NCBI GenBank assembly: GCA_013298365.1
Contig: JAAFHL010000006.1
Location: 1-36,477, forward strand
From: Bacteroidota bacterium
Lineage (GTDB): Bacteria; Bacteroidota; Bacteroidia; J057
Length of the DNA: 36,477 nucleotides
Direction: 5' to 3'
Each line of letters begins with the position of its first letter. Position 1 is the first letter of the stretch. This document shows positions 1-36,477 of this stretch, piece after piece. The translations under genes were made by a program, and so were the position numbers. Under the pieces are notes generated by a model that saw only the letters and a list, made by a program, of their open reading frames with translations, did not search any database and was not told where the DNA came from.

Positions 1-21
1 GATCTTGTCCTAAAACCTGTT

Positions 22-585
22 TTATCCTGAAATAGGTAGTTTTTCTTGCATTTTCATTAGCATCAACTTATAAATCGCTGCCACAGAAAGCGAATCGCTT
101 ATTTCTCCATTTTCCACTTCTTGATACGCTTGTTCCAAGCTAACTTTCCGAATTTGCAATTGCTCTGTGTCTTCGGGTTCTGCTTCGCCGTCAGTCAGCT
201 CGGTTGCCAAATACACAATGCCCCATTCATCTGTAACAGAATTAGATAAGTGCATTTCTAAAATAGGCGTATAGCTTTCAGCCGTCATGCCTGTTTCTTC
301 TTTCAGCTCTCTTGCTGCACTTTCTACAGGAGAAATTTCAGTATTTCCACCGCCTTCTATGATTTCCCAAGAATAACGTTTTAAGGGATAGCGATACTGC
401 CCAACCAACCAAATATCACCATCTTTGTAAGGAACAATGCCAATGGCGAAGTTTTTGAAATGCACCACACCATAAATACCTGGCTTTCCCGCAGGATTTA
501 GCACTTGAAATTCCGTTACTTGAATCCAATTATTTTCGTAAATGGCTTGTGCTGAAAGCGTTTGCCAAGGATTATTTTCTGTCAT
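22..585 (-). CDS. NUDIX hydrolase (ADP-ribose pyrophosphatase-like)
   Basis: 187-aa ORF with Nudix box GGGNTEISPVESAARELKEETGM. Confidence 0.93.
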   Translation of the reverse strand: MTENNPWQTLSAQAIYENNWIQVTEFQVLNPAGKPGIYGVVHFKNFAIGIVPYKDGDIWLVGQYRYPLKRYSWEIIEGGGNTEISPVESAARELKEETGMTAESYTPILEMHLSNSVTDEWGIVYLATELTDGEAEPEDTEQLQIRKVSLEQAYQEVENGEISDSLSVAAIYKLMLMKMQEKLPISG

Positions 586-596
586 ACTGTTTTTTT

Positions 597-660
597 ACCA
601 CTAAGGCACTAAGGTTCACTAACTGGCTTTTTTCTTAGTGTTTCTTTGTGTCTTAGTGGT
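597..660. repeat. Imperfect inverted repeat (accactaag ... cttagtggt) in the NUDIX/AAA intergenic gap
   Basis: Arms accactaaggcactaagg and cttagtgtttctttgtgtcttagtggt; outer 9 bp perfectly complementary. Confidence 0.7.
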
Positions 661-673
661 TATAAAATAATAA

Positions 674-2728
674 TTATCTTCTCAAAGCCTTCAATTCTTC
701 TACTTTTGCAAGCACTTCGCTACGTGGCATATCTCTAAAACGAGGCGGCAACAATTCCTTAGAAGTACATTCCAAAATAGCCGCATAGTTCATCAATTCG
801 ATTTCTTCGGGATAGGTAGGCGGCAAAAAGTCGCCAAAAACTTGCGCTACAATATCAAAATTCACTTTTTCTAAACCCAAACTTGCTGCCTTAAATTTCG
901 CTCTTGTAAGGGCGGCTTCCATATCAGCGCCCGATTTTACGGTCATATCTTCAAAAAATTCCTCGTCAAATTCGTCTAAATTCATGTATTCCAAATCTGT
1001 TTTTTTCACAACAACTTGCAAAAGCTCCTTCTTTTCCTCCAAAGTTTCAGGATAAAACAAAGCGATATGCTCCTCAGCACGTCCTTGTCGCTTAAAATCC
1101 ACAGGCAACAAATCGGGACGAGCCGTAATCAGAAACCAAATCACTTTACCCCGATTTTCGGTATTGCTCATAAAAGTCGCAATCATGGAGAAGACACGAC
1201 TGCTCACGCCACTATCGCCCGAAGCACTTCTATTGCCCAAATACGCATCTGCCTCATCTATCATCACCGCCACAGGCGACATCGCTTTGAGGATTTTCAA
1301 CACTTTTTCAAGGTTGCCTTCGGTTGCGCCCTGCCATTGCGAACGAAAATTTTTGAGCATCACCATCGGTACGCCTATGTCATTTGCGAAGCAGGAAATA
1401 AGGTAGGTTTTTCCCGTTCCCACAGGACCGGAAACCAAATAACCCATCGGCATCACATCTGGACGACCTGCTTTGAGGGCGGTTGCCGCTTCCATCAAAT
1501 TCTTTTTGGCGTAGGCATGTCCCGCAACATTGGCAAGGTTATATTTGGTTTGAATAAACTCTAACAAACCACCAGACTCGCTTTCAATCATTTCTTTTTT
1601 CTTGAAAACCAGCTCTTTATTGGTAAAAATAATTTTATTTTCGGCGGCTTCTGCCAACAAAATTTTGAGTTGTACCAGTTTCAAACCTGCTGTATTTTTT
1701 GCCAAAACTGCTGGTGGCATTTCAAAATATTGAGCGGCATCAGTCCTTTCTTGCAAGAAATTCTGAATAAATGCCAGCCTGTCTTCTTCTTCTGGGTACG
1801 GAATTAAGACCTCATACGTATATGGATTCTTGACATATTGCTGATTGATTTCCGAAATATTTTCGGTCAAAACGCAAGTAATCATATTCGGGCTTTTGAA
1901 ACGCTCATCTGTTGCCCATTTTTGCAAGAAAATAAGGGAAAGACGCTCATCATTTCTCGCATTATTTGCCTCTGACATTGGAATCAAAGTCTCTGCATAT
2001 TCGATAATAAAGGCAACTCTTTTGGGTTTTGCAACACTTGCCTTCAAAAAATCCGCTAATCTTTGGGCATCATTCGACTTCAAAGGCGTGTCTTTTGTCG
2101 CAGGTTTATTGCCCTTTTCATTATTATCCATATATTGAAGCAAATGCCCAATATGCCCATCTATCAATTTTTGCTCCGCCTCATCAAACCAATTTCCTAC
2201 TTTTTTGGTCAAAGAAGGATTTTGGACTTGTGCTTGCGGTTTCGGCTTGTCTTTTTGGTCCAAATAAGAAATCAAATGATTGACAAATTCCTTGTTAAAG
2301 CACAACATAAAATACGCATTCAACGCCAAAAATGCTCGTTCAGGGTCGCTTGTCAGCGCAGAATAGTTATTGCCCGAAACTTGGTCAAAAATTTCCAAAG
2401 TAGTTTTGAAATCTTGGCGCATTTTCCCTGCCCCTCCAAACTGCATGTCATCTCTAAAACGAATGCCCATTGCCCTATCATAATGCACGATAATGTCATA
2501 ATATTTGAACATTTCGTCATTCAGAAAGTCCTTGACTTTCATATACTTAGCCTTCCCATCTTCTTTGATAGGAATATATTCATTGATGTTTCCATGCAAA
2601 ATAAATTGCGAAACATTTTGCGAAAGGTATTTGCGTTTGATAGCCTGCGCCCATTCAGGCACCTCCAATTTGCGCTGCGGCGGCGGTGTAGGCGTAGAAG
2701 ATTCTATTTCGATTTTGATTTCTGACAT
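674..2728 (-). CDS. AAA+ ATPase with a degenerate N-terminal AAA-like region and an intact C-terminal AAA module
   Basis: 684-aa ORF; Walker A GPVGTGKT, Walker B VAVMIDEADAYLG; N-terminal half has an AAA-like layout (FIIEYAETLIP) but no P-loop. Confidence 0.85.
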   Translation of the reverse strand: MSEIKIEIESSTPTPPPQRKLEVPEWAQAIKRKYLSQNVSQFILHGNINEYIPIKEDGKAKYMKVKDFLNDEMFKYYDIIVHYDRAMGIRFRDDMQFGGAGKMRQDFKTTLEIFDQVSGNNYSALTSDPERAFLALNAYFMLCFNKEFVNHLISYLDQKDKPKPQAQVQNPSLTKKVGNWFDEAEQKLIDGHIGHLLQYMDNNEKGNKPATKDTPLKSNDAQRLADFLKASVAKPKRVAFIIEYAETLIPMSEANNARNDERLSLIFLQKWATDERFKSPNMITCVLTENISEINQQYVKNPYTYEVLIPYPEEEDRLAFIQNFLQERTDAAQYFEMPPAVLAKNTAGLKLVQLKILLAEAAENKIIFTNKELVFKKKEMIESESGGLLEFIQTKYNLANVAGHAYAKKNLMEAATALKAGRPDVMPMGYLVSGPVGTGKTYLISCFANDIGVPMVMLKNFRSQWQGATEGNLEKVLKILKAMSPVAVMIDEADAYLGNRSASGDSGVSSRVFSMIATFMSNTENRGKVIWFLITARPDLLPVDFKRQGRAEEHIALFYPETLEEKKELLQVVVKKTDLEYMNLDEFDEEFFEDMTVKSGADMEAALTRAKFKAASLGLEKVNFDIVAQVFGDFLPPTYPEEIELMNYAAILECTSKELLPPRFRDMPRSEVLAKVEELKALRR

Positions 2729-2744
2729 AATTTATCGTAAAAAA

Positions 2745-2796
2745 ATTTGATATGGCAAATGTAATAAGATTTAAGGAATATTTGCAAGGCTTTTGT
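2745..2796 (-). promoter_or_regulatory. Copy 1 of exact 52-bp direct repeat; predicted promoter of the AAA ATPase gene
   Basis: Minus strand reads TTG-N21-TACATTTG, matching the Bacteroidetes -33/-7 (TAnnTTTG) pattern, ending 16 bp before the AAA ATG. Confidence 0.7.
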
Positions 2797-2811
2797 TGTG
2801 CAAAAAACAAC

Positions 2812-3900
2812 TTATATAGTAGGTGTTTGTGTGGCATTTTCATACAATTCAAACAGCTCATGCAATTTGACTTGTAATACTTTTTTATCAATCAATTTTC
2901 GTTGATATTCAGCCACTAACGTAGGCGAAAGATGCCTACTCAAGGCATATTCCACAACTTGCGCATCTTTTGTAGGGCAAAGTAAAATGCCAATACTGGG
3001 ATTCTCATGCGTTTTTTTTATGTCTCTGTCTAAGGCTTCCAAATAAAAACTCAATTTACCTAAATGTTCTGGCTCAAATTCTACTACTTTTAGTTCAATT
3101 GCCACCAGACAACTCAAACCCCTATGAAAAAAAAGCAAGTCTAAGTAGTAATCATGTATTCCTACTTGTACTTTATATTCTTCTCCAATAAACACAAAAT
3201 CATTTTCTAACTCCAAAATAAAGTCTTTCATGTTTTGGATTAATGCTTTTTGTAAATCTTTTTCATTATAATAAGTAGGCAGATTCAAAAACTCAATAAC
3301 ATAATTATCCTTAAAAACACCCCTTAAATTTTGTGATTGGGGCAGGCTTTTTAAGCCTTCAAATATTTCTATATCTGTGAGCATAAAACGCTCAAAAATA
3401 CTGGTTTGAATTTGTCTTTTGAGTTGTTTTACTGTGTACCTTTCCTTGATAGTCAAATAGATATAAAAAACTCTTTCTTCCAAAGTTTTACAGCCCGCAA
3501 GAATTTCTAAATGATGCGTCCAAGTAATTTTGCTTAAAAATAATATTACACTTTTATAATTATCTATTAAATGAAATTGTGTCATTTTCAACCCCACTAT
3601 TTCATTTTTTAGATATTTCTCATTTTCAAGACAATAATAGGTTTCATAAAAACGCAACATTCTGTATAAATTTCGTTTATCAAACCCTTTTAAACTTGCG
3701 TGCTTGTGTGTCAAATATTCCGACAAATCATTTATAATCTTATCGCCTTTGCGTGAGTTAACCAATTTTTCACTCAAATACTTCCCAATTTCCCAATGCA
3801 AAGTAATAAGTTCTACATTTACTGCCCTAAACGAATTTTCTTTCGCTTTTTGAATCAGTTCCTCTATGGCTAAGAAATCTATTTCTATTGAATTTGACAT
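2812..3900 (-). CDS. DUF1016/YhcG-family PD-(D/E)XK nuclease-like protein
   Basis: ORF with N-terminal DUF1016-like region (LHWEIGKYLSEK...GFDKRNLYRMLRFYETY) and C-terminal YYLDLLFFHRGLSCLVAIELK nuclease signature; start taken at MSNSIEIDF rather than the longer ORF start at 3966. Confidence 0.85.
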   Translation of the reverse strand: MSNSIEIDFLAIEELIQKAKENSFRAVNVELITLHWEIGKYLSEKLVNSRKGDKIINDLSEYLTHKHASLKGFDKRNLYRMLRFYETYYCLENEKYLKNEIVGLKMTQFHLIDNYKSVILFLSKITWTHHLEILAGCKTLEERVFYIYLTIKERYTVKQLKRQIQTSIFERFMLTDIEIFEGLKSLPQSQNLRGVFKDNYVIEFLNLPTYYNEKDLQKALIQNMKDFILELENDFVFIGEEYKVQVGIHDYYLDLLFFHRGLSCLVAIELKVVEFEPEHLGKLSFYLEALDRDIKKTHENPSIGILLCPTKDAQVVEYALSRHLSPTLVAEYQRKLIDKKVLQVKLHELFELYENATQTPTI

Positions 3901-3909
3901 GGAATTGCT

Positions 3910-3961
3910 ATTTGATATGGCAAATGTAATAAGATTTAAGGAATATTTGCAAGGCTTTTGT
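3910..3961 (-). promoter_or_regulatory. Copy 2 of the exact 52-bp direct repeat; predicted promoter of the DUF1016 gene
   Basis: Identical over 52 bp to 2745-2796; contains TTG-N21-TACATTTG on the minus strand, 9 bp before the ATG at 3900. Confidence 0.7.
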
Positions 3962-4021
3962 CGCATGGAGGCTAGGAATTGTTACAAAAAAGTGGAAAGG
4001 ATGGCACGCTAGCAGCGTTAG

Positions 4022-4060
4022 GTACACAAATATTTGCTTTTTGCTATCAAACTGCTTATA
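4022..4060 (+). promoter_or_regulatory. Predicted promoter of first tandem PD-(D/E)XK-like gene
   Basis: TTG-N20-TATATTTG (atttgctttttgctatcaaactgcttatatttg). Confidence 0.55.
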
Positions 4061-4087
4061 TTTGTCATCATTTTTATCACAAAAAAT

Positions 4088-4687
4088 ATGGCATACAGTA
4101 AATTTACTTTTTTGAAAGTGAGAGAAGAACCTGGGGTAGAAGATAAATATCAGTTATTATTTACTGAAATTGAGCCACTTCTGCCGAGTGATTGGTTACT
4201 AACTACCTTAAAAATGGGGAAAAATGTAGCATTTTTTAGTGAAAAATCTCGCTCAGAGGCAATTGTTTTTCCTATTTTAGTAGAATTGCAAAATCAAAAC
4301 CAAGGCAGATTTTCTATTTACTCTGGAGCAGATTTAGATGCTGATAGTCAAAAAGAATTAAATGGAGAATGTGATTTTATTTTGGGTTATGGCGAGCAAA
4401 AATATGATTTGGACAGCCCTATTTTTTGTATGATAGAAGCAAAAGACCAAGACCTCAAAAAAGCACTGCCGCAATGTATCGCACAAATGGAAGGCGCACG
4501 TATCTTTAATCAAAAACATGGAAAAAATAGGGACGAGATTTGGGGCTGTGTTACAACTGGCTCTGAATGGTTATTTCTGAAATTACAAAATCATTTGGTT
4601 TTTATTGATACAGAAAGATACTATTTGAAAAATTTGGGAGAATTGTTGGGCATTTTGCAATATATTGTGAATCAATATAAATCGTAG
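4088..4687 (+). CDS. PD-(D/E)XK nuclease-like protein, paralogue A
   Basis: GECDFILG...SPIFCMIEAKDQD...QCIAQMEGARIFN; D-x(n)-ExK plus Q-helix pattern; start at MAYSKF. Confidence 0.65.
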   Translation: MAYSKFTFLKVREEPGVEDKYQLLFTEIEPLLPSDWLLTTLKMGKNVAFFSEKSRSEAIVFPILVELQNQNQGRFSIYSGADLDADSQKELNGECDFILGYGEQKYDLDSPIFCMIEAKDQDLKKALPQCIAQMEGARIFNQKHGKNRDEIWGCVTTGSEWLFLKLQNHLVFIDTERYYLKNLGELLGILQYIVNQYKS

Positions 4688-4725
4688 TGAATATTCTTGT
4701 AGGCTGCTTACATTAGGTACAAAAA

Positions 4726-4765
4726 GATTTGCTTAGGGCAATGAAACTACCTATATTTGTGTTTA
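4726..4765 (+). promoter_or_regulatory. Predicted promoter of second tandem PD-(D/E)XK-like gene
   Basis: TTG-N20-TATATTTG (atttgcttagggcaatgaaactacctatatttg), same spacing as the promoter of paralogue A. Confidence 0.55.
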
Positions 4766-4783
4766 TTTTCAAACAAAAAATAT

Positions 4784-5392
4784 ATGGCATACGGCAAATT
4801 TACTTCATTAGTCAAATTTTGTAATACTTATCATTTACAAATTAACACAAGAACTAATATATTTGAGGGAGTTGCGTTCCCTGATTTTACGATTAGTGAA
4901 CATTTGGAAAGAGATATTAGAGAAGGTAAGGAGTTTCCTTTATACACAGAAAAAGCGAAATCAGAATTATTAATTTTGCCTATTTTGAAGGAATTAAAGC
5001 GAAAAAATCCCTTTATTTCTGTTTTTTCGGGTTTTTCGTTGAACATAGAAGGACAATCAGAGCTTAATGGCAATCCCGATTTTGTATTGAGCGCAAATGA
5101 CAATAAAGTAGAGATAGAAGCCCCCATTTTTTGTTTATTAGAAAGTAAAAATAATGCGCCTGACATAGGATTTGCGCAATGTGCCGCAGAGATGTATGCC
5201 GCTAAATTATTCAATACGGAAATGGGAACGCCACAAGAAACTATTTATGGTGCAGTTACAAATGCCTACGATTGGGTGTTTTTGCGCTTGACAGGCGATT
5301 GTGTTTGGATTGATATGGAACGCTATTATTTGAACGATTTGAATAAATTGTTGGGCATTTTGCAATATATTGTTAATCAATATAAAAAATAA
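4784..5392 (+). CDS. PD-(D/E)XK nuclease-like protein, paralogue B
   Basis: NPDFVLS...APIFCLLESKNN...QCAAEMYAAKLFN; shares start MAY(S/G)KFT and the C-terminus LLGILQYIVNQYK with paralogue A. Confidence 0.65.
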   Translation: MAYGKFTSLVKFCNTYHLQINTRTNIFEGVAFPDFTISEHLERDIREGKEFPLYTEKAKSELLILPILKELKRKNPFISVFSGFSLNIEGQSELNGNPDFVLSANDNKVEIEAPIFCLLESKNNAPDIGFAQCAAEMYAAKLFNTEMGTPQETIYGAVTNAYDWVFLRLTGDCVWIDMERYYLNDLNKLLGILQYIVNQYKK

Positions 5393-5420
5393 TACTTGTA
5401 AATAACTTATCATTTTCCGT

Positions 5421-7499
5421 TTAAATCCCCATTTTTATCGGCTCTGCAACAGGCAAAGCAGGTTTTTCAGGTTTGTCTTTATATTTCCATTCCATGCCTT
5501 CCAATTTTTGCTCCTTAAAAAGCACTTCATGTATGGGCAAATATTCCCCTTGTGGTTTCGATTTAAAAATAATTTTTTTGGCTTGATTATTTTCCAAGAA
5601 AACAAACATCTCTTGCGAAGTAGATTTATTCATGCCTTGATAACCTTTTTTCTCGTCTTTGATATAATAAATACTCTCACTATTGCCTACAACATGCAGA
5701 CGAATGAGTTTATTGTCTCGAAATTTGCAGCGAAATTGTCGCCCTTTGATTTGATTGAAACCAATCGTATCTTGGGCTGCCACCAAAAAACAATTTCCAA
5801 TAACTGCCAAGGAATCTATCTTTTTATTGCGCATATAAATCTTGATAGTGTCGCCCGAAAGCTGCGAAGAGTCTGACCATAAAGTTGGCTTTTTGTACAA
5901 AATAATCACCGAATCGCTGTACGCATATACCATAGAATCGGCAACGGCTTGCAAGTCTTTCATGTACATACGCACATGATGATAGGCTTTAAAAGTACGT
6001 CTTTTGAGGGTATCTTCTCTTGCATATAGCGTATCTGCAAGGACATACAAGGTATCTTTGTCAAATTTTTGGAGGGAAATAGGGTTTCGAGTCATATAAG
6101 TCTCATTTGTTTCGCGAAAAAACAGGGCATGACCGCCCCAAATACTAAGGCTACTGTCTTTATCTACAATTTTTACCTTGCCATCAGCCGTTCCTGTATT
6201 GTTTTTGTTATTAAAAGTGGTTGTATCTGCCCAAATTGTGTAAGAACTGTCTTTTTGCTTAATCAAAACCTCGTCCCAAGCCATGCCACTGTCTTCTTTA
6301 TTGTTAAAATTCGCCTTTTTTGACCAAACCATATAAGAGCTATCTTTATTGCAAATAAACACATTTCCTTGTGCATTTCCTGTCTCTGCTTTGTTGTCGA
6401 AAGTAGCCTCATCTGCCCACATACGATAACTGCTATCTTTTTGAATCATGAACAAATGCCCCCACGCACGTCCTGTGTTATTTTTGTTATCGAAACTTGT
6501 GGTATCTGCCCAAACCGTATATGATTTATCTTTTTTACGAATGATAACATCATTCCATGCCATGCCTGTCTCATTTTTTTTGTCAAATTTTCCTTGTTTT
6601 GCCGTCAAAATAGAACTGCTATCTTTCTGAATCATGACCACATTTCCTTGCATATTTCCTTTTTGTGTAGTTCTGTTATAGTCTGCGGAATCGGAATAAA
6701 CCGTCATAGAACTATCCAATTGTCGCATAAATACATTTCCTACCATGGTAGCAATTTTGGTAGAATCGTCATAATCGGTAAAATCTGCCTCTAACACATA
6801 GTCTTTATTGACCACTTTTGTACGACTTTCCAAATTCATTTTCTTGGTTCGGGTTTCATACGTACCTTTTTGCGTATCAAACTCCCCATCTTCACTTTTT
6901 ATGTGTGTATAAGCCATAAAAATAGCCGTTTCATTTCTTGTGTCATAGCCCAAAGTATCGGTAGTGAGGGTATAATCTTTGTTTACCAATTTCACATTTT
7001 TCTTAAAATATGCCATTTCTTTGTTCGGATAATAGTATCCTTGCTGACTTGTAAGCGTATTTTCAGCATTAACTAACTTGCCGCCTGTCAAGTACTTACC
7101 ATAATTTTCTGCCCGATAAAAGGTGAGTTTTTCGCTTGTCAAAACCACTTTTCCATCAGCAACTTTGGCATTTCCCATCGCATCAGCCACTTTTGTGTTG
7201 CCGTCATAGTCCATGCGGTTGCAGGTAAGATTCACATTTTGTGGCATTTCTGCTCGCACATGTTGATAGGCTTGAAAAGTATTGTTACTCACGTCATAAT
7301 GTGCGCTGTCGCAATAAAAAGTAGTGCCGTCATGCGAAATGACGACATTTCCGATAAGGCGTTGCGTTTCTAGCCCGCCATTTATTTCGTATATCAAATC
7401 ATCGCTATTGATTATCTGAACCAATTTAGATTCTTGGGCAAATAGCATTGAATAGCAAGTTATTAAAATAATAAATAATGTCTTTTTCATATATTTCAC
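5421..7499 (-). CDS. OstA/LptA-like outer-membrane biogenesis protein with central tandem repeats
   Basis: 692 aa with signal peptide; N-terminus resembles OstA-like domain (LIGNVVISHDGTTFYCDSAHYD...NTFQAYQHVRA); alternate start MKKTLF possible. Confidence 0.8.
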   Translation of the reverse strand: MKYMKKTLFIILITCYSMLFAQESKLVQIINSDDLIYEINGGLETQRLIGNVVISHDGTTFYCDSAHYDVSNNTFQAYQHVRAEMPQNVNLTCNRMDYDGNTKVADAMGNAKVADGKVVLTSEKLTFYRAENYGKYLTGGKLVNAENTLTSQQGYYYPNKEMAYFKKNVKLVNKDYTLTTDTLGYDTRNETAIFMAYTHIKSEDGEFDTQKGTYETRTKKMNLESRTKVVNKDYVLEADFTDYDDSTKIATMVGNVFMRQLDSSMTVYSDSADYNRTTQKGNMQGNVVMIQKDSSSILTAKQGKFDKKNETGMAWNDVIIRKKDKSYTVWADTTSFDNKNNTGRAWGHLFMIQKDSSYRMWADEATFDNKAETGNAQGNVFICNKDSSYMVWSKKANFNNKEDSGMAWDEVLIKQKDSSYTIWADTTTFNNKNNTGTADGKVKIVDKDSSLSIWGGHALFFRETNETYMTRNPISLQKFDKDTLYVLADTLYAREDTLKRRTFKAYHHVRMYMKDLQAVADSMVYAYSDSVIILYKKPTLWSDSSQLSGDTIKIYMRNKKIDSLAVIGNCFLVAAQDTIGFNQIKGRQFRCKFRDNKLIRLHVVGNSESIYYIKDEKKGYQGMNKSTSQEMFVFLENNQAKKIIFKSKPQGEYLPIHEVLFKEQKLEGMEWKYKDKPEKPALPVAEPIKMGI
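6105..6746 (-). repeat. About seven 30-31-aa tandem repeats within the OstA-like protein
   Basis: Units such as MAWNDVIIRKKDKSYTVWADTTSFDNKNNTG / RAWGHLFMIQKDSSYRMWADEATFDNKAETG / MAWDEVLIKQKDSSYTIWADTTTFNNKNNTG. Confidence 0.85.
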
Positions 7500-7708
7500 G
7501 CAAATTTTCGCAGATATAAAAGCCGCAGATTTTTCGCAAATACGCCTAAAAATCTGCGTTCATCTGCGTAAAATCTGTGAAAATCTGCGAGACAAAGGTA
7601 CAGCATATTTTCCAACCCTGCCCCCTGCTATGTTTTTTTTGCGGAGAAATGCGTTGTTTTGAGGGATAATTGCGATAAAATACATATAATTTAAGGGTAG
7701 CGGTTTAG

Positions 7709-7807
7709 TTTCTCGCAGATAAAGGCAGATTAAACCACAGATTTTCGCAAATAAATACTAAATTTGCGAAAATCTACGCTCTTTAATTTGCGAAAATCTG
7801 CGAGAAA
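7709..7807. repeat. Interrupted inverted repeat built from a TTTCTCGCAGATTTTCGCAAAT motif
   Basis: Right arm atttgcgaaaatctgcgagaaa is the complement of the left arm tttctcgcagat/tttcgcaaat, split by about 22 bp; related motifs recur at 7505-7585. Confidence 0.75.
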
Positions 7808-7832
7808 TTAGTCGTACTTATAGACACAAAAA

Positions 7833-8822
7833 ATGTTCCTACAACGCTGCATAGAACTTGCACTTAAAGCCGACAGCCGCACATTTCCCAATCCCAAAGT
7901 TGGGGCTGTGATTGTATATGAAGGCAAAATCATTGGGGAAGGCTATCACGAATATGCGGGCGGTCCTCATGCAGAGGTAAACGCTGTTGCTTCTGTGCAG
8001 GACAAATCTTTGTTGCCGCATAGCACGATTTATGTGAGTTTAGAGCCTTGCAATCATTTTGGTAAAACACCGCCTTGCGTAAATCTTATTTTGGAACACA
8101 AAATCCCTAAGGTTGTGGTAGGTTGCCTTGACCCAAATCCACAAGTAGCAGGAAAAGGCATTGTAAGGTTGCGTGAAAACGGCGTAGAAGTACATGTAGC
8201 GGAAAATGTAGCAGCTTTTCAGGCAATTAATAACGTGTTTTTTTGCAATCAAATCGAAAAAAGACCCTATATTGTGCTAAAATGGGCGGAGTCGCAAGAT
8301 GGTTTTATTGCGCCACTTCCGCCACGCCCTTATCCCATTTCTGACAAAGAAAACAGCCTTTTTGTACATCATTTGCGGGCAAAACATCATGCCATTATGA
8401 TTGGGGCAAATACGGCACGCATTGATAATCCGCAACTTACGGTCAGAAAAGTAGTAGGAAAATCGCCGATTCGTATTGTGTGGGACAAAAACCTGCAACT
8501 TCCCCAAGATTTACATCTTTTTATAGATGGCAATGAAACCATTGTGTTAAATGTGCATAAAAATGAAAAAGTTGGGAATGTCCGCTATTATATCCCTTCC
8601 CAGCATGTAGCATGGGAAAATATACATATCATGGCAAAATGCTTGTTTGAAGAAGTCGGAATATGCAGCATTTTGGTAGAAGGGGGGCAAAATTTGTTGC
8701 AGCAGTTTATTGATGCAAAATTGTATGACGAAGTGCATCGTTTTGTAGGAAAAATACGTTTTGAAAAAGGAATTGCTGCGCCTTTACTTTCATTGAGAAA
8801 TGAAAAACAGGGTGAGTTGTAG
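7833..8822 (+). CDS. ribD: Bifunctional diaminohydroxyphosphoribosylaminopyrimidine deaminase / 5-amino-6-(5-phosphoribosylamino)uracil reductase
   Basis: FPNPKVGAVIV, GGPHAEVNAV, SLEPCNHFGKTPPC deaminase motifs; C-terminal reductase domain. Confidence 0.96.
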   Translation: MFLQRCIELALKADSRTFPNPKVGAVIVYEGKIIGEGYHEYAGGPHAEVNAVASVQDKSLLPHSTIYVSLEPCNHFGKTPPCVNLILEHKIPKVVVGCLDPNPQVAGKGIVRLRENGVEVHVAENVAAFQAINNVFFCNQIEKRPYIVLKWAESQDGFIAPLPPRPYPISDKENSLFVHHLRAKHHAIMIGANTARIDNPQLTVRKVVGKSPIRIVWDKNLQLPQDLHLFIDGNETIVLNVHKNEKVGNVRYYIPSQHVAWENIHIMAKCLFEEVGICSILVEGGQNLLQQFIDAKLYDEVHRFVGKIRFEKGIAAPLLSLRNEKQGEL

Positions 8823-8858
8823 TGAAATTAAAGGTATAAAGGTGCAAAGAAAATAAGC

Positions 8859-9569
8859 TCAATATTTTATCCCAAATACTTTTTCCCATATATCTGCCCT
8901 ATTTTTGCCCATTTCTCCCTGCCAAACTATCTGCCCATTAGCCACCCCCCAAAGCATGGCATTTTCTGGCAAATATTCTATATCATGGGTAATACAAATT
9001 ATCGTTTTACCATGTTGTATTAAAGTAGGTAAAAAATCATATAACCATTTTTTGTTAAAAGGGTCAAGCGACTGTGCAGGTTCATCTAACAGTAAAATAG
9101 GTGTTTCTTGCGTCAAAGCTCTTGCAATACACACTTTTTGCAACTCACCTCCTGAAAGGGTTTGCACATTTTGTGTTACAAGTGTTTCCAAGTTGAGTAA
9201 GGCTATATATTTTTGGGCAATCGCTTTATCTACCGTATCAAAATTGCCCAACCAATTTAAATAGGGAAACCTACCCATCAAAATATACTCAAAAACAGGG
9301 ACTTCCACAGGTACACTTTGCATTTGCGATACAAAGGCAATCTTCTGCGCACGAACTTTTGCCGAAAGTGTTGCGATTAAATTGCCCATAATGGAGATGT
9401 TTTCGCCTTCTTTTTCAATACCTGCAATACATTTCAGTAAAGAACTTTTTCCACTTCCATTACGCCCCACACAGAAATGCAACTTCCCCATATCAAAAAC
9501 AGCAGATACATCTCGCAAGATATATCTGCCGTTGCGCATCAACTGCAAACCATTGATGTCAATACTCAT
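8859..9569 (-). CDS. ABC transporter ATP-binding protein, FecE/HmuV-like
   Basis: GRNGSGKSS Walker A, LSGGELQKVCIARAL signature, LLLDEPAQSLD Walker B; start at MSIDINGLQL. Confidence 0.9.
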   Translation of the reverse strand: MSIDINGLQLMRNGRYILRDVSAVFDMGKLHFCVGRNGSGKSSLLKCIAGIEKEGENISIMGNLIATLSAKVRAQKIAFVSQMQSVPVEVPVFEYILMGRFPYLNWLGNFDTVDKAIAQKYIALLNLETLVTQNVQTLSGGELQKVCIARALTQETPILLLDEPAQSLDPFNKKWLYDFLPTLIQHGKTIICITHDIEYLPENAMLWGVANGQIVWQGEMGKNRADIWEKVFGIKY

Positions 9570-9780
9570 CTTCGTTAAATAGAAAATCTTCTTTTGAAGG
9601 ATAATCTGGCCAAATTTCTTCGATATTCTCGTAAGGCGTTTCATCTTCTGGCAATTCCTCAAGATTTTCAATTACCTCTAACGGCGCACCTGAGCGTTGA
9701 GCATAGTCTATCAATTCTTCTCTTGTTGCAGCCCAAGGCGCATCTTCAAGATATGTGGCAAGTTCTAGTGTCCAGTACAT
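9559..9780 (-). CDS. DUF2795-type small protein
   Basis: 73 aa, MYWTLELATYLEDAPWAATREELIDYAQRSGAPLEVIENLEELPEDETPYENIEEIWPDYPSKEDFLFNEDEY. Confidence 0.85.
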   Translation of the reverse strand: MYWTLELATYLEDAPWAATREELIDYAQRSGAPLEVIENLEELPEDETPYENIEEIWPDYPSKEDFLFNEDEY

Positions 9781-9920
9781 ATTTATTTAGTTGATAATGA
9801 AAAATAAAAATTTTATTTTTTGGGAGTGCAAAAATAAACTTTTTTTTTAGATTACAAATATATTTTTTTGCTTTTTTATTTTTATCCCTAAACCTGCTTT
9901 ATTCCCTCCCAAAAATAGTG

Positions 9921-9928
9921 TAACTTTG
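9921..9928 (+). promoter_or_regulatory. Predicted -7 element (TAACTTTG) upstream of purQ
   Basis: TAnnTTTG match about 29 bp before the purQ ATG; -33 element is weak. Confidence 0.45.
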
Positions 9929-9956
9929 CAGCCTGAAACAATTAACCATTATAAAA

Positions 9957-10637
9957 ATGAAATTTGGCGTAATTACTTTTCCGGGTAGCAACTGCGACCA
10001 CGATTTGATTCATAGCCTAAGACACAATTTAGGGCAAGAAGTCGTTTCTCTTTGGCACAAAGATACCGATTTGAAGGGCTGTGATTTTGTCTTTTTGCCA
10101 GGCGGCTTTTCGTATGGAGACTATTTGCGTTCAGGCGCAATCGCTCGCTTTTCGCCCATCATGGACGAGGTTGTACGTCATGCGCAAAGAGGGGGCTATG
10201 TGATGGGGATATGCAATGGTTTTCAAATACTTACCGAAGCAGGTTTGCTTGAAGGTGCTTTGATTCGCAATGTATCTACTCGTTTTGCTTGTAAAAATGT
10301 ACATATTCTGCCGCAAACACATAGCAATATTTTGACCCAAAAACTCGAAAATCGTGCCTATAAAGTCCCGATTGCCCATGCAGAAGGCAATTATTATTGT
10401 GATGTAAATACGCTTGATTCCCTCAAAACGAACGAGCAAATTTTGTTCCGTTATTGCGATGCAAACGGTAATATCAATGCCGAGGCAAATCCAAATGGTA
10501 GCTTAGAAAATATCGCAGGTATTTGCAATAAAGGCAAAAATGTATTTGGTATGATGCCACACCCCGAAAGAGCAAGCGATAGCATTTTGGGCAATATTGA
10601 TGGAAAATTTATTCTTGAATCGGTTCTAAGCATTTAA
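9957..10637 (+). CDS. purQ: Phosphoribosylformylglycinamidine synthase I (glutaminase subunit)
   Basis: FPGSNCD, LPGGFSYGDYLR, GICNGFQIL, MMPHPERA motifs. Confidence 0.96.
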   Translation: MKFGVITFPGSNCDHDLIHSLRHNLGQEVVSLWHKDTDLKGCDFVFLPGGFSYGDYLRSGAIARFSPIMDEVVRHAQRGGYVMGICNGFQILTEAGLLEGALIRNVSTRFACKNVHILPQTHSNILTQKLENRAYKVPIAHAEGNYYCDVNTLDSLKTNEQILFRYCDANGNINAEANPNGSLENIAGICNKGKNVFGMMPHPERASDSILGNIDGKFILESVLSI

Positions 10638-10649
10638 TCTTGACGGAAT

Positions 10650-11501
10650 ATGGATTTTCTTCATCACAAAGAAACGGATAGAATCATTCATGATGCTTTT
10701 CGAGAAGACATAGGTACGGGCGATGTTACCGCACTCTCTACGATTGCCGCAAACAATATTTCCAAAGCAAAATGCCTTATCAAAGATGATGGCATTTTGG
10801 CAGGCGTTGCTTTTACACAAAGGGCTTTTCAGCTATTAGACCCTACTTTGGAAATGGAGATTCTGCTCACAGACGGGACCCCTGTCAAAAAAGGAGACAT
10901 TGCTTTCTTTGTTTCTGGCAAAACAAGGTCTATTCTTTCTGCGGAAAGAGTGATTCTCAATGTGATGCAAAGAATGAGCGGCATTGCAACTCAAACCCAA
11001 AAAATTGTAAAATTATTGGAGGGAACAAAATGTCGAGTCTTAGATACCCGCAAAACAACGCCTTTGATACGTCATTTGGAAAAATGGGCGGTCTCTATTG
11101 GCGGCGGCACAAATCACCGCTTCGGTTTGTATGACATGGTGATGATAAAAGACAATCATCACGATTATGCGGGCGGAATTACGGCGGCAGTGACGGCTTG
11201 CAAGCAATATTTGACAGAAAATAATTTGAGCCTGCGCATCGAAGTAGAAACCCGCAACCTTGCCGAAGTTGCCGAAGTATTAGCGATTGGGGGCATAGAC
11301 GTAATTATGCTTGACAACATGGACATTGAAACCATGCGCAAAGCCGTAGAAATGATAGATGGACAGGTAGAAGTTGAGGCTTCGGGGGGCATTACCGCAG
11401 AAACAATTCCTGCGATTGCTGCCACAGGCGTAGATTTTATTTCCATGGGCGCACTCACACATTCTGTTAAAAGCTTAGATATTAGTCTGAAAGCAGTATA
11501 G
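10650..11501 (+). CDS. nadC: Nicotinate-nucleotide pyrophosphorylase (carboxylating)
   Basis: EDIGTGDVTAL, VLDTRKTTPLIRHLEKWAVSIGGGTNHRFGLYDMVMIKDNH, EASGGI. Confidence 0.96.
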   Translation: MDFLHHKETDRIIHDAFREDIGTGDVTALSTIAANNISKAKCLIKDDGILAGVAFTQRAFQLLDPTLEMEILLTDGTPVKKGDIAFFVSGKTRSILSAERVILNVMQRMSGIATQTQKIVKLLEGTKCRVLDTRKTTPLIRHLEKWAVSIGGGTNHRFGLYDMVMIKDNHHDYAGGITAAVTACKQYLTENNLSLRIEVETRNLAEVAEVLAIGGIDVIMLDNMDIETMRKAVEMIDGQVEVEASGGITAETIPAIAATGVDFISMGALTHSVKSLDISLKAV

Positions 11502-11503
11502 TC

Positions 11504-11550
11504 CTTGATGTAACATGTCATTTTTCTAAAAAATGACATGTTACATCAAG
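11504..11550. repeat. Perfect 22-bp palindromic stem with 3-nt loop directly after nadC
   Basis: cttgatgtaacatgtcattttt-cta-aaaaatgacatgttacatcaag. Confidence 0.9.
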
Positions 11551-11607
11551 AACAAATAAACACTTTTGCGTTGATGTACGTTTAAATCTATATAAATACT
11601 GCAAAAA

Positions 11608-12735
11608 ATGATAAAAACAGCCTTCAAATTTCTGCTCTACGACAAAGCCAAATCTTTTGGCGCACTGATGGGAGTCGTTATTTCTACCTTTTTGATTGGG
11701 CAGCAGGTAGGGGTTTTTACCTTTTTGACCAATAGCATGAATGTTTTGGCACGCATGAACCCCGAATATATATGGGTCATAGATAGCCGTACCGAAAATG
11801 TAAATTCATTGGGTTCGCTTGACATGCGTATTGCACGACAAATGGAGTCATTTCCTGGTGTAAAAAAAGTGCATCCTGTGTATATTAGTGGCGCATTAGT
11901 GCAGTTTCCTGATGGAGAAACATCGGGTATTCAACTAATTGGCTTAAATGCGCCTGAATTTGTTGGGCAACCACAAGCGCAAAATATTATAGAGGGGAAA
12001 ATGTCAGACTTGCTGCCTGATGGTGCAGTTTGTGTAGATATTTTTGACAAAAGAATTTTTCGTAGTACGGAATTAGGCACTTCTTTTGAAATCAATAAAA
12101 GAAAAGTACACATAGCCGCCCGCACAAAAGGCGTAAGAGCATTTGGCGGCTCACTCGTTTATACGACTATCGAAAGGGCAAGAATGCTCACAAAAGCCTC
12201 GCCAAATGCGACAAGTGCTTTTTTGGTGGAGGCAATGTCTGGCATAGACCAAAATAAAATCGTCAAAGACATCAATCAAAATATTTATGGGGTAAAGGCT
12301 TGGAAAGGCGAAGAACTTGCTTCAAGCACCGTTTCTATTATCTTGAAAACCACAAGTATCGCCACTTCCGTAGGCACATTGGTTATTTTTGCCTTGATTG
12401 CCGGCTTCTTTATCATCGGACTCACATTGTATTCTGCCGCAGTAGATAGGCTCAAAGATTATGGCACAATGAAGGCAATCGGTGCAACAAATGGCTATAT
12501 TCGCCGCCTGATTTATACACAAGCCTTTATCTTTGCGCTATTTGGCTTCGGAATCGGGTATTTATTAATGACAGCCTTCAAAAATGCAATTGCTAACTCT
12601 GGTCTCCTTTTTGATTATACCCCCCAATTTTTGGCAATGTTTTTCTGTGTAATTTTGTTGATTTCGTTAGGCGGTGCGTCTTTTGCTGTTCGGAGAATCA
12701 TCAAATTAGAGCCTGCGGAGGTGTTTAGGTTTTAA
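11608..12735 (+). CDS. ABC transporter permease, DevC/FtsX-MacB-like
   Basis: N-terminal TM, large periplasmic region, three C-terminal TMs including RLKDYGTMKAIGATNGYIRRLI. Confidence 0.88.
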   Translation: MIKTAFKFLLYDKAKSFGALMGVVISTFLIGQQVGVFTFLTNSMNVLARMNPEYIWVIDSRTENVNSLGSLDMRIARQMESFPGVKKVHPVYISGALVQFPDGETSGIQLIGLNAPEFVGQPQAQNIIEGKMSDLLPDGAVCVDIFDKRIFRSTELGTSFEINKRKVHIAARTKGVRAFGGSLVYTTIERARMLTKASPNATSAFLVEAMSGIDQNKIVKDINQNIYGVKAWKGEELASSTVSIILKTTSIATSVGTLVIFALIAGFFIIGLTLYSAAVDRLKDYGTMKAIGATNGYIRRLIYTQAFIFALFGFGIGYLLMTAFKNAIANSGLLFDYTPQFLAMFFCVILLISLGGASFAVRRIIKLEPAEVFRF

Positions 12736-14857
12736 AAATGGCTAAATCGTCCCATTTTTCTGCTACCTCTTCCCCGCCATTCTTTCGCACCACAATGTCT
12801 CTCACCCAGTCTTCTATTTCCAAAAGTTTTTCTTCAGAAAAACTTTTCAAAGGCGTTTTTTCTAAAATTGCCAATAGATTCTGTGCTGAAATAACGCCGC
12901 ATGTTAAGCCAATATATCGCTGATAGGTAGCAGAATTAAGCCAAGCGACTACATAATGTTTAGAAATATTAGGATTTAACCTGATGCCATAGATTTCTTT
13001 GGAGAATAAAAAAGCAGTGTCCGAAATCGTTGCGACTAATTTCCCCTGTTGATGCGTTACGTAAACCCAATTTTCGCCTATAAACTCCGACTTTCTTTGC
13101 TGCCATTCTGGAAAATCAATGGGCATATAACGTTGTTGAAAATGAATATGAAAAGGAGAAATATCTTTGCCTTTGATGAGCTTAATTCCGTCATTTTCAG
13201 TCATGTTTTTTTGTGAAATGCTCATGCCACGCACGATTTCAGCGCAAGAAGCAAGTGAAAAACATTCTTTTTCTATCTCAAAAATAAAGGATTGTGTTGC
13301 TACCGGCAAGTCAATTTCGATGGCATAATTGGATTGTGGCGAAATATATTTTCTGCCAATTTCATGTTTTATCTTACCTGTTTCCGCATCAAAAATGGCA
13401 ATTTCTGCCGAAAAAACAGGCGCATTTTGTGCGATAAAATAGCATTTTTCATCAGAAATGTTGCCGATTGTTTGCAAATTCATGTTCTCTAATAGATGTG
13501 AACGAATTTCAACAGCATCATTTTTCTGCAAAAAAGCAGTAGGTAAAATAAGGGCTGCATATCCTGATGAAAGCAAACATTTTGTCAAAATTTGTTCGCA
13601 AAAACGCTGATAAGGTGCATTTTTCCATACATATTTTTGGCTATTTCGAGGCAAATCGGGCAGTGTTTCAGGGGAAATATCAGATAATACAACATTTGTC
13701 CCTTGGAAAACACCTTGTGTATCAGTCAATTCTGGAAAAGACAATGCCCAATCCAAAGGCGGAAGCTCATTTTCTTGCAAACCTAAACTTCGTGCTATTT
13801 TTTCAATTTCTGCTTGTAAATCGGTTTTTTCCTGCGAGGTTTCGTAGCTTATTTCTATTTCAAATAAGGTATCAAGTGCATATTTTTGATGAAAAGTAGC
13901 CTTCATTTTTTGCAACAAATCAAAACGTTCATCATGGCGAGTAGCGATTTCGCAGATTTTTTGCTGCAATTTTTTTGCTTGTTTTTGATATGTATGTTGC
14001 TGCTGCACGTTGTATGTTTCCCGAGCTTTTTTGCGCAGGGCAAGCAAATTTTCCCAGTCGTTTTCTTTTTTACCTAAAAATGCCCAAGTCATTTCTGTGG
14101 AAAAACGACTTTGCAAAGGATTTCCATAAACAATATTCTGTTCAAAATCAGGCAATTCTACCAAATCACGATAATCTGTTTCTAAGGTATAATAAATATG
14201 CTGCGCCAATTCGCAAGCAAAAGCCTGTTTTGTTACCTGAATATGAAAGGAATTTCCACTTACTGCATAGACTTGCGTTAGCAAAAAACGCTTTTTTTCG
14301 CTAAAAATAGCCTCTTGCAACAACTGTGTTTCCGATTTAATTTTGCCTTCTTCCACAACCGTCATTTTCCCTGTCAAAGCATGTTGATAGGTAACTCGCC
14401 GTACAAGATTTGGCGCATAATATTCCCGTAAGGTATTGTCTCTCAAATCCCAACATTGCAATTCATCGCCGATGATTTTCATTTCAATTTGCAAAACTTT
14501 TCGTCCATCGGCATAAAAAAGCAAGGAAAGTTCCATTTTTGCCTGAATCCAAGCACGTATAAGGGCGGCAAGCAAAGTGCCTGTGCCGCAGTTGATGTCT
14601 AAAAAAGTGAGCTGATTGAGGGCAAAATTGAGTTCGGAAGGTTGTGGATATTTTTGTGCTATATTTCTAATATGCGCCCAATCTGTGTTTTGTGTAGCTA
14701 AAATAGGTTGCAAAACTTGGATAATTTGCTTTTGCAGCAGGTTTTTTACCAAGTTATTATGATAATTTGTCGAAAATGAATACAGAGAAGCACTAACGGC
14801 TTTGTAATCAGCCATCAATTTTTGAGGGAATTTAATATGCACATCTCGCTTTTCCAT
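12725..14857 (-). CDS. Eco57I/type IIG-class DNA methyltransferase-like protein with C-terminal specificity-like region; motif IV appears degenerate
   Basis: Motif I TFLDINCGTGTLLAALIRAW; IVYGNPLQS like the NIKCGNSLI motif; LDWALSFPEL; C-terminal TaqI-like region with LNSATYQRYI; no NPPY/F located at the expected place. Confidence 0.7.
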   Translation of the reverse strand: MEKRDVHIKFPQKLMADYKAVSASLYSFSTNYHNNLVKNLLQKQIIQVLQPILATQNTDWAHIRNIAQKYPQPSELNFALNQLTFLDINCGTGTLLAALIRAWIQAKMELSLLFYADGRKVLQIEMKIIGDELQCWDLRDNTLREYYAPNLVRRVTYQHALTGKMTVVEEGKIKSETQLLQEAIFSEKKRFLLTQVYAVSGNSFHIQVTKQAFACELAQHIYYTLETDYRDLVELPDFEQNIVYGNPLQSRFSTEMTWAFLGKKENDWENLLALRKKARETYNVQQQHTYQKQAKKLQQKICEIATRHDERFDLLQKMKATFHQKYALDTLFEIEISYETSQEKTDLQAEIEKIARSLGLQENELPPLDWALSFPELTDTQGVFQGTNVVLSDISPETLPDLPRNSQKYVWKNAPYQRFCEQILTKCLLSSGYAALILPTAFLQKNDAVEIRSHLLENMNLQTIGNISDEKCYFIAQNAPVFSAEIAIFDAETGKIKHEIGRKYISPQSNYAIEIDLPVATQSFIFEIEKECFSLASCAEIVRGMSISQKNMTENDGIKLIKGKDISPFHIHFQQRYMPIDFPEWQQRKSEFIGENWVYVTHQQGKLVATISDTAFLFSKEIYGIRLNPNISKHYVVAWLNSATYQRYIGLTCGVISAQNLLAILEKTPLKSFSEEKLLEIEDWVRDIVVRKNGGEEVAEKWDDLAIFKT

Positions 14858-14900
14858 ACATTATGCTAAGAATCAAAGCGCAAATGTATAATATTTTTAG

Positions 14901-14928
14901 TAAAAAGAAAATTAAATCTCATTTTTTT
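14901..14928 (+). repeat. Copy A of 28-bp exact direct repeat
   Basis: taaaaagaaaattaaatctcattttttt, same as 20929-20956. Confidence 0.85.
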
Positions 14929-14958
14929 TATAAGAAAGCTGTCTATGAAAGAATAAAA

Positions 14959-14990
14959 TTTGATTGTTAAAATAGAATATCGTAAATTTG
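14959..14990 (+). promoter_or_regulatory. Predicted promoter of the Rpn-like gene
   Basis: TTTG-N20-TAAATTTG. Confidence 0.6.
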
Positions 14991-15021
14991 TAGTCAATTA
15001 TATAACAATAACTGTGGATTT

Positions 15022-15834
15022 ATGTTAGGGAGTTTAGATAATGAAGTGATATTCAAAAAGGCATTTACCGACAAAATTGTTTTTGAACATTTTGTTAAAG
15101 ACGTTTTGGGGCTTGATATAGAAATAGGAAAAATAGAAACGGAGAAGAAGTTTTCACCGCCGATAGGTTATGTTGATTTTGAAATAGATGTATTTGCTGA
15201 AACTGTGGACAAACGAGTAGCCGTAGAGCTTCAGAGAGCGCAATATGATTATAATTTTGACAGGTTTATGCACTATCTCCATATGTTGATAGCAGAGCAA
15301 CAAAAATCAGCTAAAAAATATAAGGTAACTCAAACCGTTTATATGATAGTCGTGATGACTTTGCCATATAAGTTTAATGATTTGACGGGAGAGGCTGTTC
15401 AAGAAGAAGTAATTATTACAAAATTTAGTTCAAAAAATCTTCAAGGAAAAGAAATAGATATTTATGCACATCAAATGACAACCTTGAATCCTAATCATCC
15501 GCACCCAGACACGCCACAGCGAGTGAGGGATTGGTTAGATTTAATCTATCAATCTATTCACAGTCCAGAAAGACCCAGCATTAATTTGCAAAATTTGGGG
15601 ATAAAACGTGCTGCGGATTTGATTGATTATGAGAAACTTACGCCCAAAGAATTGGCAGACGCAAAAAATAAAGAACAAGGGGAAGTGGTGAAAAGTATCT
15701 ATAAATTGGAAGCAACACGAGACGTGGCAAGAAAGTTATTAGACTTAGCTGTTTCCATGGATATAATTATTCAAAGCACAGGGCTAACAATTGATCAAAT
15801 AGAAAAGCTTAAAGAAGAATACATTTCTCGATAA
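15022..15834 (+). CDS. Rpn/PD-(D/E)XK nuclease family putative transposase-like protein
   Basis: IGYVDFEIDVFAETVDKRVAVELQRAQYDYNFDRFMHYL; N-terminal LDNEVIFKKAF, ELQ in the ExK position as in Rpn-type proteins. Confidence 0.85.
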   Translation: MLGSLDNEVIFKKAFTDKIVFEHFVKDVLGLDIEIGKIETEKKFSPPIGYVDFEIDVFAETVDKRVAVELQRAQYDYNFDRFMHYLHMLIAEQQKSAKKYKVTQTVYMIVVMTLPYKFNDLTGEAVQEEVIITKFSSKNLQGKEIDIYAHQMTTLNPNHPHPDTPQRVRDWLDLIYQSIHSPERPSINLQNLGIKRAADLIDYEKLTPKELADAKNKEQGEVVKSIYKLEATRDVARKLLDLAVSMDIIIQSTGLTIDQIEKLKEEYISR

Positions 15835-15877
15835 AATTATTTTTGAATATAACAAAAAAAGTATCTGCCTCTCTTTA

Positions 15878-18298
15878 TTAAAAATGAACCGAATAACTTA
15901 CCGAAGGAATCCACATCATAAAACTATATTCTTTCAGCTTGGAAACCCATTGAAAATCGCCGGGCTTAACAGGCGTATAACCTCGGTCTAAATATAAATA
16001 GTAGGGATTTCTTCTGCCATATAGATTGTAAATACCATACGCCCATGTTCGCTCCGATTTGAGTTTTTTCTTGGTCGTTTGATAGGAAATGTCTAATTTA
16101 TGAAAAGGACGTAAGGTGAAATTATTTCGCCCTGCACCATAACCTGCTACATATCCTGCTTGATAGTTCGGTCCATAAAATAGAAAATTGTCATAACTTC
16201 CTGCATAGAAATTCAGTGAGCTTGGCACATTGTAGATTTCGGTGGGCAAAGTCGTTTTGTAGCCCGAAACAAAGACCCATGTGAGGGAAATATTGCGGGT
16301 AGGCTTGCCCAATTCTCTCGAAACATAGACAGAAACATTGTGTCTGCGGTCGTAGCGAAAAGGATAGGTTTTGCCGTCATTGATGTCGGCAAAGGTGCGT
16401 TGATTCCATGCCAAAGTATAACTAAACCAGCCATTCCATTTGCCTTCGGGCTTGTGTGCAAAAAATTCAAGTCCATAAGCAAGTCCTCTGCCCGAACTTA
16501 TTTTGTCTTGCCAATTATCGGCACTTGGCGCAGCCGTTGCCGCATCTTTATAGTCTATGACATTGTGCAGGGTTTTGTAGTAGCCTTCCAAAGACAAATA
16601 CCAAGATTTTGCAATATCTTTATAAACACCTAATACATATTGATGCGAATAGGCGGTAGGCACTTTTTCGGTAGCAGGCACCCACACATCATTTGGCAAG
16701 CCGATGCCATTGCTAGAAAGTAGATGCAAATATTGATAAATAAGCGAATATGAGCCTTTTATCGAAAAATTATCAGAAAGTAAATACCTAATATTGTAAC
16801 GAGGCTGTACCGAAAAACGGTTTATGCCTTCGCTTGTCCAATATTCTGCCCGCAAACCGCCACTCATTGCGAGTTTTGCCGAAACATTGTACTCATCTTG
16901 CACATAAAAAGCGTGTGTGTAACTCCGAAATGTCTCTCTTTGATAAGTACTATCTAACACAATAGAGTCGTTTCCTTCTAAAGCGGTGAAACTATATGCA
17001 GGTAAAAAACGCTTATAGGTTTCTTCCATGCCTATTTTGATGCTGTGTTTGGGGCTTGGAAAATAGGAAAGCGATTGTTTGCCAATATAATCTGCCACAT
17101 TTGCCAAAAAATCTATGCTTCCACCTGAAACAAACCTATTTCTGTTCAAATTTCTTGCCTCAAAATGTGTATTATAATTGTATTGTGTATAACCCGCTAT
17201 TACATTCGCAAAAAGCTTATGATTTATCATACGTTGATAGCGGATAGAACCTGTAATATTGCCCCATGTCAAACGATTGCTACCCTTAGAGGTAAGCGTA
17301 TCACTTATTTTTGAGGTAACATTTGTGGCAAATTTGTCATTTCCCATATAAAAACTCACATATATACGGTCTTTGGGCGAAAGTATGACATTTGTTTTGA
17401 CGATAGCATCATAAAAATTGTAGCCTACTGAACCTATGCCGCCTTCTTGCAAAAAACGTATTCTCGTTGCAGGGCGAATAAAGGCATCTATAAATGACCT
17501 TCGGACAGAAATAAAACAAGAAATTTTGTCTTTGAGAATAGGTCCTTCTACGGAAATGCCTGACGAAACAAAGCCGATATGTGCATGTTTTTGCCACGAT
17601 TTCATGTTGCCTTCTTTGGTTTGCAAGTTGATAACAGAAGAAAGTCGCCCACCATATTCGGGGGCAAAACCGCCTTTGATAAGTTCTACACTTTTGATGG
17701 CATCGGGTGAAAACAAGGAAAAGAAACCAAATAAATGCGTTACATTATAAACAGGCATTTCGTCTAATAACACAAGATTTTGGTCGGGACTGCCGCCTCT
17801 CACATACAAACCTGCTGTGCCTTCTTGTCCAAACTGTACCCCTGGCAGCAGTTGTAAGGCTTTCATCACATCGGGTTCGCCTAATACAGAAGGCATTTTT
17901 TGGATTTGCTGAATGGGAATTCTGATGCTACTTGTGCCTGTGTATTGCGCATTTCGGGTGGCATTATCCACAATTTTTACGGTATCTGTATGGCTATTTT
18001 CCAACGCCAATGAAACGGGCAACTGTATATTTTGCTGCAAATCTATGGCGTAGTATTTTGTGGCATAGCCAATGCTTGCAAAGGACAATACATGCTTACC
18101 TTTGGACAAAGACAAGCTATAAAAGCCGTAGTCATTTGACAAAATGCCTGCTTTTGTCAAGGTGTCAGAAATGGCTACATAGCTTAGGGTTTCGCCTGAT
18201 AATGAATCGCTTATGCTGCCCGAAATAGTAGCTTGATTTTGGGAAAATAATGCCCCAAAATAGCAGGATAGCAAGAAAATAAAAATGTGTTTTTGCAT
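15878..18298 (-). CDS. TonB-dependent receptor with N-terminal carboxypeptidase-regulatory-like domain
   Basis: Signal peptide, ATISGSISDSLSGETLSYVAISD, plug domain (LLPGVQFGQEGTAGLYVRGGSPDQNLVLLDEMPVYN), beta-barrel. Confidence 0.93.
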   Translation of the reverse strand: MQKHIFIFLLSCYFGALFSQNQATISGSISDSLSGETLSYVAISDTLTKAGILSNDYGFYSLSLSKGKHVLSFASIGYATKYYAIDLQQNIQLPVSLALENSHTDTVKIVDNATRNAQYTGTSSIRIPIQQIQKMPSVLGEPDVMKALQLLPGVQFGQEGTAGLYVRGGSPDQNLVLLDEMPVYNVTHLFGFFSLFSPDAIKSVELIKGGFAPEYGGRLSSVINLQTKEGNMKSWQKHAHIGFVSSGISVEGPILKDKISCFISVRRSFIDAFIRPATRIRFLQEGGIGSVGYNFYDAIVKTNVILSPKDRIYVSFYMGNDKFATNVTSKISDTLTSKGSNRLTWGNITGSIRYQRMINHKLFANVIAGYTQYNYNTHFEARNLNRNRFVSGGSIDFLANVADYIGKQSLSYFPSPKHSIKIGMEETYKRFLPAYSFTALEGNDSIVLDSTYQRETFRSYTHAFYVQDEYNVSAKLAMSGGLRAEYWTSEGINRFSVQPRYNIRYLLSDNFSIKGSYSLIYQYLHLLSSNGIGLPNDVWVPATEKVPTAYSHQYVLGVYKDIAKSWYLSLEGYYKTLHNVIDYKDAATAAPSADNWQDKISSGRGLAYGLEFFAHKPEGKWNGWFSYTLAWNQRTFADINDGKTYPFRYDRRHNVSVYVSRELGKPTRNISLTWVFVSGYKTTLPTEIYNVPSSLNFYAGSYDNFLFYGPNYQAGYVAGYGAGRNNFTLRPFHKLDISYQTTKKKLKSERTWAYGIYNLYGRRNPYYLYLDRGYTPVKPGDFQWVSKLKEYSFMMWIPSVSYSVHF

Positions 18299-18311
18299 AT
18301 TTTTGAAGAGA

Positions 18312-18361
18312 GCCGTTTCAAGGGTCTGCGACCGCTTGAAAGGCTGTAGAATTTATTTTTA
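18312..18361. repeat. Unit 1 of 50-bp exact direct repeat
   Basis: gccgtttcaagggtctgcgaccgcttgaaaggctgtagaatttattttta. Confidence 0.9.
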
Positions 18362-18374
18362 GTATTTTGCAACT

Positions 18375-18424
18375 GCCGTTTCAAGGGTCTGCGACCGCTT
18401 GAAAGGCTGTAGAATTTATTTTTA
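18375..18424. repeat. Unit 2 of 50-bp exact direct repeat
   Basis: Identical to 18312-18361; a diverged inverted third copy follows (acgaacggtcgcagaccttcgtaacggttgc). Confidence 0.9.
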
Positions 18425-18475
18425 AGGTTTTACAACCTTACGAACGGTCGCAGACCTTCGTAACGGTTGCTAAGC

Positions 18476-19414
18476 CTAATACTCAATTTCGCCTTTAAAT
18501 ATCAACACCTGTTTTACCGTATATCCTGCAAAAATCCCTCTGCCGCCTTTCACATTGCTATAAACATTGGAATATATGGCAAAGGGGTCTGTGAAATTCT
18601 TTGCTTGTATATAATAGGACGAAATGAAGCGATACATTTCGGGGCTTACATTTTGGAAATCTGCGTAGTATTCTATATAGTTGTGACGAAAAGGAGGGTT
18701 ATTACAAACACTCTTCATATCATATTTAGTTCCATCATTGTCATACATAGATAATGAATAAGATTTGCCCTCTATTTTTTCATCATTAAAAAGAATATAC
18801 CAAATTTTCTTACTAATAGGGTCTATAATAGGGTCATTTCCTGCGACAAAATTACGGCGGCGGTCAGGATATAGCCAATTTATATTGCTACAACTATCAT
18901 AATAATAAAACGACAAATAATAAAAATTCCCTTCTCCTTTGGGTTCTATAAAATCTATATGCAAAGGATATACAGAATATACGCCAATAAACGGGTCTGT
19001 GGTCGGAATCGCATTATTCCAATCTACTCCCGCCCCTGTTACATGTACCACACTATCAGGCACATAGCTTTCTGCGGCTGCGGGAGGATAGCCTTCTGCA
19101 CTTACTTGTATCTTATATTTTTTGCCTTGTTTAGGCTTTTCATTCAAGGTATAATTTCCTTTTCCAATATGCTGCAATTTTCCGATAGAAACACCTTCTT
19201 CCCATATTTCCACTGTCGCAGCCTCAAAACCTGGCAAAACAGGGGTAGGATTATCTACCTTGTCGGGTACGCTTACTTGCACTCTCCATATAGAATCGGG
19301 ACAAAAAAAGCTGTTGATTATCAGGATTTTGTTGGCTTCAGGCAAAGCAATTTCGGTTACTTGCGTGCAAGAAAGTAAGAAGAGGAGAAAGATATAGAAA
19401 ATATGTTTTTGCAT
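18476..19414 (-). CDS. DUF4249-family lipoprotein
   Basis: Lipobox FLLSC after MQKHIFYIFLLF; ITEIALPEANKILIINSFFCPDSIWRVQVS-type beginning typical of DUF4249 next to TonB receptors. Confidence 0.8.
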   Translation of the reverse strand: MQKHIFYIFLLFLLSCTQVTEIALPEANKILIINSFFCPDSIWRVQVSVPDKVDNPTPVLPGFEAATVEIWEEGVSIGKLQHIGKGNYTLNEKPKQGKKYKIQVSAEGYPPAAAESYVPDSVVHVTGAGVDWNNAIPTTDPFIGVYSVYPLHIDFIEPKGEGNFYYLSFYYYDSCSNINWLYPDRRRNFVAGNDPIIDPISKKIWYILFNDEKIEGKSYSLSMYDNDGTKYDMKSVCNNPPFRHNYIEYYADFQNVSPEMYRFISSYYIQAKNFTDPFAIYSNVYSNVKGGRGIFAGYTVKQVLIFKGEIEY

Positions 19415-19429
19415 GTTGAGACTAAGATG

Positions 19430-19457
19430 CGTCAAACGGAGTTGAATCCGTTTGACG
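19430..19457. repeat. Perfect 11-bp inverted repeat between the lipoprotein and DUF4249 genes
   Basis: cgtcaaacgga-gttgaa-tccgtttgacg. Confidence 0.85.
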
Positions 19458-19481
19458 ATTTGTGTTTTTACAATGATAAAA

Positions 19482-20531
19482 TTAATACAGTTGTTTAGCT
19501 CCACCAGACATCCAACCGTTACAGGTTGTTATCGCATTTACCGTAGCATCTATACATATTTCTTGCCAAGTCTGTGGTCCTAATGGAAACACAGGCAAAG
19601 AAGTAGCCCCTGAAAAATTGCTACAAACAATAAATGTTGCATTATTATTTACCGTACTTTTGGTAGTGAAAGGAATGGTATAGTTAAAAAGTGCAGGCGA
19701 AGCAGGACCACTTTCCATAGAACCCGAAAAACTGGTAGTAAGTGTAGTGGAAAAACCATACCATATTCCAAATGCGCCACGTTTGTAACTATTCATAGAA
19801 ATAGATAACTCATCAAATATAGGTTGCCCTGTACCGAAACTTGGCGCAGCTTGAAAGTTACCACATGAGGCTTTTAACTTGAAATCATGATTAGGGGTAT
19901 TACCTATTTTACAATCAACCCACTCCCTATTAGGGGTAATAGACGTAAAACCTGCACTCCCATAGAAAGCCCCTACATTGACATTAAGCGGCGTTTTACA
20001 AGTCGTAGCCGCTATTTTATTCGTAGCATTATCAGTAGTCGAAAGCATATCTTTGCTCCCTTTTGTGTAGTTTTGCATCACATTTCCGATTTTTACCATT
20101 CCTTTTACATTGCAAATATATGAAAGTAATGGATAAGTACAATTTTCTTCAAAAGTGCCATCATCTTCCATGATAATATAAGGGTGTTTTGCCCGCAATT
20201 CGGGGATTGTCATGCCATAGCCTTTTTCAGCAGAAGCCTCCGAATAGCGGCTAAATGCTTGATACGCACTTTGTAAAGAGCTAAAGCCCAATGATTTTTC
20301 CAAAGTTGTTCTATCTTCATTTGGCATATCGTGTAGATGATGCATAAAGACAAGCATATCCTTTTCGGTTTCAAACACAAGGTAGTCATTTTCTACATGA
20401 GGCATTTTCATTTCAGCCTCACTCACAGCATTAATGGGTTGTGTAACAGCAGGTTTTACAGCTACCCGATTGCAGCCTACTGCCAAAAGCAATACGCACA
20501 TAAAAGCAAAAGAAAAACGAATTAGTTTCAT
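19482..20531 (-). CDS. Uncharacterised lipoprotein
   Basis: Lipobox LLAVGC after MKLIRFSFAFMCV; no recognised enzymatic motif; start chosen at MKLIRF. Confidence 0.65.
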   Translation of the reverse strand: MKLIRFSFAFMCVLLLAVGCNRVAVKPAVTQPINAVSEAEMKMPHVENDYLVFETEKDMLVFMHHLHDMPNEDRTTLEKSLGFSSLQSAYQAFSRYSEASAEKGYGMTIPELRAKHPYIIMEDDGTFEENCTYPLLSYICNVKGMVKIGNVMQNYTKGSKDMLSTTDNATNKIAATTCKTPLNVNVGAFYGSAGFTSITPNREWVDCKIGNTPNHDFKLKASCGNFQAAPSFGTGQPIFDELSISMNSYKRGAFGIWYGFSTTLTTSFSGSMESGPASPALFNYTIPFTTKSTVNNNATFIVCSNFSGATSLPVFPLGPQTWQEICIDATVNAITTCNGWMSGGAKQLY

Positions 20532-20703
20532 ACGTTTAAATGTAAAAATAAAAAATGAAGAAAACAAAAACATCTCCAACGTTTACGCGCGATAGGGCTG
20601 GGTGTTTTATATTTTGGCTATCTCATCTTTTGTGTTAAAAATGAGATGAATATTTAATGTTAGTAAATAGTGGCTTGTGTAGTTGTGTTACTACTTGTTT
20701 CGA

Positions 20704-20734
20704 CAAAGGTATAGGGCTAATATGGATTTTACAA
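20704..20734 (-). promoter_or_regulatory. Predicted promoter of the uncharacterised lipoprotein gene
   Basis: Minus strand TTG-N20-TACCTTTG. Confidence 0.6.
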
Positions 20735-20740
20735 ATTTTA

Positions 20741-20749
20741 CCCCCCCCC
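20741..20749. repeat. Homopolymeric C9 (G9 on the minus strand) tract, 6 bp upstream of the predicted -33 element
   Basis: acaaattttaccccccccca. Confidence 0.85.
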
Positions 20750-20928
20750 ATATTCATGTAGTTTTGTGTAATGATATTTGTGTTCTTATAACATTTCTAT
20801 TTGTGTAAAAAAAACGGTTCATTTCGTGATAAAAAATAGGGGAAAAGCGTTCTTCATTGTTATACATTAAATACATAATGGCTACGATTTGGAAAATCGC
20901 AGTTATAAAAGACTATTCACAATTTAGC

Positions 20929-20956
20929 TAAAAAGAAAATTAAATCTCATTTTTTT
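20929..20956 (+). repeat. Copy B of 28-bp exact direct repeat, overlapping the 3' end of the MarR-like gene
   Basis: taaaaagaaaattaaatctcattttttt, same as 14901-14928. Confidence 0.85.
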
Positions 20957-21602
20957 CTAAATTTTGCGTAATTTCTTCCCAATTTTTTTCCTTATTTTGG
21001 CGATACATCTGTGTATGTGTGCCATTCAATTTGGAAAGAATCGCCAAAAGACTCGTTTTTTCCGAAGTAGAAAGCATATCAAAAGACATGTTTCCTACTT
21101 GTGCCATGTTTTGAAGGGCAAGCCAAATCATTTTGTTGCCTTCGGCGGTCAAACAAATGCGTTTTGTTCTTTTATCTTTTTCATCGGTCATTTCTTCTAC
21201 TAAACCCGCTTTGCACAGGCGGCGCAGCATTTCTACCCCTGTTGTCATTTCGGTCAGTGTCATTGCCATCAATTCGCTTTTTGAGGGTTTACCCAATTCT
21301 TTTATGCCCATCAATAATCCAAATTCTTCGGCAGAATGAATTGCCAAGTTTTCAAAGGCTTTTTTGGTGTAAAATCGGGCAAAACGTCCCATTCTGCCCA
21401 ATAATGCGCCAATTTGCCCATTCATTGTCCATTTATTTTCAGGTATCTGTGTCTCAAAATTTTCCATTTCTTCTCCAAAATGACGACTTTTGCCTGTTTT
21501 CTGTACAAGCCATGCCGCAAACTCGTGCATACTTTCGGTCTGCATTTCCGTTTCAAATTGTTCAAAATGCTGAATAAGCTGCGAAATCTGTTTATATTTC
21601 AT
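20940..21602 (-). CDS. MarR-like winged-helix transcriptional regulator
   Basis: TEMTTGVEMLRRLCKAGLVEEMTDEKDKRTKRICLTAEGNKM winged-helix/wing motif; start at MKYKQIS. Confidence 0.85.
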   Translation of the reverse strand: MKYKQISQLIQHFEQFETEMQTESMHEFAAWLVQKTGKSRHFGEEMENFETQIPENKWTMNGQIGALLGRMGRFARFYTKKAFENLAIHSAEEFGLLMGIKELGKPSKSELMAMTLTEMTTGVEMLRRLCKAGLVEEMTDEKDKRTKRICLTAEGNKMIWLALQNMAQVGNMSFDMLSTSEKTSLLAILSKLNGTHTQMYRQNKEKNWEEITQNLEKNEI

Positions 21603-21711
21603 GTATAAAGGCGGTTTATGAAAATCAATAGAACAAAAATGTAGTTTTCTGTACAGAACCGTAACAAATAGATAGCTTTTTTGTTTCAATTAAAAATCAA
21701 TCATTATTTAT

Positions 21712-22401
21712 ATGCGAACAATAGCCGAAGTACAAGCTGCAAATAAAATCTATAAAAGTGGTGATACGCAAATTACTGCATTAGATACGACCACTTTGGA
21801 GATAAAAACAGGCGAATTAATGCTGATTATTGGTCCTTCGGGCTCAGGAAAAACGACTTTATTATCATTGTTGGGCTGTGTTATTTATCCCACATCAGGT
21901 AAGATTATTATCAATGGCATAGATACAAATACCCTTAATGCTAGTAAGATGGCACGCTTGCGTTTGGAAAATATTGGTTTTGTGTTTCAATCTTTCAACC
22001 TTATTGCCCCTTTGACGGCAATCGAGAATGTTATGTTTCCGCTTAAACTTTTGGGGGTAGGGAATAGTGAAGCAAACAAAAGGGCATTGGCGGCGTTAGA
22101 ACGTGTGAGCATGGCGGACAAACGCAAAAATCTTCCTCGTGAACTTTCGGGTGGGCAGCAGCAAAGGGTTTCGATTGCAAGGGCTTTGGTTACGAATCCA
22201 CCTATTTTGTTGTGTGATGAACCTACGGCTTCTTTGGACACAAAATCGGTAGGTGTTGTTATGGATGAACTTGTGCAACTTTCTAAGCAAGATAAAGCCG
22301 TTGTGATTGTAACCCATGATTATCGTTTGAAAGAATATGCGAACAAAACGGTGGAAGTAGAAAATGGGAAAGTGAGCATGAATGCTTCGTTTTTGCATTA
22401 A
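21712..22401 (+). CDS. ABC transporter ATP-binding protein, DevA/LolD/MacB-like
   Basis: GPSGSGKTTLL, LSGGQQQRVSIARAL, LLCDEPTASLD. Confidence 0.93.
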   Translation: MRTIAEVQAANKIYKSGDTQITALDTTTLEIKTGELMLIIGPSGSGKTTLLSLLGCVIYPTSGKIIINGIDTNTLNASKMARLRLENIGFVFQSFNLIAPLTAIENVMFPLKLLGVGNSEANKRALAALERVSMADKRKNLPRELSGGQQQRVSIARALVTNPPILLCDEPTASLDTKSVGVVMDELVQLSKQDKAVVIVTHDYRLKEYANKTVEVENGKVSMNASFLH

Positions 22402-22439
22402 ATAAATTGTTAGGCTAATATTCAAATTTTCCGTTCTAA

Positions 22440-23528
22440 ATGAAAAAATATATCTTATTTTCAATTTTTCCTTTTTTGCTGGCTTGTGGTGGCAGCGAAA
22501 AAGACAAAAAAGCAGTCGATGAATTGGCTCGCAAGGATAGTGTGATGGCGAAAACATACAATATTGACCCCGAAAAAGCGATTGGGATTGGGCGTATTGA
22601 GCCAGAAACAAAAATTATTAAATTATATGCCGATGTAAGCGGCATTGTAGAGGAACTTTATATCAAGGCGGGCGTTGATGTCAAAAAAGGGCAGCAAATT
22701 TTGGCTTTGACGCATTCTTTGGAAGATGCGAAAACGGATAAAGTGCGTGCGCAAATTGCTGCGCAAGAGGTGCAGGTAAAATCGCAGCAAACACAAGTTG
22801 ATGCGCAAATGGTTCAAATTCAAACGCAGCAAACGCAAGTAGAAAATTTTGAGAAAGACATCGCAAAGGCAAGACTTGCCGTTCAGTTTGCACAGAAAAA
22901 TTTTGATAGAATTACCAAGGTATTTAAAGAAGGCGCAGACACACGCCAAAACTATGAAAATGCTGAAAATCAAGTGCAAACGGCACAGGCAGAGGTAGAA
23001 CGTTTGTTGGCACAGCAAAGTAATTTGCGTGCGCAAATCAACAATTTGAAGGCACAACAAGAAACTTTGCGTGCGCAAAAGAGCAATGCAAGTTCAAAAG
23101 TAGGTGAATTCAAAGCAGATGAAAGTTATGCACGTGTGGAGCGCGGCAAAAGAGATATGTATGCTTTTACTGATGGTAAAATGCTTTCTGTAGATATTAC
23201 GGTAGGCTCGTATATCAGCCCACAAGTGCCGATTGGCGACTTTGCACCTGCATCTCCTACAAATGTGGTAGCAGAAATAGATGAGCTTTTTGCAACAAAA
23301 GTGCAGGTAGGGCAATCCGCAGAGATTCGTTTGCAGGGAGCTACAGATGTTTTAGCTACGGGAAAAGTGATAGAAGTTGCGCCTTATTTGCGCCAAAAAT
23401 CACTGTTTTCAGATGAAATCGGCAAATTAGAAGATCGTAGAGTGAGAGAAGTGCGGGTGCGCTTAGACAATCCGCCTGCAAGTCTTTTGTATGGCACAAG
23501 GGTAGATTGTATCATAAAATTGAAATGA
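22440..23528 (+). CDS. HlyD/DevB-type efflux adaptor (membrane fusion lipoprotein)
   Basis: Lipobox FPFLLACG; biotinyl-lipoyl half motifs, long Q-rich coiled coil, DVTVGSYISPQVPIGDFA-like C-terminal segment. Confidence 0.88.
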   Translation: MKKYILFSIFPFLLACGGSEKDKKAVDELARKDSVMAKTYNIDPEKAIGIGRIEPETKIIKLYADVSGIVEELYIKAGVDVKKGQQILALTHSLEDAKTDKVRAQIAAQEVQVKSQQTQVDAQMVQIQTQQTQVENFEKDIAKARLAVQFAQKNFDRITKVFKEGADTRQNYENAENQVQTAQAEVERLLAQQSNLRAQINNLKAQQETLRAQKSNASSKVGEFKADESYARVERGKRDMYAFTDGKMLSVDITVGSYISPQVPIGDFAPASPTNVVAEIDELFATKVQVGQSAEIRLQGATDVLATGKVIEVAPYLRQKSLFSDEIGKLEDRRVREVRVRLDNPPASLLYGTRVDCIIKLK

Positions 23529-23636
23529 ATAAATAATTAATTATTTGTTTGCTTTTCATAAAAAAGTCCTAAATTCGCAGCATATTTTTTCAATTACATT
23601 GATTTTTAACTTTATACAAAATATTTTTTCAGTATT

Positions 23637-24011
23637 ATGGAATATCCAAGTGATTTACTTTATACAAAAGACCATGAGTGGGTACGCATTGATGGCGATA
23701 TGGCAACCGTTGGCATTAGTGCTTTTGCGGCTGGCGAATTAGGCGACATCGTATATATAGATATTACTACATTGGGCGAGGAGTTAGAGGAACACGCAAT
23801 CTTTGGCTCAATTGAAGCGGTAAAAACGGTTTCTGATTTATTTATGCCTGTGTCAGGTATGATTAAAGAGGTGAATAGTGCAATCTCTGATAATCCAGAA
23901 GTAGTGAATACTGACCCATATGGCAAAGGCTGGATGGTAAAAGTGGCAATAAGTGGTACTACCGATGGCTTGATGAATGTTGATGAGTATCGCAAAATGA
24001 TAGGTTTGTAA
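23637..24011 (+). CDS. gcvH: Glycine cleavage system H protein
   Basis: YTKDHEWVRIDGD, GDIVYIDI, GSIEAVKTVSDLFMPVSG lipoyl-lysine motif. Confidence 0.97.
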   Translation: MEYPSDLLYTKDHEWVRIDGDMATVGISAFAAGELGDIVYIDITTLGEELEEHAIFGSIEAVKTVSDLFMPVSGMIKEVNSAISDNPEVVNTDPYGKGWMVKVAISGTTDGLMNVDEYRKMIGL

Positions 24012-24048
24012 TTGCCGTCTCATAATTAAAAAACAGGAAACTATTTAG

Positions 24049-24070
24049 CAGTAGCTTACTGTTTTTTTTT
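24049..24070 (+). terminator. Intrinsic terminator downstream of gcvH
   Basis: cagta-gct-tactg followed by nine T residues; an AAACAG/CTGTTT outer pairing is also possible. Confidence 0.7.
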
Positions 24071-24071
24071 C

Positions 24072-24287
24072 AATATTATATCGGATATTTTTGTCCGTTT
24101 ATAATATTATCGGCTTGTCTATTGCCATACAAGGCGATATGCCCCCGCTGATTAGTTCTATTTATCGGTAGAAATATGTACAAACACTCATATTTTATCC
24201 ATTTTTCGTGCTTGCACGAAAAAATAGGGTTGGATATGGGGGCAATTATATTCTTTCTACCGATATTTTGTCGCTATGCGACAAGCC
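24072..24287. other. Highly self-complementary intergenic region (candidate structured RNA or palindromic mobile element)
   Basis: At least five stems, including aatattata/tataatatt with internal cgga/tccg, tatcggtagaaa/tttctaccgata, tttttcgtgc/gcacgaaaaa, tgccccc/gggggca, ggcttgtc/gacaagcc. Confidence 0.6.
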
Positions 24288-24327
24288 ACTACACAATCCG
24301 TTAGCATTAGTGATTTTTAATTTATCC

Positions 24328-24897
24328 TTATTTTTTGTTATAATCCTCCAACAATAATCTCAAAATCGTATCATTTTTGATAGGAATAACGCCCCAGTTT
24401 TTTACTTTTTCGTCAAAACGCAAAGCAAGCGTTGCTTTTTTGTTGAGGCTATCATTGTTGTAAGGACAGGTTTTTACTTTGTCTGAAAAATAGTAGAAAA
24501 GGTATGGATTACTCCAATTATTTGGATTTGGCGGCTGTTTCCGCATTTTTTGGGTATAAATAATATAGTCTTTCGGTGGGAGTAGAAAAATATCATTCGG
24601 TTTCATCATTCTTTCAATCTCCATAGGTACAGCATAATTTTCGCCATGACGTGCCGCAACTAATTCATTTTCAGGAACATTTCCGAATTTTTTAGCTTCC
24701 TTATAATATTCTTTTATCCTGTCTAATACAACTACGTGGCGGGGTAATGCAGATATAAGCAATAAACTAACGCCTCCTATAATGGTAAGTAGGAATTGTT
24801 TGCCTATATTAATGCCTGCTTTTGGTGCAGCAATAGTTGATGTATTTGTTTGCTCTGCCTTAACAGTTTGAGGCGAAGACGTGTTTTTTTTTGCCAT
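24328..24897 (-). CDS. Uncharacterised membrane-anchored protein
   Basis: 189 aa, single predicted TM (FLLTIIGGVSLLLISALP), no recognised domain. Confidence 0.65.
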   Translation of the reverse strand: MAKKNTSSPQTVKAEQTNTSTIAAPKAGINIGKQFLLTIIGGVSLLLISALPRHVVVLDRIKEYYKEAKKFGNVPENELVAARHGENYAVPMEIERMMKPNDIFLLPPKDYIIYTQKMRKQPPNPNNWSNPYLFYYFSDKVKTCPYNNDSLNKKATLALRFDEKVKNWGVIPIKNDTILRLLLEDYNKK

Positions 24898-25022
24898 AAT
24901 AAACAGAAAATCAATGATGTAGCATGAATGTAAGGACTGAAACTTTTATTCATTTAGATGCTGAGGACAAAAGTAAGAGAAATTTGCTAATTTTTGATGA
25001 GATAGGTGAAAATATTTTGTAT

Positions 25023-25742
25023 TTATTCTCTCAACAACCTCAACACATCTAAGCCTACAATCAGCATCGCCACAATCCATAGAACAAGGCTAATATAGCG
25101 ATTCACTTCTATTGAAATATTGTTATATTTTGCGCTTAACCTTTCATATAAAAAATACAAGGGCAAAATAGCAACGCCAAAACCTATCATACTCCCTGTT
25201 ACAATATCTCCCAAAAAATGAACCCCTATATAAAGTCGAGTATAACAAAGTAGTAGCGCAAATAAAGCAATGATAATGCCATATAAAGGCTGTTTTTTTC
25301 CTGCAAAAAATGCCATATATGTGCAAACTACCGTAGCTGAAAGGCTATGCCCCGAGGGAAAACTGTTATTTACCTCACCTTGCAGCGTGATATAATGAAT
25401 ATTTTCCTTGCCAAATACCACAGGCGGTCGAAAACAATGGTCGAAAAAGCCAATTTTGAGTACATACATCACTACCATACCCATCAAAAGGGCAATAATC
25501 ATGATAAATAAACCCGTATTGTCTTTGCCTGTAATCACAAATGCTAAAATACCTGCCAACAAAATGCCATCACCCAAATGTGTGAGGTACGGAAAAATGG
25601 CATCACCCAGTGGAAAATAATGCTTATTGAGCATCAAAAAACTTTCTTCATAACCATATACTCTCCACATTACCAAGCCTATTGCCCAAAAAAAGAGCAG
25701 CGTAAGAAAAAAATAAAAAATATTTTTAGGTATTAATTTCAT
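25023..25742 (-). CDS. PAP2-superfamily phosphatase (membrane)
   Basis: NNSFPSGHSLSATVV and RLYIGVHFLGDIVTGSMIG motifs. Confidence 0.9.
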   Translation of the reverse strand: MKLIPKNIFYFFLTLLFFWAIGLVMWRVYGYEESFLMLNKHYFPLGDAIFPYLTHLGDGILLAGILAFVITGKDNTGLFIMIIALLMGMVVMYVLKIGFFDHCFRPPVVFGKENIHYITLQGEVNNSFPSGHSLSATVVCTYMAFFAGKKQPLYGIIIALFALLLCYTRLYIGVHFLGDIVTGSMIGFGVAILPLYFLYERLSAKYNNISIEVNRYISLVLWIVAMLIVGLDVLRLLRE

Positions 25743-25765
25743 TTGTGATGTTGGTAAATTCAAAA

Positions 25766-26443
25766 CTAAAAAATAAGTACACCAATTCCGCCTGTAAGCA
25801 TGAGTGCCGAAAAATTGCGCATACGATGATACGCCGCTTCATTGATATACGTATCTTTTACTTCGCCCAATTCTAAGGGCAACGTATAGGAGCTTTTGAT
25901 GCCATAATGAAAGGTAATATACTTATAAACAATGCGTTGTATGCCTATTGAAAAGCCCAAAGCAAGTTGTTTTTTTGTAGCTAAGGGATGCCCAACTACA
26001 TTGCGAGGCGAAAAATCGTAGCGACCAAATCGGTCTGCAATGTCATATTCTAAGTAATTTAATTCAAATTGCTGATAAGGACCTAAGGGGGCAATTACGC
26101 CTAATTTGAAGAAGTTGAACCATCTCACATTCATGCCAAGCCCCCAGCCTGTGATACTTGCCCGACCGGTGCGCATTGTTATAGGACTAACATAGCCCAT
26201 TTGCGTAGAAAAAGATTGATACATTGCGCCAACGGTAATATTTCTTGATAAAATAAATTGATAACGCCCTGTAAATGTGGTGTTTATGGTACTATTTTCT
26301 TCAAAAAGAGAAGGCATTGCGCTGATTTCGCCCATAATGCTGTGTCGCATACCTAAATAACCTGGGGTTTGTGCATACAAAACCAAGTGAAATAGATTCC
26401 CAACGAACAGCAGCCCAAAATAGCGAAAAGCAGCATTTTTCAT
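25766..26443 (-). CDS. Putative outer-membrane beta-barrel protein
   Basis: Signal peptide, alternating strand pattern, C-terminal LTGGIGVLIF. Confidence 0.6.
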   Translation of the reverse strand: MKNAAFRYFGLLFVGNLFHLVLYAQTPGYLGMRHSIMGEISAMPSLFEENSTINTTFTGRYQFILSRNITVGAMYQSFSTQMGYVSPITMRTGRASITGWGLGMNVRWFNFFKLGVIAPLGPYQQFELNYLEYDIADRFGRYDFSPRNVVGHPLATKKQLALGFSIGIQRIVYKYITFHYGIKSSYTLPLELGEVKDTYINEAAYHRMRNFSALMLTGGIGVLIF

Positions 26444-26461
26444 GTAGAAATGATTACAAAA

Positions 26462-27697
26462 TTAGAAAATCACAGTTATTGTGTAGTCAGAATCCAATAC
26501 ATCGGCAAAAATTTTGTCTTGATTTGCCACATATTGTGGTTTGATTTTGAAAACCAATTTTGTCATACCTACTTGAATTGTGTCGCCATCTTGCAAATAC
26601 ATTGTTACTTTTGGGTCAACTCTCCGCATACTCGCATTGAGATACGTTCCGTTCATGCTTGGCGATTTATCTTTGCGCTTTCCCCCGTCATCTCTCAACT
26701 CAAACACAAATATATTGCCTGGTACTCGAAAAGCCCGAATCCACGCATGTCCACGACTTATGTATTTATCATCAGAAATATCTACCTCAATCGGTGTAAC
26801 ATTATCGCCTCGCCCAATGGTATTATCGCCTTCAAACAGCTCATAATAAACAGGTTTGCGATTTTCGGTATGGCGAATGAGCCACGCAACAGCAAGTTTT
26901 CCTTGCTTGTCTGACACATTATGTGAGATTTTATCTATCCCCAAAATAGGCGTATCAAGCCGTTCTATCTTTGGCGGCGGCGCAATTTCTGTTTTTTCGG
27001 GAAAAATGAGGGGCTGTTCTACCTTTTTTTCAGGAAAAACAGGCGGCTTTTCAGCAGGAATGTCTTGCAAAAAATCCATTAACTTTTTCTCCTCTGCCAA
27101 AATTTCTTTCAACGCATCGCTTACACTATACAGTTCTTTTTGCGCAGGTGGAATAGGTGGGGGAGGAGAGACATGTTTTTCGGTGAAAATAGGTTCTTCT
27201 GCTTTTTTTTCTTCCAAAAAAGTAACCAAATCTTTGTCTTTATCTTCTATTTCCTGTAAAATTTCAGGCACATTAATAGGTTCAACTACCGTTTTTTCCC
27301 AAACCTCAGGCTGTTTGTCTATTGGCAAGATGACTTCTTCTTTGACAGGGGAGGAGATAGCGATAACTTCTTTGTCCACAGGCAAAATCGTTTCTTCTTT
27401 TATAATAGGCGTTATTTCAACTATTTGAGGAGAAACAGGTGCTTGTTTTTCGATAATAATGGGCGTTTCTTTGATTTTTTCTTGCGGCAAATCCGCTTTT
27501 TTCAAACGAATTTTATCCTTGATAGATACACGCCCCTCTACTGCCGTCAAAGACAGTCCCTCGGGTACAATCACCCTATTCATTTCTGGGTTAGTGATAT
27601 TGATATTATTGATAACGACAATCACAGTACCACAAAATACACATTTGGGCGTTTCCGCAGAAACTGTTTTTCCACAATTATGACACGTTTTTTCCAT
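26462..27697 (-). CDS. Zinc-ribbon and FHA domain protein
   Basis: N-terminal CHNC...CVFC zinc ribbon; Glu/Pro/Lys-rich middle; C-terminal FHA (NTIGRGDN...DDKYISRGHAWIRA...SMNGTYLN). Confidence 0.85.
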   Translation of the reverse strand: MEKTCHNCGKTVSAETPKCVFCGTVIVVINNINITNPEMNRVIVPEGLSLTAVEGRVSIKDKIRLKKADLPQEKIKETPIIIEKQAPVSPQIVEITPIIKEETILPVDKEVIAISSPVKEEVILPIDKQPEVWEKTVVEPINVPEILQEIEDKDKDLVTFLEEKKAEEPIFTEKHVSPPPPIPPAQKELYSVSDALKEILAEEKKLMDFLQDIPAEKPPVFPEKKVEQPLIFPEKTEIAPPPKIERLDTPILGIDKISHNVSDKQGKLAVAWLIRHTENRKPVYYELFEGDNTIGRGDNVTPIEVDISDDKYISRGHAWIRAFRVPGNIFVFELRDDGGKRKDKSPSMNGTYLNASMRRVDPKVTMYLQDGDTIQVGMTKLVFKIKPQYVANQDKIFADVLDSDYTITVIF

Positions 27698-27744
27698 ACC
27701 TAAAAGATTTATATACAAAACTACGGAATATTTCCCAAGAAAAC

Positions 27745-28587
27745 CTATTCATCTTTCGCCATATTTTTCGTAACTACTACACTCACCCAAATACTTACTT
27801 CATACAACAACAAAAGCGGAATAAATATCAAAATCATGCTCAAAACATCTGGAGGCGTGATGATAGCTGCAAGCACTAACAAGATGACAATGGCGTGGCG
27901 ATGATATTCTCTCATAAAAGTAGGCGTAAGCAAGCCCAATTTTGCCAAATAATAGACAACAATCGGCATTTCAAAAATAACGGCTCCCCCCAATACAATT
28001 TGTGTGACCAAATCTATTACATCACCAATTTTCCATTGATTTTGTACTTCGGCAGCTATTTTGAATTGAGAAAGAAAAATAACAGAGAATGGCGTAACAA
28101 TATAGTACGAAAATAAAACTCCTATAAAAAACAATGCACTGATAATAAATACATTACCTCTTAGTTTCTTTTGTTCGGTAGGGTGCAAACCAGGTCGGAT
28201 AAAACGCCAAACTTCCCAAGCAATATAAGGAAACGCTATCACAAAACCTGCAAAAAACGCAATGCCAAAAGCGGTAATGAATTGTTCATAAGGACTTATG
28301 GCAATCATTACTACGTCCATTTTGGTAAAGCACATGCTCTCATCTAAATGGCACATAAACCTATGGACAGGAAAGTCAGGTTTGAAAGGTTTTAAAATAA
28401 AAAACTGAATAAAGTCTTCAATTTTAACAAAAACCGCAATGGCAAAGACCATAATAACCGCTAAACTCCGAATAATGTGCCACCGCAACTCTTCTAAATG
28501 GTCAAGAAAGGACATTTCTTCGTCATTTTCGGTAGAATTTGCTTTTTGTTTATTGCGAGAAGAAATTAAATTTGAAATAATGCTCAT
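27745..28587 (-). CDS. tatC: Sec-independent protein translocase subunit TatC
   Basis: MSFLDHLEELRWHIIRSL, FAGFVIAFPYIAWEVWRFIRPGLHPTEQK, ITPPDVLSMILIFIPLLLLYEVSI. Confidence 0.96.
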   Translation of the reverse strand: MSIISNLISSRNKQKANSTENDEEMSFLDHLEELRWHIIRSLAVIMVFAIAVFVKIEDFIQFFILKPFKPDFPVHRFMCHLDESMCFTKMDVVMIAISPYEQFITAFGIAFFAGFVIAFPYIAWEVWRFIRPGLHPTEQKKLRGNVFIISALFFIGVLFSYYIVTPFSVIFLSQFKIAAEVQNQWKIGDVIDLVTQIVLGGAVIFEMPIVVYYLAKLGLLTPTFMREYHRHAIVILLVLAAIITPPDVLSMILIFIPLLLLYEVSIWVSVVVTKNMAKDE

Positions 28588-28737
28588 AGAAAATGTAGTA
28601 TATAATACGATTTGCTAACGAATTGGCTGATATTTGATGCAAAAACGGAAATAAATGAAGGCTTCGCATCAAATAAGGCACAAATTTACACAAATTTAAA
28701 AGAAAAGCCTTAATTTAGCCCCAAATTTGAAGCTAAA

Positions 28738-29580
28738 ATGAAAAAACAACTACTTTTAGGGCTAATAGGTTTGGTCGTGATTTCCACTTTTGCAAGCAAT
28801 GACCCTAGTCTTACAGGCGCAAGAGGCATCGCTTTGGGACGTGCTTTTACAGGGGTAAAAGGCTCGTTATGGGCTTTATCCTACAATCCTGCAGGCATTG
28901 CTTTCTTAGATGCTCCCATAGGTGGTGTATATTCTGAACGCCGTTTTGGATTGAAAGAACTTACCTACGGCGGGGCTTCTTTTGCCATGCCTTTCAAAGA
29001 AAAACACTATATAGGTGTGGAAGTTGGCTCTTTTGGTTATAACAATTATCGTGAAACAAAGACTTCAATCGCATATGCTACGCATTTTCTGGGGGCATTA
29101 AGCATTGGCACGAAAATCAACTTTGCCAATGTAAATGTCGCTGATTTGGGCAGTGCAAATTCCGCTTTTGTGGATTTGGGTTTAAATTATAGCCTAAGTA
29201 AAAGCCTATCTATGGGGGCGAGTGCTTATAATATCAATCAAGCTAAGTTGCGCACCTTGAATGGAAAACAAAATATTCCTACGGTTTTGACCGCAGGGAT
29301 TGCCTATACGCCTTCCGAAAAAATCCTACTTGTCGCTGATATTCAGAAAGATGTGACTCGTCCTTTTTCGGTAAGGGGGGGAGTAGAATATTTCTTTATG
29401 AAAAGTCTCTGTGGACGAGTAGGCGTGAGTACGCAGCCACTTTCTACAAATGTAGGCATAGGTTGGCAATATAAGGGCATTGCATTAGACATTGCGGGCA
29501 GTTTGCATGAAAGATTAGGTTTTACGCCCAGTTTTTCTTTGGCATATAAGTTTGCCAAGAAAACAAAGGGTTCTCAATAG
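28738..29580 (+). CDS. PorV/PorQ-like outer-membrane beta-barrel protein
   Basis: Signal peptide; TGARGIALGRAFTGVKGSLWALSYNPAGIAFLD FadL/PorV-like start. Confidence 0.75.
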   Translation: MKKQLLLGLIGLVVISTFASNDPSLTGARGIALGRAFTGVKGSLWALSYNPAGIAFLDAPIGGVYSERRFGLKELTYGGASFAMPFKEKHYIGVEVGSFGYNNYRETKTSIAYATHFLGALSIGTKINFANVNVADLGSANSAFVDLGLNYSLSKSLSMGASAYNINQAKLRTLNGKQNIPTVLTAGIAYTPSEKILLVADIQKDVTRPFSVRGGVEYFFMKSLCGRVGVSTQPLSTNVGIGWQYKGIALDIAGSLHERLGFTPSFSLAYKFAKKTKGSQ

Positions 29581-29610
29581 CCGTATAAAAACCAAATAGC
29601 TTCAAATTCT

Positions 29611-31416
29611 ATGAAAAAGAAATTATTATCTTTTGACTCCCACAATATATTGAGTCGAATCGCTCGTCCTTTTGTCGAAAATGTGATGGGAATTGCGCAA
29701 ATCAATCAACTCTATGATTCTTTGACCCATCATGACAAGAATGCGGCTGCATTTTCGGAGGACATTTTAGAAAAGTTAGCGGTTCAATATAGCTTGCCTT
29801 CGGAAGAAGTTTTGCAGGAGTTGCGAGAAATAAAAGGTTCTTTGGTGTTTGTTTCCAACAATCCGTTGGGAGGGGTTGAAGTTTTTTTGATGATTGTCTT
29901 GATGCAAAAAATCAGAGATGATTATCGCCTCATGGGAAATGACATATTGGCAAATATCGAAGAATTGGAAAATGCCATTATTTCTGCTGAAAATCCGCAA
30001 AATGTGTCCGAAAAAACCTCTTGGGCTTTGCAACTTATTTCCTATCTACAAGAAGGAGGCATGTTAGCTTTGTTTCCGAATGGAGAACATGCGGAGACGC
30101 ACCTGCCTGGCATGTCTTTTCAACGGCAAGATTGGGACGAGCGAATTGCCCGTATTCTATTGCTCACAAAGGCAACCGTTGTCCCTATTTATTTTCATGG
30201 AAGAAGCAGTTTTGTGTTTCAATTTATGGGTTTGATATCGCCTCGCTTACGCAAAAGATTGTTGCCTTGGGAGTTTTTGAATACTTCTCACAAAAAAATA
30301 GATTTTTGTGTTGGCAAAAAAATCACGACTAATCGTTTGGAGCAATTTCAAGACAAAGACAAATATGAAGCGATAAATCACTATTTGCAATCCAAAATTT
30401 ATTTGCTTTCCCTCCATTTTTTGAAAAATAGGCAGATAGATATTCATAATATTCAAAATAGAATTAGGGCTTTTTGGGGAAATGAAGAAGATGTGAAAAG
30501 CATCATTCCGCCCATTGCACAGCAAAAACTTTGTGAAGAATTGGCAAACCTGCCGCAAGAATCCTTGTTAGTAGATACCGAAAAAATGCAAATATGGGTT
30601 TTTCGGCAAGCGCAAGCTCCCAATATGATGCAGGAAATTGGGCGTTTAAGAGAAGTTACTTTCCGAGAAATTGGGGAAGGTTCAGGAAAAGCCTATGATA
30701 CAGATACTTTTGATAACTATTATTACCAACTTTTGCTTTGGGACAAGCAGAAACAGCAAGTTGCAGGCGGCTATCGAATTGGTAAAACCGATGAGATTTT
30801 GCAAAAATATGGTTTTGAGGGCATATATATATGTACCATTTTTCGGGTAAAAGAGGAACTTCTGCGCCAAATTCAACCTGCGATTGAGTTAGGACGTTCA
30901 TTTATTGTGAAAGAATATCAACGCAGTTATCAACCTTTACTTTTGCTGTGGACAGGCATTTGCCAGTTTATTTTGCAAGACATGAAATATCGCTACATTA
31001 TTGGACCTGTGAGTATTTCGGCAGAAATGAATGCTGTATCTAAAACCTTGTTAGTCAATTTTTTAGAAGATAATAACTTGGCAGAAGGCTTGGCAGATTT
31101 TGTCAAACCCAAGCATAAATTTCACAAAAAAAGGAAAGCTGCATCTTATTATCATAGCTTTTCCACAGATGATATGCGGGATTTGAATGATGCGATTGTT
31201 GAGTTGGAAAAAAACAACATGGGCGTGCCTGTTTTATTTAAACATTACCTCAAAATGGGGGCAAAAATGTTAGCGTTCAATGTGGACCCCGATTTTTCCG
31301 ATGTGTTAGACTGTTTTATGATGACAGATTTGCTCAAAACAGATACTTTTCTGTTACAAAAATACATGGGAAAAGAGAATTTGCCCAAATATTATGCGTT
31401 TCATGGAAAATCATGA
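29611..31416 (+). CDS. OlsF-like bifunctional acyltransferase (PlsC-type N-terminal domain plus N-acyltransferase/GNAT C-terminal domain)
   Basis: N-terminal VFVSNNPLGGVEVFLM and FPNGEHA; C-terminal REVTFREIGEGSGKAYDTDTFDNYYYQLLLWD...VAGGYRIG...ELGRSFIVKEYQRSYQPLLLLW. Confidence 0.8.
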   Translation: MKKKLLSFDSHNILSRIARPFVENVMGIAQINQLYDSLTHHDKNAAAFSEDILEKLAVQYSLPSEEVLQELREIKGSLVFVSNNPLGGVEVFLMIVLMQKIRDDYRLMGNDILANIEELENAIISAENPQNVSEKTSWALQLISYLQEGGMLALFPNGEHAETHLPGMSFQRQDWDERIARILLLTKATVVPIYFHGRSSFVFQFMGLISPRLRKRLLPWEFLNTSHKKIDFCVGKKITTNRLEQFQDKDKYEAINHYLQSKIYLLSLHFLKNRQIDIHNIQNRIRAFWGNEEDVKSIIPPIAQQKLCEELANLPQESLLVDTEKMQIWVFRQAQAPNMMQEIGRLREVTFREIGEGSGKAYDTDTFDNYYYQLLLWDKQKQQVAGGYRIGKTDEILQKYGFEGIYICTIFRVKEELLRQIQPAIELGRSFIVKEYQRSYQPLLLLWTGICQFILQDMKYRYIIGPVSISAEMNAVSKTLLVNFLEDNNLAEGLADFVKPKHKFHKKRKAASYYHSFSTDDMRDLNDAIVELEKNNMGVPVLFKHYLKMGAKMLAFNVDPDFSDVLDCFMMTDLLKTDTFLLQKYMGKENLPKYYAFHGKS

Positions 31417-31425
31417 AGCAATTAT

Positions 31426-32757
31426 TCATTTAAACCAATCCAATACTTTTTCCAACGCCATGCCTCGTGAGCCTTTGATAAGCAGTACTTCCACGTTTGT
31501 ATCTTGAAGCAAATCCAGCACACTTTCTTTGGAATCAGCTACTTTTACGGCATGAAAACAAGCAAATTGTTGCAATTCTTTTTCAGCAAAAGTCATTTCT
31601 CTGCCAAAAAGTGCCACACAAGCTGGCAAATATTGCGCTACATGTTTGCCTAAGTCTATATGTTCTTGTTCGCTTTCTGCGCCAAGTTCAAACATATCTC
31701 CCAAAATTAAACCAATTTTTTTGTTGGGATTTTCTGCGAAAATATTCGTAATAGCTGCCTTCATCGAAGACGGATTGGCATTGTAGGCATCTATAAAAAT
31801 GCGCAAACCACCTTTTTCTGTCCACTGACTTCTGTGGTTTGTGGGTACATAGTCATAAATCCCCTTTTTGATGCCTGCCATCGAAATGCCAAAATAATCG
31901 GCAATCGCTACTGCTGCCAAAACATTGAGTGCGTTATAAGAGCCACTTAGCTGTGTATCAAAGGTTTCAGTGTTTTGCCAATGTTTGCAACTAATTTCTA
32001 TCTTCATGCCTTCTGCACTATGATTCAAAATATTCATGCCAAAATCACTGTCTTCAGTGCCAAAAGTGATATTTTTCTCCACCTTCCCCTTTATTTCTAC
32101 CACAAGCGGGTCAGTTTCATTCACAAAAATCGTCCCATTTTTCAGCGCAACTGCCTCAAAAAGTTGTCCTTTCACCGTTTGAACGCCTTTGAGATTGATG
32201 AGTCTTTCCAAATGTGCTTTGCCAATATTGGTAATCAATCCCTGCGTAGGTTCGGCAATTTCGCACAATTCCTTTATATCATTAGGCTGATTTGCACCCA
32301 TTTCAATCACCGCAATTTCCATATTTTTAGGCACAGACAGTAACGTCAAAGGCACACCGATGTGATTGTTGAGATTGCCTTGTGTCGCATAGATTTGTTT
32401 TTCGGTACGTAATACAGACGCAATCAATTCCTTGCTTGTCGTTTTTCCATTCGAGCCTGTAATCCCCAAAAAAGGAATGTCAAAGGTTCGGCGATAGTCT
32501 CTTGCCAAGGTTTGCAAGGCTGTTAATGTATTGTTTACTAATAAATAATGATGGTCATTTTCTACAAAAAAAAGAGGATTATCTACTATCGCAAAAGCTG
32601 CGCCTTTTGCTAAGGCTTGCGCTGCATATTCGTTCCCATCAAAATTATCGCCTTTGAGGGCAAAATATAAGTCGTTTTGCTGAATTTTGCGGGTATCTGT
32701 ACAAACTTTTGGATATTGAAGAAAAAGAGACAGTAATTTTTCGGCTGATGTAAACAT
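31426..32757 (-). CDS. murF: UDP-N-acetylmuramoyl-tripeptide--D-alanyl-D-alanine ligase
   Basis: FLGITGSNGKTTSKELI, VIEMGANQPNDI, IFIDAYNANPSSMKAAI; start at MFTSAEKLL. Confidence 0.95.
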   Translation of the reverse strand: MFTSAEKLLSLFLQYPKVCTDTRKIQQNDLYFALKGDNFDGNEYAAQALAKGAAFAIVDNPLFFVENDHHYLLVNNTLTALQTLARDYRRTFDIPFLGITGSNGKTTSKELIASVLRTEKQIYATQGNLNNHIGVPLTLLSVPKNMEIAVIEMGANQPNDIKELCEIAEPTQGLITNIGKAHLERLINLKGVQTVKGQLFEAVALKNGTIFVNETDPLVVEIKGKVEKNITFGTEDSDFGMNILNHSAEGMKIEISCKHWQNTETFDTQLSGSYNALNVLAAVAIADYFGISMAGIKKGIYDYVPTNHRSQWTEKGGLRIFIDAYNANPSSMKAAITNIFAENPNKKIGLILGDMFELGAESEQEHIDLGKHVAQYLPACVALFGREMTFAEKELQQFACFHAVKVADSKESVLDLLQDTNVEVLLIKGSRGMALEKVLDWFK

Positions 32758-32777
32758 AAAATGGAAAGAAATGTAAT

Positions 32778-32810
32778 TTGCTGCGAAAATACAATCTTTT
32801 CTTATCTTTG
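32778..32810 (+). promoter_or_regulatory. Predicted promoter of the aldehyde dehydrogenase gene
   Basis: TTG-N22-TATCTTTG. Confidence 0.55.
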
Positions 32811-32824
32811 CCTCAAAAATAGCC

Positions 32825-34183
32825 ATGATATTTACTTCTTACAATCCATATAATTTGGAGGTAGTGGGAAAATACGAATCTCACACACCACAAATAATTG
32901 AAAATCAAATAGTTAAGGCTTTTTTTGTCCAAAAAAGATGGGAAGCATTTTCCTTTGCAGAAAGAGCCACTTATTTTGTCGCCTTAGCCAAGTATTTGCG
33001 TACATATAAAAATGATTTAGCCACATTGATTAGCTTGGAAATGGGCAAAATTATCACAGAATCTTTGGCAGAAATTGAGAAATGTGCAGGTGCTTGCGAA
33101 TATTTTGCGGAAAATGCAGCCCTTTTTTTGCAAGACAAAAATATTCTTACTGATGCGCTCAAAAGTGGCGTATCTTATGAGCCTGTGGGAGTTGTTTTTA
33201 CCATCATGCCTTGGAATTTCCCGTTTTGGCAGGTATTTCGCTATGCGGCGGCAGCTTTGATGGCAGGCAATGTAACGATTTTGAAACATGCACCTAATGT
33301 TTTTGGTTGTGCTTTGGCAATTGAAAAGGCTTTTTTAGCAGTTGGCTTTCCGCAAGGCGTGTTTCAATCCCTTATTTGCGACACCGACACGATTCCTAAC
33401 ATCATCGCAGATGATAGAATCGCGATGGTTTCTTTTACAGGAAGCGAAAAAGTGGGGAGCATTGTGGCAAGTTTGGCGGGCAAAAATATCAAAAAATGTG
33501 TGCTGGAACTGGGCGGAAACGATGCTTTGATTGTGTGCGAAGATGCTGACCTTGCGCAAGCTGCCAAAGTTGCGATTCAATCTCGTATGTCAAATGCAGG
33601 GCAGGTTTGTATTGCTGCGAAACGTTTTTTGGTGGCAAAAAATATTAAATCCGCTTTTATCCAACATCTGATAGATTTAGTCTCAACACTTAAACATGGC
33701 GACCCTTTATTATTTGGCACGAAAATGGGCGTATTGGCAAGAATGGATTTAGCAGATACTTTGCAAAATCAACTCGAACTTTCTTTGAAACAAGGTGCGA
33801 CTTTGTTGTATGGGGGAAATAGAAGGAATTGCTGGTTTGAACCCACCATTATAGATAAGGTAAGCCCTGAAAATGTGGCATTTACAGATGAAACCTTCGG
33901 TCCTTTGGCTGCAATTAGTAGTTTTGAGACAGAAACGGAAGCGATTCAACTCGCTAATGCGTCTTGTTATGGATTGAGTGCATCTATTTGGACAAAAGAC
34001 ATCGAAAAGGCAAGCAGTTTACTAAAACAATTAAAGGTAGGTAGTGTTTTTGCGAATGCTTTGGTGCGCTCCGATTACCGTTTACCTATTGGCGGAACAA
34101 AAAAGTCTGGGTTTGGAAGAGAACTCTCTGAAATCGGCATACAAGATTTTTGTATTCCCAAAACCTTTTTTTTCGCAGAATAA
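32825..34183 (+). CDS. NAD(P)-dependent aldehyde dehydrogenase (succinate-semialdehyde dehydrogenase-like)
   Basis: MPWNFPFWQVFRYAAAALMAGN, FTGSEKVG, VLELGGNDALIV, NAGQVCIAAKR, DETFGPLAAI. Confidence 0.94.
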   Translation: MIFTSYNPYNLEVVGKYESHTPQIIENQIVKAFFVQKRWEAFSFAERATYFVALAKYLRTYKNDLATLISLEMGKIITESLAEIEKCAGACEYFAENAALFLQDKNILTDALKSGVSYEPVGVVFTIMPWNFPFWQVFRYAAAALMAGNVTILKHAPNVFGCALAIEKAFLAVGFPQGVFQSLICDTDTIPNIIADDRIAMVSFTGSEKVGSIVASLAGKNIKKCVLELGGNDALIVCEDADLAQAAKVAIQSRMSNAGQVCIAAKRFLVAKNIKSAFIQHLIDLVSTLKHGDPLLFGTKMGVLARMDLADTLQNQLELSLKQGATLLYGGNRRNCWFEPTIIDKVSPENVAFTDETFGPLAAISSFETETEAIQLANASCYGLSASIWTKDIEKASSLLKQLKVGSVFANALVRSDYRLPIGGTKKSGFGRELSEIGIQDFCIPKTFFFAE

Positions 34184-34201
34184 ACACCAAAATTAGTCAT
34201 T

Positions 34202-35500
34202 ATGACCATTTTACACCGCATGATGGTACAATTACATAGGATTCTAAAACGTTTTTTTGGTTTTGACGAAGAAAACATTAGTAACAGATATCTAGTAGCA
34301 ATCATTGCTACGATGATGCTCTTTTTGAGTACACAGATTTTGTTTAGTATTGAAAGTAATATTAATACACAAAATGTCTATGTTACCATCGCATCTTACA
34401 TATGTTTTTTGATTTTGTATGTATTCTCTCGCTATAAATCGTTACATAATATTACCCGTTGGCTATTTCTGTTTGTATCTATTGCCATGATTGCAGGTTT
34501 TTGGCTTACCACAGAAGGACTTTTTGGCTCTATTATTTCCTATTTCCCTTTGGCAATGTTCAATTTTGTGGCTGTAATAGAGAGAAAATACCATTTCCCC
34601 ATTCTTGCTTTATTCATTGTTGTTGCTGTAATGCTTTTCTCTATTGATTTGTATAAACCTGCTTGGATAATTAATTACAATTCGATTGAGGCAAAACGGG
34701 CAGATGTTTTTAGTGGAATGTTGTTTACAAGTTTACTCATTGCGATTGCTTTTAGCTATTTGAAAGGGCAGTACGACGAAAATGTATTGGAATTGAAAAA
34801 GCAAATTGAGGAACAAAAAAGGTTAAATGAAGAGTTGGATAATTTTGTATATCGCACTTCGCATGATTTGCGTGCGCCTGTTTCCTCGTCTTTGGGCTTG
34901 ATAGATTTGATGGAAATGAATGAAACCTCGGCAGAAAATAGTAAATATTTGGAATTACAGCGTAGAAGTTTGGTGAAAATGGACGATTTTATAAGAGATA
35001 TTTTAAATTATTCTCGCAATAGTCGTTTGGAATTGATACAAGAAGACATAGATTTTAAGACCTTATTTGATGAAGCCATAGAACAAATACGCTTTTCAAA
35101 TCATGCAGAAGATATGCATTATCTATTTGAAAATGAGGCTAATATAATTATTAAATCGGATAAAATGCGCTGGCAAGTCATTTTTAATAATATCGTAAGC
35201 AATGCTTATAAGTACAGAAATACACAACGCAAAGACGGTTTTTTACGCATTATTATTCGGAAAGAAAATCAGTTCTTACGAGTCGTTTTTGATGATAATG
35301 GCATTGGAATAGCGGCGGAAAGTTTGCCCAAAGTGTTTGATATGTTTTATCGGGCAAGTACCAAATCCGTAGGCTCAGGGGTAGGTTTATATATTGTAAA
35401 ACAGGCAATCATAAAGTTGGGTGGCGATATTGAATGTAATTCTATTTTGGGCAAAGGTACTACTTTCACCATCAGTTTACTGATTGAATCTGAAAAATAA
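34202..35500 (+). CDS. Membrane sensor histidine kinase
   Basis: Multiple N-terminal TMs; H-box FVYRTSHDLRAPVSSSLGLIDLM; N-box FNNIVSNAYKYRN; G-boxes DDNGIGIA and GSGVGLYIV. Confidence 0.94.
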   Translation: MTILHRMMVQLHRILKRFFGFDEENISNRYLVAIIATMMLFLSTQILFSIESNINTQNVYVTIASYICFLILYVFSRYKSLHNITRWLFLFVSIAMIAGFWLTTEGLFGSIISYFPLAMFNFVAVIERKYHFPILALFIVVAVMLFSIDLYKPAWIINYNSIEAKRADVFSGMLFTSLLIAIAFSYLKGQYDENVLELKKQIEEQKRLNEELDNFVYRTSHDLRAPVSSSLGLIDLMEMNETSAENSKYLELQRRSLVKMDDFIRDILNYSRNSRLELIQEDIDFKTLFDEAIEQIRFSNHAEDMHYLFENEANIIIKSDKMRWQVIFNNIVSNAYKYRNTQRKDGFLRIIIRKENQFLRVVFDDNGIGIAAESLPKVFDMFYRASTKSVGSGVGLYIVKQAIIKLGGDIECNSILGKGTTFTISLLIESEK

Positions 35501-36155
35501 AATTTTGTTCGCCCCATACTTTCTTTTCCCAAACCTTACACAAGCACAGTGAATGTTGATTCGCAATATTTTCTATTTCTGCCAAACGACAATCTTCTGA
35601 CAAAATCATAATAACTTCTGTTTGCTGCGGGCAAACTTGAAAATATTCGTTTAATCCTTGAAAAAAACGATGAAAATAGCCAAATTCTGCTCCACAAAAA
35701 AAAGCCTTTTCGGCATCATTTTGAGGATTTTGAGGATAATAAGGCGGATTAATGACAATATATTCAAAAAAACGATGTTGAATGTTGGCAAAAATATCGG
35801 ACTCAATGACTTCTAAGGCTAAGTTATTTCTCAAACTATTCATTTTCAATCCTTTCAATGCAGCAGGATTAATATCTGTTGCAGTTACAATTGCTCCCTT
35901 TTGCGCAGCAAATAAACTTACAAGTCCACTTCCTGCCCCTAATTCCCATAATTTTTTATCTCTTAGTTCTTTTTTTGCCAAAAAATCTATCAAACATTTT
36001 GTGCTTATATAGAAGGCAGGGTGGAATACCGACGGCAAAATCGTCATTTCTATTTGCCCAAAGCGGTACTCATGCGGCACATTTGTGTATTTTTTTGCGA
36101 CAAATTGTAAGAAGGGAGAAGTCAGGCGTTTTAAAATTTTTCGTAGCGTTGTCAT
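35472..36155 (-). CDS. SAM-dependent methyltransferase (HemK/MTS-like)
   Basis: LWELGAGSGLVSLFAAQKGA motif I, YIVINPPYYPQNP motif. Confidence 0.88.
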   Translation of the reverse strand: MTTLRKILKRLTSPFLQFVAKKYTNVPHEYRFGQIEMTILPSVFHPAFYISTKCLIDFLAKKELRDKKLWELGAGSGLVSLFAAQKGAIVTATDINPAALKGLKMNSLRNNLALEVIESDIFANIQHRFFEYIVINPPYYPQNPQNDAEKAFFCGAEFGYFHRFFQGLNEYFQVCPQQTEVIMILSEDCRLAEIENIANQHSLCLCKVWEKKVWGEQNFIFQIQSVN

Positions 36156-36187
36156 TTAGCAGATTCAAGTAATAAACTATCACACCG

Positions 36188-36463
36188 TTATTGTGGGCAT
36201 GACTGAACAACCCTTTTTCTAGGTCTATTGTTGAGTTTAATCGCAATGTTTTTAATAAAGGCATCATCAATATCGTCAAAATCTATTTTTAACCCCTCTT
36301 TTTTGATATTTCTTGTCTTTACTACGCCCCTTCTCTCTTTGATATGCCTACAATCTGTTTGGGATTTATCTATATTTATCGTCTCGCCTATCTCTTTTTG
36401 GCTTTTAGCTTATGATTTAAATACACTTATTGTGTATATTTGCTCCGAACCTAATTGATTCAT
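36188..36463 (-). pseudogene. IS30-family transposase remnant, internally deleted with an in-frame stop
   Basis: Minus-strand translation MNQLGSEQIYTISVFKS*AKSQKEIGETINIDKSQTDCRHIKERRGVVKTRNIKKEGLKIDFDDIDDAFIKNIAIKLNNRPRKRVVQSCPQ*: IS30-like N-terminal HTH joined to the typical C-terminal LNNRPRK motif. Confidence 0.7.
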
Positions 36464-36477
36464 ATTTTTGTAGCTTT

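Follow-up and report, generated by a model that had tools for sequence, protein, structure and literature searches.

Probable insertion of a DUF1016/YhcG-type gene and duplication of a 52-bp core promoter upstream of a conserved AAA ATPase gene in a Bacteroidota genome

How did a DUF1016/YhcG-type gene and the AAA ATPase gene beside it come to lie behind identical 52-bp segments? The question is raised by contig JAAFHL010000006.1 (assembly GCA_013298365.1) of a Bacteroidota bacterium, of which positions 1 to 36,477 were analysed (36,477 nucleotides, hereafter the window). The direct repeat reported in the original prediction is exact: its copies occupy positions 2745-2796 and 3910-3961, are spaced 1165 bp from start to start, and match each other far beyond chance. 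It had been asked whether the 52-mer might simply be a common repeat of the source genome. A search of that genome (5.09 Mb in 630 contigs), with up to three mismatches permitted, returned just these two copies, both at this locus, and none on the other strand; the reversed 52-mer, used as a control, gave zero matches. Twelve further genomes of the family did not contain the 52-mer either. We therefore rejected a dispersed repeat, there being no third copy in genome or family; an RNA element was likewise rejected, since the window gave no Rfam match and the segment no notable fold. At 52 bp the repeat is also much longer than the usual transposon target duplications. The locus is known from one assembled contig.

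The minus strand of the 52-mer, on which both genes are read, carries TTG-N21-TACATTTG, and the end of the -7 box lies 20 nt from the ATG of the DUF1016 gene and 27 nt from that of the AAA gene. This is the arrangement of a Bacteroidota primary-sigma promoter, with a TAnnTTTG -7 box and a TTG about 20 nt upstream, near a start codon; TAnnTTTG is the -7 consensus published for flavobacteria, members of the same phylum (PMC9723704). The resemblance to a Bacteroidetes promoter suspected from the letters alone is thus real, and it holds near both start codons. In the window the looser pattern TTG-N17-23-TANNTTTG has 28 occurrences, whereas sequence simulated with matching dinucleotide composition would have about 10; the plus-strand genes at 4088 and 4784 also carry it, at distances of 23 and 24 nt from the gene start. 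With 9 nt before the -33 element and 11 nt after the -7 box, the duplicated 52 bp approximate a minimal core promoter. Both genes would be transcribed from their 52-bp copies, copy 1 (3910..3961, minus strand; -33 TTG, 21-nt spacer, -7 TACATTTG) now standing before the DUF1016 gene and copy 2 (2745..2796, minus strand) serving as the core promoter of the AAA gene.

The DUF1016 gene (2812..3900, minus strand) specifies a protein of 362 aa in which both domains of the DUF1016/YhcG family are full length (DUF1016_N, PF17761, 3e-30; YhcG_C nuclease, PF06250, 1.4e-51) and which matches the PADLOC candidate defence family PDC-S02 (2.4e-112). It has D254 and K271, each in a column about 100% conserved among 166 aligned sequences; with the acidic and lysine residues of the PD-(D/E)XK core retained, it is a predicted nuclease. 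Its place under a captured promoter beside an AAA gene is particular to this locus. The longest mechanical open reading frame begins at 3966, past the repeat; we take the start to be 3900, 9 nt after the repeat, because this fits both the domain start and the promoter. The claim that the repeat lies immediately upstream of both genes stands with this small correction. Between the copies are 1113 bp (2797..3909, minus strand), the inferred insert, made up of 9 nt before the ORF, the 1089-bp ORF including its stop codon, and 15 nt after it. The repeat-to-repeat unit is, as had been proposed, essentially the gene: the insert holds an ORF and 24 nt, nothing more, and has no transposase, integrase or terminal inverted repeats. 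The ORF is AT-rich (GC 0.309 and GC3 0.278, against 0.410 and 0.419 in the AAA gene), and its best relatives, about 45-52% identical, are scattered over phyla and plasmids, from which we read the gene as a horizontal arrival. At the seven other DUF1016 places in the source genome, no exact flanking repeat of at least 16 bp was detected. One copy there (L006/L409; C390) is 67% identical over the nuclease domain and broken by frameshifts and stops, so that genes of this type also decay in the source genome; elsewhere (L404; C92) two tandem DUF1016 genes lie about 1 kb apart, without recognisable flanking repeats.

The gene in front of which the insertion lies (674..2728, minus strand; 684 aa; PF00004, 3.8e-24) is a conserved AAA ATPase gene with clear orthologs across the family and order. 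Comparison with relatives, the check suggested at the outset, found the AAA gene alone: no DUF1016 gene lay beside the orthologs within the flank examined, up to 1.5 kb, and the two congeners gave zero DUF1016 matches at E<=1e-20. The upstream regions of the AAA gene in these two congeners retain a TTACTTTTG box and are otherwise diverged. Their promoters are identical to the 52-mer at 23 and 22 of 52 positions, weakly above the 16-21 of unrelated promoters, which is only suggestive as to whether the promoter was the AAA gene's own; the regions are too diverged to prove the prior state of the window site.

We surveyed DUF1016 loci of the phylum by gapped self-comparison, scoring direct repeats that straddle the gene within 600 bp at E<1e-6. 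Such repeats flank 17 of 133 DUF1016 genes and 2 of 145 neighbouring ORFs (Fisher p 1e-4), the two latter belonging to a single DUF1016 locus. Four loci (L094, L164, L168 and L175) may represent dispersed or palindromic repeats; without them the count is 13/133, still far above the neighbours. The counts slightly exceed the number of independent events, since one insertion is represented twice, by L156 and L159 from two species, and L208 and L209 appear to be a second pair of this kind. The repeats range from 52 to 215 bp with 75-100% identity, the window repeat being the shortest of the 17 and alone in having zero differences between its copies. In many cases the repeat is part of an adjacent gene. 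It comes from the 3' end at L125 (gdhA), L122 (Type ISP gene), L169 (Eco57I-type methylase gene) and L083 (FKBP/cyclophilin isomerase gene), and from the 5' end at L183 (metallophosphoesterase gene) and L159/L156 (unnamed gene). At L151, two tandem DUF1016 genes, 32% identical, precede hsdS, and each lies between copies of a segment of about 190 bp. Among the insertions compared by eye, no conserved insert ends or terminal inverted repeats were seen. A small sample of about 12 DUF1016 loci outside Bacteroidota or on plasmids, E. coli yhcG included, showed no straddling repeat.

For two of these loci a single-copy empty site was found in a congener. When the flanks of the L159 insertion were joined and the genus was searched with the resulting 700 nt, one congener (L338) matched at 99% over the full length. 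The two flanks are 98.7 and 99.1% identical to it and, aligned to this empty genome, have exactly 88 bp in common; the insertion therefore measures 1365 bp, with an 88-bp target duplication whose segment is single-copy in L338. The second case is L125, a congener of which (L360) has gdhA without the insert and one copy of the gdhA 3' end.

Are such scars a hallmark of the DUF1016 nuclease? Control families led us to reject this idea, and any implication in the original prediction that the arrangement is special to this gene is not supported. ATPase genes of the DUF4143 family (PF13635) are repeat-flanked in 12 of 87 cases (neighbours 0/99). The figure for Fic genes is 3 of 46, against 0/34 of their neighbours, which is too few to reach significance by itself. 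The neighbours of both families together give 0/133, and orthologs of the AAA gene 0/17. In two of the lone mobile families tested in the phylum, DUF1016 and DUF4143, the scar is found at about 1 in 8 genes. DUF4143 may itself, we presume, contain a nuclease-like fold, which is why the Fic cases and an AbiEii-type insertion matter. The latter occurs at a hotspot within one genus (L394, L395, L396, L397 and L399), where a DUF4143 gene has been inserted between two genes that meet tail to tail, one for a THUMP-like methyltransferase and the other ppx/gppA. In many congeners the site is continuous and single-copy; others carry different DUF4143 genes, an AbiEii nucleotidyltransferase gene and its partner, or unnamed ORFs, and in several, successive genes are separated by target copies of about 110 bp. 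It seems that a target duplication, once made, may provide the homology through which more genes are added.

We consider it likely that a DUF1016 gene was inserted before the resident AAA gene with duplication of a 52-bp target, an instance of insertion with long target duplication. The AAA gene would at the start have had one copy of the core promoter, and the empty site, on the minus strand, would have read ...CATGCG, one 52-mer, TTTTTTACGATAAATT, and the ATG of the AAA gene. A mobile, lone and nearly bare DUF1016 ORF would then have entered upstream, duplicating the 52 bp; the incoming ORF would have taken the upstream copy of the promoter and the AAA gene retained the downstream one, so that a promoter was captured and the neighbour left unbroken. 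The joining most likely involved a DNA fragment and either illegitimate end-joining into a break with filled-in staggered ends or homology-assisted illegitimate recombination, and the insertions that survive may be those leaving both neighbours expressed. The geometry, the uniqueness of the repeat and the parallels at other loci are observed, whereas the first ownership of the promoter by the AAA gene, the order of events and the way in which the duplication formed are inferred. Against this reading weigh the divergence of the congeners' upstream regions, the single assembled contig and the seven other DUF1016 places of the genome, with their lack of exact flanking repeats. The suggestion that both genes were left under the same core promoter agrees with the identical 52-mers at promoter distance from each start codon, and, judged by sequence, the event looks recent. 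Loss of the 1165-bp unit by recombination between the repeats is possible from the same geometry.

Two ways of arriving at this arrangement had been put forward, duplication of the existing promoter and arrival of a promoter-plus-ORF cassette. The first is favored, because the scars at other DUF1016, DUF4143 and Fic genes are often pieces of neighbouring resident genes and because congeners show a single-copy empty site. The second would have the gene come with its own promoter, for example as a circle or fragment, and integrate by a single crossover at a matching 52-mer before the AAA gene. In its favour, the repeat coincides exactly with a core promoter and the layout is the one that a single-crossover integration would leave; in addition, the L151 pair, 32% identical genes with the same repeat, suggests that later homologous additions at existing repeats do occur. 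However, this route requires that an identical 52-mer was already present in both donor and host, and there is no third copy in genome or family; at other loci, moreover, the repeat is often part of a housekeeping gene already in place. We regard it as unlikely.

That the nuclease itself cut the target and so caused its own insertion and the duplication, in the manner of a homing enzyme, might be thought attractive given the conserved nuclease residues, the distribution over phyla and plasmids and the frequency of the scar in the DUF1016 family. Against it stand the DUF4143 ATPase genes, with the same scar rate, and the Fic genes, the AbiEii-type genes between target copies at one hotspot, and the lack of common insert ends or of a common target sequence among the cases seen; we judge such self-driven movement very improbable. 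An assembly artefact, a misjoin at a short repeat, would have to be considered in a draft genome fragmented into 630 contigs, where a 52-bp repeat can presumably fall below the assembler's k-mer length. Yet each copy is followed, at promoter distance, by an intact start codon, and equivalent scars are found in many other assemblies, in one case with an empty site whose flanks are 99% identical, which makes an artefact hardly credible.

Insertion of restriction-modification genes with long target duplication was reportedly recognized by Nobusato et al. 2000 (Gene 259:99) and Furuta et al. 2010. The window locus is one case of this known, little-studied kind of gene insertion. The phenomenon is described for restriction-modification genes in PMC1643837, PMC3874152 and PMC3031569. 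Those insertions and the present one have in common a lone gene unit without recognisable transposase or terminal repeats, direct repeats of about 50-200 bp and, in parallel cases, a repeat that is single-copy at the empty site; the window case agrees with the published accounts in repeat length, in its want of transposon ends and in its lone gene. It departs from the same accounts in that the gene is DUF1016 nuclease-like and not a complete restriction-modification system, the phylum is Bacteroidota and not that of Helicobacter, and a core promoter is what was duplicated. Homing endonuclease genes offer another analogy, as nuclease-like lone genes in a foreign context; in contrast to them, the window gene has no intein or intron context, no common target was seen, and the same scar is found in control families without the DUF1016 nuclease.

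These properties bear on how single accessory or defence-like genes move without transposase or integrase. The locus is a fresh-looking case, its repeats still identical and its duplicated target the promoter itself, and it illustrates how an almost bare ORF could gain expression immediately with the neighbour unharmed. The controlled survey suggests that the scar is common among the lone mobile genes of the phylum, and it provides numerous natural cases from which the mechanism might be worked out, some of them with exact empty sites. One could envision, as a proposition on which we are evenly divided, that long target duplication is a general, transposase-free entry route for lone accessory genes (DUF1016, DUF4143, Fic, AbiE-like) into Bacteroidota chromosomes, the duplicated segment preserving the neighbours, sometimes giving the newcomer a ready promoter, and later providing a homology pad on which arrays build up, with target copies between the genes, as seen at the Ppx/THUMP-methyltransferase site.

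Some further features were noted along the way. On an Adhaeribacter plasmid (L374, 2507-5466), a DUF1016 gene adjoins a convergent set of multiubiquitin, ThiF-type and DUF6527 genes. In the window, the insertion is next to two tandem paralogous genes (4088-4687 and 4784-5392), both matching PADLOC PDLC01472 (PD-DExK), with similar leaders and promoters and stretches that are 82% identical. Beyond them, an OstA/LptD_N-type gene (5421-7499) contains, at 6192-6667, three internal repeat copies that are 61-70% alike over 197 nt, at spacings of 186 and 93.
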